A DNA stretch of 64,000 nt from an uncultured Pelagibacteraceae bacterium (lineage in GTDB: Bacteria > Pseudomonadota > Alphaproteobacteria > Pelagibacterales > AG-422-B15), in NCBI GenBank assembly GCA_902624455.1, contig CACNXQ010000004.1, positions 1 to 64,000 of the forward strand, in the 5' to 3' direction. Both the position numbers and the translations under genes were made by a program. Shown one piece after another: positions 1 to 64,000 of the stretch (position 1 is its first letter; each line of letters begins with the position of its first letter). The notes under the pieces are model-generated. The model worked only from the letters and a program-made list of their open reading frames with translations, did not search any database and was not told the origin of the DNA.

Positions 1-1124
1 GAACTAGTGCCAGCTTCAGCTGCATTGTCTACCGACTCATTGCTTAGTTCATTGACTGGTGCTGCCGAACTTGATGGAGCATTAACCATAGTTGATCCTT
101 GAGACATCATTGAGTTTTTTGCTATTTGCAGGTCAACAATTGATTTTGACGGCTTTGTTTGGGGGTCTAAGCCAGTTGCAACTACAGATACTCTTGCACT
201 TCCTTCTAATTTTTCATCAAAAATAGAACCCACAATAACATCAGCATCTGGATGCACTTGTTCTCTTATTTCGTTAGTAATTTTGTCAACTTCATGGAGA
301 GTTAAATCGGTACCTCCTGTGATGTTGATTAAAAGACCTTTCGCGCCATCAAGAGAGTAATCGTCAAGAAGAGGATTGGTAACTGCTCTATGTGCACATT
401 CTACTGCTCTATTTTCACCAGAGGCTTCTCCTGTACCCATCATAGCTCGACCCATATTGCTCATAATTGTTTTAACATCAGCGAAATCTAAGTTTATTAA
501 ACCTGGAACCACCATTAAATCTGTTATACTTCTTACGCCGGCATGGAGGACGTCATCTGCCATTGAAAAAGCATCTGCAAATGTAGTTTTTTCATCTGCA
601 ACTTTAAATAAATTTTGATTTGGTATAACAATTGTGGTGTCAACAAGATGCTCCAATTCTTTAAGACCTTGCTCAGCGATTCTCATTCTTCCTGCACCTT
701 CAAATTGAAAAGGCTTAGTAACTACTGCTACCGTTAGGATGCCAAGTTCTTTAGCAACTCGTGCGATTACAGGTGCGGCTCCTGTACCAGTTCCGCCTCC
801 CATTCCAGCAGTGATAAAAAGCATGTTAGTGCCATCTAATCGCTCCATAATCTCATGCTTGGTTTCATCTGCCGATGACTTACCAATATCAGGATGAGAC
901 CCTGCACCAAGTCCTTTAGTTACTTGAACACCAAGTTGCATTTTTGCATCACTTAATGATTTTGATAAAGCCTGTGCATCAGTATTGGCTGCTACAAATT
1001 CAACACCAGACAAACCTGCGTGTATCATGTTGTTGATTGCATTGCCACCTGCACCACCAACACCAAAAACAGTTATTTTAGGCTTCAGCTCTTTTAGTTC
1101 TGGAACGCTTAAATTTAAAACCAT
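1..1124 (-). CDS. ftsZ: Cell division GTPase FtsZ (3' end cut by window edge)
   Basis: FtsZ is the tubulin-like GTPase that polymerises into the cytokinetic ring at midcell. About 374 codons are visible. The tubulin signature GGGTGTG is near residues 109-115, preceded by the nucleotide-binding [12 protein letters not shown] at about 21-32; NTDAQAL near 47-53 and the [17 protein letters not shown] region are also typical. The reading frame runs open off base 1, so the linker end and the C-terminal FtsA/ZipA-binding peptide are not seen. The start is ATG at 1124 with a strong Shine-Dalgarno AGGAGG at 1133-1138, 8 nt upstream. mraZ ends 24 bp upstream on the same strand, so the two are probably cotranscribed. 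Identity is certain; only the C-terminus is unknown. Confidence 0.97.
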
Positions 1125-1148
1125 GAATTTATCCTCCTATATTCAAAG

Positions 1149-1601
1149 TTATTCATTTCTCCAAGATAGCTTTGTTAAATTATCTTGTGCTTCTTTAGAA
1201 GTTTTGGCCTTGTAGGACTGATAAGTTTCAGGATTCCACATTTGAAACGTTTCACCCATTCCCGCAAATGTAACTTGATCTTCAATACCTGAAAAATTTA
1301 AAAGCTCATTCGGTATTATGACTCTTCCTTCTTGATCAAAGTTAATTTGATGGCTATCAGCAAATATAGATGTAGAGAAAGAAGTTCGTTCATCTGTAAA
1401 TGGACCAGAAGCCTCGATAGCATCACTAATCTTTTTCATTCTATTTAGTGAACATCCCTCAATTGATCCTAAGGCAGGAGCTGGATAGCAAATCATTCCC
1501 TTCAAACCATTTTGCTCAAGAATACTTCGAAACGTTGAAGGCACTGAGACCCTTCCCTTTTTGTCAATCCGATTGATGTATGTAGATAGAAATAATGACA
1601 T
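1149..1601 (-). CDS. mraZ: Transcriptional regulator MraZ
   Basis: MraZ is an AbrB-like regulator that controls the division and cell-wall (dcw) cluster. Two SpoVT/AbrB-type repeats are visible: LSTYINRIDKKGRVSVP at the N-terminus and INFDQEGRVIIPNELL in the second half, each with the DxxGRVxxP core. Start choice: the ATG at 1601 gives MSLFLSTYINR, which fits the family, but it has no clear Shine-Dalgarno. An in-frame TTG at 1637 adds 12 hydrophobic residues and does have a GAGG 5 nt upstream (1643-1646), so a longer form is possible. The gene lies immediately before ftsZ, where other bacteria have a dozen dcw genes in between. Five TGGG repeats upstream look like its own operator. Confidence 0.94.
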   Translation of the reverse strand: MSLFLSTYINRIDKKGRVSVPSTFRSILEQNGLKGMICYPAPALGSIEGCSLNRMKKISDAIEASGPFTDERTSFSTSIFADSHQINFDQEGRVIIPNELLNFSGIEDQVTFAGMGETFQMWNPETYQSYKAKTSKEAQDNLTKLSWRNE

Positions 1602-1649
1602 TCTAAAAAAAAGATTTATTAATAAAGCAATCAACAAATTTACCTCTTT

Positions 1650-1693
1650 TGGGTTAAATTGGGATTACATGGGATAGTATGGGATATATTGGG
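1650..1693 (+). promoter_or_regulatory. MraZ operator: five TGGG repeats at exact 10-bp period
   Basis: TGGG occurs at 1650, 1660, 1670, 1680 and 1690 on the plus strand (CCCA on the mraZ coding strand), each start exactly 10 bp from the next, with AT-rich spacers. MraZ of Escherichia coli is known to bind direct TGGGN repeats with 5-nt spacers, i.e. the same period, upstream of mraZ. The array lies just upstream of mraZ, so autoregulation of an mraZ-ftsZ transcript is the natural reading. Confidence 0.85.
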
Positions 1694-1702
1694 TATTGTC
1701 TA
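1674..1702 (-). promoter_or_regulatory. Putative sigma-70 promoter of mraZ-ftsZ
   Basis: On the minus strand TAGACA (1702-1697; 5 of 6 to TTGACA) is followed after exactly 17 bp by TACTAT (1679-1674; 4 of 6 to TATAAT). The spacer and the -10 contain three of the five MraZ repeats, so bound MraZ would cover the polymerase site. Transcription would begin near 1667, about 65 nt before the preferred mraZ ATG. This is pattern-based and not proven. Confidence 0.55.
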
Positions 1703-1782
1703 CACTCAAAATGATTTTTTTATAATTTTTTCAATCATTTATTACATTTTACATTAAGAAAACTGTCTAAAGTACTGAAAAA

Positions 1783-2146
1783 AATGCCAGATAATTTGTA
1801 AGCCGGGTTCTGTAATTTTTAAGAAAAAATTGATGACTATTCATCTAGTTTGCATGTTACCAAGCAAATCATGCGACCAACCCAGTTACGGCCAAGACTA
1901 GCCATTGTAACTCTATTCGATCTTGCTCCTGGTGGGGTTTACCATGCCTTTTTTGTTACCAAAAAAGCGGTGAGCTCTTACCTCACCTTTTCACCCTTAC
2001 CCTTAGTAATTTCAATTAGGGCGGTTTATTTTCTGCGGCACTTTCCCTAGGGTCACCCCCGCCGGGCATTACCCGGCACCATCGTCTTGTGGAGCCCGGA
2101 CTTTCCTCTTTCATAGAAAGCAGTCATCCAATTATCTGGCAGCTTC
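1783..2146 (-). ncRNA. rnpB: RNase P RNA (bacterial type A)
   Basis: This is the catalytic RNA that trims the 5' leader of pre-tRNAs. The minus strand carries GAGGAAAGTCCGGGCTCC near the 5' end and CAGAACCCGGCTTAC near the 3' end, the universally conserved core strands of bacterial RNase P RNA. P1 is a perfect 12-bp helix formed by 2130-2141 and 1785-1796, which fixes the ends to within a few bases. A run of seven T (minus strand, 1784-1778) follows P1 directly, so P1 plus the U tract can act as the terminator. The gene lies 11 bp beyond the amidase stop; its promoter must be inside that gene. Any open frame here is an accident of the RNA gene. Confidence 0.96.
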
Positions 2147-2157
2147 TTATTAATCCT

Positions 2158-2892
2158 TTACCTTTTCTTGGTCAAGTTCTGTTTTTTAGCTTTTATCAGA
2201 GCTTTGAGATAAGTCATTATTTTTTCTTTGACTGAAAACTCATCTAGTTCTTCAGGGCAAAAATGGCTTTCAAATGCATGTATCACATGAAGAGTTTCTT
2301 GATCCATGAGACCATTTATTGAGATTTTATATCCAAACTCACTAAACAATTTTTGTAGTTTAGTAATTTGGTTAACAGTAAGTACTTTTTTTGACTTTAA
2401 TTTTTTTTTAAGACTTAGACCAATGCCTTTTTTTGCAAGTTCATTCCATGGAAATAAATAACCTGGATCAGACTTTCTAAATGACGCAATATCTGAATGA
2501 CCAAGAATAAAGCTGTCCCTTACGTTATATTTTTCTTTCAAATTTGATAATAAGTTTATAAGAGAGCGTATTTGTTTCTTGGTATATTTTTCATAGCCAA
2601 ATTCATATCCTTTATTTTGTAACTCGATACCAATTGAGTTTTGATTTAAATTTTTATCTCTGCCCCAAAATGATACACCTGCATGCCACGCAACATTATG
2701 ATCCATGACTAACTGAGATACTATTCCTGATCTATCAATGAAATAATGCGAACTTACTTTATGTTTTTTTGACTTAAGTCTTTTAATGGACTCTTGGGCA
2801 CTTCTCATACCAGTGTAATGAATAATTATGTATTTGATCACTCTTTTTTTCATAGGATCAAAATTAGGTGAAAGGTCTGTTATGATTTTCAT
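2158..2892 (-). CDS. N-acetylmuramoyl-L-alanine amidase (AmpD/AmiD type)
   Basis: This zinc amidase cleaves the bond between MurNAc and the stem peptide, acting on peptidoglycan or recycled anhydro-muropeptides. The Amidase_2 fold is clear: IIIHYTG with zinc ligand H25, VAWHAG near 68-72, NSIGIELQN near 85-93 with a probable catalytic Glu, and GHSDIASFRKSDPG with H132, K140 and D142. The last ~75 residues look like a degenerate peptidoglycan-binding (PGBD-like) helical domain (ITKLQKLFSEFGYKISINGLMD). No obvious signal peptide is present, so a cytoplasmic recycling role or unusual export are both open. The start overlaps the stop of the upstream transporter gene by 4 bp, implying translational coupling. 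Confidence 0.9.
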   Translation of the reverse strand: MKIITDLSPNFDPMKKRVIKYIIIHYTGMRSAQESIKRLKSKKHKVSSHYFIDRSGIVSQLVMDHNVAWHAGVSFWGRDKNLNQNSIGIELQNKGYEFGYEKYTKKQIRSLINLLSNLKEKYNVRDSFILGHSDIASFRKSDPGYLFPWNELAKKGIGLSLKKKLKSKKVLTVNQITKLQKLFSEFGYKISINGLMDQETLHVIHAFESHFCPEELDEFSVKEKIMTYLKALIKAKKQNLTKKR

Positions 2893-3785
2893 GGTGACTG
2901 AATAATTCTTTTATCTTCTTCTCTCGTCATGACTATACCAACACCAATCAAAGTACAAAGCGAACCAATTATTATTTTTAGACTGATGATTTCATCAAAA
3001 TTGTCAAAAATAGAGAAATACGAAATGACTAAAGCATTTATAATTGCAAGCACTGGAGCTAAAAGTGTGAGTGGAGTTATCTTTGAAAGTTCATATTTCG
3101 TAATCAAATAATAGAATCCAGCATGCCCTATACCAGTTGCAACTAAAGCAGTAAATATAACGGCTGCCCAACCAAGAACATTTGCATTCACAATAACGTT
3201 TATTTGATTACTCTCGAAAATATATGATGTTATGAAAAGCATCACGCAACTAATAACAGCAATCCAAGCCTGAAGATCAAATACCTTTATATTATCAAGT
3301 TTCTTCATGAAAATAAGACTCACTGACATTGATAATGCTGCTAATAAGGCAAAATACACACCTCCCAAGTCAGCAAAGATTGTAGGTTCGAAAATCAAGA
3401 TAATTACTCCGCCAAAAGCAAGGCATATTCCTATAATACGTTTCCATCTAATGACTTCTTTAAGAAAAATAACAGAGAGTATTGTCGCAAATGGTACACC
3501 TAATTGTAATACAATTGCTACTGATGAAACATATTGAGAATTAACGAGTGCTAAATAAAAAAAAGAAAAGTGAATGCCTCCCCCTAGTATAGCAATGATC
3601 ATAATATCCTTCATTTGACCTTTATGGATTTTCAAAAAAGGTATTAAAATAAGTGCAATAATCAAAAAGCGCATTGCGGTAAATAAAAACGGAGGAAATT
3701 CACTTACACCAATTTTTGCTGAAATGAATGCTGCTCCAAAAGCAAAATTCATAAAAAGCACCAAGGATATATCTCGAGTTTTCAA
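2889..3785 (-). CDS. EamA/DMT-family membrane transporter
   Basis: The product is a 298-residue drug/metabolite-transporter superfamily protein with about ten hydrophobic segments arranged as two five-helix EamA repeats. The N-terminal FMNFAFGAAFISAKIG and the glycine-rich ends of helices (FGGVIILIF, LIGVGIVM) are typical. Members export or import amino acids, nucleotides or other small metabolites; the substrate cannot be read from sequence. Its stop overlaps the amidase ATG by 4 bp (ATGA type), so both are translated from one message. It diverges from mlaA over a roughly 90-bp AT-rich gap that must hold both promoters. Confidence 0.88.
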   Translation of the reverse strand: MKTRDISLVLFMNFAFGAAFISAKIGVSEFPPFLFTAMRFLIIALILIPFLKIHKGQMKDIMIIAILGGGIHFSFFYLALVNSQYVSSVAIVLQLGVPFATILSVIFLKEVIRWKRIIGICLAFGGVIILIFEPTIFADLGGVYFALLAALSMSVSLIFMKKLDNIKVFDLQAWIAVISCVMLFITSYIFESNQINVIVNANVLGWAAVIFTALVATGIGHAGFYYLITKYELSKITPLTLLAPVLAIINALVISYFSIFDNFDEIISLKIIIGSLCTLIGVGIVMTREEDKRIIQSP

Positions 3786-3875
3786 ATTGATTTAAATTTA
3801 TTTATAAAAATGCCTTAATTTATCATTTAAAATATTAATTTGATTATATTTTTTTATAGAATAGCATCTTTATTG

Positions 3876-4694
3876 ATGAAAATAAGAGTCTTATTATCGA
3901 TTCTACTTTGTCTATTCATATTTATTGGATGTTCCTCCAATAAATCTGAATTAACCACAAATCTTGACCAGGTTCAAATTGAGCGGGTAAACGATCCGTT
4001 TGAACCAGTTAATAGAGCAATATTTTCATTTAATAATGTTTTTGATAGGGCTGTTTTAAGACCAATTTCAATTTTTTATAGAAGTATTGTTCCTGAATTC
4101 ATTAGAAACAGAATCACATACTCACTAAGCAATTTAAGCATGCCCATAACAGCGGTAAATAACCTTCTACAAGGTGAATTAAGGAAAGCGGGTGTTTCAA
4201 CATCAAGATTTTTAATTAACTCAACAATTGGGTTACTTGGATTTTTTGATCCGGCATCATCTCTTGGTTTAGAAAGTGAAAATGAAGATTTTGGTCAAAC
4301 TTTATCTGTTTGGGGGGTTCCATCAGGACCCTATGTAGTCTTACCATTCCTCGGGCCCTCGAACCCTAGAGATTTCACAGGGTTATTATCAACGTCATTG
4401 CTTGATCCAATGTACCAAGTTGGAGGTGGAAGTACTACTGATAATTTGAGATACTACAGAATGGGAACAGGTGCAGTAGATTTTAGATCACAAAATTTAG
4501 AGATCTTTGATGACCTTCAAAATAATTCAATAGATTATTATGCAGCAGTTCGAAGTTTTTACTCTCAAAGTAGAGAAAGTCAGGCTGCAAATAATATGGA
4601 AGAAAGCTCCTTTGAAGATGAAAATGATATATTTGATGACTTTGACCTAGATGATAGTTATGTTGGACCTGATATAGAAATTTTATATGACTAA
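3876..4694 (+). CDS. mlaA: MlaA/VacJ outer-membrane lipoprotein
   Basis: MlaA is a ring-shaped outer-membrane lipoprotein that removes phospholipids from the outer leaflet and passes them to periplasmic MlaC. The ATG at 3876 is preferred over an upstream TTG at 3840 because it yields a standard lipoprotein signal: positive start, hydrophobic core, lipobox IFIGC with the lipidated Cys at about residue 19. The conserved body is present: NDPFEPVNRAIFSFN, the proline-rich LRPISIFYRSIVPE, the DFGQTLSVWGVPSGPYVVLP signature and LGPSNPRDFTG. The C-terminal ~30 residues are strongly acidic (EDENDIFDDFDLDD). The stop overlaps the mlaC start by 8 bp. Confidence 0.95.
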   Translation: MKIRVLLSILLCLFIFIGCSSNKSELTTNLDQVQIERVNDPFEPVNRAIFSFNNVFDRAVLRPISIFYRSIVPEFIRNRITYSLSNLSMPITAVNNLLQGELRKAGVSTSRFLINSTIGLLGFFDPASSLGLESENEDFGQTLSVWGVPSGPYVVLPFLGPSNPRDFTGLLSTSLLDPMYQVGGGSTTDNLRYYRMGTGAVDFRSQNLEIFDDLQNNSIDYYAAVRSFYSQSRESQAANNMEESSFEDENDIFDDFDLDDSYVGPDIEILYD

Positions 4695-5289
4695 GCTAAT
4701 TAAAATTAAAATCTTTTCAGTCATTACATTCTTTATAATAATAAATAATGTATTTGCCTCTTCTTTTTCTGCTGAAAAAGATTTTGTAAGTAATTTTGCT
4801 GACTCAGCTATTAATATCCTTAGTGACAATGAAATATTGGAAGGTGAGAAAAATAGTAAATTCACCGATTTAGTCATGTCTGCCATCGACCTTAATCTAA
4901 TTTCAAAGTTTGTACTTTCCAAAACTTGGAAAAATGCAACTGATGATCAGAAAGAAAGATATATACAGGCATTTAAGGATTACTTTATAAATTCTTATGC
5001 CAACAAACTAGATCAATATTCAGGAGAACAAGTAGAAGTCGTTGATGCCGAAGAGGCAGGCAAATATGTCATAGTAAATAGCTTTATTTACCGTGAAGGC
5101 ACTGACACTTTGAAAATTAATTTAAAATGGCGTTTATTAAACAGAGACAACGAAATAAAAATTATAGATCTCAATATTGAGGGTATAAGCTTAATCATTG
5201 CACAAAGAGAAGAATTTCAATCATTCTTAGCTAACAATGAAGGTGACCTTGAAAAACTTATCGAAAAAATTGTTTCTGTTTCAAATTAA
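4687..5289 (+). CDS. mlaC: MlaC/Ttg2D periplasmic phospholipid carrier
   Basis: MlaC shuttles phospholipid across the periplasm between MlaA and the inner-membrane MlaFEDB complex. The 200-residue product has a hydrophobic N-terminal signal ending near VFASS, then the all-family pattern: FVSNFADSAINILSD, DLNLISKFVLSKTW, the YIQAFKDYFINSYANKL helix, and the strand block around VNSFIYREGTDTLKINLKWRL and KIIDLNIEGISLIIAQREEF. It starts inside the last codons of mlaA, so the two products are coupled. The mlaFED permease genes are not nearby in this window. Confidence 0.93.
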   Translation: MTKLIKIKIFSVITFFIIINNVFASSFSAEKDFVSNFADSAINILSDNEILEGEKNSKFTDLVMSAIDLNLISKFVLSKTWKNATDDQKERYIQAFKDYFINSYANKLDQYSGEQVEVVDAEEAGKYVIVNSFIYREGTDTLKINLKWRLLNRDNEIKIIDLNIEGISLIIAQREEFQSFLANNEGDLEKLIEKIVSVSN

Positions 5290-5311
5290 TCACTTAAATT
5301 CAATACCTTAG

Positions 5312-5400
5312 ATTTCAGTAGATTGAAAATCTATGAAAAGCGGACTACCATATGTACACCATATCACATGGTTAAAAAGTGGCCGATCTACATCGGTTAA
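5312..5400 (+). ncRNA. Hairpin-rich leader of the 66-aa gene
   Basis: Three consecutive stem-loops can be drawn between the mlaC stop and the next start. The first, about 5312-5337, is an 11-bp stem (TTTCA and TAGATT paired with AATCTA and TGAAA) with one bulged G and a 3-nt loop. The second, about 5347-5372, pairs ACCATATG with CACATGGT with one mismatch. The third, about 5381-5400, pairs TGGCCGAT with ATCGGTTA around a CTAC loop, including two G-U pairs. No U tract follows, so they are not simple terminators. I do not recognise a known riboswitch. Confidence 0.4.
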
Positions 5401-5430
5401 AAGTAGGTGAAAACGAAAAAGGAGAAGTGT

Positions 5431-5631
5431 ATGACAAAAAGAATGCACGAGGTACTGTCACGTTTTAGCCGAAGCAAAGCCAAGGAAAAACGTGAACGAT
5501 CTATGAATCATGTTCTGGTCAATCCAGTAGATGTTAATGGAAATGGTACTTCAGGATATTTAATTAAGAACGGACCTAATAAGGGTAAAGTTCTTAAGCA
5601 TTTGAAAGTTAAGCATCAAAATAAATTTTAA
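5431..5631 (+). CDS. Small basic protein of unknown function (66 aa)
   Basis: I do not recognise this protein. The start is the ATG at 5431, which has a clear Shine-Dalgarno GGAG in AAAGGAGAAGTGT; an upstream in-frame GTG at 5407 lacks one. The N-terminal half is a highly basic, probably helical segment (KRMHEVLSRFSRSKAKEKRER); the second half looks like a small beta unit with GNGTSGYLIKNGPNKGKVL and ends KHLKVKHQNKF. It has no membrane segment or signal peptide. High lysine and arginine content suggests nucleic acid or ribosome contact, which is only inference. It stands alone between mlaC and the convergent rhodanese gene and has an unusually structured leader. Confidence 0.75.
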   Translation: MTKRMHEVLSRFSRSKAKEKRERSMNHVLVNPVDVNGNGTSGYLIKNGPNKGKVLKHLKVKHQNKF

Positions 5632-5644
5632 TAAGCTTAGCTCT

Positions 5645-6025
5645 CTAATCTGGATCACAAGATGGTAACCCCATAGGTTTCCATCCTAGGGTGAATCCGT
5701 CTTCAACGTTGTATAAATTTTGATATCCTAAATCAGCTACTAAAGCAGCAGCCCTCATTGAACGAGCACCTGAGCGACATATGAAATAAATTTCGGAGTC
5801 TTTATTTAAATTTAAGTCACTAAACTCACTAAGAAAATTAGGATTAGGTGAGCCATCACTATTCACGATAGTGATTTTATGTAAAATTTTATTTATTGAG
5901 GATAAATCCGAAAAGCCATCATTATTAAATTCTTCGGGTGTTCGAACATCAACTAAATAAGTATTCTCATTGTCTTTGAGTTTCTGTAAACATTCCACTG
6001 AGGTGATATTGCTGATATTGCTCAT
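5645..6025 (-). CDS. Rhodanese-like domain protein
   Basis: This is a single rhodanese domain of 126 residues. The start of the fold is YLVDVRTPEEF (23-33) and the active-site loop is CRSGARS with the persulfide-forming Cys at position 83, followed by the RSMRAAALVADLGYQNLYNVEDGF helix-strand block. Such proteins transfer sulfane sulfur in thiouridine, cofactor or cyanide metabolism; the acceptor is unknown. A 15-20 residue insert (KITIVNSDGSPNPNFLSEF) sits before the active loop, as in several single-domain alphaproteobacterial members. The start lies 3 bp after the stop of the TIGR03643 protein, so the pair forms one unit. Confidence 0.9.
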   Translation of the reverse strand: MSNISNITSVECLQKLKDNENTYLVDVRTPEEFNNDGFSDLSSINKILHKITIVNSDGSPNPNFLSEFSDLNLNKDSEIYFICRSGARSMRAAALVADLGYQNLYNVEDGFTLGWKPMGLPSCDPD

Positions 6026-6028
6026 GAG

Positions 6029-6277
6029 TTATGTTTTTTGCATTTTTGATTTAAATCGATCCGATACTCTCTCTATTTTAGTTTTTCGGCCTCTTACTCT
6101 TTGACGCCATTTAAGAAATGAGTTTCTTTTAAGGTTTTTCTTCATGATAGAAATAACTTCTTTCTCAAGCAGCCCAAATTGTTCCTTAATATCAGCAAAG
6201 GGAGTTCTATCTTCCCAAGCCATTTCAATAATGCGGTCGATTTTTTTAGTAGTTAGCAATTGAATATTTTTACTCAT
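6029..6277 (-). CDS. TIGR03643/DUF2805 family protein
   Basis: The 82-residue product matches the small TIGR03643 (DUF2805) family: IDRIIEMAWEDRTPFADI is the hallmark N-terminal helix pair, followed by QFGLLEKEVISIMKK, which resembles a helix-turn-helix, and then SFLKWRQRVRGRKTK. The C-terminus is basic. Function is not known; the helix-turn-helix-like centre suggests nucleic acid binding. It is encoded 3 bp before the rhodanese gene. Confidence 0.85.
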   Translation of the reverse strand: MSKNIQLLTTKKIDRIIEMAWEDRTPFADIKEQFGLLEKEVISIMKKNLKRNSFLKWRQRVRGRKTKIERVSDRFKSKMQKT

Positions 6278-6312
6278 CTACAATGAACTAATAATAGCTT
6301 GAAATAAATCAA

Positions 6313-7095
6313 TTAATTTTTTAATGCTCTAAAATTGCCTGGTCGATGTTCACCTTTTTGAACAACCCCAACGAGTTTCTTCCAGATGTCAAGTGCATAA
6401 GCCCCTTCTTCAGGTCCAATCGCCTTAACCACTTCATCCCATAATGGTCCTTCGATTTCTGCAACTTCACCTTTTACTTTTTCTAAGTACCATGCATTTC
6501 GATCATGCATTGAAATAATATTAAAACCAGTTTTTTCCAAAATTTCCCTATATTTATCTATTGAACACATGAACATATCCAACCCTTCAGCAGCGATATA
6601 TTCTTTCATTTGTTCTGATGGTTCATTATCGTCTTCTCTCATCCAGTCACCAACAGCAAGGTAGCCATTTGGTTTTAAAACACGGTAAACATCTCTCATG
6701 AGCTCTTCTTTATCAATGATGTGTAAAAAAACTTCTTTACTGAATACTACATCCATAGTTTCGTTTTCAAACTGTAGTGGTCCAGGAGGAATACATTTAA
6801 ACGTAACCTGATTAGAAACATTTTTTTCTATAGCTAACTTATTGGCTCTTTCAATTACTAGTGGCTCAGTATCGAAACCTATTACATGTCCTGCATTGCG
6901 TGCTTCTATCATATGAAAAGCTGCTCCACCACATCCACAGCCAATGTCTAGAACTATTTTGTCTGATAGATCATAATCACCTAAGATTTCGTCTATCTCA
7001 TCGGTCCCGCCGGGTGAAAGATTCCCCTCTCCCCAAATAGTTTTTAACATATTTAATTGTTTAGGTCCGTAATGGCCCTCATCAGTTAAACTCAT
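6313..7095 (-). CDS. Phosphoethanolamine N-methyltransferase-like enzyme
   Basis: This is a class I SAM-dependent methyltransferase: motif I is LDIGCGCGG (49-57), the acidic end of strand 2 is GFDTEP, and FSKEVFLHI (118-126) is followed by YRVLKPNGYLAVGDW. Outside the Rossmann core it resembles the phosphoethanolamine methyltransferases of protists and nematodes: WGEGNLSPGGTDEIDEIL near the N-terminus mirrors their FGENYISSGG region, FSKEVFLHI mirrors FSRDAILHL, and the C-terminus FRALKN mirrors FKATKN. Those enzymes make phosphocholine by three methylations. Substrate is therefore inferred; a related glycine/sarcosine or other amine methyltransferase cannot be excluded. The start has an AAGGAG Shine-Dalgarno 10 nt upstream. 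Confidence 0.8.
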   Translation of the reverse strand: MSLTDEGHYGPKQLNMLKTIWGEGNLSPGGTDEIDEILGDYDLSDKIVLDIGCGCGGAAFHMIEARNAGHVIGFDTEPLVIERANKLAIEKNVSNQVTFKCIPPGPLQFENETMDVVFSKEVFLHIIDKEELMRDVYRVLKPNGYLAVGDWMREDDNEPSEQMKEYIAAEGLDMFMCSIDKYREILEKTGFNIISMHDRNAWYLEKVKGEVAEIEGPLWDEVVKAIGPEEGAYALDIWKKLVGVVQKGEHRPGNFRALKN

Positions 7096-7242
7096 TTAAT
7101 GTAAACTCCTTGAGGATCTAGAAATCTGACCAAGATCTATAAAATTAACTCTCAATCTTCTTTTAATAATCACCCTAACAATTGGAGGTAAAAGATTTTT
7201 GAATTTAACTCGTCTGACGAAAATATCTTGCTGCTTCGTCAT
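7096..7242 (-). CDS. Possible 48-aa basic protein upstream of the methyltransferase
   Basis: An open frame of 48 codons begins at ATG 7242 and ends with TAA directly against the methyltransferase ATG. The product is strongly basic in its middle (FVRRVKFKNL and IIKRRLRV). There is only a weak AGAGAA before the start. It overlaps the other small frame (7205-7330) by 38 bp in another phase, so at most one of the two is likely to be real, or they are coupled. No homologue is recognised. The rest of this gap (7331-7423) is AT-rich and holds nothing I can identify. Confidence 0.25.
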   Translation of the reverse strand: MTKQQDIFVRRVKFKNLLPPIVRVIIKRRLRVNFIDLGQISRSSRSLH

Positions 7243-7330
7243 AAGTTCTCTTTTCTTTTAAATGTGAAATGAATGAAAGAAGCATATGAATCGGCATGCC
7301 AATTAACAATTCTATTAAGTCAACTTTCAT
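7205..7330 (-). CDS. Possible 41-aa small protein
   Basis: An open frame of 41 codons starts at ATG 7330. The predicted peptide has an amphipathic or membrane-like start (VDLIELLIGMPIHMLLSFI) followed by a charged tail with a YDEAARYFRQ helix, a composition that looks like protein rather than random AT-rich sequence. There is no Shine-Dalgarno, but a TATAAT-like stretch lies close upstream, so a leaderless transcript is possible. It may be a small membrane-associated peptide of the methyltransferase unit. Not recognised. Confidence 0.3.
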   Translation of the reverse strand: MKVDLIELLIGMPIHMLLSFISHLKEKRTYDEAARYFRQTS

Positions 7331-7423
7331 ATTTTATAATATTACACAGATTTTATTATTCTTATCAATCTAAATATGCTCAGGGTAACTTTATGGAAAT
7401 TTTTAAGACAAGAGGACAATTCA

Positions 7424-8278
7424 TTAATTATCTAATATTTTTTTAATCGATTTGCCTGATAAATTGTTGGAAATTCTAGCATACAACCTGATTAACTTGA
7501 ATAGGAGCGGATCATTAACTTCATTGAAAAATTCTTTTTGAGAGTAAAGTTTTTGAAACCATTGCGATACTAATGGAAACTTATCATCAAAAGGAAAACC
7601 TGAAATAAAAAGTCGATAAGTATAAATAAACCAAGCAATATCAACTAATGATAAATCATTTCCTGTAAAAAATTTTTGATGATTTAAAAGTGTTTCATAT
7701 CTCTCATAGCATTCACTAAATCTATAGAGAGAATTTTTTACAGCATTATCCGTAATGCCATTACTTCCAAAATTTTTGTAAAATTCAACTTCTTTCATTT
7801 TTAATTGATCTAATTCTTGATTAGTTGATTTATACTCTTCATACTTTTTTAACTTTTTTAGTTGTTTAGTTCCTAAGCCACCAAACATATAACGATAAGC
7901 AATATTTCTAATATCTTCATGCAGATTATCTTCCTCTTTGAGAAGTGATTTGATATCAGAATTACTCGAAGAAGACGAAAGTGAGTTTTCAGGAAATTTT
8001 TTTTCTAGATATTCTAATATATCGTTACTTTCTATTTCGACGTGACCATCATCTACTAAAACTGGGACAAGACCCTTTGGATTTATGCCCAAAAACCATT
8101 CAGAGTAATTTTTTCCTGATGCCAAATTAATACTATGTGGTGTCCAACTTATACCCTTCAGATTTAAATATATTCTCAATTTTTGTGAGCACGAAGATCC
8201 ACGAAAATGAAATAAGTGCAAACCTTTCCAATCAAGAATTTCTTTTGATTTAATTTGATCTGATGGTATTTGAACCAT
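7424..8278 (-). CDS. Glutathione S-transferase family protein
   Basis: The product of about 284 residues has an N-terminal thioredoxin-like domain with LHLFHFRGSSCSQKLRIYLNLKG (catalytic Ser/Cys region near 28-30), GINPKGLVPVLVDDG with the cis-Pro, and the glutathione-contacting IESNDILEYLEKKFP, then an all-helical C-terminal domain with LSLVDIAWFIYTYRL. Such proteins conjugate or reduce with glutathione; the substrate is unknown. I chose ATG 8278 over the longer start at 8341 because the stop of a 59-aa membrane peptide lies 1 bp before it (TAGTATG), a typical coupled junction. The central linker between the domains (LKKEEDN to FYKNFGSNG) is longer than usual. Confidence 0.88.
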   Translation of the reverse strand: MVQIPSDQIKSKEILDWKGLHLFHFRGSSCSQKLRIYLNLKGISWTPHSINLASGKNYSEWFLGINPKGLVPVLVDDGHVEIESNDILEYLEKKFPENSLSSSSSNSDIKSLLKEEDNLHEDIRNIAYRYMFGGLGTKQLKKLKKYEEYKSTNQELDQLKMKEVEFYKNFGSNGITDNAVKNSLYRFSECYERYETLLNHQKFFTGNDLSLVDIAWFIYTYRLFISGFPFDDKFPLVSQWFQKLYSQKEFFNEVNDPLLFKLIRLYARISNNLSGKSIKKILDN

Positions 8279-8279
8279 A

Positions 8280-8459
8280 CTATTCTTTTTTCTTTGAGCT
8301 TTGCTTATAGTTTTGCTTAGTAACGAAATATGCCAATACAAGAATAACCACAGTACCAGTCATCATAGAAATATTTACGGACAACCCAAATCCTAACAAC
8401 ATAAAACCAACTAACGCTCCAGCGAAGAAAACACCTACAATTTGCAACACGCCTTTCAT
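8280..8459 (-). CDS. Small inner-membrane protein (59 aa)
   Basis: A 59-codon frame starts at ATG 8459 and ends at TAG one base before the glutathione S-transferase start. It encodes two hydrophobic segments, about residues 4-27 (VLQIVGVFFAGALVGFM and following) and 32-46 (MMTGTVVILVLAYFV), then a basic tail SSKKKE, fitting an inner-membrane hairpin with both ends in the cytoplasm. AGGAA overlapping the MFS stop provides a Shine-Dalgarno about 10 nt upstream. Its place between an MFS transporter and a transferase, with 1-6 bp joints, suggests one operon. No family recognised. Confidence 0.72.
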   Translation of the reverse strand: MKGVLQIVGVFFAGALVGFMLLGFGLSVNISMMTGTVVILVLAYFVTKQNYKQSSKKKE

Positions 8460-8464
8460 AAAAT

Positions 8465-10069
8465 TTATTCCTGAGTTTTAAATTTAGAATTTTGAATAAT
8501 TATAACTGAAATAACAGGTACGAGAAGAGTAAGTAAGGTAACAACAATCAATAAAATACCTAATTCGGAATAGTCTGCGATAGACTCAATCTCATTAGAT
8601 ATTTTATTTCTTACCTCTCTAGTTACCTCAAAAATTTGGTTGAGATACTTGGTAAACAGCGAACTTGCTGAAAGCGCAAGATTAGTAAATGACGCGAATA
8701 CAGCAAAAAATGTGGCCTTTAAATGAGCTGGTGCATTTCTTGCTATCCACGCTAGTAAAGGAATCATCGATACTTGTCCAAGAGGTGATTCCAAAGCCGT
8801 ATTAAATATTGCAATAAATCGTGCATCAACTACTCCATTTGTCAGAGAGGAAGTCCATTGGTGAAAACCATAATACATTGCGACACTTGGCAAAAATAGA
8901 ACTGCTCCAGCTATAGATAAAACAACTATAATCTTTGCAATTGAATTGTTAGCCATGAACGGTCTTAAAATGACAATACCAACTAATGTTAAGATTGATG
9001 CTAATAAAGATAAAACAGAGAAAAATTGTTCATCGAACCCAAGATTATCAATCTCAAACCATGTTAATCCTGGTCCAGGTCCAGGCATGGCCCTAAAAAT
9101 GAATATAATTATAGCAGTTCCTAAAATAGTTGTTCTTAAAGTCTCAGGCAGTTCTCGAATCAGTTTTGCCATCAAAAATAAAATGATACTGACAGAACCA
9201 ATAAAAACTATTTCTTGAGCAAAAGGTAAATTAAATCCGCCTACGCCCAAAGTAAAAATTACAAAGATTAGAGATCCACCAAGTATCCACCAATCAACTT
9301 TTGTTTTTTCAATTTCTTGTTGATCTGTAAATCCTATTTCAGCTAGTGTTTCATTTCTCTTCTTCTTAATGTAAATGGATAATAAGACTCCAAGAATTGA
9401 TATCAATGGAATAACCAATGCAAAGAGGTAAATATTGCCATAAAGTAAAATCTTTGCATCTTCAGTCTCTGCGTCAACACTACTAAACACAATAACATTA
9501 ATCAGAGCCACAAGTACTGTACCACCGATGATAGCAAATCTTCCCAACGTCTGCATAGTTGTATGCATGTTTTTAATTGCATCAGCTGAGTATTGATTTC
9601 CGGTATTGTCTACACTTGGTACTGCTTCGACTGTCATAGCATCAGCTACAACGTCCTGAACTACGTAGCCTACTGGTGCAAGCAACACACTTATAATGTA
9701 CCATGTCTCAATATTTAAAAATTGAGCCATAAAACTAGTATGAATAATAAGTCCATACATAATCAAAAGACTCAGAGCAATGAGCGATGCACCAACGTAA
9801 ACAAGGTAATTTTTTCGTTCCCAAATTAAATCAACTAAATGGCCAAGTGGCATTTTTAGGGCCCATGGAATTCCAGCCCAAAAACCAAGTCCTGCCAAGA
9901 ATGCGGCTGACAAATTAAGATAATCTTTTACAAAGAATGTTCCAACGATACCGGTTAAACCTGAGACCCCTGCAGCCACATAGATCATTAGTGGGGGAAG
10001 ATAACTAAGCTTAAATTGCCTTCCTAAGTCAATAAAGGTTTGATCAATAAAGTTTACAAATTTATTCAT
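8465..10069 (-). CDS. MFS-type transporter
   Basis: The 534-residue protein has 12 or more hydrophobic segments. The first loop, ALKMPLGHLVDLIWERKNYLVYVG, is the MFS motif-A region (G-x3-D-x-(R/K)). The overall look, with PWALK before the loop and a long N-terminal hydrophobic repeat, recalls the folate-biopterin/BT1-like branch of MFS, but I would not assign a substrate. A central hydrophilic loop (IKKKRNETLAEIGFTDQQEIEKTKVD) separates the two halves. It is the first gene of a likely operon with the 59-aa membrane protein and the glutathione S-transferase. Confidence 0.85.
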   Translation of the reverse strand: MNKFVNFIDQTFIDLGRQFKLSYLPPLMIYVAAGVSGLTGIVGTFFVKDYLNLSAAFLAGLGFWAGIPWALKMPLGHLVDLIWERKNYLVYVGASLIALSLLIMYGLIIHTSFMAQFLNIETWYIISVLLAPVGYVVQDVVADAMTVEAVPSVDNTGNQYSADAIKNMHTTMQTLGRFAIIGGTVLVALINVIVFSSVDAETEDAKILLYGNIYLFALVIPLISILGVLLSIYIKKKRNETLAEIGFTDQQEIEKTKVDWWILGGSLIFVIFTLGVGGFNLPFAQEIVFIGSVSIILFLMAKLIRELPETLRTTILGTAIIIFIFRAMPGPGPGLTWFEIDNLGFDEQFFSVLSLLASILTLVGIVILRPFMANNSIAKIIVVLSIAGAVLFLPSVAMYYGFHQWTSSLTNGVVDARFIAIFNTALESPLGQVSMIPLLAWIARNAPAHLKATFFAVFASFTNLALSASSLFTKYLNQIFEVTREVRNKISNEIESIADYSELGILLIVVTLLTLLVPVISVIIIQNSKFKTQE

Positions 10070-10113
10070 ATTTTGTTTGTTAAAAAACTAATCTTCATTT
10101 TAATTGCTTATTT

Positions 10114-10689
10114 CTACTCTTCTAAGAAACTTACTTTGTCTAACAAATATGTATCATTGTTTTTTGGACTATTAACATCTTTTGAAACTGGATAGCAAGA
10201 AATCTGACTTAATTTACTACTGGAATAGACACTTTTTCCTTTGAACCATTCATCAAATTGATTCTCTTCTAATACCACTGGTTGTCTGTGATGAACATGG
10301 CTAATGTTGCTATGGGACTCTCTTGTAACAACAGCACAACCACTTTCTAAATTATAGATTCCAGCAAAATAAACTAAATCATCACCACAATGATGAAAAT
10401 ATGGAATTTTTTGATTATTAGTCCGTTTCCATTCATACCAACCATTTGCAACAAAAATACACCTAAGAGCGCCACGAAATGATGGTTTTTCAGTGAGCGT
10501 TTCGCTTCTGCAATTAATAAGATTCATATCCAATTTCCATTTAGGTGAATAAGACCATTTCATTAATACTGGATTTGGATTGAGAACTAAAACTTTATGC
10601 GAGGGAGCAATATTATATGAAGCTGAAACATCAAAATTATGTTTTTGTTTTACATTAATTGTGTCTGACAATACATATCTTCCACACAT
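10114..10689 (-). CDS. SRAP-family abasic-site protein (YedK/HMCES type)
   Basis: SRAP proteins crosslink covalently to abasic sites in single-stranded DNA and protect forks. The sequence opens MCGRY, placing the catalytic Cys at position 2 after Met removal. ASYNIAPSHKVLVLN, the NCRSET motif, the FVANGWYEWKR strand with the catalytic Glu, and a His-rich HVHHRQPVVL region (catalytic His) are all in order. At 191 residues it is somewhat shorter than the usual ~220. It precedes nothing obvious in SOS control: no LexA-like GTTC repeat is visible upstream. It is followed upstream by the TPR-cryptochrome pair, 12 bp away. Confidence 0.92.
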   Translation of the reverse strand: MCGRYVLSDTINVKQKHNFDVSASYNIAPSHKVLVLNPNPVLMKWSYSPKWKLDMNLINCRSETLTEKPSFRGALRCIFVANGWYEWKRTNNQKIPYFHHCGDDLVYFAGIYNLESGCAVVTRESHSNISHVHHRQPVVLEENQFDEWFKGKSVYSSSKLSQISCYPVSKDVNSPKNNDTYLLDKVSFLEE

Positions 10690-10701
10690 AAGTTATTTCA
10701 C

Positions 10702-11235
10702 TTAAATAAATTGTCCGTTAATACGTTCAAGCTGTCGTTTGGCATTTTCACTAAATGGCAGTATCTGTAATAATTGTTCATATGTCGCAGCAGCTTTTAG
10801 AAACTTGTCCTGAAGAAAATAAATTTGGGCCAAACCATCAAGAGCTCCAAAATGTCTCGGTTCGAGTGAAAGTGTTTTTTCAATATCTTGAATCGATTTT
10901 TCAAACTCACCATTGAAAAAATAAACAGTTGCTCTTTTATTCCATGCTTCTGCAAAATCAGGTTGCAAAGCAATGACTTCTGTAAAAGTTAAAATAGACT
11001 CTTCAAATTGTCCTCTACTCATGAGTTGGTTGCCCTCTTCAAAAATCTCTTGCGCCATCTCATTATCGGTTTTTGACCAAATAGACCATATTTCTGCTAA
11101 AATTAAATCAGCTGCTAACTCATTTTTTATCTGTGCAAGCTCTTTAAATAGAGGATCCAATCTTGAACTATTTTGATCAGCAAAAGAGCTACTCACTGAT
11201 ATGAAGTATATGAAAGTTATTAAAATAGTTCTCAT
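10702..11235 (-). CDS. Exported TPR protein
   Basis: The 177-residue product starts with a signal peptide (ILITFIYFISVSSSFADQ) and carries about three tetratricopeptide repeats: FEEGNQLMSRGQFEESILTF, AWNKRATVYFFNGEFEKSI and ALDGLAQIYFLQDKFLKAA. This predicts a periplasmic or outer-membrane-facing scaffold of unknown partner. Its ATG overlaps the stop of the cryptochrome gene by 4 bp, so it is translated after it from the same transcript, which is an unexpected pairing for a periplasmic protein. Confidence 0.85.
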   Translation of the reverse strand: MRTILITFIYFISVSSSFADQNSSRLDPLFKELAQIKNELAADLILAEIWSIWSKTDNEMAQEIFEEGNQLMSRGQFEESILTFTEVIALQPDFAEAWNKRATVYFFNGEFEKSIQDIEKTLSLEPRHFGALDGLAQIYFLQDKFLKAAATYEQLLQILPFSENAKRQLERINGQFI

Positions 11236-12671
11236 CGTCTGCGCTGCTTCATACGACTGCCATGTTTTATGTAAACCTCTTTAGCAATTTGTTTAAATTG
11301 GTCACTTTTACGGATACCCCATATTTTATCACGTGCATTTGCTGAAGACGAGCGAAGATCAACAATTTTATTAGGATAATCCACATCCATAGTTGCATTG
11401 TGAATATTTTCATTACTTTCATCAGACAACTCTGGTAATTCCTTTCTAATAAAGCTTGCCTCTGGGTCCTGATCTCTACTTTGTTTTAAAACAGAGTATA
11501 TTCTAGGCAAATTAATTCCTGTAACACCACTTTGCATCTGTACTTGGCTAATATGAATTCCAGGCTCATAGTCTACAAATAATTCTGCAAGAAGAGGTGA
11601 GGTTTTTTGCCATGGCTGCCATAAATTATAAGAGGCAAAAGACATAATCATTGCTCTCATACGAAAATTAATCCAACCATATCTTCTCAAATGATGAATG
11701 CAAGCATCAAGAAAAGGATATCCTGTTTCTCCTTTGATCCATTTCTCAATCAGCTCCTGATCTTCAGAAGGTCTTAAGTTATCACACATAGAGTGCATAC
11801 TATTATATTCAATATCAGGTTCTGCTTCGAATTTTTGAATGAAATGACAATGCCAATGCAGTCTTTTTTTAAAGGAATACAAATCAGATTTAAAATTTGA
11901 TTTAAAATATTCTTTTTTTAATTTTTGATACACAGATCTAATCGAAATTGTTCCAAATGAGAAATGAGGCGAAAGACGAGAGCAAGAATCTTTCGCATCA
12001 AAAGGGTTTGACATCTTTGTTCTGTAACCATTACATCGTTCATTGAAAAAAGTTTCGAGCAAGTGTTCTGCTTTTGATGAGCCACCAGGTTGAATTTCAA
12101 TGAAGTCTGGTTTTTGAATATCAATATATTTATTTATAAATTCTTCAACAGTATGAGTACTTAAATAACTGCGATCATGAGATGCCTTATTAATTTTTGG
12201 TTCTGGACATAGTGGTTTATTCATCTGATTTTCCCAAAACCTTGACCATTGATCACGATCAAAATTTTCTCTTTGAACTCCAAAATCATTATAGACTTTG
12301 ATTTCATATTGATGTTTTGCAAGTTTTAAAAATTGAGTAAATTGAGATTTATAATATTCAATATCTGTTGAATAATTAAAATGGAGTGTAAATTTATTGT
12401 TTAAAAGTGATTTGTGAAATTCTATATAATTTCCAATGAAAATCTCAAGTTTAGAATTTATTTTTTTTAGTGAGTTATCCAACTCTCGAAGGCAGTCTTT
12501 CAAAAAATATAATTGTCTTAATGATTTTCCATTACCACTCCAATACGCTTCATCAAAAACATAGATGCATTTATAGTTCTGTCTTATTGAACCATAAGAT
12601 AGTGCTTCATTATCTTGAATTCGTAAATTTCTATGAAAAACTATTAAATCTGCCTCATTGTTAGCCATCAT
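11232..12671 (-). CDS. Cryptochrome/photolyase family flavoprotein
   Basis: Photolyases repair UV-induced pyrimidine dimers with light and FAD; cryptochromes use the same fold for signalling. The N-terminal alpha/beta domain begins LIVFHRNLRIQDNEAL. The FAD domain shows LSPHFSFGTIS, the KKRLHWHCHFIQKFEAEP stretch and KGETGYPFLDACIHHLRRYGWINFRMRAM, the standard DNA/FAD-binding block. In place of the usual NNGNWQW segment there is HISQVQMQSGVTGINLPRIYS, so this is a divergent branch; the usual WQW tryptophan is missing here. Repair versus signalling cannot be decided. The C-terminus ends in a basic tail. It lies upstream of, and overlaps, the TPR gene. Confidence 0.9.
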   Translation of the reverse strand: MMANNEADLIVFHRNLRIQDNEALSYGSIRQNYKCIYVFDEAYWSGNGKSLRQLYFLKDCLRELDNSLKKINSKLEIFIGNYIEFHKSLLNNKFTLHFNYSTDIEYYKSQFTQFLKLAKHQYEIKVYNDFGVQRENFDRDQWSRFWENQMNKPLCPEPKINKASHDRSYLSTHTVEEFINKYIDIQKPDFIEIQPGGSSKAEHLLETFFNERCNGYRTKMSNPFDAKDSCSRLSPHFSFGTISIRSVYQKLKKEYFKSNFKSDLYSFKKRLHWHCHFIQKFEAEPDIEYNSMHSMCDNLRPSEDQELIEKWIKGETGYPFLDACIHHLRRYGWINFRMRAMIMSFASYNLWQPWQKTSPLLAELFVDYEPGIHISQVQMQSGVTGINLPRIYSVLKQSRDQDPEASFIRKELPELSDESNENIHNATMDVDYPNKIVDLRSSSANARDKIWGIRKSDQFKQIAKEVYIKHGSRMKQRRR

Positions 12672-12698
12672 TAAGAAATATAGCTACAATTAAGAAAA

Positions 12699-14015
12699 TC
12701 AATTTAGATCTTGCCAATATTTCTTATACTTCTTGCTGAGCTTTGCATCATCTCTAAAGTGGTTGATTAATGCACTAATCAAACTTATTTTCGGGTCTAC
12801 ATCCTTCTTAGCTGCAATTTCTAAAATCTGTCTATAACACCAATAGACTTGAGCTACTCTATTGTTAGATTTAATCATTTTAAAGGGACTATTTAGTCCT
12901 AAAATCCAGGGTCCTAATTCAAGAATATTTTCATACAGTATTGCTGACGACTTATGCCCACTCAATAGATTATTAACTAAATCAGGTTCGCTGCATAATG
13001 GTCTTCCAAGTCCAATTATGTCACAAGCATTAGTTTCTAGGGCTTTATTCATTCCATCTGTTGAACGAAATCCTCCAGTAACGGCGAGTGGTAAAGAAAT
13101 ATGTTCTTTTATTTCACTAGCATACTTCAAAAAATAAGCTTCTCTTACAACAGTACTTCTTGATGGTTTTATGGTTCTTGACTCTTTCAAATTCATAGAT
13201 CCAATATCAAGTGCAGTAAAATTTTCATAGGTTCCTCCTGATATTTCAAGAAGGTCAAGATTTGATTGGTCCAACATTTTAGCAACCTCAAGAGACTCTT
13301 CGTGAGAAAATCCTCCTTTTTGAAAATCAGATGAATTTAATTTTACAGATATTGGAAAGTCGTTACCTACTTTAGATCTGATGCCACTTATGGTTTCCAA
13401 TAACAACCTCGCTCTATTTTGTAGGCTTCCACCCCATTCATCAGAACGTTGATTAATATTTGGAGATAAAAATTCCGATAGTAAATAACCATGAGCTGAA
13501 TGTAATTGAACTCCTGTAAATCCTGTTTCCTTTGCAATTACTGCTGCATTAATAAATCTATCAATAATATCTAAGATTTCTGACTTAGTTAGCTCTCTTG
13601 GGTTACCAAATTTAAGTACGCCACCTAATGGTTGAAGTCTATTTGCAGATGGTGCGACTGACTCTGTATTAATTCCATAAGGTGTTTGCCTTCCTGCATG
13701 ACTAATCTGCATCCATAATTGAGTGTTATTTTGTGTGCCTGCCTTAGACCATTCAACTAGTGCATTACGTTGGCTGTTTGATTGTTCGCCTTCTATTAAC
13801 ACATTTCCAGCTCGCTCAATATATCGATGATCTACCTGAACATTTCCAGTAACTAAAACTCCGCTTCCTCCTTTAGCCCACCGATCATAGAGGTTTACGT
13901 GTCTTGAATTAGCTTCAGCGTCTTCATTAGCAATGCCTTCAGTCATCGCTGACTTAAGAAATCTATTTTTAATTATTACCCCACATGGTAACTGCAGTTC
14001 TTTGCTTATTTTCAT
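12699..14015 (-). CDS. NADH:flavin oxidoreductase (old yellow enzyme family)
   Basis: This is an FMN-dependent TIM-barrel ene-reductase of 438 residues. Diagnostic stretches are the N-terminal IKNRFLKSAMTEG, the QISHAGRQT strand, the GFTGVQLHSAHGYLLSEFLSP active-site block with the catalytic His pair, NQRSDEWGGSLQNRARLLLE, and DIIGLGRPLCSEPDL near the FMN phosphate site. The C-terminal ~70 residues (QVYWCYRQILEIAAKKDVDPKI to the end) extend beyond a plain OYE domain but contain no Cys cluster, so there is no 4Fe-4S/FAD module like that of 2,4-dienoyl-CoA reductase. Substrate unknown. Confidence 0.9.
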   Translation of the reverse strand: MKISKELQLPCGVIIKNRFLKSAMTEGIANEDAEANSRHVNLYDRWAKGGSGVLVTGNVQVDHRYIERAGNVLIEGEQSNSQRNALVEWSKAGTQNNTQLWMQISHAGRQTPYGINTESVAPSANRLQPLGGVLKFGNPRELTKSEILDIIDRFINAAVIAKETGFTGVQLHSAHGYLLSEFLSPNINQRSDEWGGSLQNRARLLLETISGIRSKVGNDFPISVKLNSSDFQKGGFSHEESLEVAKMLDQSNLDLLEISGGTYENFTALDIGSMNLKESRTIKPSRSTVVREAYFLKYASEIKEHISLPLAVTGGFRSTDGMNKALETNACDIIGLGRPLCSEPDLVNNLLSGHKSSAILYENILELGPWILGLNSPFKMIKSNNRVAQVYWCYRQILEIAAKKDVDPKISLISALINHFRDDAKLSKKYKKYWQDLN

Positions 14016-14177
14016 TCAGTCTATCGATCGCTTCAAATCTTTTTAGTAATTTATTAAACGTTATATTTTCCTTAATTTTAGCTTTTTAAAATAATATAAG
14101 TATTATCACTATATAATAATACTAAATTCTTATTTTCAAATTTAATCTTTATTTATAATATCATTTAGGAGGTAATT

Positions 14178-14300
14178 ATGAGTTTTATTTTATGGCATGC
14201 ATTCACCGTTATAGCTGTTATAGGTTTTGCGTTTACTCTAGGCTTTATTGCGGGATCACAAAAAAATAAAAAAGTAGAAAAAATTAGTTATAAATTTTAA
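14178..14300 (+). CDS. Very small single-span membrane protein (40 aa)
   Basis: A 40-codon frame with an excellent Shine-Dalgarno (AGGAGGT, 5 nt before ATG) encodes one transmembrane helix (FILWHAFTVIAVIGFAFTLG and a few residues more) followed by a short basic tail, QKNKKVEKISYKF. A TATAAT at 14154-14159 would start transcription just before the ribosome site. A dyad with arms AGTATTAT and ATAATACT is at about 14109-14133 upstream. Topology predicts an N-out, C-in peptide. Convergent with the hydrolase gene. No family recognised; similar peptides can be respiratory-complex or transport subunits. Confidence 0.7.
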   Translation: MSFILWHAFTVIAVIGFAFTLGFIAGSQKNKKVEKISYKF

Positions 14301-14301
14301 T

Positions 14302-15273
14302 TTAATTGATAAAGCCTCTTATATCTTGAGCTAATAAAGCAGGTATTTCCATTGGTGGCATATGTCCAACATTTGGATAAGATATTAATCGAACATTAGG
14401 TATTTGATCGATGAAATGCTCTACAAATCTTATGTCTACAAGGTTATCTTCCTCTCCATGAAGTATTAAAGATGGAATAGAAATATTTTTTAAATCATTT
14501 GGATTTGCAATAAAATCATCTTCATGATCTTCTACAAGCATTCCAATCGCTAATCTAGTTCCTTCCATCAAAATGATGTCATGAAACTGATCTACTAGTT
14601 CATCCGTTACTATGGATTGATCATAAACAGTTTGAGAAACACCTTCTTTGACTAATAAACGTGGAGTCACATATTCTAATGCCCTTCTGAAAAATCTTGA
14701 TTCAATAATTTCAAATGCGGCTGGTGGAGCATTAACAGATTGAAAATCCTTATACTCTTCCTCATTTGCTATGAATGGTGAACCGATAATGATAAGACCG
14801 TTTAATTGATCCAAATGCTTTAATGAATATCTCCACGCAATCATTCCACCCATCGAATGACCAACAAAATAAAATTTATTAATTCCTAATAACTTTACTA
14901 CTTCGCCAATTACTTTTTCAAAGCCTTCATAGGAGTATAGATCTGACTTGACTGCTCCAGTTAGTCCATGAGCTGGAAGATCTAGTGAAATGACTCTGTA
15001 TTCATCGGTTAAGAAAGGAACCATAGGCTCATAATTGAATAATGATCCGTTAAAACCGTGAATAAGAAGAATAACCTTACCTTTTTTATTTCCTTCATCT
15101 CTTAAATGTATCAATGAGCCGTCTGAAAGTTCTAAAAACTTTGAAGACTCATTTGCATGTTTGGAAATAATTTCATTTTTTGGGATATCTAAATATATAG
15201 AATTATAAATAACTATTATTAGTAATATCAATAGTGATAAGGAAGAAAATTTTAATATTTTTTTTATATTCAT
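14302..15273 (-). CDS. Alpha/beta-hydrolase, membrane-anchored
   Basis: The 323-residue protein begins with a hydrophobic signal anchor (ILKFSSLSLLILLIIVIYN), placing the catalytic domain in the periplasm. The fold motifs are LLIHGFNGS (oxyanion), GHSMGGMIAWRY with the nucleophile Ser, a downstream acidic residue in LILHGEEDNLVD, and the catalytic His in YPNVGHMPPMEIP. The relatives include esterases, lipases and haloalkane-dehalogenase-like enzymes, but the Ser nucleophile argues for an esterase or lipase. It starts 7 bp after the 3' end of tRNA(CAU) and may be cotranscribed with it. Confidence 0.88.
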   Translation of the reverse strand: MNIKKILKFSSLSLLILLIIVIYNSIYLDIPKNEIISKHANESSKFLELSDGSLIHLRDEGNKKGKVILLIHGFNGSLFNYEPMVPFLTDEYRVISLDLPAHGLTGAVKSDLYSYEGFEKVIGEVVKLLGINKFYFVGHSMGGMIAWRYSLKHLDQLNGLIIIGSPFIANEEEYKDFQSVNAPPAAFEIIESRFFRRALEYVTPRLLVKEGVSQTVYDQSIVTDELVDQFHDIILMEGTRLAIGMLVEDHEDDFIANPNDLKNISIPSLILHGEEDNLVDIRFVEHFIDQIPNVRLISYPNVGHMPPMEIPALLAQDIRGFIN

Positions 15274-15280
15274 CTTAACT

Positions 15281-15357
15281 TGGTGGGCCCACTAGGACTC
15301 GAACCTAGGACAACTCCGTTATGAGCGGAGGGCTCTAACCAACTGAGCTATGGGCCC
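15281..15357 (-). tRNA. tRNA with CAU anticodon, probably tRNA-Ile2
   Basis: The 77-nt cloverleaf includes an encoded CCA. The acceptor stem is a perfect 7-bp helix GGGCCCA/TGGGCCC, the D arm reads AGCTCAGTTGGTTAGAGC, the anticodon loop is CTCATAA and the T arm has GGTTCGAGTCC. The loop is shared by elongator Met and Ile2 (lysidine) tRNAs; the GGGCCC acceptor is closer to alphaproteobacterial Ile2, so I favour Ile. Initiator tRNA is excluded because position 1-72 is paired. It sits about 20 bp beyond the rpoD terminator hairpin and 7 bp before the hydrolase gene. Confidence 0.95.
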
Positions 15358-15375
15358 TTTGTGGTGTTTATACAC

Positions 15376-15407
15376 AAAAAAAACTAATCTATACAGGATT
15401 AGTTTTT
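15376..15407 (-). terminator. Rho-independent terminator of dnaG-rpoD
   Basis: On the minus strand a stem of about ten A-T-rich pairs (core ACTAATC/GATTAGT, 7-nt loop) is followed by a run of eight T. The rising arm overlaps the rpoD stop codon. The stem is short on G-C pairs, so readthrough into the adjacent tRNA gene, only ~20 bp away, is likely; no separate tRNA promoter fits in the gap. Confidence 0.6.
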
Positions 15408-17420
15408 GTCTAGAAAACTTTTTAGAAGTTTTGCACGGGTAGGATGCTTTAATTTCCTTAATGCCTTTGCCTCAATCTGTCTTATTCTTTCACGAGTAAC
15501 TGAGAATTGTTGACCGACTTCTTCAAGAGTATGGTCTGAATTCATTCCAATTCCAAACCGCATTCTTAATACTCTCTCTTCTCTAGGTGTTAATGAAGAA
15601 AGTATTTTTGTTGTAGTTTGTCTAAGATTTGAATGTATAGCAGCATCAATAGGGATTACTGCATTATCATCCTGAATAAAATCTCCTAGATGACTATCCT
15701 CTTCGTCACCAACAGGTGTCTCTAAACTAACTGGCTCTTTTGCAATTTTCAAAACTTTCCTTACTTTTTCAAGAGGCATATTTAATTTCTTTGAGATTTC
15801 CTCAGGTGTTGGTTCTCTGCCAATTTCGTTTAATAGTAATCTCTGCGTTCGAACAATTTTATTAATTGTTTCTATCATATGAACTGGAATTCGGATTGTG
15901 CGTGCTTGGTCTGCGATGGATCTTGTAATTGCTTGTCTAATCCACCACGTAGCATAAGTTGAAAATTTATAGCCTCTCCTATATTCAAACTTATCGACTG
16001 CCTTCATAAGACCAATATTTCCTTCTTGAATTAGGTCAAGAAATTGAAGACCTCTATTTGTATACTTTTTAGCTATCGAAATAACTAATCTTAAATTAGC
16101 TTCAATCATTTCTTTTTTTGCAATGCTTGACTCCCTCTCACCTTTTTGAACATTGCTCACAATTCGTTTAAATTCATTTAGAGTTAACCCGATATTACTA
16201 GCTGAAGCTCTTACCTCGTTCATAATTTCCTTTATGCTATTTTTTTCTTGTTTAACAAACCTTTCCCATCCTGATAAACGAGTAATTTTCCTTAACCAAT
16301 AGGGGTTATTTTCATTGCCAATGTATTTATCAAGAAATTCTTCTCTGGAGATTTTATACTGAATTGCAAGTCTCAATAGTTTGCCTTCCAAACCAACAAT
16401 TTCTCTATTTATTTTGTATAGTTTATTTATAAGCTCTTCTATTTTATTAGTATTTATTTGAAGACCTCTAATTAAATCGACAACTACAGATTTAGATTGT
16501 TGATAGCTTTTCTCAGACCTTGAAGGGAATTCTTTGCCCTTTTCCTGAAATGCAATTTTATTTTTTTGAAGTTTTTGTAATTTTTTAAAACTTTTATTCA
16601 ACTTTGCAAAGGTTTCGAGAATTTGGGGTTTTAATTCATCCTCCATTATTGTAATAGAAACATTTAATTCATCGTCTGCATCTTCATATTCCTCAAAAAC
16701 CTGTTCGGCAGTGGTTTCAATCATTGGCTCAGAGTCATCGCCGTAGGTTGCTGATTTTTTTTCAAGTTCTTTTCTTTTTCTGATTTCTTCTTTTTCTTCT
16801 TGCTCTTTTCTTTTTTTAGCTTCTTTTATTTTTTTGCTTAACTCTTTTTTATTCGGAGACTCTTCAAACAGTGATTCTAAATCAATAACTTCTCTAAGAG
16901 TAATTTTTTCATCAATTATATCATCTCTCCAGTCAAGTATAGCTTTCAATGTTAATGGACTTTCACATAATCCAGATATCATCGCTTCCTGACCGGCTTC
17001 AATTCTTTTTGCAATAGCAATTTCACCTTCCCGCGAAAGAAGGTCTACAGTGCCCATTTCTCTTAAGTATAGTTTTACTGGATCATCAGTTTTTTCACTA
17101 CCACTTTTACCAACAGCTTGATCATCATCTTTTTCATCATCATCACTATCAGAGTCATCTGAGTCGATAATATCGAAGCCGACTTGCGATAACTTTGTTG
17201 TATATTGTTCTATTTGTTCTGATGTAAATTTATCTTCTGGAAATGATTTTCTAATTAATTCGTTTGTAAGGTAGCCGTCTTTTTTACCTTGTTTAATCAA
17301 TTTTTTGATTATTGATTTTTCCAGATCAAGTACTGGTCCATCAGCTTCTTGAGTTTGAGAAGCATTGATTTCGTTTTCATTTTTTACTTGCTTCTTTTTT
17401 CTACCACGTTTCTTAATCAC
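15399..17420 (-). CDS. rpoD: RNA polymerase primary sigma factor RpoD
   Basis: Housekeeping sigma-70, 673 residues, the usual alphaproteobacterial size. Region 1.1 is at the N-terminus, region 1.2 reads [30 protein letters not shown], a charged non-conserved insert of coiled-coil character follows ([19 protein letters not shown]), and region 2 contains [59 protein letters not shown]. Region 3 ([12 protein letters not shown]) and region 4.2 ([28 protein letters not shown]) are intact. A patch of Asp ([15 protein letters not shown]) separates 1.1 from 1.2. The start lies 1 bp after the dnaG stop: together they are the remnant of the classic macromolecular-synthesis order. Confidence 0.98.
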
Positions 17421-17421
17421 G

Positions 17422-19221
17422 CTAATCCTTCAATGTTTCATTTTTAATTTTTAAAAAATTTTTATAACTCTCATCGTCCATGTTTTGCTCAAAATCAAGA
17501 TAAGCTTCTGAGAGCTCATTTTGACTAGATAGTTCTTTGTGCACACTAATCATTTCAAGAAAATTTTTCTCAACGACATCTTGGGCACTATTAATCATTC
17601 CCTTATAAGTATTAATCAGTGATGGATTATATAGATAATTTATCATCTGATTGAAACCCTTATCTTCTAAATATGACCTTAAATTAAGATTTTCAAGGTC
17701 TCTGTTGGTATTAAAAGAAGAAAATTCCAGAATCTCACTCACAATTTTATTAAGCTTTTCATCGTTGAAAATTAATTGCCCTAGTTCCTCTGAATATTTG
17801 TCTAGCAAGAAAGGATTTTCAATTAATGCAAGAATAATGATCTTTTCTCTTGTTGCAGAGACATGTGAACTGTTATCGGCCCTGTCACTTTTAGTAATTT
17901 CACTCGAAATTGATAAATTATTTAATTGGTTATTTCTATTTATATATTTCTTAGTGGAAAACTTGTAATTGTTAAGTTGGGTTTCAAAATAGCTTGAATA
18001 ATACTGCTTTACAGTTTCATTATTTATTTGATGAACCAACGACCTTATTCTTTTTTCAAAACCCGCTTTCTTTTCAGGTGTTGATAGTGAAACTTTATTT
18101 AACTCATTTTTCCAAATAAATTCTGAAAGAGAATAACTATTATCTAATTTTGACGATAGTTCTGATGGTCCATATTTTTTAATAAAATCGTCTGGATCAG
18201 TATCAACTGGCAATGTACAAAATCTTAGTGAAAGATCAGGTTTAAGATTATTAAGTGCTAAGTTTGAAGCTCTAATTGCTGCTTTTTGTCCAGCTTCATC
18301 ACCATCAAAAAGTATTATTGGATTTTCACAAACTTTCCAAGATCTCTCAAGTTGATAAGCAGTGAGTGCTGTGCCCAATGGTGCAACTGTTGTTTTAAAA
18401 TTATTTTGATAAAGTGATATAACGTCCATATAACCTTCGACAATTATAAGATCTTTTACCTTGCGATTTTCTTTTATAGCAAGATCAAGGTTATAAAGTT
18501 GAAAACTTTTTTTAAAGATTGGGTTATCTGATGAGTTTATGTATTTTATAGGTGAACTATCTAATGCTCTACCACCGAATGCTATCGTCAGTGACCTATA
18601 ATCTCTAATCGGAAACATTAATCGATTTCTAAAAAAATCATAATAACTCTCAGCTTCCTTTGATTTTTTTATTAAACCTAATGAAATCATATCTTTAATT
18701 TCATAGCCCTTATTTTTTAAATAATTAAAAAGACTATTTCCTTTTTGATCTGCATATCCAAGTCCAAACCTTTTAATTATTTCTGCAGAAACTGATCTTT
18801 GATCAAGATATTCCATTGTTTTTTGATTTTTGATCAAATTTAGATGGTAAAACTTTGCAGCTTCCTCCGTAATTACTTTTAATACACCAAAATTATTTTC
18901 TTTTAAATTTTTATCCCTAATCATTCCTCTCTCAGGATCTAATCCAGCCTGTTTAGCTAGAGTTTCAATTGACTCCGGATATGACATATTTTTATGCTTC
19001 ATTAAAAAAGAAAAAATATCTCCATGTTCTGCGGTGCTAAAGCAATGATAAAATTCTTTTTCATCATTAACTGTAAAAGAAGGAGTTTTTTCATTTTTGA
19101 ATGGACTTAATCCTACAAATTCATTACCTCGTTGGGAAAGCTTCACATACTTACCAACTACATCCGAAACTCTTAATCTGGACTTGATTTCTGCAATGAA
19201 CTCTTTTGAATATCTAGCCAT
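17422..19221 (-). CDS. dnaG: DNA primase DnaG with degenerate zinc site
   Basis: Primase makes RNA primers for replication at the fork and binds DnaB through its C-terminus. The N-terminal domain has the layout of the CHC2 zinc module, but of the expected Cys-x2-His...Cys-x2-Cys ligands only C60 remains; S39, K42 and T63 occupy the others ([15 protein letters not shown] and [11 protein letters not shown]). The RNA polymerase core is normal: the basic [30 protein letters not shown] and the [13 protein letters not shown] metal loop. At 599 residues the length is normal. The loss looks lineage-wide in many alphaproteobacteria from memory, not a sequencing error. Located directly before rpoD. Confidence 0.97.
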
Positions 19222-19271
19222 CTAGACAGTATACATAAAAAATAATTTATAAATTGAATTTAATAATAAAA

Positions 19272-19727
19272 CTATTTTTGTAGTTTTTCCCTAAGAATCT
19301 TACTTGCAAGTGCCATATCAAGCGATGATGGACTATTTTCCTTCATATATTTAATTACTTTTCCAATTTCTTTAATAGACTGTGCATCATTAGTCTTAAT
19401 TGCATTCTCACATAGCTTTAATGTTTCCTCATCACTTAATTGCTCGGGCAGAAATTCATTAATGATACTAATTTCATTTTTTTCTTTTGTGACTAGCTCA
19501 TCTCGACCAGCTTTATCAAACATTTCAATCGAATCATTTCTTTGCTTGACCATTTTTTTTAAAATTTGAATGATGTCCTCATCAGAAATAATTGCATCTT
19601 GTCCAGATGATCTACTGGCTATTTCTTTGTCTTTAATTGCTGCCAAAATAAGGCGTAAAGTATGTATTCTATCTTTTTCGCCAGATTTAAGGGAATCAGT
19701 TAGTTTGTTTGAAATTTTTTCTTTCAT
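19272..19727 (-). CDS. GatB/YqeY domain protein
   Basis: A stand-alone YqeY domain (about 151 residues), related to the tail of the GatB amidotransferase subunit and thought to act on tRNA-bound amide formation, though its role is unproven. Recognisable stretches are LRLILAAIKDKEIASR, LKKMVKQRNDSIEMFDKAGR and EFLPEQLSDEE, the core of the family. ATG 19727 is chosen; an upstream TTG at 19736 with a GAGGT ribosome site is an alternative that adds three residues. It is divergent from carA and followed by dnaG, a conserved alphaproteobacterial neighbourhood (carA, yqeY, dnaG, rpoD). Confidence 0.93.
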   Translation of the reverse strand: MKEKISNKLTDSLKSGEKDRIHTLRLILAAIKDKEIASRSSGQDAIISDEDIIQILKKMVKQRNDSIEMFDKAGRDELVTKEKNEISIINEFLPEQLSDEETLKLCENAIKTNDAQSIKEIGKVIKYMKENSPSSLDMALASKILREKLQK

Positions 19728-19824
19728 TTTAATCAAAAATTACTTACCTCAAATGTTAGACACTTGCAATAAAACTTAATAATTTCTCATACAATCTAGT
19801 GTTGCATCAATAGCCCAATTGCAT

Positions 19825-19842
19825 TAGATTTCTATAAATCTA
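19825..19842. promoter_or_regulatory. Dyad just upstream of carA
   Basis: TAGATTT and AAATCTA are perfect inverted 7-bp arms around CTAT, ending 13 bp before the carA ATG and containing a TATAAA that could be a -10 element. It could be an operator dyad or an RNA hairpin next to the start. I see no -35 match at the right spacing. Confidence 0.35.
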
Positions 19843-19855
19843 GAATCATTTAAAA

Positions 19856-21004
19856 ATGTCAAAGACTGTTAGGTTGAAAAAAGATCTTAGTTCCACTCGA
19901 CCTAAACCTATTTCTGGAAAACTTATTCTTGAAGATGGAACAATATTCACAGGCATTAAGATTGGTGACAAAGGATCATCGATTGGTGAGGTCTGTTTCA
20001 ATACCTCAATGACTGGATACCAAGAAATAATCACTGACCCTTCATATGCAGGTCAAATTATCAATTTTACTTTTCCTCATATTGGCAATGTTGGAACAAA
20101 TTTTGATGACAATGAGTCTCACAAATCGTTTGCAAAGGGTGTCATAATAAACTGTGATATATCTGATCCTTCAAACTTCAGGTCAATACTACATTTAGAT
20201 GCTTGGCTCAAGAAAATAAAGATACCTGGTTTATGTAATGTTGATACAAGAGCATTAACTAACAAAATTAGAAATGACGGCGCGTTAAAAGGAGGAATCA
20301 CAGATAAAATAAACAAAGATAATTTAAAAATTTTTAAGAAAGAAATAAAAAAATGGCATGGACTTAATAATCTTGACCTTGCATTAGAAGTTACATGTAA
20401 AGAAATAAAAATCCTAAATAAAAACCCTAAATCTAAACTCAAAATTGTTGCTATTGATTATGGAGTTAAGCAAAATATTTTAAATTGTTTACATAATTTA
20501 AACGCTAATATTGTTGTTGTACCCGCAACAACTCCTGCATCAGTAATATTAAGCTACAAGCCTGATGGAGTATTTCTTTCTAATGGGCCAGGTGATCCTA
20601 AAGCAACAGGCAAATATGCAATACCGATTATTAAGGAATTAATTTCACAAAATTTACCAATATTTGGGATATGTCTTGGACATCAGCTTTTATCAATCGC
20701 ACTTGGTGCTAAAACAAAGAAAATGTTTCAAGGTCACAGAGGAGCAAACCATCCAGTAAAAAATATGGAAAATAGTAAAGTAGAAATTACATCTCAAAAT
20801 CATGGCTTTGAAGTTAACAGAAAGACCATACCTAAAAATGTCAAAGTTACTCACGTTTCACTTTTTGATAATGGCATTGAGGGCATTCAACATAAAAACA
20901 AAAAGTTGTTTTCAGTTCAATATCACCCAGAGGCAAGTCCCGGACCTCATGACAGCAATTATTTATTTGAAAAATTCAAAAATTTAATGATCTCTAATGC
21001 CTAA
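19856..21004 (+). CDS. carA: Carbamoyl-phosphate synthase small subunit
   Basis: CarA hydrolyses glutamine and passes ammonia to CarB for carbamoyl phosphate, feeding pyrimidine and arginine synthesis. The N-terminal domain has [13 protein letters not shown] and [22 protein letters not shown]; the C-terminal class I glutaminase has the nucleophile Cys in [12 protein letters not shown], then [11 protein letters not shown] and the catalytic His-x-Glu in [13 protein letters not shown]. The length of 382 residues is usual. It overlaps carB by 8 bp. The first ~15 residues ([16 protein letters not shown]) are a basic extension. Confidence 0.97.
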
Positions 21005-24000
21005 AAGAAAAGATATAAAATCCATATTAATAGTAGGTGCTGGGCCAATTATCATTGGACAAGCTTGTGAATTTGACTACTCAGGTACACAGGCATGTAA
21101 GGCCTTAAGAGAGGAAGGTTATAGGGTAATTCTGATCAACTCTAATCCTGCTACAATAATGACAGACCCAGACACTGCTGATGTCGTTTATATTGAGCCT
21201 ATAACTCCAGACATTGTTACAAAAATTATAAAAAAAGAAAAACCTGACGTACTTTTACCTACTATGGGAGGTCAGACAGCGCTTAATATTGCAATAGCAT
21301 TATCTAAAAATGGTACACTGAAAAAATATAAAGTTGAGCTGATTGGCGCTAACTTAAAAGCAATAAAAAAAGCTGAAGAGCGAGAAAGTTTTTATAAGGC
21401 AATGAAAAAAATAGGGCTTGAATGCCCTAAAGCTGAAATTGCCAGAAATTTTAAAGATGCGAAAAAAGCACTAAAAAAAATTGGGCTGCCAGTCATTATT
21501 AGGCCTTCTTTTACTCTTGGTGGAACTGGTGGAGGAATCGCTTCTACTCAAAAAGAATTTGAAGAGATTGCAAATTCTGGACTTTATAATTCTCCAATTA
21601 ACGAGATACTCATAGAAGAATCGGTTGCTGGTTGGAAAGAATATGAAATGGAAGTTGTGAGGGACAAAAATGATAATTGTATCATTATATGTTCTATTGA
21701 AAATGTTGACCCAATGGGAATACATACAGGTGACTCAATTACAATTGCTCCAGCTCTCACACTAACTGATAAAGAGTATCAAATCATGAGGAATGCATCT
21801 ATTGCATGCTTAAGAGAAATAGGTGTTGAAACTGGTGGTTCAAATGTTCAATTTGCTGTTGACCCTAAAAACGGTCGTTTAGTAATTATAGAAATGAATC
21901 CTAGAGTTTCTAGATCATCAGCACTTGCATCAAAAGCTACTGGCTTTCCAATTGCAAAAATAGCTGCAAAGCTAGCAGTTGGATACACACTTGATGAGCT
22001 TCAAAATGAAATAACAAAAGTTACTCCCGCATCATTTGAGCCAACTATAGATTATGTTGTTACAAAAATACCAAGATTTACATTTGAAAAGTTTCAATTA
22101 ACTAAACCTCTTTTATCTAGCTCAATGAAATCTGTTGGGGAAGTAATGGCTATTGGTCGCTCTTTCCCAGAGTCAATTCAGAAGGCATTGAGATCTCTTG
22201 AAATAGGTCTAGATGGATTTGATGATCAAACAATGAATTTTAATAAAAAGAAACTTAATAAGAAAAATATACTTTCAGAACTCAAAAAGCCACTAGCTGA
22301 TAGATTGCTTCTTGTTGGACAGGCTTTAAGATTTGGAAAAAGTACTAAGGAAATTCATAGGGCTTCAAAAATTGATCCTTGGTTCATTGATCAAATTAAC
22401 AGAATAGTTGTTGCAGAGAAAAAATTAAAATTAAATGGACTACCTCGGAACTCAGATGATCTATTAAACATTAAATCATTAGGTTTTTCAGATAAAAAAA
22501 TTGCAGAACTATGCAATGTAACTGAAAGTAAAGTTTTGAGTCTAAGATATAAGAATAATATTCGTCCTGATTTTAAAAGAATAGATACTTGTGCAGCTGA
22601 ATTTCGTGCAATGACACCATACATGTATTCAACTTATGGCAAAGACAATTCTTTGAGCAATAGTTGTGAGTCCAATCCATCAGATAAAAAGAAAGTCATT
22701 ATATTAGGTAGTGGACCTAATCGAATTGGTCAAGGAGTTGAATTTGACTACTGTTGTTGCCATGCATCGTTCGCGCTGAAAGATTTAAAATATGAGACAA
22801 TTATGATTAATTGTAACCCTGAAACTGTGTCTACTGATCCTGACACAAGCGACAGATTATATTTTGAGCCGCTTACAAATGAAAATGTTTTTGAAATAAT
22901 TCAGAAAGAAAAAACTAGGGGCAAGTTGTTAGGTGTTATTGTTCAATTTGGAGGGCAAACACCGTTGAAGCTATCAAGTTTTCTTAACAAAATGAAAATT
23001 CCTATTTTGGGTACCTCTACTCAATCAATTGATATAGCTGAGGATAGAGAAAAATTTAAAAAAATTTCAGAAGACTTGAATCTTTTACAGCCTGCTAACG
23101 GTATAGCTTTCTCTGAAAAAGAAGCTTATCAAGTTATAAAAAAAATAGGTTTTCCAGCTGTAATTAGGCCATCCTATGTACTAGGTGGTCGAGCTATGGA
23201 AATTGTTCACAATCAAGACGAACTAAAAAAGTACTTTAGAGAAGCCGTAGTAGTATCTGGAAACAGCCCTGTACTAATTGATCATTATCTTAAAGACTCC
23301 ATAGAGGTTGACGTGGATGCTATTTCTGATGGTAAAAAAGTTGTTATAGCTGGAATAATGGAACACATTGAAGAAGCTGGTATTCATTCAGGCGACTCTA
23401 CTTGTACCCTTCCTCCCTACTCACTATCAGAAAAAATTTTAAAAGATATTGAGAAGCAAACTAAAAAATTAGCAATTGCTCTAAATGTAAAAGGTCTTTT
23501 AAATATTCAATTTGCAATTCAAAATAATAATATTTTCTTATTAGAAGTGAATCCTCGAAGCAGCAGAACAGTTCCATTTGTTGCAAAGGCTACTGGAAAT
23601 CCAATCGTAAAAATAGCACTTAATGTTGCTATGGGAAAAAAATTAAACCATTCAAATTTTAAGCCGATCAAGAATGGAAGTATTTCAATTAAAGAACCTG
23701 TTTTTCCATTTAAGAGATTTCCAAATGTAGACACAATACTTGGACCTGAAATGAAATCAACTGGCGAAGTAATGGCGATCGATAAATCCTTTGAGTCAGC
23801 ATTTATAAAATGTCAACTTGCGTCCTCAAATCCTCTACCTAAAAAAGGCAATTTATTTGTTTCAGTAAAAAACTCAGATAAACCAAAAATTCTTCCGATA
23901 ATAAGGTCATTTCAAAAACTTGGGTTTAAGATCAAAGCTACACCAGGTACAGCGCTTTACTTGAAAGAAGGGGGTGTCAAGGTCACAAAAATCAATAAAG

Positions 24001-24236
24001 TATCTCAGGGATCACCTCATATTGTTGAAGATCTCTTGAATGATCAAATAGATATTTTAATTAACACAACTGAGGGAAGAAAATCAATTAATGACTCATT
24101 CAGTGTGCGTAGAACAGCACTTATGAAAAGTCTTCCTTACTTTTTAACTGTCTCAGGTGCAAGAGCTGCCATAAATTCGATTAAAGAGTTAAGAAATAAT
24201 GAATTACAAGTTAATCCGATTACTTACTATCATTAA
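20997..24236 (+). CDS. carB: Carbamoyl-phosphate synthase large subunit
   Basis: CarB makes carbamoyl phosphate from bicarbonate, ammonia and two ATP. Both homologous ATP-grasp halves are present: the first begins [24 protein letters not shown] with the [12 protein letters not shown] loop, the second begins [22 protein letters not shown] with [31 protein letters not shown] and [17 protein letters not shown] are the paired metal/ATP segments. The C-terminal MGS-like allosteric domain ([22 protein letters not shown]) is full. Length 1079 is typical. Convergent with an Lrp-family gene 3 bp away. Confidence 0.98.
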
Positions 24237-24239
24237 ATT

Positions 24240-24710
24240 TTAGTCAAGTGGGACTGAACCAAGTTTTTTGGTGTTTTTTATCATAAAAGCTGTTTTTACA
24301 CTGGAGATATTTTCATTTGAAGTAAGATTGCTAGTCAGAAAGCTATTAAATTCATTCATGTTTTTAGATACACATTTTAATATAAAATCAATTTCTCCAT
24401 TAAGCATGTAACATTCTCTTACACTTTCCCAGCCCCAAACTAGTTTTTCAAAAGAGCTAAGACTTTCCTCATTTTGGTTTTTTAAACTAACAAAAATCCA
24501 TGCAGTAAGATCGTAGCCTAGTTTTTCAGGGTTGAGATTAGCTCTGAAACCATCAATAAAACCTTTATTTTCTAAATCTCTCACACGTCGAAGAGTAGGA
24601 GGTGGTGACATGTCAATTTTTTTAGATAAGTCTAAATTTGAGATCCTGCCTTCGTCTTGAAGTATGCGTAAGATCTTTAGGTCAGTTTGATCTAAATTTT
24701 TTTTAACCAT
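24240..24710 (-). CDS. Lrp/AsnC-family transcriptional regulator
   Basis: The 156-residue protein has an N-terminal winged helix (LDQTDLKILRILQDEGRISNLDLSKKI, then MSPPPTLRRVRDLENKGFIDGF) and a C-terminal RAM domain (LTAWIFVSLKNQNEESLSSFEKLV and YMLNGEIDFILKCVSKNMNEF) that binds an amino acid and assembles octamers. Typical targets are amino acid metabolism genes. It begins at the base where the oxygenase-like gene ends (24710 is shared), so it belongs to that minus-strand unit. Effector unknown. Confidence 0.92.
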   Translation of the reverse strand: MVKKNLDQTDLKILRILQDEGRISNLDLSKKIDMSPPPTLRRVRDLENKGFIDGFRANLNPEKLGYDLTAWIFVSLKNQNEESLSSFEKLVWGWESVRECYMLNGEIDFILKCVSKNMNEFNSFLTSNLTSNENISSVKTAFMIKNTKKLGSVPLD

Positions 24711-25333
24711 TAATCCACTGGCCAGTCAGTTTCAAAAGTAACATAATTGAGTTGTAAGCAACGCCTTTCATTTATTATTTTCTTTTTTTCTAATCCATGC
24801 CATGAGTTAACTTCAGAGGTAAAAATATAGCCATAATTATTTCTGTAAGGAATTGTTTTAGCAACTTTAAGGTCTGGAGTGTAAAAATCAGTGCCTAGAT
24901 TTTCGTTTTCACCATATCGATTAACGAAAATTATCGAAGACATAAGTTTTTCCTTTATGTCGCAATGAGGCTCTAACCAGAATCCATCTTTGTCTGAAAT
25001 AATTTCAAGCCTTACAAAAGAATTTGTTAGATCTCTATTAATCATTTTTGAGACTGCTTCAGTACATTTTTTCGACTGCATCTCACGAACCAACTTTGTC
25101 ATTTCAGGTAAATCCTTACAATTATTTTTTTCAACGAAGATACGCAGTTTACTTAAAAGATTTTTTCCTGTTTTATCGCCTGCTCTAGTGCCATCAAAAA
25201 TAACATCACCACCAGGTAAATTAACTCCATAAACTTCATCGATTGCTAACTCAGATAATGGTTGATCAACTGTCCAGTGATTAAAAGGAAAATCATGATT
25301 TTCAATTCTGTTTTGAAGCGCATCAACTAACAT
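24710..25333 (-). CDS. 2OG-Fe(II) oxygenase-like protein
   Basis: Probably a double-stranded beta-helix dioxygenase of ~207 residues. The iron facial triad can be assigned as His and Asp in FWLEPHCDIKEK and a distal His in SWHGLEKKKI, followed by the 2-oxoglutarate-binding Arg in INERRCLQLNYV. The spacing is that of the prolyl-4-hydroxylase/ectoine hydroxylase type rather than a cupin. Two in-frame ATGs lie at 25333 and 25354; I use 25333 because MLVDALQNRI looks like the real start, and the longer one would overlap the ELM1 gene by 20 bp. Substrate unknown. Neighbours are ELM1 and Lrp. Confidence 0.72.
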   Translation of the reverse strand: MLVDALQNRIENHDFPFNHWTVDQPLSELAIDEVYGVNLPGGDVIFDGTRAGDKTGKNLLSKLRIFVEKNNCKDLPEMTKLVREMQSKKCTEAVSKMINRDLTNSFVRLEIISDKDGFWLEPHCDIKEKLMSSIIFVNRYGENENLGTDFYTPDLKVAKTIPYRNNYGYIFTSEVNSWHGLEKKKIINERRCLQLNYVTFETDWPVD

Positions 25334-25334
25334 G

Positions 25335-26297
25335 TTATTTATTATACCTTTCATATATTAAACTGGCTACTTGTTCTGTCTCGTTAACAAAGGAATTTTC
25401 ATGAAGTTCGAGTTTCAAGTCTAATTTTCTTGCTAATTTTTCACTAATGATTGTTTCATTGAACTTCTCTATTCGATTATTCACCTTTAATGAAGGCAAA
25501 GAATATAAGTAAACTGATTTTTTTGCACAGATTGCTTCAGAAACCATAGAAACAGAATCGTTGGTACATATGATAAATGATGAAAGTGACAAAAGTGCTA
25601 AGTAAGGATTTTTGTTTTTTGTCCAAATTGTATCAGTATTGCTAAATTTATTTGAAAACACTTTTTTGATATCGTTATCAGTTCTTCTTGAGAATAATAT
25701 TATTGGACAAATATTATTTTCTTTAAAAACTGTCTCTAAAATATCGGCAAATTGAATTGCGTCTTGTTCATTAAATCTAAAATTACGACTCTTTCCACCA
25801 ACCATCACAGTGCAAATAGGTTGATTTATATTATCAAATTCATTCTTAAAATTTTCGCGTTCTTCTTCTAGAATTTCTTTTGAAATATGATTTAATGCTA
25901 AACGAGTAGTTAAAACATTTTCACCATTCAGATTATCATGTTTGGGACATACTATTAAATCAAAATAAGAACTTGAAATTTTTGGATTTTGTATGTGAAT
26001 ATTATAAATATCCCCAAAATATTTTTTGTAAAAAAGTGAAGCATAAATACTTCTTTTTCCACAAGAAATTATAAAGTCAGGCTTGTCTTTTATAGATAGA
26101 TCTACATTTTCAATAAACATATAACTAGAAAGCGGTAATAATCCTGGCTTAAGTACACTCCAGGGAAATTTCAATTTAACTTTTATAAGCTTATAATTTA
26201 ATTTCAAAGCTTCAGCTAATCCTTTGACTTGACTGATCATTCCTGCTGACCCGTCAGTTAAGCACCAGGCTGATTTAGAGTTATTGAAATTCTTCAT
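25335..26297 (-). CDS. ELM1-family (DUF1022) protein
   Basis: The 320-residue product belongs to the ELM1/DUF1022 family known from alphaproteobacteria and from plant mitochondrial fission protein ELM1. It resembles a GT-B nucleotide-sugar fold: the N-terminal WCLTDGSAGMISQVKGLAEAL, the middle SCGKRSIYASLFYKK and NIHIQNPKISSSYFDLIVCPKHD, then CTVMVGGKSRNFRFNEQDA and FIICTNDSVSMVSEAICAKKSVYLY in the second Rossmann half. The bacterial function is unknown; some annotation calls it a lipid-A or nucleoside-diphosphate-sugar related epimerase/transferase. It runs with the 2OG oxygenase and Lrp genes. Confidence 0.88.
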   Translation of the reverse strand: MKNFNNSKSAWCLTDGSAGMISQVKGLAEALKLNYKLIKVKLKFPWSVLKPGLLPLSSYMFIENVDLSIKDKPDFIISCGKRSIYASLFYKKYFGDIYNIHIQNPKISSSYFDLIVCPKHDNLNGENVLTTRLALNHISKEILEEERENFKNEFDNINQPICTVMVGGKSRNFRFNEQDAIQFADILETVFKENNICPIILFSRRTDNDIKKVFSNKFSNTDTIWTKNKNPYLALLSLSSFIICTNDSVSMVSEAICAKKSVYLYSLPSLKVNNRIEKFNETIISEKLARKLDLKLELHENSFVNETEQVASLIYERYNK

Positions 26298-26372
26298 TTA
26301 ATAGTTATTTAAGAGATGATTTAATTAACTTTAATTAAAGCTTGATAATATATAGATTATAAAAAAAACCAA

Positions 26373-27308
26373 ATGCATTCAAAAGTTTTAATAATAGGCT
26401 CTGGGCCTGCTGGTTACACGGCGGCTATTTATGCTGCTAGAGCTATGTTAAGCCCTACCCTTGTTCAGGGTATTCAGCCGGGTGGTCAACTAACAATAAC
26501 AACTGATGTTGAAAACTATCCAGGTTACGGAGATGTAATACAAGGCCCGTGGTTGATGGAACAAATGGAAGCTCAAGCAAAAAATGTCGGTACTAATATC
26601 ATTAATGATATTATCAAGTCAGTTGATTTAAACGTTTATCCATTTACTGCTGAAAGTGAATCTGGTCAAACATTCACTGCTGACTCAATTATTATATCCA
26701 CAGGAGCACAAGCCAGGTGGCTAGGGTTAGACTCTGAAAAAAAATTCCAAGGTTATGGTGTATCTGCTTGTGCAACTTGTGACGGCTTCTTTTTTAAAGA
26801 TAAAGAAGTAGTGGTTGTAGGTGGTGGAAATACTGCTGTTGAGGAGGCTTTGTTTCTGACAAGTTTTGCATCAAAAGTATTTTTAGTTCACCGTAGAGAC
26901 GAATTGCGAGCTGAAAAGATTCTGCAGGATAGACTATTCAAAAATGAAAAGATCCAATGCATTTGGGACTCACAAGTAATTGATATAATGGGTGATGATA
27001 ATCCTCTTAACGTTACAAGCGTAAAGATTCAGAATATTAGGACAGAACAAGTCACTGATCTTAAGGTTGACGGTATATTTGTTGCAATCGGTCATGATCC
27101 AGCCACTCAATTATTCAAAGGGCAAATAGATATGGATGATTCTGGCTATATTATAACAAAGCCTGACTCTACTCTTACGAATATAAATGGAGTTTATGCT
27201 GCAGGAGATGTTAAGGACAAAACTTATAGACAAGCAGTGACTGCTGCTGGCATGGGCTGTATGGCTGCACTTGAGGCTGAAAAATTTTTAGCTGAAAATA
27301 AAATTTAA
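26373..27308 (+). CDS. trxB: Thioredoxin reductase
   Basis: NADPH-dependent flavoenzyme reducing thioredoxin. FAD site VLIIGSGPAGYTAAIYAAR at residues 5-23, active-site dithiol CATCDG at 133-138, NADPH site VVVGGGNTAVEEALFL, HRRDELRAEK, and the FAD end motif GVYAAGDVKDK. Length 311 is typical of low-molecular-weight TrxB. It is single-gene and divergent from ELM1; the end overlaps the convergent aminotransferase gene by 4 bp. Confidence 0.97.
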   Translation: MHSKVLIIGSGPAGYTAAIYAARAMLSPTLVQGIQPGGQLTITTDVENYPGYGDVIQGPWLMEQMEAQAKNVGTNIINDIIKSVDLNVYPFTAESESGQTFTADSIIISTGAQARWLGLDSEKKFQGYGVSACATCDGFFFKDKEVVVVGGGNTAVEEALFLTSFASKVFLVHRRDELRAEKILQDRLFKNEKIQCIWDSQVIDIMGDDNPLNVTSVKIQNIRTEQVTDLKVDGIFVAIGHDPATQLFKGQIDMDDSGYIITKPDSTLTNINGVYAAGDVKDKTYRQAVTAAGMGCMAALEAEKFLAENKI

Positions 27309-28507
27309 ATTATTTTTTTTGTAAAATCGTCAATCTTTGAGCAAGCTCTGTCGAGAGCTTCGTCAGAAGTTGCATAAGATATCCTGAAATATCCTTCCAT
27401 GCCAAAAGCTGAGCCCTGAACAACTGCGACTCCAGCATGTTCCAGTAAAGAAGTTACAAAATCTTGGTCATTATTGATGATTTTATTTGAAGGATCTTTC
27501 TTTCCAATTAGTTCCTTACACGAAGGAAAAACATAGAAAGCTCCATCAGGACATAAGCATGAAATACCGTTCATATTATTCAAAGCTGAAACAAGATTAT
27601 CTCGTCTTTTTTTAAACACTGTTGATCGTTCTTTTATAAAGTCGTTATTTCCAGATAATGCTTCTACAGCCGCTGCCTGACTGATGGAAGTTGGATTGCT
27701 TGTTGACTGAGATTGAAGTTTACTCATCGCTTTAATTAAATCTGCATGGCCACCAGCATAACCTATTCTCCAACCAGTCATAGCATATGCTTTACTAACA
27801 CCGTTAAGAGTCAAAGTTCTATCTTTTAATTCTGGGACGACCTGAGCAATTGTAAAAAATTCTTTATCATCATAGATAATGTGCTCATATAGATCATCAG
27901 ATAATATATTTACATGAGAATATTTTGCTAATACTTTACCAATTCCAAGCAATTCATCTTTTGTGTAACATGATCCTGTTGGATTAGATGGAGAATTAAG
28001 TATAACCCATTTTGTTGATTGTTTAATTGACCGTTCTAATTGTTCTGGTGTTAGTTTAAAGTTATTTGACTCAGGACATTCAATAAATGTTGGGATTCCA
28101 TTAAAATAGTTTACTACATCCGGATAAGTCACCCAATAAGGTGCAGGAATAATAACTTCGTCATTTTTATTAATGGTAACAGCAAACGCATTAAAAATAA
28201 TTTGCTTTCCACCAGTACCAACAGAAATTTCATTAGTGCTATATTCTAAATTATTTTCTCTCTCAAATTTTAACTTAATAGTGTTTTTCAATTCTGGCGT
28301 ACCATCAACTGCCGTATATTTTGTTTCACCTCTTTTAATTGCGTCAATTGCAGCTGACTTAATATTCTCAGGAGTATCAAAGTCTGGTTCACCTGCTCCT
28401 AAGCCTATAATATCTTTACCTTGCTCTTTTAGTTCACGGGCTTTCTGAGTAACTGCCATTGTTGCAGAAGGCTTGATTCTATTTATGCTCTCAGAAAAAA
28501 AACTCAT
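27305..28507 (-). CDS. Aspartate aminotransferase (class I, PLP)
   Basis: Transfers amino groups between aspartate (possibly also prephenate) and 2-oxoglutarate. The PLP lysine is in TLNGVSKAYAMTGWRIGYAGG, with the conserved NSPSNPTGSCY loop, GLGAGEPDFDTPENI at the N-terminus and the phosphate-binding SSxSxR-like region. The C-terminal FRISYATSDEALDRAC carries the Arg that binds the substrate carboxylate. This is the 1-beta/gamma type commonly found in alphaproteobacteria (AatA). Size 400. Convergent with trxB, divergent from uvrB. Confidence 0.93.
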   Translation of the reverse strand: MSFFSESINRIKPSATMAVTQKARELKEQGKDIIGLGAGEPDFDTPENIKSAAIDAIKRGETKYTAVDGTPELKNTIKLKFERENNLEYSTNEISVGTGGKQIIFNAFAVTINKNDEVIIPAPYWVTYPDVVNYFNGIPTFIECPESNNFKLTPEQLERSIKQSTKWVILNSPSNPTGSCYTKDELLGIGKVLAKYSHVNILSDDLYEHIIYDDKEFFTIAQVVPELKDRTLTLNGVSKAYAMTGWRIGYAGGHADLIKAMSKLQSQSTSNPTSISQAAAVEALSGNNDFIKERSTVFKKRRDNLVSALNNMNGISCLCPDGAFYVFPSCKELIGKKDPSNKIINNDQDFVTSLLEHAGVAVVQGSAFGMEGYFRISYATSDEALDRACSKIDDFTKKII

Positions 28508-28588
28508 ACTCAGGTAAATTGCTTATATTTTGCTATTATATTAGATTTTTAGAGATCTCAAGCTATATTCTTATAAACAGTGAGTATA

Positions 28589-30640
28589 ATGTCCAATAAG
28601 CAACTTTTGTCAGTCTCAGCAGAATATAAACCAGCTGGTGACCAGCCAGAAGCAATTAAAGAAATAACAGCAAGTATAAAATCCAACGAAATGGAGCAGG
28701 TTTTACTTGGTGTCACTGGATCAGGAAAAACCTTCACCATGGCAAAAATCATTGAAGAAACTCAGAGACCTACATTGATTCTTGCCCCAAACAAAACTCT
28801 TGCTGCTCAATTATATGGTGAGATGAAGTCATTCTTTCCTAATAATGCAGTTGAATATTTTGTTTCATATTATGACTATTATATTCCCGAAGCATATGTT
28901 CCGAGATCAAATACATATATTGAAAAAGAAGCCTCAATTAATGAACAAATTGATAGGATGCGACACTCAGCAACTCAATCCCTTCTTGAAAGAGATGATG
29001 TAATTATTGTTGCAAGTGTCTCATGCATTTACGGAATTGGATCAGTTGAAACCTATAGAGCAATGACAATAAAACTTGAGGAAAATCAAAAGATTGGAAG
29101 AAATGAAATAGTACAGAAACTTATAGCGCTTCAATATACAAGAAATGATACCGACTTTCACAGAGGTACTTTTAGAGTTCGTGGCGATCTAATAGAAATA
29201 TTCCCATCTCATTACGAGGATAGGGCCTGGAAAATATCTTTGTTTGGTAATGAATTGGAAAGCATCGATGAATTTGATCCTTTAACTGGAAAGAAGACTG
29301 AAAGTCTTACAAACATAAAAATTTACGCAAATAGTCATTACGTTACGCCAAGACCAACCCTTCAAAATGCTATAAAACAAATACGAAAAGATCTTGAAAC
29401 AAGAATACCTGAATTTAAAAAGGAAGATAAATTAATTGAAGCTCAAAGAATTGATGAAAGAACAAGATTTGATCTTGAAATGATAGAAGCCACGGGCAGT
29501 TGTCCAGGAATTGAGAATTATTCAAGATACTTATCTGGAAGAAAACCTGGCGAACCTCCACCCACATTATTTGAGTATCTTCCAGAAAATGCGCTTCTGT
29601 TCGTTGATGAAAGCCATGTAACAATTCCTCAATTAGAAGGAATGTACAAGGGAGATAGAACAAGAAAAAAAACATTATCCGAGTATGGCTTCAGACTTCC
29701 ATCTTGTATGGATAATAGACCTTTAAAGTTCGAGGAGTGGGAAATGATGAGGCCACAAAGTCTTTTTATCTCTGCAACACCAGGTCCATGGGAACTTAAA
29801 AAAACCCAAGGTGTTTTTACTGAACAGATTATTAGACCAACGGGACTTATAGATCCAGAAGTTGAAATAAGGCCTGCAAAAACTCAAGTTGAGGATTTAA
29901 TAGCAGAATGTAAAAAGATTATTGAAAATAAATACCGCGTATTAGTTACTACGCTTACAAAAAGGATGGCTGAGGACCTTTCTGAATATATGCATGAGAA
30001 TGGGATCAAAGTAAAGTACATGCACTCAGACATCGATACTCTTGAAAGAATTGAAATTATTAGAGACCTTCGAAGAGGGATGTTTGATGTTTTGGTTGGA
30101 ATTAATCTTTTAAGAGAAGGCCTAGATATACCTGAGTGTGCACTAGTTGCCATACTTGATGCTGATAAAGAGGGTTTTTTAAGATCGGAGCGTTCATTGG
30201 TTCAGACAATAGGTCGTGCTGCAAGAAATGTTGATGGTAGAGTGATTTTATACGCTGACAAAAAAACAGATAGTATGACAAAAGCTATAGACGAAACTAA
30301 AAGAAGAAGAAATATTCAGGAACAATTTAATAAAAAAAATAACATTACACCTACATCAATTAAGAGAGATATAAGTGATATTTTAGAAAGTATTTATGAA
30401 AATGACAGAGTTAATGTAGAGCTTCTTGAAAATGAGGAGAAACATCTTGTTGGAAATAATTTAAAAAAACATTTAGAAGAATTGAAGAAAAAAATGCTCA
30501 ATTTTGCTGAAGATCTTAATTTTGAAGAAGCTGCAAAATTAAGAGATGAAATTAAAAGGCTTGAAAATAATGAATTAGAATTGCCTAGCACGAGAAGCTA
30601 TAGTTACAAAAAAAAGAAAAGAAAGAAGTATTTCAACTAA
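28589..30640 (+). CDS. uvrB: Excinuclease ABC subunit B
   Basis: UvrB is the damage-verifying helicase of nucleotide excision repair. Walker A is GVTGSGKT (about residues 41-48 from this start), the beta-hairpin region follows with [12 protein letters not shown], then [35 protein letters not shown] and the C-terminal UVR motif [29 protein letters not shown] chose ATG 28589 over a GTG at 28580. No Shine-Dalgarno or LexA-type GTTC-N7-GTTC box is visible upstream. It opens a run of six genes: the antiporter ATG follows its stop directly. Confidence 0.98.
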
Positions 30641-31579
30641 ATGATAATTTCTTTAACTACAATTATAATAGGCCTTCTCTTATTGCTGTATTCAGCAGAT
30701 AAGATGATATCGTTTTCTGACACTATTGCTAAAGAATTCAGTCTTGCACCTATTCTCATTGGATTGACCATTGTTGCCTTTGGAACTTCTGCGCCAGAAT
30801 TAGTAATTACCATTGTGGCATCAATAAAAAGCATTCCTGCAACAGATGCAATTGTTGGTAATGTGATTGGATCAAATATAGCTAATTTAATTTTAATTTT
30901 GGGTGTTTCTGCTCTCTTCTTTAAAATTGATTTAGGAAGAATAAAATTAGCTACTAATCTATATCTATTTTTAATAACTGCTTATTTTTCAATAATTTTT
31001 TTCATTGATACGAAGTTTAATTTATTTTTTACGATAGGTTTTCTAGTTTTCTTTATTGTTTTCATCTTCTATATAAAAAATTATCAAAGTGAGATATCTG
31101 AAGAAAGCGAAGAAAAAAATGATTTTCATAAAAGTATTTATATTAAACTATTAATTACTTTCATTGGTATTTTTATTGGAGGAAAATTATTTTTAGATGG
31201 TTCTCTTGATCTTTCAAGGTATTTCGGTCTATCCGAAACAATAATTGGAATATCTGTTTTAGCAATTGGTACATCATTGCCCGAATTGGTCACAGTTATA
31301 GTTGCCTATATTAAAAAAAGTGGCTCTATAGGAATTGGCAATGTCATAGGAAGTAACATAATGAATATACTTTTTGTTTTCTTCCCAGGATTATTAATCG
31401 TCCAGTCAAGGGGAATTGTTTTTAGTATACCTGACAATTCTATTCTTCATATTTGTATGCTTGCTATTTCAACTTTATTAATAATTCTAATGTCACTGTT
31501 AAAGATAAGTATAAGCAAATTTATTGCTTTATTATTTATGGTCTCTTATGTTAGTTATATTTGGTATAGTATATCATGA
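30641..31579 (+). CDS. CaCA-family Na+/Ca2+ antiporter
   Basis: A 312-residue membrane exchanger of the YrbG/CaCA type with two inverted repeats. The alpha-1 motif is GLTIVAFGTSAPELVI with DAIVGNVIGSNIANLILI, and the alpha-2 is ISVLAIGTSLPELVTV with GIGNVIGSNIMNILFV; the Glu and Ser/Thr in each bind Ca2+. It exports Ca2+ (or exchanges other cations) with Na+ or H+. Its ATG abuts the uvrB TAA, and its stop overlaps the SDR start by 4 bp, so it is inside the uvrB-pgsA run without an obvious functional link. Confidence 0.93.
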   Translation: MIISLTTIIIGLLLLLYSADKMISFSDTIAKEFSLAPILIGLTIVAFGTSAPELVITIVASIKSIPATDAIVGNVIGSNIANLILILGVSALFFKIDLGRIKLATNLYLFLITAYFSIIFFIDTKFNLFFTIGFLVFFIVFIFYIKNYQSEISEESEEKNDFHKSIYIKLLITFIGIFIGGKLFLDGSLDLSRYFGLSETIIGISVLAIGTSLPELVTVIVAYIKKSGSIGIGNVIGSNIMNILFVFFPGLLIVQSRGIVFSIPDNSILHICMLAISTLLIILMSLLKISISKFIALLFMVSYVSYIWYSIS

Positions 31580-32301
31580 ATAAAAGAACGGTATTAATTA
31601 CAGGAGGAGCTAAAAGAGTTGGTAAAGAAATTGCTCTATCACTTGTAAATAAAAACACAAATATAATAATTCATTATAACAAATCACTTAATGAAGCTAA
31701 GAAATTAAAAGTATTAATAGAAGATAAAGGATCTAAATGTGCATTAATTAAAAGCAATCTTAGCAATCAAAAAAACTTAAACAAAATAATAAAAAATTCA
31801 AATAAGTTTTTTGGTACGATAAATTGTTTAATTAACAATGCATCACTATTTATAAACGATAATATAGAAAATCTGTCTGATAATTTATGGAATGAGCATT
31901 TAAATATAAATTTATTAGCTCCAGTAAAGTTATCGCAAGAATTTAATAGGCAACTTCCAAAAAAATCCCCTGGTCATATTATAAACATACTTGATCAGAA
32001 CATTTTTAATCCAGATACATCTTTTTTTTCTTATAATATTTCTAAATCAGCACTATACACAGCAACCATTATTCTCGCAAAATCCTTCGCACCGAATATC
32101 AGAGTTAATGCTATAGGTCCTGGGCCAACACTAAAAAATATTCATCAGTCAAAAAAACATTTTGAAAAGTCAGTGAAAAGTACACCACTTAAGATTGGAT
32201 CTCCTCCATCTGAAATTGTAAAGTCTGTCATATTTTTACTTGAATCTAAGGCTATTACAGGCCAATTTATAACTGTCGACGGAGGTGAACATTTGAAATG
32301 A
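31576..32301 (+). CDS. Pteridine reductase-like SDR (PTR1/FolM type)
   Basis: A classical SDR: NADP(H) site TGGAKRVGKE (9-18), NNAS at 87-90 and catalytic YNISK with Y153 and K157. The usual catalytic Ser is replaced by Asp (IINILD, D140), the hallmark of the PTR1/FolM subgroup that reduces pterins and dihydrofolate. The next gene is folB, overlapping by 4 bp, which supports a pterin substrate. It could supply dihydromonapterin or tetrahydrofolate; the link is inferred from residues and context. Usual family length is 240-270, so 241 is complete. Confidence 0.83.
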   Translation: MNKRTVLITGGAKRVGKEIALSLVNKNTNIIIHYNKSLNEAKKLKVLIEDKGSKCALIKSNLSNQKNLNKIIKNSNKFFGTINCLINNASLFINDNIENLSDNLWNEHLNINLLAPVKLSQEFNRQLPKKSPGHIINILDQNIFNPDTSFFSYNISKSALYTATIILAKSFAPNIRVNAIGPGPTLKNIHQSKKHFEKSVKSTPLKIGSPPSEIVKSVIFLLESKAITGQFITVDGGEHLK

Positions 32302-32720
32302 CCAAAAATGTACTAAAATTAAATGATTTAAGATCTGAGACTGATCTGATTGACAAGCACTCAGGTTACGACCTAATTTTCCTTAATGATTTCATGTTAG
32401 AGGCGAATATTGGAGTTTATAAACATGAAAAAGAGGGAACCCAACCGCTTAGAATAAATGTTGTGGCAAAAGTTAAGAATCCAAAAAAAATCAATGACAG
32501 CAATTTGCAAAGTGTTGTTTGCTATAACCAAATATCGAAGAAAATTAAAAAAATAATTAAATCTGGACATACTATTTTACTTGAAAAACTGGCAGAAAAG
32601 ATATTTCAAGAATGCTTTAGGAATAAAAGAATTGAGACAATGAAAATAAGACTTGAAAAACTAGATGCAATCCAAGGGGCAGCTAGTGCAGGTATCGAAG
32701 TTGAACGCTCTCGTTTATAA
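32298..32720 (+). CDS. folB: Dihydroneopterin aldolase-like protein
   Basis: FolB-type aldolase converts dihydroneopterin to 6-hydroxymethyl-dihydropterin in folate synthesis. The T-fold shows FMLEANIGVYKHEKEGTQPLRINVV with the conserved GVYKHE start region (active-site Glu), SGHTILLEKLAEKIFQEC and MKIRLEKLDAIQGAASAGIEVER with the catalytic Lys. At 140 residues it is slightly longer than the usual ~120 because of ~20 extra N-terminal residues. The usual Asp before the conserved Tyr (D-Y) is Cys here (VVCYNQ), so activity may be altered. Operon with the pterin-reductase-like SDR. Confidence 0.85.
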   Translation: MTKNVLKLNDLRSETDLIDKHSGYDLIFLNDFMLEANIGVYKHEKEGTQPLRINVVAKVKNPKKINDSNLQSVVCYNQISKKIKKIIKSGHTILLEKLAEKIFQECFRNKRIETMKIRLEKLDAIQGAASAGIEVERSRL

Positions 32721-32722
32721 GA

Positions 32723-34555
32723 ATGAAAAATATTGAAAATTTAAAAAAAATTGTAAGCCAACAACCGAAATCATCTGGTATTTACCAAATGGTCAATGAA
32801 GAAGACAAAATCCTTTATGTTGGCAAAGCTAAGAATATTCAAAATAGACTAAAAAGCTATTTAAACCCTAATAATTTATCTAATCGGATTAGAAGACTTA
32901 TGTCTCAAGTAAAAAAAATTGACGTCATTATTACTGAAACTGAAAAAGAAGCCCTTCTCCTAGAGGCAAATTTAATTAAAAAAATTAAACCTCAATATAA
33001 TATTCTTCTTAGAGACGATAAATCATTTCCTTATATTTTAATAAATTATGAACATGATTATCCTCAAATAAAGAAACACAGAGGTAAACAAAATATAAAA
33101 GGCAAATACTTTGGTCCTTTTGCAACTATTTCGTCTCTAGATTATACACTGAAGATACTTCAAAAAGTCTTTTTGCTAAGATCTTGTGAAGATACTATTT
33201 TTGAAAATAGATCAAAACCGTGTTTGTTGTATCAATTAGAGAGATGCAGTGGACCATGTGTTGATTACACAATCAATCAAGAAGATTATTTAGACTCTGT
33301 TAAAAGTGCAGAAGATTTTCTCTCAGGCAAACACAGTAACTTGCAAGAAGAACTTTCTAAAAAAATGGAAGCAGAAAGTAATAAACTTAACTTTGAAAAG
33401 GCTGCAGGTTACAGGGATAAAATTGTGGCCTTAACACAAATTCAAAGCCAGCAGAATATCAATTTAACTGACATAAAAAATACTGATGTTATTTCTATTA
33501 GTCGACAAGGAAGTAAATCTTGCATACAAGTTTTCATTTATAGATCAGGACAAAATTGGGGAAACAGGTCATATTTTCCAAAACACAGTAGTGAAGTAGA
33601 AACAGGAGAAATACTAGAGAGATTTATTGTTGATTTTTATACAAAATATAGCCCTCCAAGAGAAGTGCTATTAAATCATAATCTCATAGACGAGAAACTA
33701 ATCATTTCGTCACTTCAGTCTATTTATAATTATAAGACAAAGTTTACAGTTCCTATTAAAGGCAAAAAACAAGATATAATAAATTATGCAAACAGAAATT
33801 CTGAAATATCACTTAAAAATCATATAGTACAAAAACTAAGCGATTCTAAAAATCTTGAATCCCTAAAGGAAAACTTGGGAATTTCAAAAAATATTGAACG
33901 TATTGAGGCTTACGATAATAGTCACCTATTTGGCAAGAATGCAGTTGGTGCTATGATTGTATATACGAAAGATGGATTTGACAAAAAAAGTTATCGTAAA
34001 TTCAATATTGATTCAAGAACTGTCAAATTAAGTGATGACTATGGAATGATGAAGCATGTCCTTAATCGACGTTTTAGTAATGAGGCATTAAAAAATAATA
34101 AAAAATATAGCAAGCTTCCAGATTTGATTATTATTGATGGCGGCAAAGGTCATTATGATTTAGCCAGGAATGTTTTAGATGAGAAGGGTCTCGATGAAAT
34201 TAGTATATTATCAATTTATAAAGGTGAAGGCAGGAGAGAGTCCCTTGATCAGATAATCTACAATAATAAAAAAGGATACATCGAAAAAGATACCTCTTCT
34301 TTCTTCTTTATTCAGAGGCTGAGAGATGAGTCTCACAGGTTTGCATTGGGTGCACACAAAGCAAAACGTAAGAGAGATATGAAATCATCAGAATTAGAAG
34401 CTATCGGTGGCTTAGGAAGAACTAAAAGAAAGCTTTTACTAAATCACTTTGGGTCTGTTCAACATATAAAGAGTGCGTCTGTTCAAGATTTAATGAAGGT
34501 AAAGGGCATTCACAGGGCTCTTGCACAAAAAATATATGATTTTTTCAGCAGCTAA
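32723..34555 (+). CDS. uvrC: Excinuclease ABC subunit C
   Basis: UvrC makes the 3' and 5' incisions in nucleotide excision repair. The N-terminal GIY-YIG nuclease begins GIYQMVNEEDKILYVGKAKNIQNRLKSY; a Cys-rich block CLLYQLERCSGPCV follows, then a UVR motif (KLNFEKAAGYRDKI), the C-terminal RNase H-like endonuclease (IEAYDNSHLFGKNAVGAM, LIIIDGGKGH with the DGG) and the tandem helix-hairpin-helix at the end (LLLNHFGSVQHIKSASVQDLMKVKGIH). Full length at 610 residues. Stop overlaps the pgsA start by 1 base. Confidence 0.97.
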   Translation: MKNIENLKKIVSQQPKSSGIYQMVNEEDKILYVGKAKNIQNRLKSYLNPNNLSNRIRRLMSQVKKIDVIITETEKEALLLEANLIKKIKPQYNILLRDDKSFPYILINYEHDYPQIKKHRGKQNIKGKYFGPFATISSLDYTLKILQKVFLLRSCEDTIFENRSKPCLLYQLERCSGPCVDYTINQEDYLDSVKSAEDFLSGKHSNLQEELSKKMEAESNKLNFEKAAGYRDKIVALTQIQSQQNINLTDIKNTDVISISRQGSKSCIQVFIYRSGQNWGNRSYFPKHSSEVETGEILERFIVDFYTKYSPPREVLLNHNLIDEKLIISSLQSIYNYKTKFTVPIKGKKQDIINYANRNSEISLKNHIVQKLSDSKNLESLKENLGISKNIERIEAYDNSHLFGKNAVGAMIVYTKDGFDKKSYRKFNIDSRTVKLSDDYGMMKHVLNRRFSNEALKNNKKYSKLPDLIIIDGGKGHYDLARNVLDEKGLDEISILSIYKGEGRRESLDQIIYNNKKGYIEKDTSSFFFIQRLRDESHRFALGAHKAKRKRDMKSSELEAIGGLGRTKRKLLLNHFGSVQHIKSASVQDLMKVKGIHRALAQKIYDFFSS

Positions 34556-35100
34556 TGAAAAATCTCCCTAATGTATTAACCATTTCACGAATAGTTCTAT
34601 TAGCTCCTCTTCTAATAATGATCTATTTACCAAATGATCAATTAAATTTTATTTCAGTATTTTTGTTTATATTGATCGCATTAACTGATTTTTTTGATGG
34701 TTTTTTTGCTAGAAGGCAAAATATTACTTCTGAATTTGGTAAAATGCTTGATCCGATAGCTGATAAATTATTGGTTGCTGGTGTATTGATTGTATTAATG
34801 ATAAAAGGAACTATCGAAGATTTATCAATTCTACCTGCATTATTAATAATTTTTAGAGAAATTTTTATCTCAGGACTTAGAGAGTTTGCGGCTAATAGAA
34901 ATGCTCAAGCATCAATTGATGTTTCACAAGTTGGAAAATTAAAAACTGCTATTCAAATGTTAAGTTTACTTCTGATACTATCTAGTCTTGTACTAAAAAA
35001 TTTAATAATTTTATTGAACATTGGAATAATTTTTTTGTGGATATCAATGCTACTAGCACTTATAAGTGGGTACAAATACTACAAATCAGTTTTTAATTAA
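34555..35100 (+). CDS. pgsA: CDP-diacylglycerol-glycerol-3-phosphate 3-phosphatidyltransferase
   Basis: PgsA commits lipid precursor to phosphatidylglycerol. The CDP-alcohol phosphotransferase signature D-G-x2-A-R-x8-G-x3-D-x3-D is present as FFDGFFARRQNITSEFGKMLDPIADKLL at about 43-70. It is an inner-membrane protein of about six hydrophobic segments, 181 residues. It is the last gene of the uvrB run; uvrC-pgsA is a conserved alphaproteobacterial pair. Convergent with ilvE with a 4-bp overlap of ends. Confidence 0.96.
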   Translation: MKNLPNVLTISRIVLLAPLLIMIYLPNDQLNFISVFLFILIALTDFFDGFFARRQNITSEFGKMLDPIADKLLVAGVLIVLMIKGTIEDLSILPALLIIFREIFISGLREFAANRNAQASIDVSQVGKLKTAIQMLSLLLILSSLVLKNLIILLNIGIIFLWISMLLALISGYKYYKSVFN

Positions 35101-35978
35101 GATCTAACAAGATTATGATAATCTTGCATAAATTCAAAATTTCTAGTGTCATCACCTGTATTAAAAGTAATATCGTCGATTGACTGTATTGGAGTTATTT
35201 CGGCTGCTGTACCAGTTAAAAAAGCCTCATCATACTGATTTATATCTTCAGGCTTTATATGCCTTTCAATAACATTAAAGCCTTTCTGAGTTACCATTTC
35301 AATGACGGTCTGTCTTGTTATACCATTTAAAAAACAATCCGGAATTGGTGTATGAATTTCCATGTCTTTAATGAAAAATATATTGGCTCCAGTCCCTTCT
35401 GCAACAAAACCACGATAATCCAACATTAATGCATCATGATAACCCTTTGTCTCAGCAAATTCCTTAGACATTGTACATATTACATATGGACCAGATGCTT
35501 TAGCTTCAGATGGCGCAGTATCGGGAGAAGGTCTTTTCCAAGGTGAGGTAATTAATTTTAGACCTGCTTTTCGATCTTCAATTTTAAAATATGATGCCCA
35601 ATCGTTCCAAACAGCGATTGCAACATTGATATCAGCTTTAGATGTCGACAGCCCCATTTGTTGGCTTCCTCTCCATGCAATTGGTCTTACATAGCAATCA
35701 GTAAAATTCATTTTTTTAATAAGTTCGTCTTTTGCTAAATTAATTTCTGCTTCAGTATATGGTATTTTAATGCCAACAATTTCTGCTGATTTAAAAAGTC
35801 TTTTTGTATGTTCTTCTGATTTAAAAATTTTACCGTTATAGGCTCTTTCACCTTCAAATACAGAGCTTGCATAGTGAAGACCTTGGGTTATCACATGACA
35901 TTGAGCATCGTTCCAATTAATGAACTTACCGTTCATCCATATGTATCCATCTCTATTATCAAAAGGTGCAATTTCCAT
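35097..35978 (-). CDS. ilvE: Branched-chain amino acid aminotransferase
   Basis: Class IV (fold-type IV) PLP aminotransferase for leucine, isoleucine and valine. Conserved stretches: GYIWMNGKFINWNDAQCHVITQGLHYASSVFEGERAY, KRLFKSAEIVGIKIPYT, NVAIAVWNDWASY, the Lys region YHDALMLDYRGFVAEGTGANIFFIKD and the C-terminal FLTGTAAEITPI. Length 293. It is divergent from the MarR/response-regulator genes, an arrangement I recall for other alphaproteobacteria. Confidence 0.95.
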   Translation of the reverse strand: MEIAPFDNRDGYIWMNGKFINWNDAQCHVITQGLHYASSVFEGERAYNGKIFKSEEHTKRLFKSAEIVGIKIPYTEAEINLAKDELIKKMNFTDCYVRPIAWRGSQQMGLSTSKADINVAIAVWNDWASYFKIEDRKAGLKLITSPWKRPSPDTAPSEAKASGPYVICTMSKEFAETKGYHDALMLDYRGFVAEGTGANIFFIKDMEIHTPIPDCFLNGITRQTVIEMVTQKGFNVIERHIKPEDINQYDEAFLTGTAAEITPIQSIDDITFNTGDDTRNFEFMQDYHNLVRS

Positions 35979-36062
35979 AAAATTAGTCTTTGGTTAAGAT
36001 ATTGAGTTTATTAACAGAAAAATGCCTTGATTAATAGTCATTTTTGTCATTATTATGTCAGA

Positions 36063-36542
36063 ATGACTGACTTAAGTACAGTTCAAAATAAATCTTCATC
36101 CTTATTGTATCTCAGAGATGATAAAATTAAATCATCATTAAATAACTTTTTTGAAGTTCATAAAATACTTGAAAAAGAAATTATTTCACAAATTGAAAAC
36201 CTTAACCTCGGTATTGCTGATATTCGATGCCTTCTGATAATTAGCTTGAATCCAGGAATTACATTTAATGAACTTTTGAAAAGTTTAGATATAAGAAAAC
36301 AAAGTCTTAATCGTGTTTTAAGAGTTTTGATTAAAGATGAATTTATTAGCCAAAAAATCAATGAAAATGACGCAAGGAAAAAAAACCTTTTAATAACCAA
36401 TAAGGCACAATCTATATTGGAAAAAATTTTAAAACCTCTCATTGAAAAACTATCTAAATCTTATATGAAATCTGGATCAAATGCTGTGCAAGGTTTTAAC
36501 CAAATTATTCTGAACTTATTAAGCAGTGATAAAAATGAATAA
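36063..36542 (+). CDS. MarR-family regulator (PetP-like)
   Basis: A winged-helix MarR-type regulator of ~159 residues from the ATG at 36063 (an upstream TTG at 36027 would add 12 residues with no support). The HTH is ADIRCLLIISLNPGITFNELLKSLDIRKQSLNRVLRVLIKDEFI; the wing is INENDARKKNLLITNKAQSILEKIL. In Rhodobacter a MarR protein (PetP) is encoded before response regulator PetR, needed for cytochrome bc1 and c2 expression; the same order occurs here with a coupled overlap of the next start, and petABC is in the window. The assignment is by order, not sequence. Confidence 0.8.
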   Translation: MTDLSTVQNKSSSLLYLRDDKIKSSLNNFFEVHKILEKEIISQIENLNLGIADIRCLLIISLNPGITFNELLKSLDIRKQSLNRVLRVLIKDEFISQKINENDARKKNLLITNKAQSILEKILKPLIEKLSKSYMKSGSNAVQGFNQIILNLLSSDKNE

Positions 36543-37212
36543 TGACAAATATCATATATTGTTAGTAGATGATGATGATAAAATAAGAGATTTGCTACAA
36601 AAATATCTCATTGAAAATGATTATATAGTAAGCACCGCCGCAGATGCTGAAGAAGCAATGAAAATTTTAAAAATTATCAAGTTTGATATATTGATCATCG
36701 ATATAATGATGCCAGGTATTGATGGGTATGAACTTACAAAAAATATCAGAATCAATACTCTTGTGCCTATAATTCACCTCACTGCAATGGGTGAGACAGA
36801 AAATGTTATTCATGGATTAGAGATTGGTGCTGATGATTACTTAGGAAAGCCTTTTGAACCAAAAGAATTATTATTGAGAATTAAAAACATTCTTAATAAA
36901 ACCTCAAAGAAAGTTGGTATGGAACAATTTCAACTAGATAACATTGTAATAAATCTTGAAAATGGAACAATTAGAGGATCTAAAGAAGATGTGCTATTAA
37001 ATGATAATGAAATAAAAATATTAAAAATGCTTTCTTCTAATCCTGGAAAACCTTTTTCTAGAGAAGAATTAATTAGTGCACTACATTTCAGTCAGGAGAG
37101 AACTCTTGACGTTTGTATAAATCGACTAAGGAAAAAAATTGAAAAAAATCCTAAATTTCCAAAATATTTAAAAACTAAGAGAGGTTCAGGATATGAGCTC
37201 TGGATTGAATAA
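36535..37212 (+). CDS. OmpR-family response regulator (PetR-like)
   Basis: A two-domain regulator: receiver with acidic cluster VDDDD (11-15), phospho-acceptor D56 in IIDIMMPGIDGYEL, T/K switch in YLGKPFEP, then an OmpR-type winged helix with LSSNPGKPFSREELISALHF and RTLDVCINRLRKKIEKNPKFPKYLKTKRGSGYEL. ATG 36535 overlaps the MarR gene end by 8 bp. A histidine kinase gene starts directly after its stop. Order suggests relation to PetR of Rhodobacter. Confidence 0.9.
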   Translation: MNNDKYHILLVDDDDKIRDLLQKYLIENDYIVSTAADAEEAMKILKIIKFDILIIDIMMPGIDGYELTKNIRINTLVPIIHLTAMGETENVIHGLEIGADDYLGKPFEPKELLLRIKNILNKTSKKVGMEQFQLDNIVINLENGTIRGSKEDVLLNDNEIKILKMLSSNPGKPFSREELISALHFSQERTLDVCINRLRKKIEKNPKFPKYLKTKRGSGYELWIE

Positions 37213-38505
37213 ATGCTAAGAAGTTTTCTACCAAAAAGTTTATTAGGTAGGACAATCCTGATTGTCTTATTCCCAATAATAGCCTTTCAGATAATTTTGC
37301 TTACATATTATTATAACAGCCTATGGGAAAGAACACTAAATAGATTATCTCGATCAGTCTCAATGGAGATAAACATGATCTATGATAAATTCATAACTGA
37401 ACAGGTGGACGAAACCCAAAATAAAAAATTTTATGACTATTATCTTATTGATGTATACCTTAATGATAGCCCAGATTTTATAGAGAAAGAAAATATTAAA
37501 TCTGAAGGTCCAGTAATTTCAAGCTTTAGGAGTGAATTATCTTCATATATTGATGAAGATTTCTTTGTATCAAAATCAGATGATTTAATACATCTAGCTA
37601 TTACCTTCGAAGATACTTTTGTAGTTTTTGAATTTCCTGAAGATAGAATAAATACATCCAGGAATCATGTATTTATCTCGTGGCAAGTTGTTTCTACGAT
37701 AATATTAGTCTTAATAGCTTATCTATTTCTTAAAAATCAAGTCAAACCAATTCGAACACTCGCACGTGCCTCAGAACAATTCGGGAAAGGACAAGAAGTG
37801 CCAAACTTTAAAGTTTCAGGTGCATTGGAAGTCAGGCAAGCTAGCCTGGAATTTTTGAAAATGAAAAACAGAATTACAAGACAAATAGAGCAAAGATCAT
37901 TGATGCTTGCTGGTGTCAGTCATGATTTAAAGACGCCGTTAACGCGAATGAAATTAATAAATGAGTCTGTACAAGATGAAGAGTTAAAAAAATCCCTAGA
38001 TGAAGAAATATCTCATATGAGTGAAATGCTTGTAGAATATTTAGAGTTTGCGGCAGAAAATGAACTTAAAAGCAATAAACTAATAAATCCAATAGAGGCC
38101 TTAATAAAAATAAAAAATGACGTTCATTTTCAAAAACATAATATTGAACTTGAGGTTTTGAAAGATAACGATTGTTTAGTAAATGAAAATATATTTATAC
38201 GTGTAGTCACTAATATTCTTAATAATGCTATTTTAAATTCAGAAAAAGTAGTTATTAAAACTGAAGTGTCAGATGAAATAGTTAAAGTGAATATTCATGA
38301 TAATGGTAAAGGAATACCAGATAATGAGAAAGAAAATGTTTTTAAACCATTTTATAGAATCGATAAAAGTAGAAATCAAAATACTGTTAGTTCTGGTCTA
38401 GGATTAGCCATTACAAAGTCACTTTTAAATTCTATAAATGGCAGGATACAATTGTATGATAGTTATTTAGGAGGTCTCGAAGTAGCCATTGAAATACCAA
38501 ATTAA
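37213..38505 (+). CDS. Sensor histidine kinase (EnvZ-like layout)
   Basis: Membrane kinase, 430 residues. One TM helix at about 13-31 (TILIVLFPIIAFQIILLTYY), a ~120-residue periplasmic domain, a second TM near 154-173, HAMP with KPIRTLARASEQFGKG, the DHp H-box GVSHDLKTPLTRMKL with H237, N-box NILNNAILNSEKV, G1 HDNGKGIPDNEKENVFKPFYR and G2 SSGLGLAITKSLL. The signal is unknown. It pairs with the response regulator before it. Convergent with proC by a 4-bp overlap of ends. Confidence 0.93.
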   Translation: MLRSFLPKSLLGRTILIVLFPIIAFQIILLTYYYNSLWERTLNRLSRSVSMEINMIYDKFITEQVDETQNKKFYDYYLIDVYLNDSPDFIEKENIKSEGPVISSFRSELSSYIDEDFFVSKSDDLIHLAITFEDTFVVFEFPEDRINTSRNHVFISWQVVSTIILVLIAYLFLKNQVKPIRTLARASEQFGKGQEVPNFKVSGALEVRQASLEFLKMKNRITRQIEQRSLMLAGVSHDLKTPLTRMKLINESVQDEELKKSLDEEISHMSEMLVEYLEFAAENELKSNKLINPIEALIKIKNDVHFQKHNIELEVLKDNDCLVNENIFIRVVTNILNNAILNSEKVVIKTEVSDEIVKVNIHDNGKGIPDNEKENVFKPFYRIDKSRNQNTVSSGLGLAITKSLLNSINGRIQLYDSYLGGLEVAIEIPN

Positions 38506-39326
38506 ATTTTATTTAATTCCTTAGCCCTCTGTTCAGCTTTTATCAGGGCTTTTTGCATAAGATTATTTAGCCCCTTATTATTTTCTAAAATTGAAAGAGC
38601 AGACTCAGTAGTGCCGCCTTTGCTAGTAACTTTTTTCTTTAAATTTACTGGGTCTTCTTTTTCAGACAGTAAAAGCAAGAGTGATCCCAAAAAAGTTTGG
38701 ATCACCATATTTTTAGAATTTTTAAATTTAGCTTTCTTTGAGATTTGAGTTAAAACATCAATAAATAAATATATATATGCTGGGCCACCACCAAATATAG
38801 CAGTAAATATATCCATTTGTTTTTCACTTTTAGTTTCGTTTACCTGCCCAATCAAAGAAAGGAAGTTTTTTGATAATCTTTTATTTTTTTGTCTAGTGTT
38901 CCTGTCATAAAAAACTAAGGAAGTTCCCATGCCAACTGATGCTGGAGTATTTGTCATAGCTCTCACACAATTATTATTTTTGGTGACTTTTTTAAGTTCT
39001 TTGAGACTTTTGCCTGCAATAATTGAAATTATTAACGAATTTTTTGTGATTTTTAAGAATTCACTACTTAATGCCTGTGATAACTGATTTGGTTTTACAG
39101 CCAATAAAACTATGGACGGATTGATATTAGTTGAAACTTTTTTTGTGTCTTTGAAGACTTCAATTTTCTTTTTTCTTTTTAAAGCCATCAATTCTAGTGA
39201 TGGATTTTTTTCAATAATTTTTATTCTATTTGCTTTGATTCTATTCTGTATAAGAGCCTTAACAAAACAGATACCCATATTACCAGCGCCTAAAATTAAA
39301 AAATTTTCTTTTTCTAGATTGTTCAT
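38502..39326 (-). CDS. proC: Pyrroline-5-carboxylate reductase
   Basis: Last step of proline synthesis, using NAD(P)H. Rossmann start NFLILGAGNMGICFVKALI, VLLAVKPNQ, the conserved MTNTPASVGMGTSLVF (usually MPNTPA), GGGPAYIYLFID and the C-terminal substrate/dimer helix VTSKGGTTESALSILENNKG. Length 274. It ends convergent to the histidine kinase and begins 4 bp after the small UbiK-like frame. Confidence 0.95.
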   Translation of the reverse strand: MNNLEKENFLILGAGNMGICFVKALIQNRIKANRIKIIEKNPSLELMALKRKKKIEVFKDTKKVSTNINPSIVLLAVKPNQLSQALSSEFLKITKNSLIISIIAGKSLKELKKVTKNNNCVRAMTNTPASVGMGTSLVFYDRNTRQKNKRLSKNFLSLIGQVNETKSEKQMDIFTAIFGGGPAYIYLFIDVLTQISKKAKFKNSKNMVIQTFLGSLLLLLSEKEDPVNLKKKVTSKGGTTESALSILENNKGLNNLMQKALIKAEQRAKELNKI

Positions 39327-39330
39327 TTAA

Positions 39331-39471
39331 TTAATGGTTTTTTTTCTGTTTTTTTCGATCATTCTTAAATTTTTTATAAGTACCATACTCCTCTTTTATA
39401 ACTTGAATAAATTCAAAGCTATTTACTAAAATATCTGACAATTTGCTGAACAATTTATTTTCAGTCTTCAT
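39331..39471 (-). CDS. Very short protein, possibly a truncated UbiK/BMFP-type peptide
   Basis: A 46-codon frame, MKTENKLFSKLSDILVNSFE onward, ends 4 bp before the proC ATG. Its first 30 residues resemble the N-terminus of alphaproteobacterial accessory factor UbiK (BMFP) proteins, which lies at this place next to lgt in related genomes. The usual C-terminal coiled coil is absent, replaced by a lysine-rich tail (KKFKNDRKKQKKNH). UbiK assists ubiquinone synthesis, normally through that coiled coil, so either this is a reduced version or another small peptide. The resemblance is from memory. Confidence 0.45.
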   Translation of the reverse strand: MKTENKLFSKLSDILVNSFEFIQVIKEEYGTYKKFKNDRKKQKKNH

Positions 39472-39512
39472 AATCAATTGTAAATTATTATTTAATTTAT
39501 ATTATAACTATA

Positions 39513-40331
39513 ATGTTTTACCTTAGTTTTCCATCAATAAATCCTGTAATTTTCTCACTAGGACCATTTGAAATAAGATGGTATTCACTTGCATATATCG
39601 TTGGATTTCTTTTTGCCTGGAGATATATAAGATTTTTAACGCAAAAAAAACAGATTCACTCACTTAACAAGAAAATAGATTTTAAATTTGTTGATGACCT
39701 TGTTTTTTATTCAATAGTTGGACTAATATTGGGTGCACGTCTTGGTTACGTAATTTTTTATAATCCAAGTTACTACTTACAAAACCCATTTGAAATTATT
39801 TATTTGTGGCAGGGCGGCCTATCTTTTCATGGAGGTTTGTTAGGTATTGTTATTGCATCATTAGTTCTTTCTAAATCAAATCAAATTGATTTTTTCCAGT
39901 TGAGCGATTTGATATGCGTATCGGCCCCAGTTGGTATATTTTTTGGAAGAATTGCAAATTTTATAAATGGTGAACTCTATGGAAGACCCTCAGAGTATTT
40001 TATTGGTATGCAATTCCCAGGTTCTGATGCGCAATTTCGTCATCCGAGCCAATTGTATGAAGCATTTTTGGAAGGCCTAGTTATATTTATTGTTCTTAAT
40101 ATTTTAATTCATAAATTTGATAAATTAAAAAAACCTGGATTTATTTCTTCTGTTTTTTTAATTATGTATGGTGTATTTAGATTTTTCATAGAATTTACAA
40201 GAGAACCTGATCAACAATTGGGGCTCTTTTTTGAATACTTAAGTATGGGAATGATACTTTCAATTCCAATGATAATATTTGGAATTTTTATATTCATTTA
40301 TTCACAAAGCGATGATAGAGCAAAAAATTAG
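39513..40331 (+). CDS. lgt: Prolipoprotein diacylglyceryl transferase
   Basis: Lgt adds diacylglycerol to the lipobox Cys of prolipoproteins in the inner membrane; MlaA in this window is a substrate. Seven membrane segments, with FEIRWYSLAYIVGF, the HGGLLG motif in WQGGLSFHGGLLG, and the essential RIANFINGELYGRPS near 150-165, then RHPSQLYEAFLEG. Length 272. The MidA gene start lies inside its last codons. Confidence 0.96.
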   Translation: MFYLSFPSINPVIFSLGPFEIRWYSLAYIVGFLFAWRYIRFLTQKKQIHSLNKKIDFKFVDDLVFYSIVGLILGARLGYVIFYNPSYYLQNPFEIIYLWQGGLSFHGGLLGIVIASLVLSKSNQIDFFQLSDLICVSAPVGIFFGRIANFINGELYGRPSEYFIGMQFPGSDAQFRHPSQLYEAFLEGLVIFIVLNILIHKFDKLKKPGFISSVFLIMYGVFRFFIEFTREPDQQLGLFFEYLSMGMILSIPMIIFGIFIFIYSQSDDRAKN

Positions 40332-41337
40332 GGAAATAATAAATAACAAGAACTTTATTTACCTTGATGATTTTATCAGAATTTGCCATCAAGACTCAAA
40401 GAATGGTTATTATCGAACAAGAGAAGTTATTGGTAAAGATGGAGATTTTATAACATCACCTGAAATTTCGCAATTATTTGGTGAAGTGGTGTCTTTTTGT
40501 CTTATTAATCAGATTATACAAAAAAATATAAAAAATTTTAATTTAATTGAACTAGGTCCCGGTAAAGGCACGCTACTTAAAGATATAGATAGAACATTAA
40601 AAAAAATAAATAATGAATTTGATTATTCAATTCATATAAATGAAATAAATAAAAATTATTTAGAACATATTAAAGAAATTTTTCCAAATTGTAAAAATCA
40701 TATAACGTTTAATGATTATCCAAAAACTTATTCTACAATTGTAGCAAATGAATTTTTTGATGCTTTGCCTGTTAGACAAATAATTATGAAAGATCATGAA
40801 ATGAAAGAAGTTGGAGTTACTATTGATGATAATGGAAATTTTTCTTTTGATCATTATGAGGCTCGATGTGATACAAAAAATTTTATGGTTCAACAAAAGT
40901 CTCTACAAAATGGACAAATATTCGAAATTTCTCTAGATGCAAATTATATATTAGATGAACTTTGTAGTTTTTTAAAATACTCTAAAGGACACTTACTTAT
41001 TTTTGATTATGGGTTTTTAAATACATCTTTTTCTAGTACTCTTCAGTCTTTATACAAGAACCAAAAAACCAATCTTTTAGATAATATTGGAAAGCAAGAT
41101 ATTACTTATCATATTAATTTTAGTGAATTTAAAAACATAATTGAGAAATTTGAACCTGAGACTATCAATTTTTATAACCAATCAGAATTTTTAGAAAAAA
41201 ATGGTATTCATGAAAGAGCAAATGATTTAATTCAAAATAATTCTGACGCAAAGGATGAGATAGAACAACAAGTAAAAAGATTGTGGGGCAAAGAAGAAAT
41301 GGGTGAGCTCTTTAAAGTACTAGAGGTTGTGTTCTAA
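40312..41337 (+). CDS. SAM-dependent methyltransferase (MidA/NDUFAF7 family)
   Basis: DUF185/MidA family; the mitochondrial relative methylates an Arg of complex I subunit NDUFS2. The conserved start reads GYYRTREVIGKDGDFITSPEISQLFGEVV, then the SAM site NLIELGPGKGTLLKDI, YSTIVANEFFDALPVRQI and HLLIFDYGFLN. I chose ATG 40312 (overlap with lgt 20 bp) over 40279. Length 341 residues. Order lgt-MidA-pgeF is conserved in alphaproteobacteria; the target here is likely complex I, from homology. Confidence 0.9.
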   Translation: MIEQKIREIINNKNFIYLDDFIRICHQDSKNGYYRTREVIGKDGDFITSPEISQLFGEVVSFCLINQIIQKNIKNFNLIELGPGKGTLLKDIDRTLKKINNEFDYSIHINEINKNYLEHIKEIFPNCKNHITFNDYPKTYSTIVANEFFDALPVRQIIMKDHEMKEVGVTIDDNGNFSFDHYEARCDTKNFMVQQKSLQNGQIFEISLDANYILDELCSFLKYSKGHLLIFDYGFLNTSFSSTLQSLYKNQKTNLLDNIGKQDITYHINFSEFKNIIEKFEPETINFYNQSEFLEKNGIHERANDLIQNNSDAKDEIEQQVKRLWGKEEMGELFKVLEVVF

Positions 41338-42087
41338 ATGTTTTTTTCTAATAATCTTTCTGATATAGATCATTGTTTTTTCTCAAAACTAGGTGGAAAT
41401 TCAAAAAAAATATATTCAAGTTTAAATTGTGGTATTGGTTCAAGCGATAACAAGACTCATGTTAAAGAAAATCTATCATACATTTCAAGATATTATGAAT
41501 TAAGTTCAAAGAATCTAATTACTATGTATCAAACTCACTCAACTAAATGTAAAGTAATTAAAAATAATACTATGCAGCCAATTAAAGCTGATAGTTTAGT
41601 AACAAATCAGGCAAACTTAATTCTTTGTGTACTTTCTGCTGACTGTGCTCCAATCTTGTTCTACGATCCAAAAAAAAGGGTTATCGGTGCTTGCCACGCG
41701 GGATGGAAAGGTGCGCTAAACGGCGTTATAGAGAATACTCTAAAATCAATGAAAAACTGTGGTTCTAAATTACAGAGCATTAGATGTGCTATTGGTCCCT
41801 GCATCGACTTTACTTCATATGAAGTTCGAAAAGACTTTTATAAAGCTTTTTTGCAAAAATCTCCAAGAAATAAACAATTTTTTGAAATAGTTGATAAGGA
41901 TAAATACCTATTTTCTCTCTCAGATTTCATTACAAGCAGTCTATTAAGGTTAGGTATAAATAATGTTGAAAATATCAATATAGATACAGTTAGCAATGAA
42001 AGCTTATGCTTTAGTTATAGGCGGTCATTTATTAAAAAAGAAAATGATTATGGTAGAATGATATCAACAATTGTTATAAAAGAATAA
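41338..42087 (+). CDS. pgeF: Peptidoglycan editing factor PgeF (YfiH, laccase domain)
   Basis: DUF152/Cu-oxidase_4 protein that removes faulty L-serine-containing muropeptides or acts as a purine nucleoside enzyme depending on the report. Conserved: FFSKLGGNSKKIYSSLNCGIGSSD, MYQTHSTKC, LSADCAPILFYDPKKRVIGACHAGWKGALNGV and IGPCIDFTSYEV, which hold the Zn-binding His/Cys/His. Length 249. Directly follows the MidA gene without a gap. Confidence 0.93.
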   Translation: MFFSNNLSDIDHCFFSKLGGNSKKIYSSLNCGIGSSDNKTHVKENLSYISRYYELSSKNLITMYQTHSTKCKVIKNNTMQPIKADSLVTNQANLILCVLSADCAPILFYDPKKRVIGACHAGWKGALNGVIENTLKSMKNCGSKLQSIRCAIGPCIDFTSYEVRKDFYKAFLQKSPRNKQFFEIVDKDKYLFSLSDFITSSLLRLGINNVENINIDTVSNESLCFSYRRSFIKKENDYGRMISTIVIKE

Positions 42088-42090
42088 TCA

Positions 42091-43026
42091 ATGAGAATAA
42101 TCGCAGGCAACAGCAATCTACCACTTTCCGAAAACGTCTCAAAATATTTAGGAGAAAAGCTTACTGATGCATCTATAAGAAGATTTGCAGATGAAGAAGT
42201 GTACGTTGAAATTAAAGAAAATATTAGAGGAGAAGATGTTTTTGTCATAGAGTCACTATCTTATCCAGCAAATGATAATTTAATGGAACTCTTAGTTATT
42301 ATTGATGCACTTAAAAGGGCGTCTGCTAAAAGAATCACAGCTGTAATACCTTACTATGGATATGCCCGACAGGATCGAAAACCTGGACCTAGAACACCAA
42401 TATCTGCAAAACTTGTTGCTAATTTAATCACGACAGCAGGAGCCGACAGAGTTTTAACAATAGATTTACATGCAGAGCAAATACAAGGATTTTTTGATAT
42501 ACCGACTGATAATTTATTTGCTGGACCTGTTTTTTCAAAAGATATAGGCAAAAAGTACTCTGTTGAAAATTTAACTGCTGTGTCACCCGATATAGGAGGA
42601 GTTGTAAGAGCAAGAGCCATTGCAAATAAAATCGGAGCTTCAATTGCAATTGTTGACAAAAGAAGGCCTAGAGCTGGTGAAAGTGAAGTTATGAATATTA
42701 TTGGTGAAGTGGAAGGCAAAGATTGTATCATATTAGACGATATTATTGACTCTGCGGGCACTATTTGTAATGCAGCTGACAAAATTATAGATTTAGGTGC
42801 AAAAAGTGTTACCGCGTATGTTACTCATGGAGTTTTAACTGGTAAAGCGATTGAAAGAATTAATAAATCTAAACTTAGTGAGCTTGTAATTACAGACACA
42901 ATTTACAATAATTCAAAATCAGTCGAATCTGATAAGATTAGAATTATTAGTATTGCAGACTTGCTTGGTGAGGCGATTAGAAGAATATCTGAAGAAAGCT
43001 CAGTCTCAAGCCTCTTTGAATTTTAA
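42091..43026 (+). CDS. prs: Ribose-phosphate pyrophosphokinase
   Basis: Makes PRPP from ribose-5-phosphate and ATP for nucleotides, His and Trp. Standard features: [14 protein letters not shown] at the N-terminus, [61 protein letters not shown], and the PRPP loop [14 protein letters not shown]. Length 311, typical class I. Lies 3 bp after pgeF and feeds the downstream Gpt-like enzyme and carAB products. Confidence 0.97.
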
Positions 43027-43077
43027 GTATAAATACTTGCTATTGTTATAAATTTAATTTAAGACCATTCCTACATT

Positions 43078-43776
43078 ATGAGCAAACAAACTACTTTAGA
43101 TGTCAATATCAGAGCTGAAACAGGCAAAAATGGTGCAAAAAAAGTTATAGCTGCTGGAAAAATCCCATCTGTAATATATGGACTTGGTGAGCAACCATTA
43201 AATATATCAATTGATAAAATATCAGTTCAAAAAGAGATAAATTCTGGTGGCTTTTTAACTCGTATTTTTTCTTTAAATATAGATGGTAAAAAAAACCTAG
43301 CTATACCAAGGGATATTCAGTTTGATCCTCTATCAGACCAACCGATACATATTGACTTTTTAAGGCTCGCAGAAGACTCTAAAATTACTCTCGATATTCC
43401 AACACGATTTATTAATGAAGAACTTTCACCTGGATTAAAAAGAGGTGGTGTTCTTAACGTTAATAGAAGAACAGTACAATTAAGTTGTCCAGCAAATAAT
43501 ATACCTGAGGAAATCATTTTTGATTTAGAAGGTCTTGAAATCGGAGATACTATTAGAATTTCTGGCGCTAATTTATCTGAAGGAGTGGCTCCAACTATTA
43601 CCGACCGAGATTTCACAGTAGCATCCGTTGCTGCTCCAACAGTTGTAAAAGAACCAGAAACAACGACTGAAGAAACAGCTGAGGGTGACTCAGAATCCTC
43701 TGACGCTTCAGATGACAAAAAAGAAGCTGCTGATGGCGATAAAGGTTCAGATAAACCAGAAGACAAAAAAGATTAA
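43078..43776 (+). CDS. rplY: Ribosomal protein bL25 (CTC type)
   Basis: Binds 5S rRNA in the large subunit. The N-terminal bL25 domain has TLDVNIRAETGKNGAKKVIAAGKIPSVIYGLGEQP, and the C-terminal TL5 domain includes IHIDFLRLAEDSKITLDIPTRFINEELSPGLKRGGVL and the LEGLEIGDTIRISGANL beta region. A strongly acidic tail (TTEETAEGDSESSDASDDKKE) ends the protein, common in alphaproteobacterial CTC forms. Length 232. rplY followed by pth and ychF is a conserved order. Confidence 0.97.
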   Translation: MSKQTTLDVNIRAETGKNGAKKVIAAGKIPSVIYGLGEQPLNISIDKISVQKEINSGGFLTRIFSLNIDGKKNLAIPRDIQFDPLSDQPIHIDFLRLAEDSKITLDIPTRFINEELSPGLKRGGVLNVNRRTVQLSCPANNIPEEIIFDLEGLEIGDTIRISGANLSEGVAPTITDRDFTVASVAAPTVVKEPETTTEETAEGDSESSDASDDKKEAADGDKGSDKPEDKKD

Positions 43777-43820
43777 AATCGTTCTTTAATCAAACAATTT
43801 AGATATATAATCAAAAGATC

Positions 43821-44378
43821 ATGATTGCACTAATTGGATTAGGAAATCCTGGAGAAAAGTATGATTTAAATAGACATAATATTGGTCATATGGTGCTTAA
43901 TGCAATTATTGGCAGTCAAAAAGAAGTTATTACTGAAAAAAAACTCGGCGGACAGATTGCTAATTTTAAATACGGCTCTAAAAATATTAAGACATTTAAA
44001 TCTAATGATTTTATGAATGAATGTGGAATTTCAATAAATAAATTTGTTTCATTTTATAAGTTTAAACCTGATTCAATATATGTAATCCATGATGACCTTG
44101 ATCTTCAACTTGGAAAAGTAAAAATTAAATTTAGTGGTTCAAGTGGTGGTCACAATGGACTAAAGTCCATAGATAGCATGATAGGAAAAGATTATTTCAG
44201 AATACGTATTGGCATTAATCACCCAGGTTCAAAGGAACTAGTAAATAAACATGTATTAAGTAATTTCAAAAAACAGGAATTGATTACAGTCAATAACATT
44301 TGTGAACGACTTTCCACAAATTTGAGTATGCTTATGCATAGAGATAAATCAAAATTTCTGAATAAAGTTAAGCAATAA
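43821..44378 (+). CDS. pth: Peptidyl-tRNA hydrolase
   Basis: Releases stalled peptides from tRNA. GLGNPGEKYDLNRHNIGHMVLNAI has the catalytic His20-equivalent; FMNECGISINKF corresponds to the YMNxSG loop, IHDDLDLQLGKVKIKFSGSSGGHNGLKSI has the catalytic Asp and the GGHNGL signature, and FRIRIGINHPG follows. 185 residues, complete. The stop joins the ychF ATG directly. Confidence 0.96.
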   Translation: MIALIGLGNPGEKYDLNRHNIGHMVLNAIIGSQKEVITEKKLGGQIANFKYGSKNIKTFKSNDFMNECGISINKFVSFYKFKPDSIYVIHDDLDLQLGKVKIKFSGSSGGHNGLKSIDSMIGKDYFRIRIGINHPGSKELVNKHVLSNFKKQELITVNNICERLSTNLSMLMHRDKSKFLNKVKQ

Positions 44379-45467
44379 ATGGGATTTAAATGTGGAATTG
44401 TTGGCCTTCCAAATGTAGGTAAGTCAACTCTTTTTAATGCTCTAACTAAAAAGATAAATGCTGAAGCGGCGAATTATCCATTTTGTACAATAGAACCCAA
44501 TGAAGGAACTGTTCCCGTTCCTGATGAACGAGTAGAAATGCTCTCAACAATATCTAAATCAAAAAAAACCATTCCTACTACTCTTACATTTTTTGATATT
44601 GCTGGACTTGTAAGAGGTGCATCTAAAGGTGAAGGTCTTGGAAATAAATTTTTATCTCATATTAGAGAAGTAGATGCAATAATTCACGTCGTCAGGTGTT
44701 TTGAAGATAACAATATTACTCATGTTAACAACACCATAGATCCTTATGATGATGTATCAACAATAAATACTGAACTTATATTATCTGATTTAGAGATAAC
44801 CTTAAAATTAAAAACTAATTTTGAAAAACTTAAAAAAAAAGGAGACAAAGACGCTGGAAAAAAACTTAATGCAGCTGATTTAATATTAAATCAATTGGAA
44901 GCAGGTTTGCCTGCAATTTCATGTCCAAAAATAAATGAAATAATTGATGATCTTAAAGAATTTAATTTAATTACATTAAAGCCAGTCATATATGTTTGTA
45001 ATGTTGATGAAAAATCTATTATAGAAGGTAACAAATTTACAAAAGATCTATCTCAAAATATTAAAGAAGATATAATTTTAATTTCTGCAGAAATAGAGTC
45101 ACAAATTTCTTCTCTTTCATCAGCAGACCAGGCAGAATATTTAGAAAGTTTGGGTTTGAAACAGTCTGGTTTAAATAAAATAATTAAATCAGGTTATCAA
45201 ACTCTTAGTTTAATCACATATTTTACATCTGGCGAACAAGAAACGAGGGCTTGGACTGTTACATCAGGATCAAAAGCTCCAGATGCAGCAGGAAAAATAC
45301 ACTCAGATTTTCAAAGTGGTTTTATACGAGCAGAAACTATTTCATATGATGATTTCGTTGAATGTGACGGTGAAATTAAGGCCAAGGAACTTGGAAAAAT
45401 GCGTAGTGAAGGCAAAGAATATGTAGTACAAGATGGAGACGTAATGCATTTTTTATTTAATAACTAA
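44379..45467 (+). CDS. ychF: Redox-regulated ATPase YchF (OLA1/Obg family)
   Basis: P-loop protein that prefers ATP over GTP, associated with ribosomes and stress response. G1 is GLPNVGKSTLFNAL (9-22), NYPFCTIEPNEG, G3 FFDIAGLVRGASKGEGLGNKFLSHIREVDAIIHVVRCF and the NVDE motif that replaces NKxD. The C-terminal TGS domain (GEQETRAWTVTSGSKAPDAAGKIHSDFQSGFIRAET) is full. Length 362. Confidence 0.97.
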   Translation: MGFKCGIVGLPNVGKSTLFNALTKKINAEAANYPFCTIEPNEGTVPVPDERVEMLSTISKSKKTIPTTLTFFDIAGLVRGASKGEGLGNKFLSHIREVDAIIHVVRCFEDNNITHVNNTIDPYDDVSTINTELILSDLEITLKLKTNFEKLKKKGDKDAGKKLNAADLILNQLEAGLPAISCPKINEIIDDLKEFNLITLKPVIYVCNVDEKSIIEGNKFTKDLSQNIKEDIILISAEIESQISSLSSADQAEYLESLGLKQSGLNKIIKSGYQTLSLITYFTSGEQETRAWTVTSGSKAPDAAGKIHSDFQSGFIRAETISYDDFVECDGEIKAKELGKMRSEGKEYVVQDGDVMHFLFNN

Positions 45468-45468
45468 T

Positions 45469-45915
45469 ATGGACCACAAACTAGTATTCCCTACATACGA
45501 CGAAATGCATGAGAAAGCCGTAAAGCTTGCTCATTTAATAAAAGATAAGAATATCAAATTTGATAAAATGGTCGTTGTCTCAAGGGGAGGTTTTGTCCCT
45601 GCATCAGTTGTTGCATATACCCTTGGTATTCAGGATGTCGATATAGTATCAATCCAGAGCTATATTCATAGAGAAGCTGGTAAAGCAATTGTCCATAGGG
45701 CTCCAAAAACAGATGAAATTGTATTAGTGATTGATGACATAGTAGATAAGGGTGGAACTGCAAAAGCTCTAAAAGAATATATGCCTAATATGCACCTAGC
45801 CGTAATATATGCAAAGCCTCGAGGTTTGCCGCTAGCAGATACTTTTGTTGAAGAAATTACGCAAGAAACTTGGCCTGTCTTCCCCTGGGATGAGGAAGAC
45901 AAAGCCAATCATTAA
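45469..45915 (+). CDS. Xanthine/guanine phosphoribosyltransferase-like enzyme
   Basis: Type I PRTase fold: MVVVSRGGFVPASVVAYTLG, the PRPP loop VLVIDDIVDKGGTAKAL, and a C-terminal ITQETWPVFPWDEED that matches the TWIEQPW tail of Gpt. It likely salvages guanine or xanthine with PRPP. 148 residues, typical for Gpt. Convergent with a purine permease only 3 bp away, consistent with a salvage pair. The base specificity is inferred. Confidence 0.85.
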   Translation: MDHKLVFPTYDEMHEKAVKLAHLIKDKNIKFDKMVVVSRGGFVPASVVAYTLGIQDVDIVSIQSYIHREAGKAIVHRAPKTDEIVLVIDDIVDKGGTAKALKEYMPNMHLAVIYAKPRGLPLADTFVEEITQETWPVFPWDEEDKANH

Positions 45916-45918
45916 ATC

Positions 45919-47211
45919 CTACAAGAAGATATAGTATAAGAACGAAAGCACTCCTATTACTATCGATCCAGCATTAAGATCTGATTGCCTGCCACTTAAG
46001 GCTTTTATTATCACATAAGCAATAAAACCTAATGCAATTCCATGAGCTATACTAAATGTTAATGGCATTAAGATCGCAGCTAGTACGGCTGGTGCGTATT
46101 CTGTAACGTCATCCCATTCGATATCCCTCAAGTTTTTAAGGAAGAAAGTTGCAACAAATACTAATGCAGGAGCTGTTGCAAATGCAGGAATACTTTGAGC
46201 AAGCGGTGCTAAGAATAAACAAATAGCAAATAATGCTGCAACAGTTACTGCTGTAAGACCAGTTTTGCCTCCCTCTTTTACTCCCGCTCCTGACTCAATA
46301 TATGAAGTAGTATTAGATGTACCAACAACCGCACCAACTGTCGTAGCAACAGAGTCAGCTAAAACAGCTTTACCAATTCCGTCAACATTTCCTTCTTTAT
46401 CAACTTTACCAGTTAGATTGGCTACAGATGTTAGTGTTCCTGCAGTATCAAAAAAATCGACAAAAAGGAAAGCAAACGCAACGCCAATAAATCCAGCAGT
46501 GGCTAATAAACTAAAATCCATGGAGAAAGCGTGTACAGCTGGTGGTACAGATCCAACTACACCGTCAATTGCACTCACGCCAGTGATCCACGCAATAAGA
46601 CTTACTGCTAAAATACCAATGATTATTGAACCAGGTATTCCTCTTTTATCTAATATTGCCATTATTCCAAAACCAACAGCAGCTAACATAACAGGCATCG
46701 ATGCAACATCACCAAGCGTCACGAGAGTAGCTGGGCTGTCAACAACTATTCCTGCATTTTTTAGACCGATGATAGCAAGGAACAATCCAATTCCAGCTCC
46801 CACTCCGAATTTCATACTTACAGGTATGCTATTAATAATCCATTGCCTAGCAGGGGTTATTGAGAGTATTAAAAATACAATACCGGCCACAAATACTGCC
46901 GCCAGAGCTTGTTGGTATGTGTATCCCATTCCAAATACGACACCGAAAGCAAAAAAGGCATTTAGACCCATCCCTGGCGCAAGTGCAATCGGCCAATTGG
47001 CCCATACACCCATAATTAAACAACCAACAATCGATGCGATGATGGTTGCAACAAAAACGCCACCGAAGTCCATTCCTGTTCCTTCAGTTGAGAGAATTGC
47101 CGGGTTCACAACAATGATGTAGGCCATCGTTAAAAACGTAGCAATGCCCGCTAATATCTCAGTTCTAACGCTTGTTTTGTGTTGACTGAGCTTAAATAAG
47201 TTTTCTAACAT
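45919..47211 (-). CDS. Purine permease, NCS2/AzgA type
   Basis: A 430-residue membrane protein of about 12-14 segments in the AzgA/Xanthine-uracil superfamily: TEILAGIATFLTMAYIIVVNPAIL at the N-terminus, NWPIALAPGMGLNAFFAF, FFDTAGTLTSVANLTG with the key Asp/Glu carrier region, and TTSYIESGAGVKEGGKTGLTAVTV. It imports hypoxanthine, guanine or adenine with protons. A Shine-Dalgarno GGAGG precedes the ATG. A long antisense frame within it (46265-47122) is not a gene. Confidence 0.93.
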   Translation of the reverse strand: MLENLFKLSQHKTSVRTEILAGIATFLTMAYIIVVNPAILSTEGTGMDFGGVFVATIIASIVGCLIMGVWANWPIALAPGMGLNAFFAFGVVFGMGYTYQQALAAVFVAGIVFLILSITPARQWIINSIPVSMKFGVGAGIGLFLAIIGLKNAGIVVDSPATLVTLGDVASMPVMLAAVGFGIMAILDKRGIPGSIIIGILAVSLIAWITGVSAIDGVVGSVPPAVHAFSMDFSLLATAGFIGVAFAFLFVDFFDTAGTLTSVANLTGKVDKEGNVDGIGKAVLADSVATTVGAVVGTSNTTSYIESGAGVKEGGKTGLTAVTVAALFAICLFLAPLAQSIPAFATAPALVFVATFFLKNLRDIEWDDVTEYAPAVLAAILMPLTFSIAHGIALGFIAYVIIKALSGRQSDLNAGSIVIGVLSFLYYIFL

Positions 47212-47231
47212 TTATATCCTCCATAGATTTG

Positions 47232-47253
47232 CTCAATTATATCACTTATTGAG
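47232..47253. promoter_or_regulatory. Putative promoter/operator of the purine permease
   Basis: A TATAAT on the minus strand (47241-47236) lies between inverted arms CTCAAT (47232-47237) and ATTGAG (47248-47253), ~25 bp upstream of the permease ATG. A TTTCTG-like -35 is weak. The dyad could be an operator of a purine-responsive regulator, which is not seen here. No purine riboswitch core was recognised in the 133-bp gap. Confidence 0.35.
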
Positions 47254-47344
47254 TTGAGTTCAGAAAAATTAGTAATCAATAAAATCAGAATTGATAATTG
47301 ACTTAAAATTTAATTATTAAATTATTGAAATGATTAGAGATAAG

Positions 47345-48121
47345 TTAACGGCTCTCACGCCATATTTGTTTGTTAGTAAAGTATAATAAGAATGAAAGTA
47401 TAAGAAGATATGCAATAACCTTAAAACCGATTCTTTTTCTAGCTTCCAATTTAGGTTCTGCGGCCCATGTCAAAAATGAAGTAACGTCGTATGCCATTTG
47501 TTCAGGCGTTGATACTGTGCCATCAGTATACTCAACAGCGCCGTCATATAGAAGTTGTGGCATGGCAATTTTTTGGCCTTTAGCATAAATATTATAGTAA
47601 ACTCCATCGTCTAACTTCATATCACTTGGAGGCTCCTCATATCCAAGCAGAAGAGAATAAAGATAATCTGCTCCACCAGGTCGAGCCTTAACCATTACTG
47701 ATAAATCTGGAGGGTATGCGCCACCATTGGCAGCTCTTCCTTGTTGCTCATTTTCCCAAGGGCTTACAAACTTGTCAGATAATATTGCAGGGCGTAAAAA
47801 CATTTCACCGTCTTCATTAGGACCATCTTTTACCTCAAATTGAGCAGCCATGGCTTTTGCTTGAGCTTCTGAAAATTCAGGACCACCGTCTTCTACTAAA
47901 TTTCTATAACTCAAATAATCCATTGAATGACATCCTGCACAAACTTCCGTATAGACTTGATAACCACGTTGAAGAGAAGCCCTCTCAAAAGTTCCGAGAG
48001 GTCCTTCGAAAGACCAATATGGATGAAGAGGTTCTTTAAGCTCACCTGCAGCATGTGAATTGACTGAAAAGATAAGAGAAACAAAGATTGGAAATATTGC
48101 TAACTTAAAAAGAAATTTCAT
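47345..48121 (-). CDS. petC: Cytochrome c1
   Basis: Heme c1 subunit of complex III. A signal peptide (FKLAIFPIFVSLIFSVNSHA) precedes the heme motif CAGCH at 61-65, followed by SMDYLSYRNLVEDGG; the axial Met is within PQLL (AMPQLLYDGAVEYTDG), and the C-terminal anchor is KRIGFKVIAYLLILSFLLYFTNKQIWRESR. Here c1 is separate from cytochrome b, typical of alphaproteobacteria. Length 258. Starts 3 bp after the petB stop. Confidence 0.97.
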   Translation of the reverse strand: MKFLFKLAIFPIFVSLIFSVNSHAAGELKEPLHPYWSFEGPLGTFERASLQRGYQVYTEVCAGCHSMDYLSYRNLVEDGGPEFSEAQAKAMAAQFEVKDGPNEDGEMFLRPAILSDKFVSPWENEQQGRAANGGAYPPDLSVMVKARPGGADYLYSLLLGYEEPPSDMKLDDGVYYNIYAKGQKIAMPQLLYDGAVEYTDGTVSTPEQMAYDVTSFLTWAAEPKLEARKRIGFKVIAYLLILSFLLYFTNKQIWRESR

Positions 48122-48124
48122 AGA

Positions 48125-49399
48125 TTATTTATAAACAAAATCTCCTGTAACCGCAGAACCGTTTTCTTTTTGCTTTTGTTCTTCTTTGGTAAGAACTGGT
48201 TCACTAATACTTTTTGGCAAAGGCTTTGTCTTTTCAAAAAACCCAAGTAGCGGCATCACTATAATAAAGTGCATGAAGTAATAAGCCGTTGCTATTCTTC
48301 CAACAATTAAATAAATGCCAGAGGACACTTGTGAACCAAGATAACCTAACAAGATTACATCGGCGATAAACAACCAGTAAAATTGTTTGTATAGAGGTCT
48401 GTATTTTGCGGAACGAACTTTAGAAGTGTCTAACCAAGGCAAAAAGGCAAGAATTGCGATGGCTGAAACCATCAAAATTACGCCACCTAACTTATCGGGC
48501 ACAGATCTCAATATCGCATAAAAGGGTAAAAAATACCATTCAGGCACAATATGCTCAGGAGTCTGAAGAGGGTTAGCTGGTATGTAGTTGTCTGAGTGAC
48601 CTAAAATATTTGGAACAAAAAATACAAATCCAGCAAATATAATCATGAATACCATTAAAGCAAAGGCATCTTTGATCACATAATGTGGATGGAAAGGAAC
48701 GGTATCTTGAGAACCTTTTACGACATCAATACCTTCAGGATTATTGTTACCTGGTACATGCAAGGCCCAAACGTGAAGTACAACAAGTGCAAATATTAAA
48801 AAAGGCATAAGATAGTGAAGCGTGAAAAATCTGGTTAATAATGGGCTGTCGACTGAATAGCCACCCCATAACCACGTGGTGATTGCATCACCAAAAAAAG
48901 GTATTGCGCTAAATAAATTTGTTATAACTGTTGCTCCCCAGAAACTCATTTGGCCCCAAGGAAGAACATAGCCCATGAATGCTGTAGCAATCATCAACAG
49001 GAAAATAAATACTCCTATTATCCAAATTAATTCTCTTGGCTCTTTATATGATCCGTAAAAGAGAGATCTTGCCATATGAATATAAACAGCCATAAAGAAC
49101 AGCGATGCACCGTTGGCGTGAATATATCTAAGGAGCCAACCATAATTGACATCTCTCATTATATGTTCAACACTTTGAAAAGCTAAATCAGCATCAGCAA
49201 CATAATGCATTGCTAGAACGAGGCCTGTAACGATTTGAGTTAAAAGACAGAAAGTAAGTATGCCTCCAAAAGTCCACCAGTAATTTAAATTTTTTGGAGT
49301 TGGATAAGGTAACATATGTCCATAAATTAGATCTAGTAGAGGTAAACGATCATTAAACCATTTTCCAACTGCACTGCTAGGTTTGTAATCTGAACTCAT
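48125..49399 (-). CDS. petB: Cytochrome b of complex III
   Basis: Eight-helix di-heme cytochrome b. The N-terminal [29 protein letters not shown], the four His ligands ([27 protein letters not shown] and the helix-[16 protein letters not shown] regions), the Qo-site PEWYF in [25 protein letters not shown], and the [18 protein letters not shown] loop are all in order. 424 residues; the C-terminal extension [13 protein letters not shown] is short. Operon petA-petB-petC. Confidence 0.98.
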
Positions 49400-49404
49400 A
49401 TTTT

Positions 49405-49914
49405 CTATCCAATCTTAATAGTATTATCATTTAAAAAAACGTACTCCGGTATTTCTAAATTAGTTGGTGCGGGACCTTTTCTAATTCTTCCGGACGTATC
49501 ATAGTGAGAACCATGACAAGGACAGTACCAACCATTATAGTCACCTTTTTGCCCAAGTGGTATGCAACCAAGATGTGTACAAACACCAACCATAACTAAC
49601 CACTCGGGATTTTGAACTCTTTCTGTATCATCTTCAGGGTCTGGCAAATCTGTTATGGCAACTTTTTGCGCTTCAGTAATTTCTTCCTTGGTTCTTCTTC
49701 TAATAAAAACAGGCTTACCTCTCCATAAAATTGTTATACTTTGTCCTGGAACAATCGGTCTTAAGTCAACTTCAGTTGATGCAAGCGCCTTTACTGATGC
49801 ATCTGGGTTCATCTGAGTAATGAATGGCCATGCAACAGCTCCAGCTCCAGCAGCTGAAAATGCACCCGTAGTAATGTACAAGAAATTCCTCCTTGTTACC
49901 TTTTTTTCTCCCAC
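49405..49914 (-). CDS. petA: Rieske iron-sulfur protein
   Basis: 2Fe-2S subunit of complex III. A twin-arginine signal-anchor [20 protein letters not shown] places the domain in the periplasm. Cluster ligands are CTHLGC (C112, H114) and CPCHGSHYD (C131, H134) with the disulfide Cys at 117 and 133. Length 169. Two genes follow 5 and 3 bp apart. The promoter is likely in the gap shared with trmL. Confidence 0.97.
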
Positions 49915-49974
49915 TTAAGTATCCATCCTTTTAATAGCTAATATACTAATAAATATTGCTTTTTTAAGGAAAAA

Positions 49975-50013
49975 AACATAACAAACGTCTCAAAAATTGT
50001 GTCAAGATGACGC
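49975..50013 (-). promoter_or_regulatory. Candidate petABC promoter with dyad
   Basis: The minus strand has TTGACA (50005-50000) followed at about 18 bp by TTATGT/TATGTT, a weak -10. The -35 lies inside an imperfect dyad GTGTCA-AGA-TGACGC (49999-50013). That is a plausible site for a redox or Pet-type regulator but resembles no site I can name confidently. Confidence 0.4.
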
Positions 50014-50049
50014 ATATTTCTAAAGAATTAAATTAATCATTATAAAAAA

Positions 50050-50505
50050 ATGAATTTAGCAATATTTCAGCCAGACATTCCTCAAAATACTGGATCAATG
50101 ATTCGCATTTGCTCGTGCTTTAATGTAGACATCGATATCATACACCCATCGTCATTTCCTTTGGATGATAAATCTCTTAATCGTGTTTCAATGGATTACA
50201 AGGAATTAGTAAACATCAGACAGCATGATAGCTGGGAAGATTATAAAAGGAATAAAACATCCAGATTAATTCTTCTTTCCACAAAAGGAAGGAAATCGTA
50301 TTTAGATTTTAAGTTTAGAACCGACGATAATTTAATAGTTGGGAGAGAGAGTGCTGGCGTACCCGACTATGTTCATGAGTCAGCTGATGAAATATTAAAA
50401 ATTCCAATGAATTCTCTAGCAAGGTCTCTAAATGTTGCAGTTTCATCGGCAATTGTTATATCAGAGGCCGCAAGGCAGATAGGATTAATTGATGAGACAA
50501 AATAA
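50050..50505 (+). CDS. trmL: tRNA (cytidine-34-2'-O)-methyltransferase
   Basis: SPOUT-family enzyme that 2'-O-methylates the wobble base of tRNA-Leu. Characteristic: FQPDIPQNTGSMIRICSCF at the N-terminus, KTSRLILLSTKGRKSYLDFKF, the SAM knot VGRESAGVPDYVHESADEILKIPM and RSLNVAVSSAIVISEAARQIG at the end. 151 residues, typical TrmL. Divergent from petA, and its end overlaps hemF. Confidence 0.95.
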   Translation: MNLAIFQPDIPQNTGSMIRICSCFNVDIDIIHPSSFPLDDKSLNRVSMDYKELVNIRQHDSWEDYKRNKTSRLILLSTKGRKSYLDFKFRTDDNLIVGRESAGVPDYVHESADEILKIPMNSLARSLNVAVSSAIVISEAARQIGLIDETK

Positions 50506-51295
50506 AATAAAATGTAAAAAATGGTTTAAAGAGCTTCAGAACGAACTCTGCAAAACGATTGAGAATATCGAGAGAGACTTTGGTTCAAAAGCAAAGTTCA
50601 AATCTCACAAATGGAAAAAAGGGGAATTTAGAATTATCAATGGAGATGTAATTGAAAAAGGTGGAATTGCCTTTTCAAACGTGACTGGAAAATTTCCAAA
50701 ACATTTTGCTCACGAAATACCTGGTACAAAGAAAAGTAGAAATTTTTGGTCTTCTGGAGTCTCCGTAATTTTACACCCAAAAAATCCGAAAGTTCCAGCC
50801 CTTCACTTTAATACGAGACATATCATTACTGGTAAAAGTTGGTTTGGAGGGGGCATTGATGCAACTCCAAGTTTTAAAAATAGAAACATGGAAACTCAAT
50901 TTCACAACAAACTAAGAACAATGTGTGATATTCATGATAAAAAATATTACAGAAAATATAAAAAATGGTGTGATGAATATTTTTTCCTTCCACATAGAAA
51001 TGAAATAAGGGGCATAGGCGGTATTTTTTTTGATTATCTTATGAATGATTGGGATAAAGATTTTGAATTTATAAAAGATACTGGTTCAACATTTAATTCG
51101 CTTGTAAATACAATTGTACGAGAACAAAATAAAAAAAAGTGGACTAAAAAAAATAAGGAAACTCAACTATTAAAAAGAGGACGATATGTTGAATACAATT
51201 TATTGTATGACAGAGGTACAAAATTTGGATTAAATAGTGGTGGTAATATTGATGCAATATTGATGTCAATGCCACCAAACGCTAAGTGGGATTAA
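50489..51295 (+). CDS. hemF: Oxygen-dependent coproporphyrinogen III oxidase
   Basis: Converts coproporphyrinogen III to protoporphyrinogen IX using O2. Conserved: [56 protein letters not shown], the [12 protein letters not shown] helix, the [16 protein letters not shown] metal/dimer strand and the C-terminal [37 protein letters not shown]. 268 residues, somewhat shorter than E. coli (299). Overlaps trmL by 17 bp; heme is needed by the adjacent bc1 complex. Confidence 0.96.
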
Positions 51296-51297
51296 AT

Positions 51298-51777
51298 ATG
51301 GAAACTGAGCCAATAACAGTAGAGGGTGCCAAAAAACTCCAGGATGAGCTGAGTGATTTAATAAACAATAAACGGCAAAAAGTAATTCAGGCAATTGCTG
51401 AAGCAAGGGAACATGGAGACCTAAAAGAAAATGCAGAGTATCATGCTGCAAAAGAAGAGCAAGGTCACATCGAAGGCAGGATACAACAGATTCAAGCTAT
51501 GTTGGCAAATGCAGAAATTATTGACGTATCAAAATTAGATAAAAGTAGCCTTAAAGTAGTTTTCGGATCAACTATTAACGTCACGGACCTTGATGACGAT
51601 AATAAAATAAAATTTAAAATTGTTGGCGATGATGAAGCAGATATTGAACAAAATTTAATTTCTTATAAATCTCCTGTAGCAAGAGCTCTTATAGGCAAAA
51701 CTAAAGGAGATTTTGTGACTGTTACAACACCAAAAGGTGAAAAAAGTTATGAAATTACAAAAGTTATATATAAATAG
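51298..51777 (+). CDS. greA: Transcription elongation factor GreA
   Basis: Stimulates cleavage of backtracked RNA. The coiled coil begins [47 protein letters not shown], carrying the acidic tip D and E, followed by the FKBP-like C-terminal domain ([29 protein letters not shown]). ATG 51298 follows the hemF stop by 2 bp; GTG at 51286 is an alternative. 159 residues. Confidence 0.95.
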
Positions 51778-51779
51778 AA

Positions 51780-53000
51780 CTATTTTCTTGCCTGTACTAC
51801 AGCTTTAAGCCTTTCTATCAAAGAAAACTTATCATCAATAAATCCATTTTCAGCCCACCAATCTTCAACTTCTGTAAGTATCTCTCCCACTAATGGACCC
51901 TCACTTACTCCCATACCAATTACATCTCTTGCTTCTAAATCAAATTTTGGCTTTTCAAATGTGTTGGCAACTTCGCATAGTGATCTCCAATTAACTTCAT
52001 TCTTTGGGTTAGGATCATTAACCCAATTTAATATGACTTCATCCTGAAATCTTGAAACACCAAGTTTATACAAAAGCAACCTGGCTTCCTGCATAGATAA
52101 GTAAGATACTATTTTTTTATTTAATTGAGAGTAAGATGATAACTCTGTGGACTCGCTCTTTGTAAGAGTATATTTACTAATAAAATTGTTTATTTTTTCT
52201 TGATCGTTATTAAGAAGCACACTTAATCTAAAAATATGATTAATTGGATATTTAATTTTTGTTTCAACGGAAATTAAAATATCAAAACTTTGACTTAACG
52301 AACAATTACAAAAATGTTCTTTTAATATACCTACCTCTTGCATTTCCTTTAGTGCATTTGATGGATCTTCAGATTTTAATAATCCACTAAACTCATGCCA
52401 TAATCTCTCGTTTGAAATAACATCAAGTTTTTTATGATGATTTTTAAAAATTTCTAAAATCTCTTTATTGTCGTTCATGAGTTGCATCATAGCCGAAAAT
52501 CTAAAAAATCTCATTATTCTTAAGTAATCTTCTGAGACTCTTTTTTCAGGATCTCCTATAAATCGAATTCTACGATTATTTATGTCATCAAAGCCACCAT
52601 GAAAATCATAAAATTTCCCAAATTTATCAAGATATAGAGCATTTATAGTAAAATCTCTTCTAGCCGCATCTTCCTCCATATCTTCTGAAAAATCTACATC
52701 AGCATGTCTTCCGTCAGTTTTTAAATCCTTACGGAATGAGGTTATTTCAAATTTTCTGTTATTAATTACAGCAGTAACGGTTCCATGTTTTAAACCAATG
52801 TCTACGTGTTTAATTTTATTTTTTTCTAAAATTTCTATTACTTCGTTTGGTTTAAATTTCGTAGCAAAATCAATATCACTCGTTTTTTTATCTAGTATCG
52901 CATCACGAACACAACCACCGACTAAAAATAGTTTTTCTTCAAAGATATCAAGCAATGTGATCACTTCGGGATCGTTTAATATGTGTTCAAATTTATCCAT
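51780..53000 (-). CDS. CCA-adding enzyme / poly(A) polymerase-type nucleotidyltransferase
   Basis: Class II nucleotidyltransferase: LVGGCVRDAILDKKTSDIDFATKF has the GG..R and DxD metal site (near 27-43), then GTVTAVINNRKFEITSFRKD, RRDFTINALYLDKFGKFYDFHGGFDDINNRRIRFIGDP, and the DYLRIMRFFRFSA helix. The C-terminal HD-like helical domain follows. It adds or repairs the tRNA 3' CCA; poly(A) polymerase is the paralogue alternative. 406 residues. Adjacent Nudix and DUF1285 genes occur together in many alphaproteobacteria. Confidence 0.9.
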   Translation of the reverse strand: MDKFEHILNDPEVITLLDIFEEKLFLVGGCVRDAILDKKTSDIDFATKFKPNEVIEILEKNKIKHVDIGLKHGTVTAVINNRKFEITSFRKDLKTDGRHADVDFSEDMEEDAARRDFTINALYLDKFGKFYDFHGGFDDINNRRIRFIGDPEKRVSEDYLRIMRFFRFSAMMQLMNDNKEILEIFKNHHKKLDVISNERLWHEFSGLLKSEDPSNALKEMQEVGILKEHFCNCSLSQSFDILISVETKIKYPINHIFRLSVLLNNDQEKINNFISKYTLTKSESTELSSYSQLNKKIVSYLSMQEARLLLYKLGVSRFQDEVILNWVNDPNPKNEVNWRSLCEVANTFEKPKFDLEARDVIGMGVSEGPLVGEILTEVEDWWAENGFIDDKFSLIERLKAVVQARK

Positions 53001-53004
53001 GAAT

Positions 53005-53652
53005 TTATTGAATTTTTCCTTTTAAAATATCATACAAGTTCATAAGCATACCAGCTGTTGCTCCCCATATCTTGTAATCTCTATATGGAATTACATAGTA
53101 ATCATAATCAAATTTAATACCATTTTTAGAGTATGATGCACTCTCTTTGTAGTGATTTTTATCATTTAAAAGGTAACTTATTGGCAAAAAGAATATTTCT
53201 TCAACTTCATTAATGCTTAATTTAAATGAATTTATTGTATCAATAATAGATACGATAGGCATAATTCTGTATCCTGTTCCAGTTATGTAGACATCAAGGT
53301 TTCCAATAACCTTAATATCGTCTCTCTTAATGCCAACTTCTTCGTAAGTTTCTCTTATTGCTGTTTCAATAGGGTCTTTGTCAAGAGAGTCTATTTTACC
53401 TCCTGGAAAACTAATTTGTCCTGCATGATCTTTTAGTTTTTCTGGTCGTTTAGTGAGTAATATTTTTGGCTCAGGTTGAAGAATGATCGGAATTAAAACT
53501 GCAGACGGAGTGAGGTTTGATTTTTGTAAGTTTTCTAACGCTTTAGGGTTGTGGAATCTAGTTAGAGTTTCTTCAGTTAAAGCTTTAAAACGTTGATGTG
53601 TAATTTTTTCATTTTGATGAAAAAGCTTTGAAAGAGATTCTTCAGTTAACAT
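53005..53652 (-). CDS. CoA pyrophosphatase-type Nudix hydrolase
   Basis: The Nudix box is GGKIDSLDKDPIETAIRETYEEVGI (G-x5-E-x7-R-E-x2-E-E-x-G-U), preceded by the CoA-hydrolase motif LLTKRPEKLKDHAGQISFPGG. This subfamily (YeaB/NUDT7-like) cleaves CoA and derivatives. 215 residues. It begins 4 bp after the CCA-enzyme start codon upstream region and abuts DUF1285 at 1 bp. Confidence 0.9.
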   Translation of the reverse strand: MLTEESLSKLFHQNEKITHQRFKALTEETLTRFHNPKALENLQKSNLTPSAVLIPIILQPEPKILLTKRPEKLKDHAGQISFPGGKIDSLDKDPIETAIRETYEEVGIKRDDIKVIGNLDVYITGTGYRIMPIVSIIDTINSFKLSINEVEEIFFLPISYLLNDKNHYKESASYSKNGIKFDYDYYVIPYRDYKIWGATAGMLMNLYDILKGKIQ

Positions 53653-54228
53653 CTATTTTATCTCAAACATTTTAAATATCTCATTATTACTTTCTATGGT
53701 TAAGAAATTTTTATCTTCTATGGTTCTTTCTTGAGCATATTCAATTAGTTCGTAATAAACAGATCTTGATATAAGCCCCCTTAAATTGTTTCTAACAAGC
53801 ATGTATGGTAAAGGCTCATTTTTATCATTTACTTCAATCGATATTGGATTTTTTTTTGTTAGGATAATTTCATCTTGAAGTGACGTATAGAATATTAGAG
53901 AAGTTTTATTTTCTTTTTTTAATTTATCCATTGATACAATCAAAAAAGGAGTATCCTCAACTTGTATTCTAACTTTTTCTACAGGAGTTACTAAATAATA
54001 TTCGCCATCAGAATCTAATCTTAAAATTGTTGAAAACAATCGTACCATCGCAGGTCTTTTAATTTCAGTGCCCATATACATCCACCTACCATCACGCAAA
54101 ATCTTTAAGTCTATATCACCACAAAATGGAGGGTTCCATTTATCTACAGGAGGTAATCCTTTTTTTCCAGATTTGCTAAATCCATAAACAGTCTCAATTC
54201 CTTTCAAATTTATTTTATTGTCACTCAT
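53653..54228 (-). CDS. DUF1285 protein
   Basis: The 191-residue protein matches DUF1285: GLPPVDKWNPPFCGDIDLKI at about 20-39, RDGRWMYMGTEIKRPAMVRLFSTILRLDSDGEYYLVTPVEKVRIQVEDTPFLIV. The function is unknown; no signal peptide or membrane segment. It is in a tight minus-strand run GNAT, DUF1285, Nudix, CCA enzyme, with gaps of 0-4 bp. Confidence 0.88.
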   Translation of the reverse strand: MSDNKINLKGIETVYGFSKSGKKGLPPVDKWNPPFCGDIDLKILRDGRWMYMGTEIKRPAMVRLFSTILRLDSDGEYYLVTPVEKVRIQVEDTPFLIVSMDKLKKENKTSLIFYTSLQDEIILTKKNPISIEVNDKNEPLPYMLVRNNLRGLISRSVYYELIEYAQERTIEDKNFLTIESNNEIFKMFEIK

Positions 54229-54717
54229 CTATGAAAAAATAATTTCCCCCATATCTTTTAGTTTCATTTCAGATTTATTTATTTTTATAAGAACTCTGTT
54301 TTTATTAACTGGTCCATAAAAAACAAAATTATTGTCTAATTTATTGAATCCAAATTCTTTATAATAATCATATTCGCCGACAACAATTATGAAGTAAATT
54401 TGACTATTAATAGTTATTTTATCTAACGAATACTTTACAAGTTTTTTTCCATATCCTTTACCAACTTGATTTGGTTCAACAGCCAATGGTCCTAATAAAA
54501 GTCCAGTATAGGAATTATTCATAAGTGTTTCACAAAAACTTATACTAGCTAGAATTTTACCGTTTAATGAATAAACGTATGAATAATCATCAATATATGG
54601 CTTATTTTCTCTTAATCTGTATACAGATCTTGCATATCTTCCTGGCCCAAAAGTTTTATTGAGTAAATTTTCAATTGTACCATTATCGCTTTGAATTTTT
54701 TTTCTAATATCACTCAT
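54229..54717 (-). CDS. GNAT-family N-acetyltransferase
   Basis: The GNAT fold is visible: GKILASISFCETLMN, LLLGPLAVEPNQVGKGYGKKLVKYSLDKI with the CoA pyrophosphate motif (V-x3-G-x-G-x-G), and YYKEFGFNKLDNNFVFYGP near the end. The family is the YhbS-like type. Substrate unknown. 162 residues; the C-terminus MKLKDMGEIIFS is short. Confidence 0.85.
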   Translation of the reverse strand: MSDIRKKIQSDNGTIENLLNKTFGPGRYARSVYRLRENKPYIDDYSYVYSLNGKILASISFCETLMNNSYTGLLLGPLAVEPNQVGKGYGKKLVKYSLDKITINSQIYFIIVVGEYDYYKEFGFNKLDNNFVFYGPVNKNRVLIKINKSEMKLKDMGEIIFS

Positions 54718-54789
54718 AAGTTCTGTGCAATTTCTACATTATTGTCTATGATTTTACCCTAAAAAGAATTTAAATTGGGAGAAATTTTT

Positions 54790-55245
54790 ATGCAGTCTGT
54801 TGATGTAAACGAATTAGAGAATTTTAAGGGAAAAGACATGGGTCATTCTGACTGGATGCAGATTGATCAGAATAGAATAAATCAATTTGCTGATGCAACT
54901 AATGACCATCAATGGATACATATAAACGAAGAGAAAGCAAAAGCAGAACTTCCTACAAAATCAACAATTGCTCATGGATTTTTAAGTCTATCTTTGTCTG
55001 TTCCTCTAAGTGCAAAAATTTGGACAATCACAGGTGCTAAGATGATTATTAATTATGGTCTTAACAAAGTTCGTTTTATAAACATGGTACCTGTAAATTC
55101 CAAAGTAAGAATGGCTGTAAAGATCAATGAAGTAAACAAATTAGATAATGGCGGTACTCAAGTCATAAGTGAAGCAACTTTGGAAATTGAAGGTCAAGAT
55201 AAACCCGCCTATGTAGCTGAAACTATTATGGTTGCTTTTCCATAA
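54790..55245 (+). CDS. MaoC-family enoyl-CoA hydratase
   Basis: Hotdog-fold (R)-specific hydratase or dehydratase. The hydratase-2 motif is FADATNDHQWIHINEEKAKAELPTKSTIAHGFLSLS with the catalytic Asp and His; YGLNKVRFINMVPVNSKVRM follows. ATG 54790 is selected because GGGAG lies just before it; a longer TTG start at 54775 is unlikely. 152 residues. Its substrate is an acyl-CoA of unknown chain length. Upstream of an EEP phosphatase. Confidence 0.88.
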   Translation: MQSVDVNELENFKGKDMGHSDWMQIDQNRINQFADATNDHQWIHINEEKAKAELPTKSTIAHGFLSLSLSVPLSAKIWTITGAKMIINYGLNKVRFINMVPVNSKVRMAVKINEVNKLDNGGTQVISEATLEIEGQDKPAYVAETIMVAFP

Positions 55246-55248
55246 ATA

Positions 55249-56091
55249 ATGTCAAATAAATCATATCCTGATCCGGATGCTATCGATTTAAATACAAATA
55301 AAGAACTTATAAAAATTCTTACATGGAATTTGTGGTGGAAATTTGAAAATTTTAAAGATAGAGAAAAATTAATTTTTCAAGAACTAAGGTCTCTCATTCC
55401 AGATATCATGTGCTTGCAAGAAGTTTGGGTAGAGGAAGATGAAAGCCAAGCAAAAAAAATTGCAGATGAATTTGGTTATTTTTATACATATAAAGAAAGT
55501 TTTGAATTTGATGGAGTTAAGTTTGGAAATGCAATTATTTCGAAATATAAAATAGTAAATTATTCATCAAAATTCTTTACGGAAGTGCCTGGCAAAGATG
55601 AAAAGAAGTTGTTCATTCACGCAGAAATTGACTATAAAGATACAATTTTGAATATTATTTGTACTCATCTTAATTATAAATATGAACATCAACAGGTAAG
55701 GCAAAATCAAGTTACAGAGTTAATGGGTTACATTTCTGAATTAAAGAATTTAGAATTTCCAGTTATTTTATGTGGTGATTTTAATGCTGATCCAATTAGC
55801 GACGAAATTAGGACTATCACTGGGCACAAACAACCAGTAAGTGATGTAGTTTTAAGGGATGCGTGGATGATTACAAATCCAGATGATATTGGATTTACTT
55901 GGTCTAATGATAATCATTGGGCAGCGAGAACATTAGAATATAACAGGAGAATTGATTACATTTTTATTGGCAAGCCAGGATTAAATGGAATTGGGCAGCC
56001 TATAAAAAGTGAATTAGTCGGAACTAATTGCTATGAAAACATCTTTCCGAGTGATCACTTTGGTGTTATGACACATTTAATAGGAAAATAG
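55249..56091 (+). CDS. Endonuclease/exonuclease/phosphatase family protein
   Basis: A DNase I-like fold: ILTWNLWWKF, PDIMCLQEVWVEE (catalytic Glu), ICTHLNYKYEHQQVRQNQV, GDFNADPISDE (Asp/Asn), RRIDYIFIGKP and the terminal PSDHFGVM with catalytic His. Lacking an N-terminal signal, it is cytoplasmic. Substrate could be a phosphoester, a nucleotide or DNA. 280 residues, 3 bp after the MaoC gene. Confidence 0.88.
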   Translation: MSNKSYPDPDAIDLNTNKELIKILTWNLWWKFENFKDREKLIFQELRSLIPDIMCLQEVWVEEDESQAKKIADEFGYFYTYKESFEFDGVKFGNAIISKYKIVNYSSKFFTEVPGKDEKKLFIHAEIDYKDTILNIICTHLNYKYEHQQVRQNQVTELMGYISELKNLEFPVILCGDFNADPISDEIRTITGHKQPVSDVVLRDAWMITNPDDIGFTWSNDNHWAARTLEYNRRIDYIFIGKPGLNGIGQPIKSELVGTNCYENIFPSDHFGVMTHLIGK

Positions 56092-56093
56092 TA

Positions 56094-56471
56094 ATGGCTT
56101 TAATAATTTCAATTTTTGCAGGTGGTGGTTTAGGTGCATTACTAAGATATGGAGTAATTAGTAATATAAGTAAAATATTACCGAGCACTTTCCCATATGG
56201 AACATTAACTGTAAATATTCTCGGGGCACTGTTGATAGGTATAGTTTACAGTTTACTATCACAAAAAATTTCAATTTCAGAAAATTTAAAACTATTTATT
56301 ACCGTTGGATTTCTTGGAGGCTTCACGACATTTTCAACATTTAATCTAGATTTTTTTCAGCTTATTGAGAGTTCAAAAATTGCAGCAGCAATGATTTATG
56401 CTTTAGGAACTTTTATTACAACTATAATAGGATTTTATGCTGGATATTCAGTTATAAGACTATTTTATTAA
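56094..56471 (+). CDS. crcB: Fluoride channel CrcB/Fluc
   Basis: Four-TM fluoride exporter, dual-topology dimer. Hallmarks: AGGGLGALLRYGVI, FPYGTLTVNILGALLIGIVYS and the GFLGGFTTFSTFNLDFF with central Na+/F- region. 125 residues. It is 2 bp after the EEP phosphatase and shows no fluoride riboswitch here, since there is no leader space. Confidence 0.95.
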   Translation: MALIISIFAGGGLGALLRYGVISNISKILPSTFPYGTLTVNILGALLIGIVYSLLSQKISISENLKLFITVGFLGGFTTFSTFNLDFFQLIESSKIAAAMIYALGTFITTIIGFYAGYSVIRLFY

Positions 56472-56473
56472 TC

Positions 56474-57025
56474 TTACTTCTTTCTTTTTGATATCATATA
56501 ATCTGCAAGGCCATCATAACCTTTTGAGATCATCATCTTTGCAGAAGCAATATTCATAGTATCATTGAGAGGCTGAATTTTGTGAGACTTGACGACAATA
56601 TTCATAAATTGAGCTGCAGCACATATAGAAATTACTTCGGAAATAACTTTATCTTCAAATTGAAATTTCTTAATTTCATTAATGTCTTCATCATTAATTG
56701 AATTATTGTCCTCATTAACTTTATGCGCAAATTTTAAGATCGGTTTGTATTTGTCTTCAATACCAGAGTCATCAATATTTTCTCTGTAACTCTCAGTCTC
56801 AATATCTTTGAGCTTGATTTTTGATATTTCTGCATGAATATTTTTGCAATAGGAGCAGCCATTCAATCCTGAAACATACGCAAAAATCATCTCTTTAATA
56901 TAAGTAGGCAGTGAAGTTTCTTGTCTCATCAGACTTTCTAAATAACTTACAAAATGCGATTGATAATCCCAGCTATCGAGGAATACGTCATAAACCGAAG
57001 TATATTTTTCTAAAATATTCGTCAT
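56474..57025 (-). CDS. AhpD-like/carboxymuconolactone decarboxylase-fold protein
   Basis: The conserved CMD segment ETSLPTYIKEMIFAYVSGLNGCSYCKNIHAEIS carries CxxC plus a His two turns later, the redox centre of AhpD-type peroxidase partners. The remainder is helical, 183 residues. It probably reduces peroxides or a peroxiredoxin, but no AhpC is nearby. 2 bp from crcB convergent; tRNA-Gln ends 9 bp before its start. Confidence 0.85.
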   Translation of the reverse strand: MTNILEKYTSVYDVFLDSWDYQSHFVSYLESLMRQETSLPTYIKEMIFAYVSGLNGCSYCKNIHAEISKIKLKDIETESYRENIDDSGIEDKYKPILKFAHKVNEDNNSINDEDINEIKKFQFEDKVISEVISICAAAQFMNIVVKSHKIQPLNDTMNIASAKMMISKGYDGLADYMISKRKK

Positions 57026-57034
57026 AAATTCTCT

Positions 57035-57109
57035 TGGCTGGGGCGGGAGGATTCGAACCTCCGAATGCCGCTACCAAAAAGCGGTGCCTTACCGCTTGGC
57101 CACGCCCCA
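57035..57109 (-). tRNA. tRNA-Gln (UUG)
   Basis: A 75-nt cloverleaf with encoded CCA: acceptor TGGGGCG pairs with CGCCCCA, the D arm has GGCCAAGCGGTAAGGC, the anticodon loop is TTTTGGT giving UUG, and the T arm reads GGAGGTTCGAATCCTCC. The U1-A72 acceptor pair is typical of bacterial tRNA-Gln. Confidence 0.97.
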
Positions 57110-57153
57110 ATTGTTATCTAATTATTTAATTTAACTTAATGATATTGCAATGA

Positions 57154-57993
57154 TTATATTAGTTTAGTTGTTTTAGTCCACCAATCAGGGTATTTAGAAT
57201 GTATATCCTGAATTACTTTAGATGCTTTAATTTCATTATCTATTACAGCAAAAACACAAGAGCCGCTCCCTGTCATTCTAGCAAATTGGCAATTTTTATG
57301 ATTCCTTAAAAAATCTAGCGCAAGCTTAATTTGGCTGCAAAGATTGATTGATGAGTCCTCAAGATTGTTGCTAGTTACATCAAGAATCTGTTCCAACTGA
57401 AGACTAAGAGCATTTTCATTTATGTCTGACTTTTTAACGAAGGATTTATTATTACTAAATACAGCCTCCGTACTTAAATCTATGAATGGGTAAACAAGTA
57501 ATATTTGCTTTTCACTAATTATCTCGATAGATCGATCTACCAGACCTTTACCAATTATAAATGATGGTTTTGTCTCAAAAAAAAATTCAATATCAGATCC
57601 TAATTCTCTTGCTGCTTTAAGACATTGATCTTCGTTAACTAATTTATTTTTAATTAAGTACATTAATAATGATGCTAAATTTGAAGATCCTCCACCTAAT
57701 CCCGCACCTACAGGTATATTTTTTAGAACTTTTATTTTAAATGGAAAATCTGTTAAATAATTTTTTTTAAAAAGGTATTTAAATAATTGCTCTATGGCAT
57801 TTGATTTGATCATAGATGAAAATTGACCTTCAAAAATAATTTCCAAAGAATTGCTCTTTTCAATTTCTATATCATCATGCAAATCTATTTTGCTTATCAA
57901 TGAATATATTTCATGATATCCGTCTTGACGTTTTGATAGAACATCAAGGAAAAGATTTATCTTTGCATGCGATTGAATCTTTTCAAAAGTCAA
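57154..57993 (-). CDS. ispE: 4-diphosphocytidyl-2-C-methyl-D-erythritol kinase
   Basis: GHMP kinase of the MEP isoprenoid pathway. N-terminal SHAKINLFLDVLSKRQDGYHEIYSL, the ATP loop VGAGLGGGSSNLASLL, the SDIEFFFETKPSFIIGKG with the Asp and the C-terminal MTGSGSCVFAVID. 279 residues, complete. Downstream of the TPR gene, separated by 2 bp. Confidence 0.95.
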   Translation of the reverse strand: MTFEKIQSHAKINLFLDVLSKRQDGYHEIYSLISKIDLHDDIEIEKSNSLEIIFEGQFSSMIKSNAIEQLFKYLFKKNYLTDFPFKIKVLKNIPVGAGLGGGSSNLASLLMYLIKNKLVNEDQCLKAARELGSDIEFFFETKPSFIIGKGLVDRSIEIISEKQILLVYPFIDLSTEAVFSNNKSFVKKSDINENALSLQLEQILDVTSNNLEDSSINLCSQIKLALDFLRNHKNCQFARMTGSGSCVFAVIDNEIKASKVIQDIHSKYPDWWTKTTKLI

Positions 57994-57995
57994 TT

Positions 57996-59666
57996 TTATA
58001 TTCCTATTAGGAGCTTTTCTTTAATCTGATCTTTAAGTTCACCTTCGGTATCAAGCTCAATCGCTCTTTCCCAATGATATCGGGCTTGTAATTTGTGACC
58101 TATTTTCCATAGAGCATCTGCATAGTGATCATTAATTGTCGGATCGTATGGCATCATATCAATTGCATAGTCTAATAATGATAAAGCTTCTTCAAATCTG
58201 CCGACTTTAAAATAATACCAAGCCATGCTGTCAATAATATAGGGATCATTTGGCTTAAGTGACATAGCTTTTTCAATCAATTCTTTTGCGAGTTTTAAGT
58301 CTAGGTCTTTATCTAAATAAGAATAACCAAGATAGTTTAAAACATCAGGTTGATCTTCATAAATACTTAACGCTGTATTAAAGTTTGTTTCAGCCTCACT
58401 CCAATTGTCTGTCCTTTCATGGACAATACCAATATTAAAAAAAACTTCCCATATATTCTGATTGTCTTGTGCTAAAGCTATATCCAGAGATGACTCGTAA
58501 GAGTCTAGAGCTTGTGTCCAATTCTTTTCATATCGATAAAAATTTCCGAGCGCAATTAGACTGTCAAATGTTTGATTAAATTTATTATAGTTGACCAAAT
58601 TTTTAATTGCTTTTTCTTCTTCATCTAACTGAGAATATAAGTCAGAGATTTGTATAGCGGCATATTCCCCTAGGTAGTGTTTTTTTGGTATCATTCTTAA
58701 AATACCTTGAGCTTTTTTCAAATCTCCTAGGTTTATTAAAAAGTTACTAAATAAATATTTTATTTCGTGCAAATTAGGAGATGTCTCTAGAGCAAGCTGA
58801 TAAAGCATGTGGTTTAGTTCTGAGTTGATATCCTTGATTAAAGCTGAGGAATTGAAAAGAACAACACCAATTCCTTGTAACTGGTTTTGAATAACTCTAT
58901 TTTCATCACTTATTAAAAATGAAGCTTTAAAAGTATTATCGTATTCATTTAAATAGTTATCGATGACATATTCTTTTTTTTCTAATAAGTCATTTCTTTC
59001 TAAGAAATTTAAATATAATCCTACAACATATAAATCATTTCTTTGAGATAAGTATAAGTCATAAAAGATTTCAGCTAATTCAATATCATCAATAAAATCA
59101 TAAATAAGAGCCTTATGAAGTAATGCGAAATGCTGATGCTCATTTGAAGAAATTAAGTCAATCAGGGCCATACTTTTCTCGATATTTTTTTTGTCGGCCC
59201 ATACCCATGCTCGCAGTAACCTTATAAATGTTGAGTCAGAAATATCTCCTTGCCAAATACTGGCAAAACTTTGATCAGCAAAATTGAATTCATAAGAATT
59301 TATGTAAGAAATACCATTGATCAAATGTCCTTGTGGAGATTGATTGTTCATACAACAAGCATTTCGTTTTTGGTCGCATCCAACCCTAGCTAATTTAAAT
59401 GAATAATTTTTTGCGCTCTGTATATCTCCATCTAAGATGCTCAATAAAAGTAATCTATCTAAAGACAGTAAATTGTCAGGATTTTTTCTAAGTATTCTCT
59501 GATAATATCTTTTTGTTACATTATAGTCATTTGAGTCAATTGACACTTTTGCAACAAGATAATCTCCAACTTGAGGGCCTGATGATGTGCTAGCAAATGA
59601 ATTGTTGATAATTGGTAGTGTTAAAAAAGCAATTAAAATAAATCTGAAAAAAATATTTGTTACCAT
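57996..59666 (-). CDS. Large TPR protein with signal peptide
   Basis: The 556-residue protein has a signal peptide (FFRFILIAFLTLPIINNSFA) and a series of TPR units, the clearest near the C-terminus (WEVFFNIGIVHERTDNWSEAETNFNTAL, LNYLGYSYLDKDLDLKLAKELIEKAMSLKP, SMAWYYFKVGRFEEALSLLDYAI). Periplasmic or outer-membrane role, for instance in envelope or protein assembly, but partner is unknown. It sits between ETF-QO and ispE, a location conserved in alphaproteobacteria from memory. A Cys pair (CDQKRNACC) is unusual. Confidence 0.85.
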   Translation of the reverse strand: MVTNIFFRFILIAFLTLPIINNSFASTSSGPQVGDYLVAKVSIDSNDYNVTKRYYQRILRKNPDNLLSLDRLLLLSILDGDIQSAKNYSFKLARVGCDQKRNACCMNNQSPQGHLINGISYINSYEFNFADQSFASIWQGDISDSTFIRLLRAWVWADKKNIEKSMALIDLISSNEHQHFALLHKALIYDFIDDIELAEIFYDLYLSQRNDLYVVGLYLNFLERNDLLEKKEYVIDNYLNEYDNTFKASFLISDENRVIQNQLQGIGVVLFNSSALIKDINSELNHMLYQLALETSPNLHEIKYLFSNFLINLGDLKKAQGILRMIPKKHYLGEYAAIQISDLYSQLDEEEKAIKNLVNYNKFNQTFDSLIALGNFYRYEKNWTQALDSYESSLDIALAQDNQNIWEVFFNIGIVHERTDNWSEAETNFNTALSIYEDQPDVLNYLGYSYLDKDLDLKLAKELIEKAMSLKPNDPYIIDSMAWYYFKVGRFEEALSLLDYAIDMMPYDPTINDHYADALWKIGHKLQARYHWERAIELDTEGELKDQIKEKLLIGI

Positions 59667-59678
59667 TTTCTGATTAAC

Positions 59679-61325
59679 TTACATGTTGGCATATTTTGGC
59701 CCACCTCCACCTTCCGGTGTTACCCATGTAATATTTTGAGAGGGTTCTTTTATATCACATGTCTTGCAATGAATACAGTTTTGACTGTTTATAACAAATT
59801 TAGGATTTGAGCCGTCATCCTCTCTGTGAATTTCATATACACCAACAGGACAATACCTTTGAGCAGGTTCATCAAATTCCTCTAATGTATAATTAATAGG
59901 CAAATTATTGTCTTTAAGTTGTAAATGGACAGGCTGATTTTCAGTATGATAAGTTCCTGTGAGATATACAGAACTTGATTTATCAAACGTTAGAACGCCG
60001 TCAGGTTTTGGATAATCAATCTTCTTACAATCTTTAGCTGGTTTAAGTGTCTCATGATCAGCGTGTTTGTGTTTAAGTGTAAAAGGCAATTTGCCTCTGA
60101 AGAGCCATTGATCAATGCCGGTGAGCAGTATTGCAATTAAAGTGCCATAATTTGTAAAAAATGGTTTTACATTTCTTGCTGAATGTAACTCATCTCGCAA
60201 CCAACTTGCATTAAATTTTGTCTCATAATTTGATAAGTCTGAATCTTTACCTTCAATGAAATCATGAATTGCTTCTGCAGCTATCATTCCACTCTTCATT
60301 GCTGTGTGTGTTCCTTTAATTTTTGGCATATTTAATGTACCTGCATCGCACCCAACTAAAAGTCCTCCTGGCATATACATTCTAGGTAAGCTCTGAATTC
60401 CACCTTCAATTAATGCTCTTGCTCCATATGAAATTCTTTTTCCACCTTTCAACATTTCAGCAATTTTTGGATGAGTTTTAAATCTTTGAAATTCTTCAAA
60501 CGGTGACATGTGAGGATTTGAATAATCTAACCCTAAAACATAACCCAAGAAAATTTGTCTGTTCTCAGCATGATAAACAAAGCTTCCACCATAAGTCTGA
60601 TTATCTAAGGGCCAGCCAGCTGAGTGGAATACAAGGCCTTCATCGTGATTTTCTTCTGGTACTTCCCAAATTTCTTTTAATCCAATACCATATTGCTGTG
60701 GATCAGAATTTTCATCTAAATTAAATTTGCTTATTACTTGTTTGCCTAGATGTCCCCTACAACCTTCAGAAAAAACAGTTACTTTCGCATGTAATTCAAT
60801 GCCAGGCTCAAATGAGTCTTTTTTTTCACCATTTATATCAATACCCATATCATTGGTTGCTACACCTTTTATAGAACCATCCTCATGATAAAGTACTTCT
60901 GAAGCAGCAAAGCCAGGATATATTTCAACACCTAGGTTTTCAGCAATTTGTCCGAGCCATCTGCATACATTTGCTAAACTAGCAATATAGTTACCTTTAT
61001 TGTGTTGAACTGGCGGAAGCAAAAATGAAGGAACAGTCAAGCTAGACTTTTCAAATAAAAAAAGGAATTTTTCTTTAGTAACCTTTGTTTTGAGTGGACA
61101 GCCGTCCATATTTTTCCAGTCAGGTAATAATTCGTCTAAAGCACGCGTTTCAAGAACATTTCCACTCAGAATATGAGCACCAACCTCTGATGCCTTTTCT
61201 ACAATACAGACGTTTAGATTCTCATTTAACTGTTTTAATTTAATTGATGTAGATAGTCCTGCTGGTCCAGCACCAACAATGACAACATCATATTCCATTG
61301 CCTCACGTTGAGTATTAGTATCCAT
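59679..61325 (-). CDS. Electron transfer flavoprotein-ubiquinone oxidoreductase
   Basis: Passes electrons from ETF (fatty acid, choline, amino acid oxidation) to ubiquinone. FAD site VVIVGAGPAGLSTSIKL, GYVLGLDYSNPHMSPFEEFQRFKTHP, GTHTAMKSGMIAAEAI, and C-terminal 4Fe-4S ligands CPVGVYEI and NCIHCKTCDIKEPSQNITW. Peripheral membrane protein of 548 residues, full length. Confidence 0.97.
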   Translation of the reverse strand: MDTNTQREAMEYDVVIVGAGPAGLSTSIKLKQLNENLNVCIVEKASEVGAHILSGNVLETRALDELLPDWKNMDGCPLKTKVTKEKFLFLFEKSSLTVPSFLLPPVQHNKGNYIASLANVCRWLGQIAENLGVEIYPGFAASEVLYHEDGSIKGVATNDMGIDINGEKKDSFEPGIELHAKVTVFSEGCRGHLGKQVISKFNLDENSDPQQYGIGLKEIWEVPEENHDEGLVFHSAGWPLDNQTYGGSFVYHAENRQIFLGYVLGLDYSNPHMSPFEEFQRFKTHPKIAEMLKGGKRISYGARALIEGGIQSLPRMYMPGGLLVGCDAGTLNMPKIKGTHTAMKSGMIAAEAIHDFIEGKDSDLSNYETKFNASWLRDELHSARNVKPFFTNYGTLIAILLTGIDQWLFRGKLPFTLKHKHADHETLKPAKDCKKIDYPKPDGVLTFDKSSSVYLTGTYHTENQPVHLQLKDNNLPINYTLEEFDEPAQRYCPVGVYEIHREDDGSNPKFVINSQNCIHCKTCDIKEPSQNITWVTPEGGGGPKYANM

Positions 61326-61371
61326 AATTAACTATATATTTAGTTTATTCGGATTATAATTCAATTTGATT

Positions 61372-62130
61372 ATGGCAAGTAAAAAATTACAGGAAAATTT
61401 AGACCTTTTAAGAAAGATCAAATTGCAAGGTGTTAATGAAATAATAGGAAATTCACCAAAAAATAGGCTAAAAAGTAACATAACGGAGGATGAAGCTAAT
61501 TTGAGTCAAAATGATAAATACTCCAATGAACTAAACAATATCAGCTCATTGCCGGACTTAAAAGCCATCAATAACCTTGATGATTTAAAGGACTATATGT
61601 CTAAATTCAAAGGGTGTGAATTGTATAAGAGTGCAACAAACATGGTTTTTTCTGATGGTAATAAGTCTTCTCAAATTATGCTTATAGGGGAAGCTCCTGG
61701 TCACGATGAGGATGTGCAGGGTAAACCTTTTGTTGGAAGAAGTGGTAAGTTACTCAATAAGATGCTTGAGGCTATAGGTCTTAGTAGAGAAACGGTTTAT
61801 ATAGCTAACATTGTTCCTTGGCGACCACCCAACAATAGAAGGCCAACAGAAGAAGAAATAAATATTTGTCTTCCTTTTATTCGAAAGCATATAGAATTGA
61901 TTGCTCCTAAAGTCTTAATGTTACTTGGAAGTACAGCAACATATGCCTTATTAAGAAACAAAGAAGGAATTACCAAAATAAGAGGTAAATGGGTTGATAT
62001 GGAATTTGGAAAACTAAAAGTCCCAACATTGCCATCTTTTCATCCCGCATTTCTTTTAAGACAGCCAGCTCAAAAAAAATACTCATGGGAAGATTTAAAA
62101 ATGCTCAAAAAGAAAATAGATGAGTCTTGA
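61372..62130 (+). CDS. Uracil-DNA glycosylase, family 4-like, Fe-S ligands partly lost
   Basis: Removes uracil from DNA. The motif GEAPGHDEDVQGKPFVGRSGKLL is family 4. The ATG at 61372 is preferred; TTG at 61366 is alternative. Of the four canonical Fe-S cysteines only two plausible ones remain (C82 in FKGCELYK and one near 166 in INICLPF); the ones in C-x2-C and in the NxxKCRPP block (here NIVPWRPP) are absent. The catalytic loop HPAFLLRQP near the C-terminus is intact. The variant appears common in alphaproteobacteria, from memory. The end overlaps rnhB by 11 bp. 252 residues. Confidence 0.92.
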   Translation: MASKKLQENLDLLRKIKLQGVNEIIGNSPKNRLKSNITEDEANLSQNDKYSNELNNISSLPDLKAINNLDDLKDYMSKFKGCELYKSATNMVFSDGNKSSQIMLIGEAPGHDEDVQGKPFVGRSGKLLNKMLEAIGLSRETVYIANIVPWRPPNNRRPTEEEINICLPFIRKHIELIAPKVLMLLGSTATYALLRNKEGITKIRGKWVDMEFGKLKVPTLPSFHPAFLLRQPAQKKYSWEDLKMLKKKIDES

Positions 62131-62731
62131 AATTAATCACTTATACAAATTTGATCAAAATTACAACCATCCCGTTGCCGGTGTAGATGAAGTTGGAAGA
62201 GGTTGTTTAGCAGGACCAGTTGTTGCTGCGGCAGTAATATTGAAAGATTTTGATAATAATGAAATTAACGATTCAAAAAAGATACCAAAGAAAAAAAGGG
62301 AAGAGTTGAGTTCATATATTAAGCAAAACTCAATCTACTCTATCGGTGAAGCAAGTGTTGAAGAAATAGATAAATTAAATATTTTAAACGCTTCATTGCT
62401 TGCAATGAAAAGAGCAATCAAAAATTTATCCTCTCAACCTGAGTCAATTTTAGTTGATGGAAATTTTAAGCCGATTAATGAGACTAATGTTTTTTCAATA
62501 GTTAAGGGTGATACAAAATCAATTTCAATTGCGGCCGCATCCATAGTTGCAAAGGTTTATAGAGATAAATTAATGGTCGAATTCTCAAAGACTCATCCTG
62601 AATATAAATTCGAGAACAATTCTGGATATGGAACAAAAGAGCATCAAAAAGCTCTTTTAAAATTTGGGATATCCCCTATTCATCGTAGGTCTTTTAAACC
62701 AATACACTACATATTGAATAATAAAGATTAA
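62120..62731 (+). CDS. rnhB: Ribonuclease HII
   Basis: Cleaves RNA of RNA-DNA hybrids. Active-site motif AGVDEVGRGCLAGPVVAAAVIL contains two catalytic residues; ILVDGNFKP and VKGDTKSISIAAASIVAKVYRDKLM carry the rest. The C-terminal SGYGTKEHQKALLKFGISPIHRRSFKPI is standard. 203 residues. Followed by ccrM, an order typical of alphaproteobacteria. Confidence 0.96.
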   Translation: MSLEINHLYKFDQNYNHPVAGVDEVGRGCLAGPVVAAAVILKDFDNNEINDSKKIPKKKREELSSYIKQNSIYSIGEASVEEIDKLNILNASLLAMKRAIKNLSSQPESILVDGNFKPINETNVFSIVKGDTKSISIAAASIVAKVYRDKLMVEFSKTHPEYKFENNSGYGTKEHQKALLKFGISPIHRRSFKPIHYILNNKD

Positions 62732-62743
62732 TACAAAATATTA

Positions 62744-64000
<1,257 letters not shown>

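Follow-up and report, generated by a model that had tools for sequence, protein, structure and literature searches.

Genes and features at the mraZ locus

The window, i.e., the whole stretch of 64,000 nucleotides that was analysed, was the first part of contig C4 (108,725 bases), from a SAR11-order genome of 1.32 Mb whose nearest named relatives were Pelagibacteraceae single-cell genomes such as AG-337-G06 and AG-422-N09. At its beginning lay the RNase P RNA gene rnpB, mraZ and the truncated ftsZ, with five TGGG boxes and a predicted promoter between rnpB and mraZ (Table 1). The gene rnpB was the upstream neighbour of mraZ also in SAR11 relatives and in the other Alphaproteobacteria checked.

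Table 1. Features at the mraZ locus, in window coordinates. Family refers to the SAR11 family of the genome.
Feature	Position	Strand	Evidence
ftsZ, second in the operon, truncated at the contig end	1..1124	-	Pfam Tubulin and FtsZ_C
mraZ from the canonical ATG (1601-1599), 150 aa	1149..1601	-	Pfam MraZ, E=1.3e-17; PDB MraZ chains
Probable 12-codon N-terminal extension of MraZ from TTG 1637 (second TTG at 1634), preceded by a GAGG ribosome-binding site	1602..1637	-	Open reading frame; inference
MraZ box 1, TGGG, about +15 to +18 from the predicted transcription start	1650..1653	+	23/25 distinct family sequences
MraZ box 2, TGGG	1660..1663	+	Invariant in 25 distinct family sequences
MraZ box 3, TGGG, directly downstream of the -10 hexamer	1670..1673	+	Invariant in 25 distinct family sequences
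Predicted -10 hexamer TACTAT, occupying all of the 6 bp that separate boxes 3 and 4	1674..1679	-	TA(N)3T in 30/30 distinct family sequences
MraZ box 4, TGGG, directly upstream of the -10 hexamer	1680..1683	+	Invariant in 25 distinct family sequences
MraZ box 5, TGGG, within the promoter spacer near the -35	1690..1693	+	All family sequences except one
Predicted -35 hexamer TAGACA	1697..1702	-	T[AG]GACA in 25/25 distinct family sequences; TTGAC there in the sister family
rnpB (RNase P RNA, class A), upstream of mraZ in the same direction	1783..2139	-	Rfam RF00010, 326 bits

The mraZ product displayed the two AbrB-like domains of MraZ transcription factors, each with the D-x-K-G-R motif. The aligned arginine was kept in both halves of the protein, R17 and R93 being invariant across two orders. 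The Pfam match (PF02381) fell on the second half, and MraZ chains from the PDB (1n0e, 9sx6, 9qlg and 9qlr) matched over residues 4-134; no paper associated with the newer MraZ entries was found in the open-licence literature.

Translation of mraZ in the family probably starts upstream of the canonical ATG, at one of the two TTG codons, which would add a hydrophobic N-terminus of 12 residues (LLIILITNFF..). In 25 distinct family sequences, the interval between the first TTG and the ATG, both included, measured 39 nt throughout and contained no stop codon, and the GAGG was invariant as well. The ATG itself was without an evident ribosome-binding site.

A five-box array interleaved with the predicted promoter

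Five TGGG boxes in exact 10-bp steps were all found as the initial annotation had claimed, on the non-coding strand of mraZ. Dinucleotide-preserving shuffles gave an expectation of 0.01 per window for three phased copies, and the TGGG and CCCA counts of the window one of about 1e-9 for five. Throughout the 1.32-Mb genome, the sole array with at least three boxes was the one directly upstream of mraZ.

As in the E. coli operator, the array consisted of direct repeats with a TGGG core and a 10-bp period; it was located immediately upstream of mraZ, at the head of the dcw cluster, and its phase was conserved in related genomes. Its strand orientation was opposite to that of the characterised E. 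coli operator, but orientation is a lineage feature and not a stated defining one, so that it does not speak against membership among MraZ operators.

The predicted promoter, read on the minus strand, combined the -35 and -10 hexamers with a 17-bp spacer. A bare match of this kind occurred at chance level in such AT-rich DNA (2 found, 2.1 expected in shuffles), and the promoter call therefore relies on conservation: both hexamers, 16-18 bp apart as in sigma-70 promoters, were kept among relatives. The predicted start lay near 1667, with boxes 1 and 2 downstream of it and boxes 4 and 5 in the spacer between the -35 and the -10. The promoter first annotated was thus present, but its spacer and -10 held two boxes (4 and 5) and not the three that had been counted; likewise, the -10 was flanked by boxes 3 and 4, with no box inside the hexamer.

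Conservation of the array in SAR11

The five-box array was retained across the family. Five exact boxes were present in 32 of the 35 SAR11 relatives with upstream sequence, and four in the remaining three, with the phase kept; the proposal that a true operator should be phased in sister genomes was thereby borne out. Boxes varied less than gaps: an alignment of 25 distinct family sequences showed no variation at 18 of 20 box positions, versus 13 of 24 gap positions, and the mean majority frequency was 0.99 in boxes versus 0.89 in gaps. Box spacing was constant in these sequences save for one 1-nt deletion within box 1 (L211). Box 1 was the most frequently lost, with a substitution in L198 in addition to this deletion, while the exception at box 5 was L216, with ACCA on the coding strand. 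Spacers of 16-18 bp upstream of the gap-filling TA(N)3T were found in all 30 distinct family sequences.

Fewer boxes were found in the sister family of the same order (three in 16 of 19 sequences, two in 3 of 19). There, a TTGA(C) -35 was located 16-18 bp before a gap-filling TA hexamer in 17 of 19. Judged from these alignments, five boxes are a stable trait of the SAR11 family and not an exceptional amplification.

Box number and strand across Alphaproteobacteria

Phased arrays upstream of mraZ were widespread in the class. Among the mraZ regions of 100 other Alphaproteobacteria, drawn evenly across families, 86 showed at least two exact phased CCCA (three in 27, four in 30 and five in 9). 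At least three phased CCA were also found in 86 of the 100, versus 0.15% of shuffles. An array of five had been initially described as unusually long, a claim that did not hold. When CCA alone was required, 34 of the 100 upstream regions had at least five boxes, and a whole-genome scan of 387 complete Alphaproteobacteria returned five exact boxes in 25, one of which was a microsatellite, leaving 24 of MraZ type. By both the exact and the relaxed counts, five boxes are within the normal range.

The strand of the array differed between lineages. No coding-strand array of at least three boxes was found in the mraZ upstream regions of the 100 Alphaproteobacteria. E. coli K-12 displayed the expected operator, with three TGGG at period 10 (592, 602 and 612 of L034) on the coding strand of mraZ. 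Among 28 Pseudomonadota outside the class, at least three phased TGG were on the coding strand in 21 and on the other strand in one. With alphaproteobacterial arrays on the non-coding strand (86/100) and those of other Pseudomonadota on the coding strand, the Alphaproteobacteria are thus inverted relative to the others. In a Chlorobiaceae locus (L234) the array also appeared to be on the coding strand, as judged by eye. Many boxes outside Alphaproteobacteria read GTGGT or GTGGA. A search confined to open-licence papers returned none describing the inverted layout with its embedded promoter or the register shift of SAR11.

Register of promoter and boxes

Two registers of boxes and promoter were distinguished in Alphaproteobacteria. 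Most arrays followed the pattern CCCA-TTGACN-CCCA-N6-CCCA-TGNTAT-CCCA, in which one gap is taken up by the -35, and the -10, TATCCC, runs into the next box with a TGn upstream (TTGAC-N17-TATCCC). In the SAR11 type, it is the -10, TA(N)3T, that occupies a gap, with the -35 moved upstream by 3 bp. Automatic best-promoter scoring took competing AT-rich sites in some family genomes, and counting was anchored instead. Counted in this way, 72 of 99 other Alphaproteobacteria showed the common type and one the SAR11 type. The SAR11-type register was found in all 30 family sequences, in 17 of 19 from the sister family and in 11 of 13 from f9, a neighbouring one-family order that includes AG-349-G20, AG-901-J22 and TMED13. 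Locus L011 of the sister family retained the common register.

An AT-rich alphaproteobacterium (locus L147 of genome G083, a single contig of 1,410,127 bases) displayed an array in degenerate form, in which TTTACA-N17-TATAAT stood in the SAR11-type register, but retained the mraZ-rsmH order. Published transcription starts lie 268 nt upstream of mraZ in R. sphaeroides, 170 nt in S. meliloti and at most 70 nt in C. crescentus (PMC5089854).

Compared with the initial annotation, what is added here on sequence grounds is the apparently class-wide inverted architecture with its embedded promoter, and the register shift in SAR11.

Gene order in the dcw cluster

The order mraZ-ftsZ-rsmH was found in SAR11 and f9 wherever it was readable (L036, 15157-15353), except in an f9-like MAG (L193) with mraZ-rsmH-ftsZ. 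In the other Alphaproteobacteria sampled, rsmH was next after mraZ wherever the next gene could be typed, and ftsZ was between them in none.

As mraZ was directly followed by ftsZ, a collapsed cluster reduced to these two genes, as in mollicutes, was considered and rejected: the 3' end of ftsZ, located at the end of contig C2, was followed there by an intact rsmH-ftsL-ftsI-mur and the rest, and the contig break fell within the ftsZ linker. The mraZ-ftsZ transcript initially annotated was consistent with this order as regards ftsZ being next after mraZ, but the transcript is probably longer, with rsmH, ftsL, ftsI and mur genes in the same direction.

Assembly breaks about 1.2 kb downstream of mraZ, in the C-terminal linker of ftsZ, were observed in many independent family assemblies (L020, L022, L025, L028 and others). 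The linker contained a 48-bp tandem repeat in one relative (L037), while none was called in another (L039).

The placement of SAR11 is disputed. A tree of MraZ and RsmH grouped f9 with SAR11 (support 0.92), the long branch of L147 included, a grouping that is weak because the genomes concerned are AT-rich. The presence of ftsZ between mraZ and rsmH may be a rare genomic marker for this placement.

We cautiously favour a history in which the operator was turned over in Alphaproteobacteria and fused with the promoter, the -35, -10 and boxes being held in a fixed register; SAR11 and the neighbouring order of small genomes would later have undergone a 3-bp shift of this register, acquired a -10 ending in T and moved ftsZ beside mraZ.

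Proposed function and alternative explanations

MraZ forms rings composed of several AbrB-like subunits. The array is very likely the autoregulatory operator of MraZ, encoded by the first gene of the SAR11 dcw operon, and MraZ bound to it would block sigma-70 RNA polymerase and lower transcription. The operator interleaved with its promoter that the initial annotation had proposed is consistent with the phase being kept in sister genomes, in the SAR11 order and upstream of mraZ throughout the class. Neighbouring MraZ subunits would probably each contact one TGGG box, and all contacts would be on one face of the helix since the boxes are one helical turn apart. MraZ on the boxes would occlude the polymerase at roughly -26 to +18 from the predicted start, and this occlusion would lower transcription of mraZ-ftsZ-rsmH-ftsL-ftsI-mur. 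With boxes flanking the -10 and also lying in the spacer, steric occlusion would be the simplest mechanism.

Experimental work on other bacteria is in line with an operator at this place. According to Eraso 2014, as cited in PMC8475190, MraZ of E. coli binds the MraZ boxes that precede the dcw cluster and acts as a repressor. In B. cenocepacia, MraZ binds in gel shift a promoter fragment with four 7-nt repeats and 3-nt spacers (PMC7761207), and MraZ of M. genitalium represses its division cluster (PMC8475190).

Occlusion of the promoter has to be weighed against a mainly positive or dual action of MraZ at the operator, or an elongation roadblock formed at boxes 1 and 2. These two boxes are downstream of the predicted start, as are most of the E. 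coli boxes (about -5, +6 and +16), and M. gallisepticum overexpressing MraZ had more FtsZ (Fisunov 2016, as cited in PMC8475190), so that lineages may differ in whether MraZ activates or represses. In most Alphaproteobacteria, however, the -35, -10 and boxes share the same DNA in a fixed register, which suits direct occlusion, and we regard activation or a roadblock as unlikely. Still less credible is control of transcription by a G-quadruplex of the GGG tracts on the template strand, with MraZ binding as secondary, although the window sequence (GGG-N7-GGG-N7-GGG-N7-GGG-N7-GGG), with five G3 tracts, fits the G3N1-7 rule at its upper limit, and a G-quadruplex in the mraZ promoter of S. aureus has been demonstrated and tied to ligand sensitivity (PMC11796246). 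Conservation of at least four G3 tracts did not extend across relatives: the sister family had two or three and the neighbouring order mostly two, too few for an intramolecular structure, yet phase and position were kept. Moreover, many arrays across the class keep CCA without the first C of CCCA, which is the third G of the tract, many boxes outside the class end in GGT or GGA, and a G-quadruplex needs neither an invariant 10-bp period nor a conserved T before GGG. A G-quadruplex as conserved primary function was therefore rejected, as sister clades with two or three tracts keep the phase. A periodicity arising in the promoter by chance or from its composition, without a regulator, would agree with the AT-rich intergenic DNA and with a bare promoter match at chance level, but has a negligible probability given the expectation calculated above for five phased copies and the conservation of the array across family, order and class.

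Few bacterial regulators are as widely conserved as MraZ, while to our knowledge its operator has been characterised in only a small number of species. In the present survey, the operator took two architectures or more: in the E. coli type the array is on the coding strand and mostly downstream of the -10, and in Alphaproteobacteria it is on the non-coding strand and encloses the promoter. The survey also predicts testable promoter coordinates for many species. SAR11 are abundant ocean bacteria with few transcription factors. For them, the survey suggests that one division operon is intact and presumably autoregulated, with ftsZ relocated towards its beginning; if true, the move beside mraZ would put ftsZ under the most direct control by MraZ.

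Comparison with known MraZ operators

Among the closest characterised counterparts is the E. coli Pmra, which shares with the window the AbrB-like MraZ and the TGGG boxes at an exact 10-bp period directly upstream of mraZ. Boxes 3, 2 and 1 of the window are at about -6, +5 and +15 from the predicted start, versus -5, +6 and +16 in E. coli, where the 5' UTR of mraZ is 38 nt (PMC5089854). Whereas E. coli carries its boxes on the coding strand, downstream of the -10, those of the window are on the non-coding strand and reach upstream through the -10 and the spacer; the box context also differs ([AT]TGGG versus GTGGG in E. coli). The B. cenocepacia PmraBc has the same period of 10 and, like the window, more than three boxes, but its site is downstream of the -10 over the start, as in E. 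coli, whereas the window array encloses the -10. Mollicute sites are direct repeats as well (AAAGTG[T/G] in the mraZ promoter), with a box sequence different from that of the window; in M. genitalium, as here, the repeat array occurs once in the genome (PMC8475190). The window array resembles the other alphaproteobacterial mraZ arrays, with the same strand, three to five boxes and an embedded promoter; it differs from most of them, in which the -35 is in a gap and the -10 TATCCC follows a TGn, by the gap-filling SAR11 -10 and the -35 displaced 3 bp further upstream.
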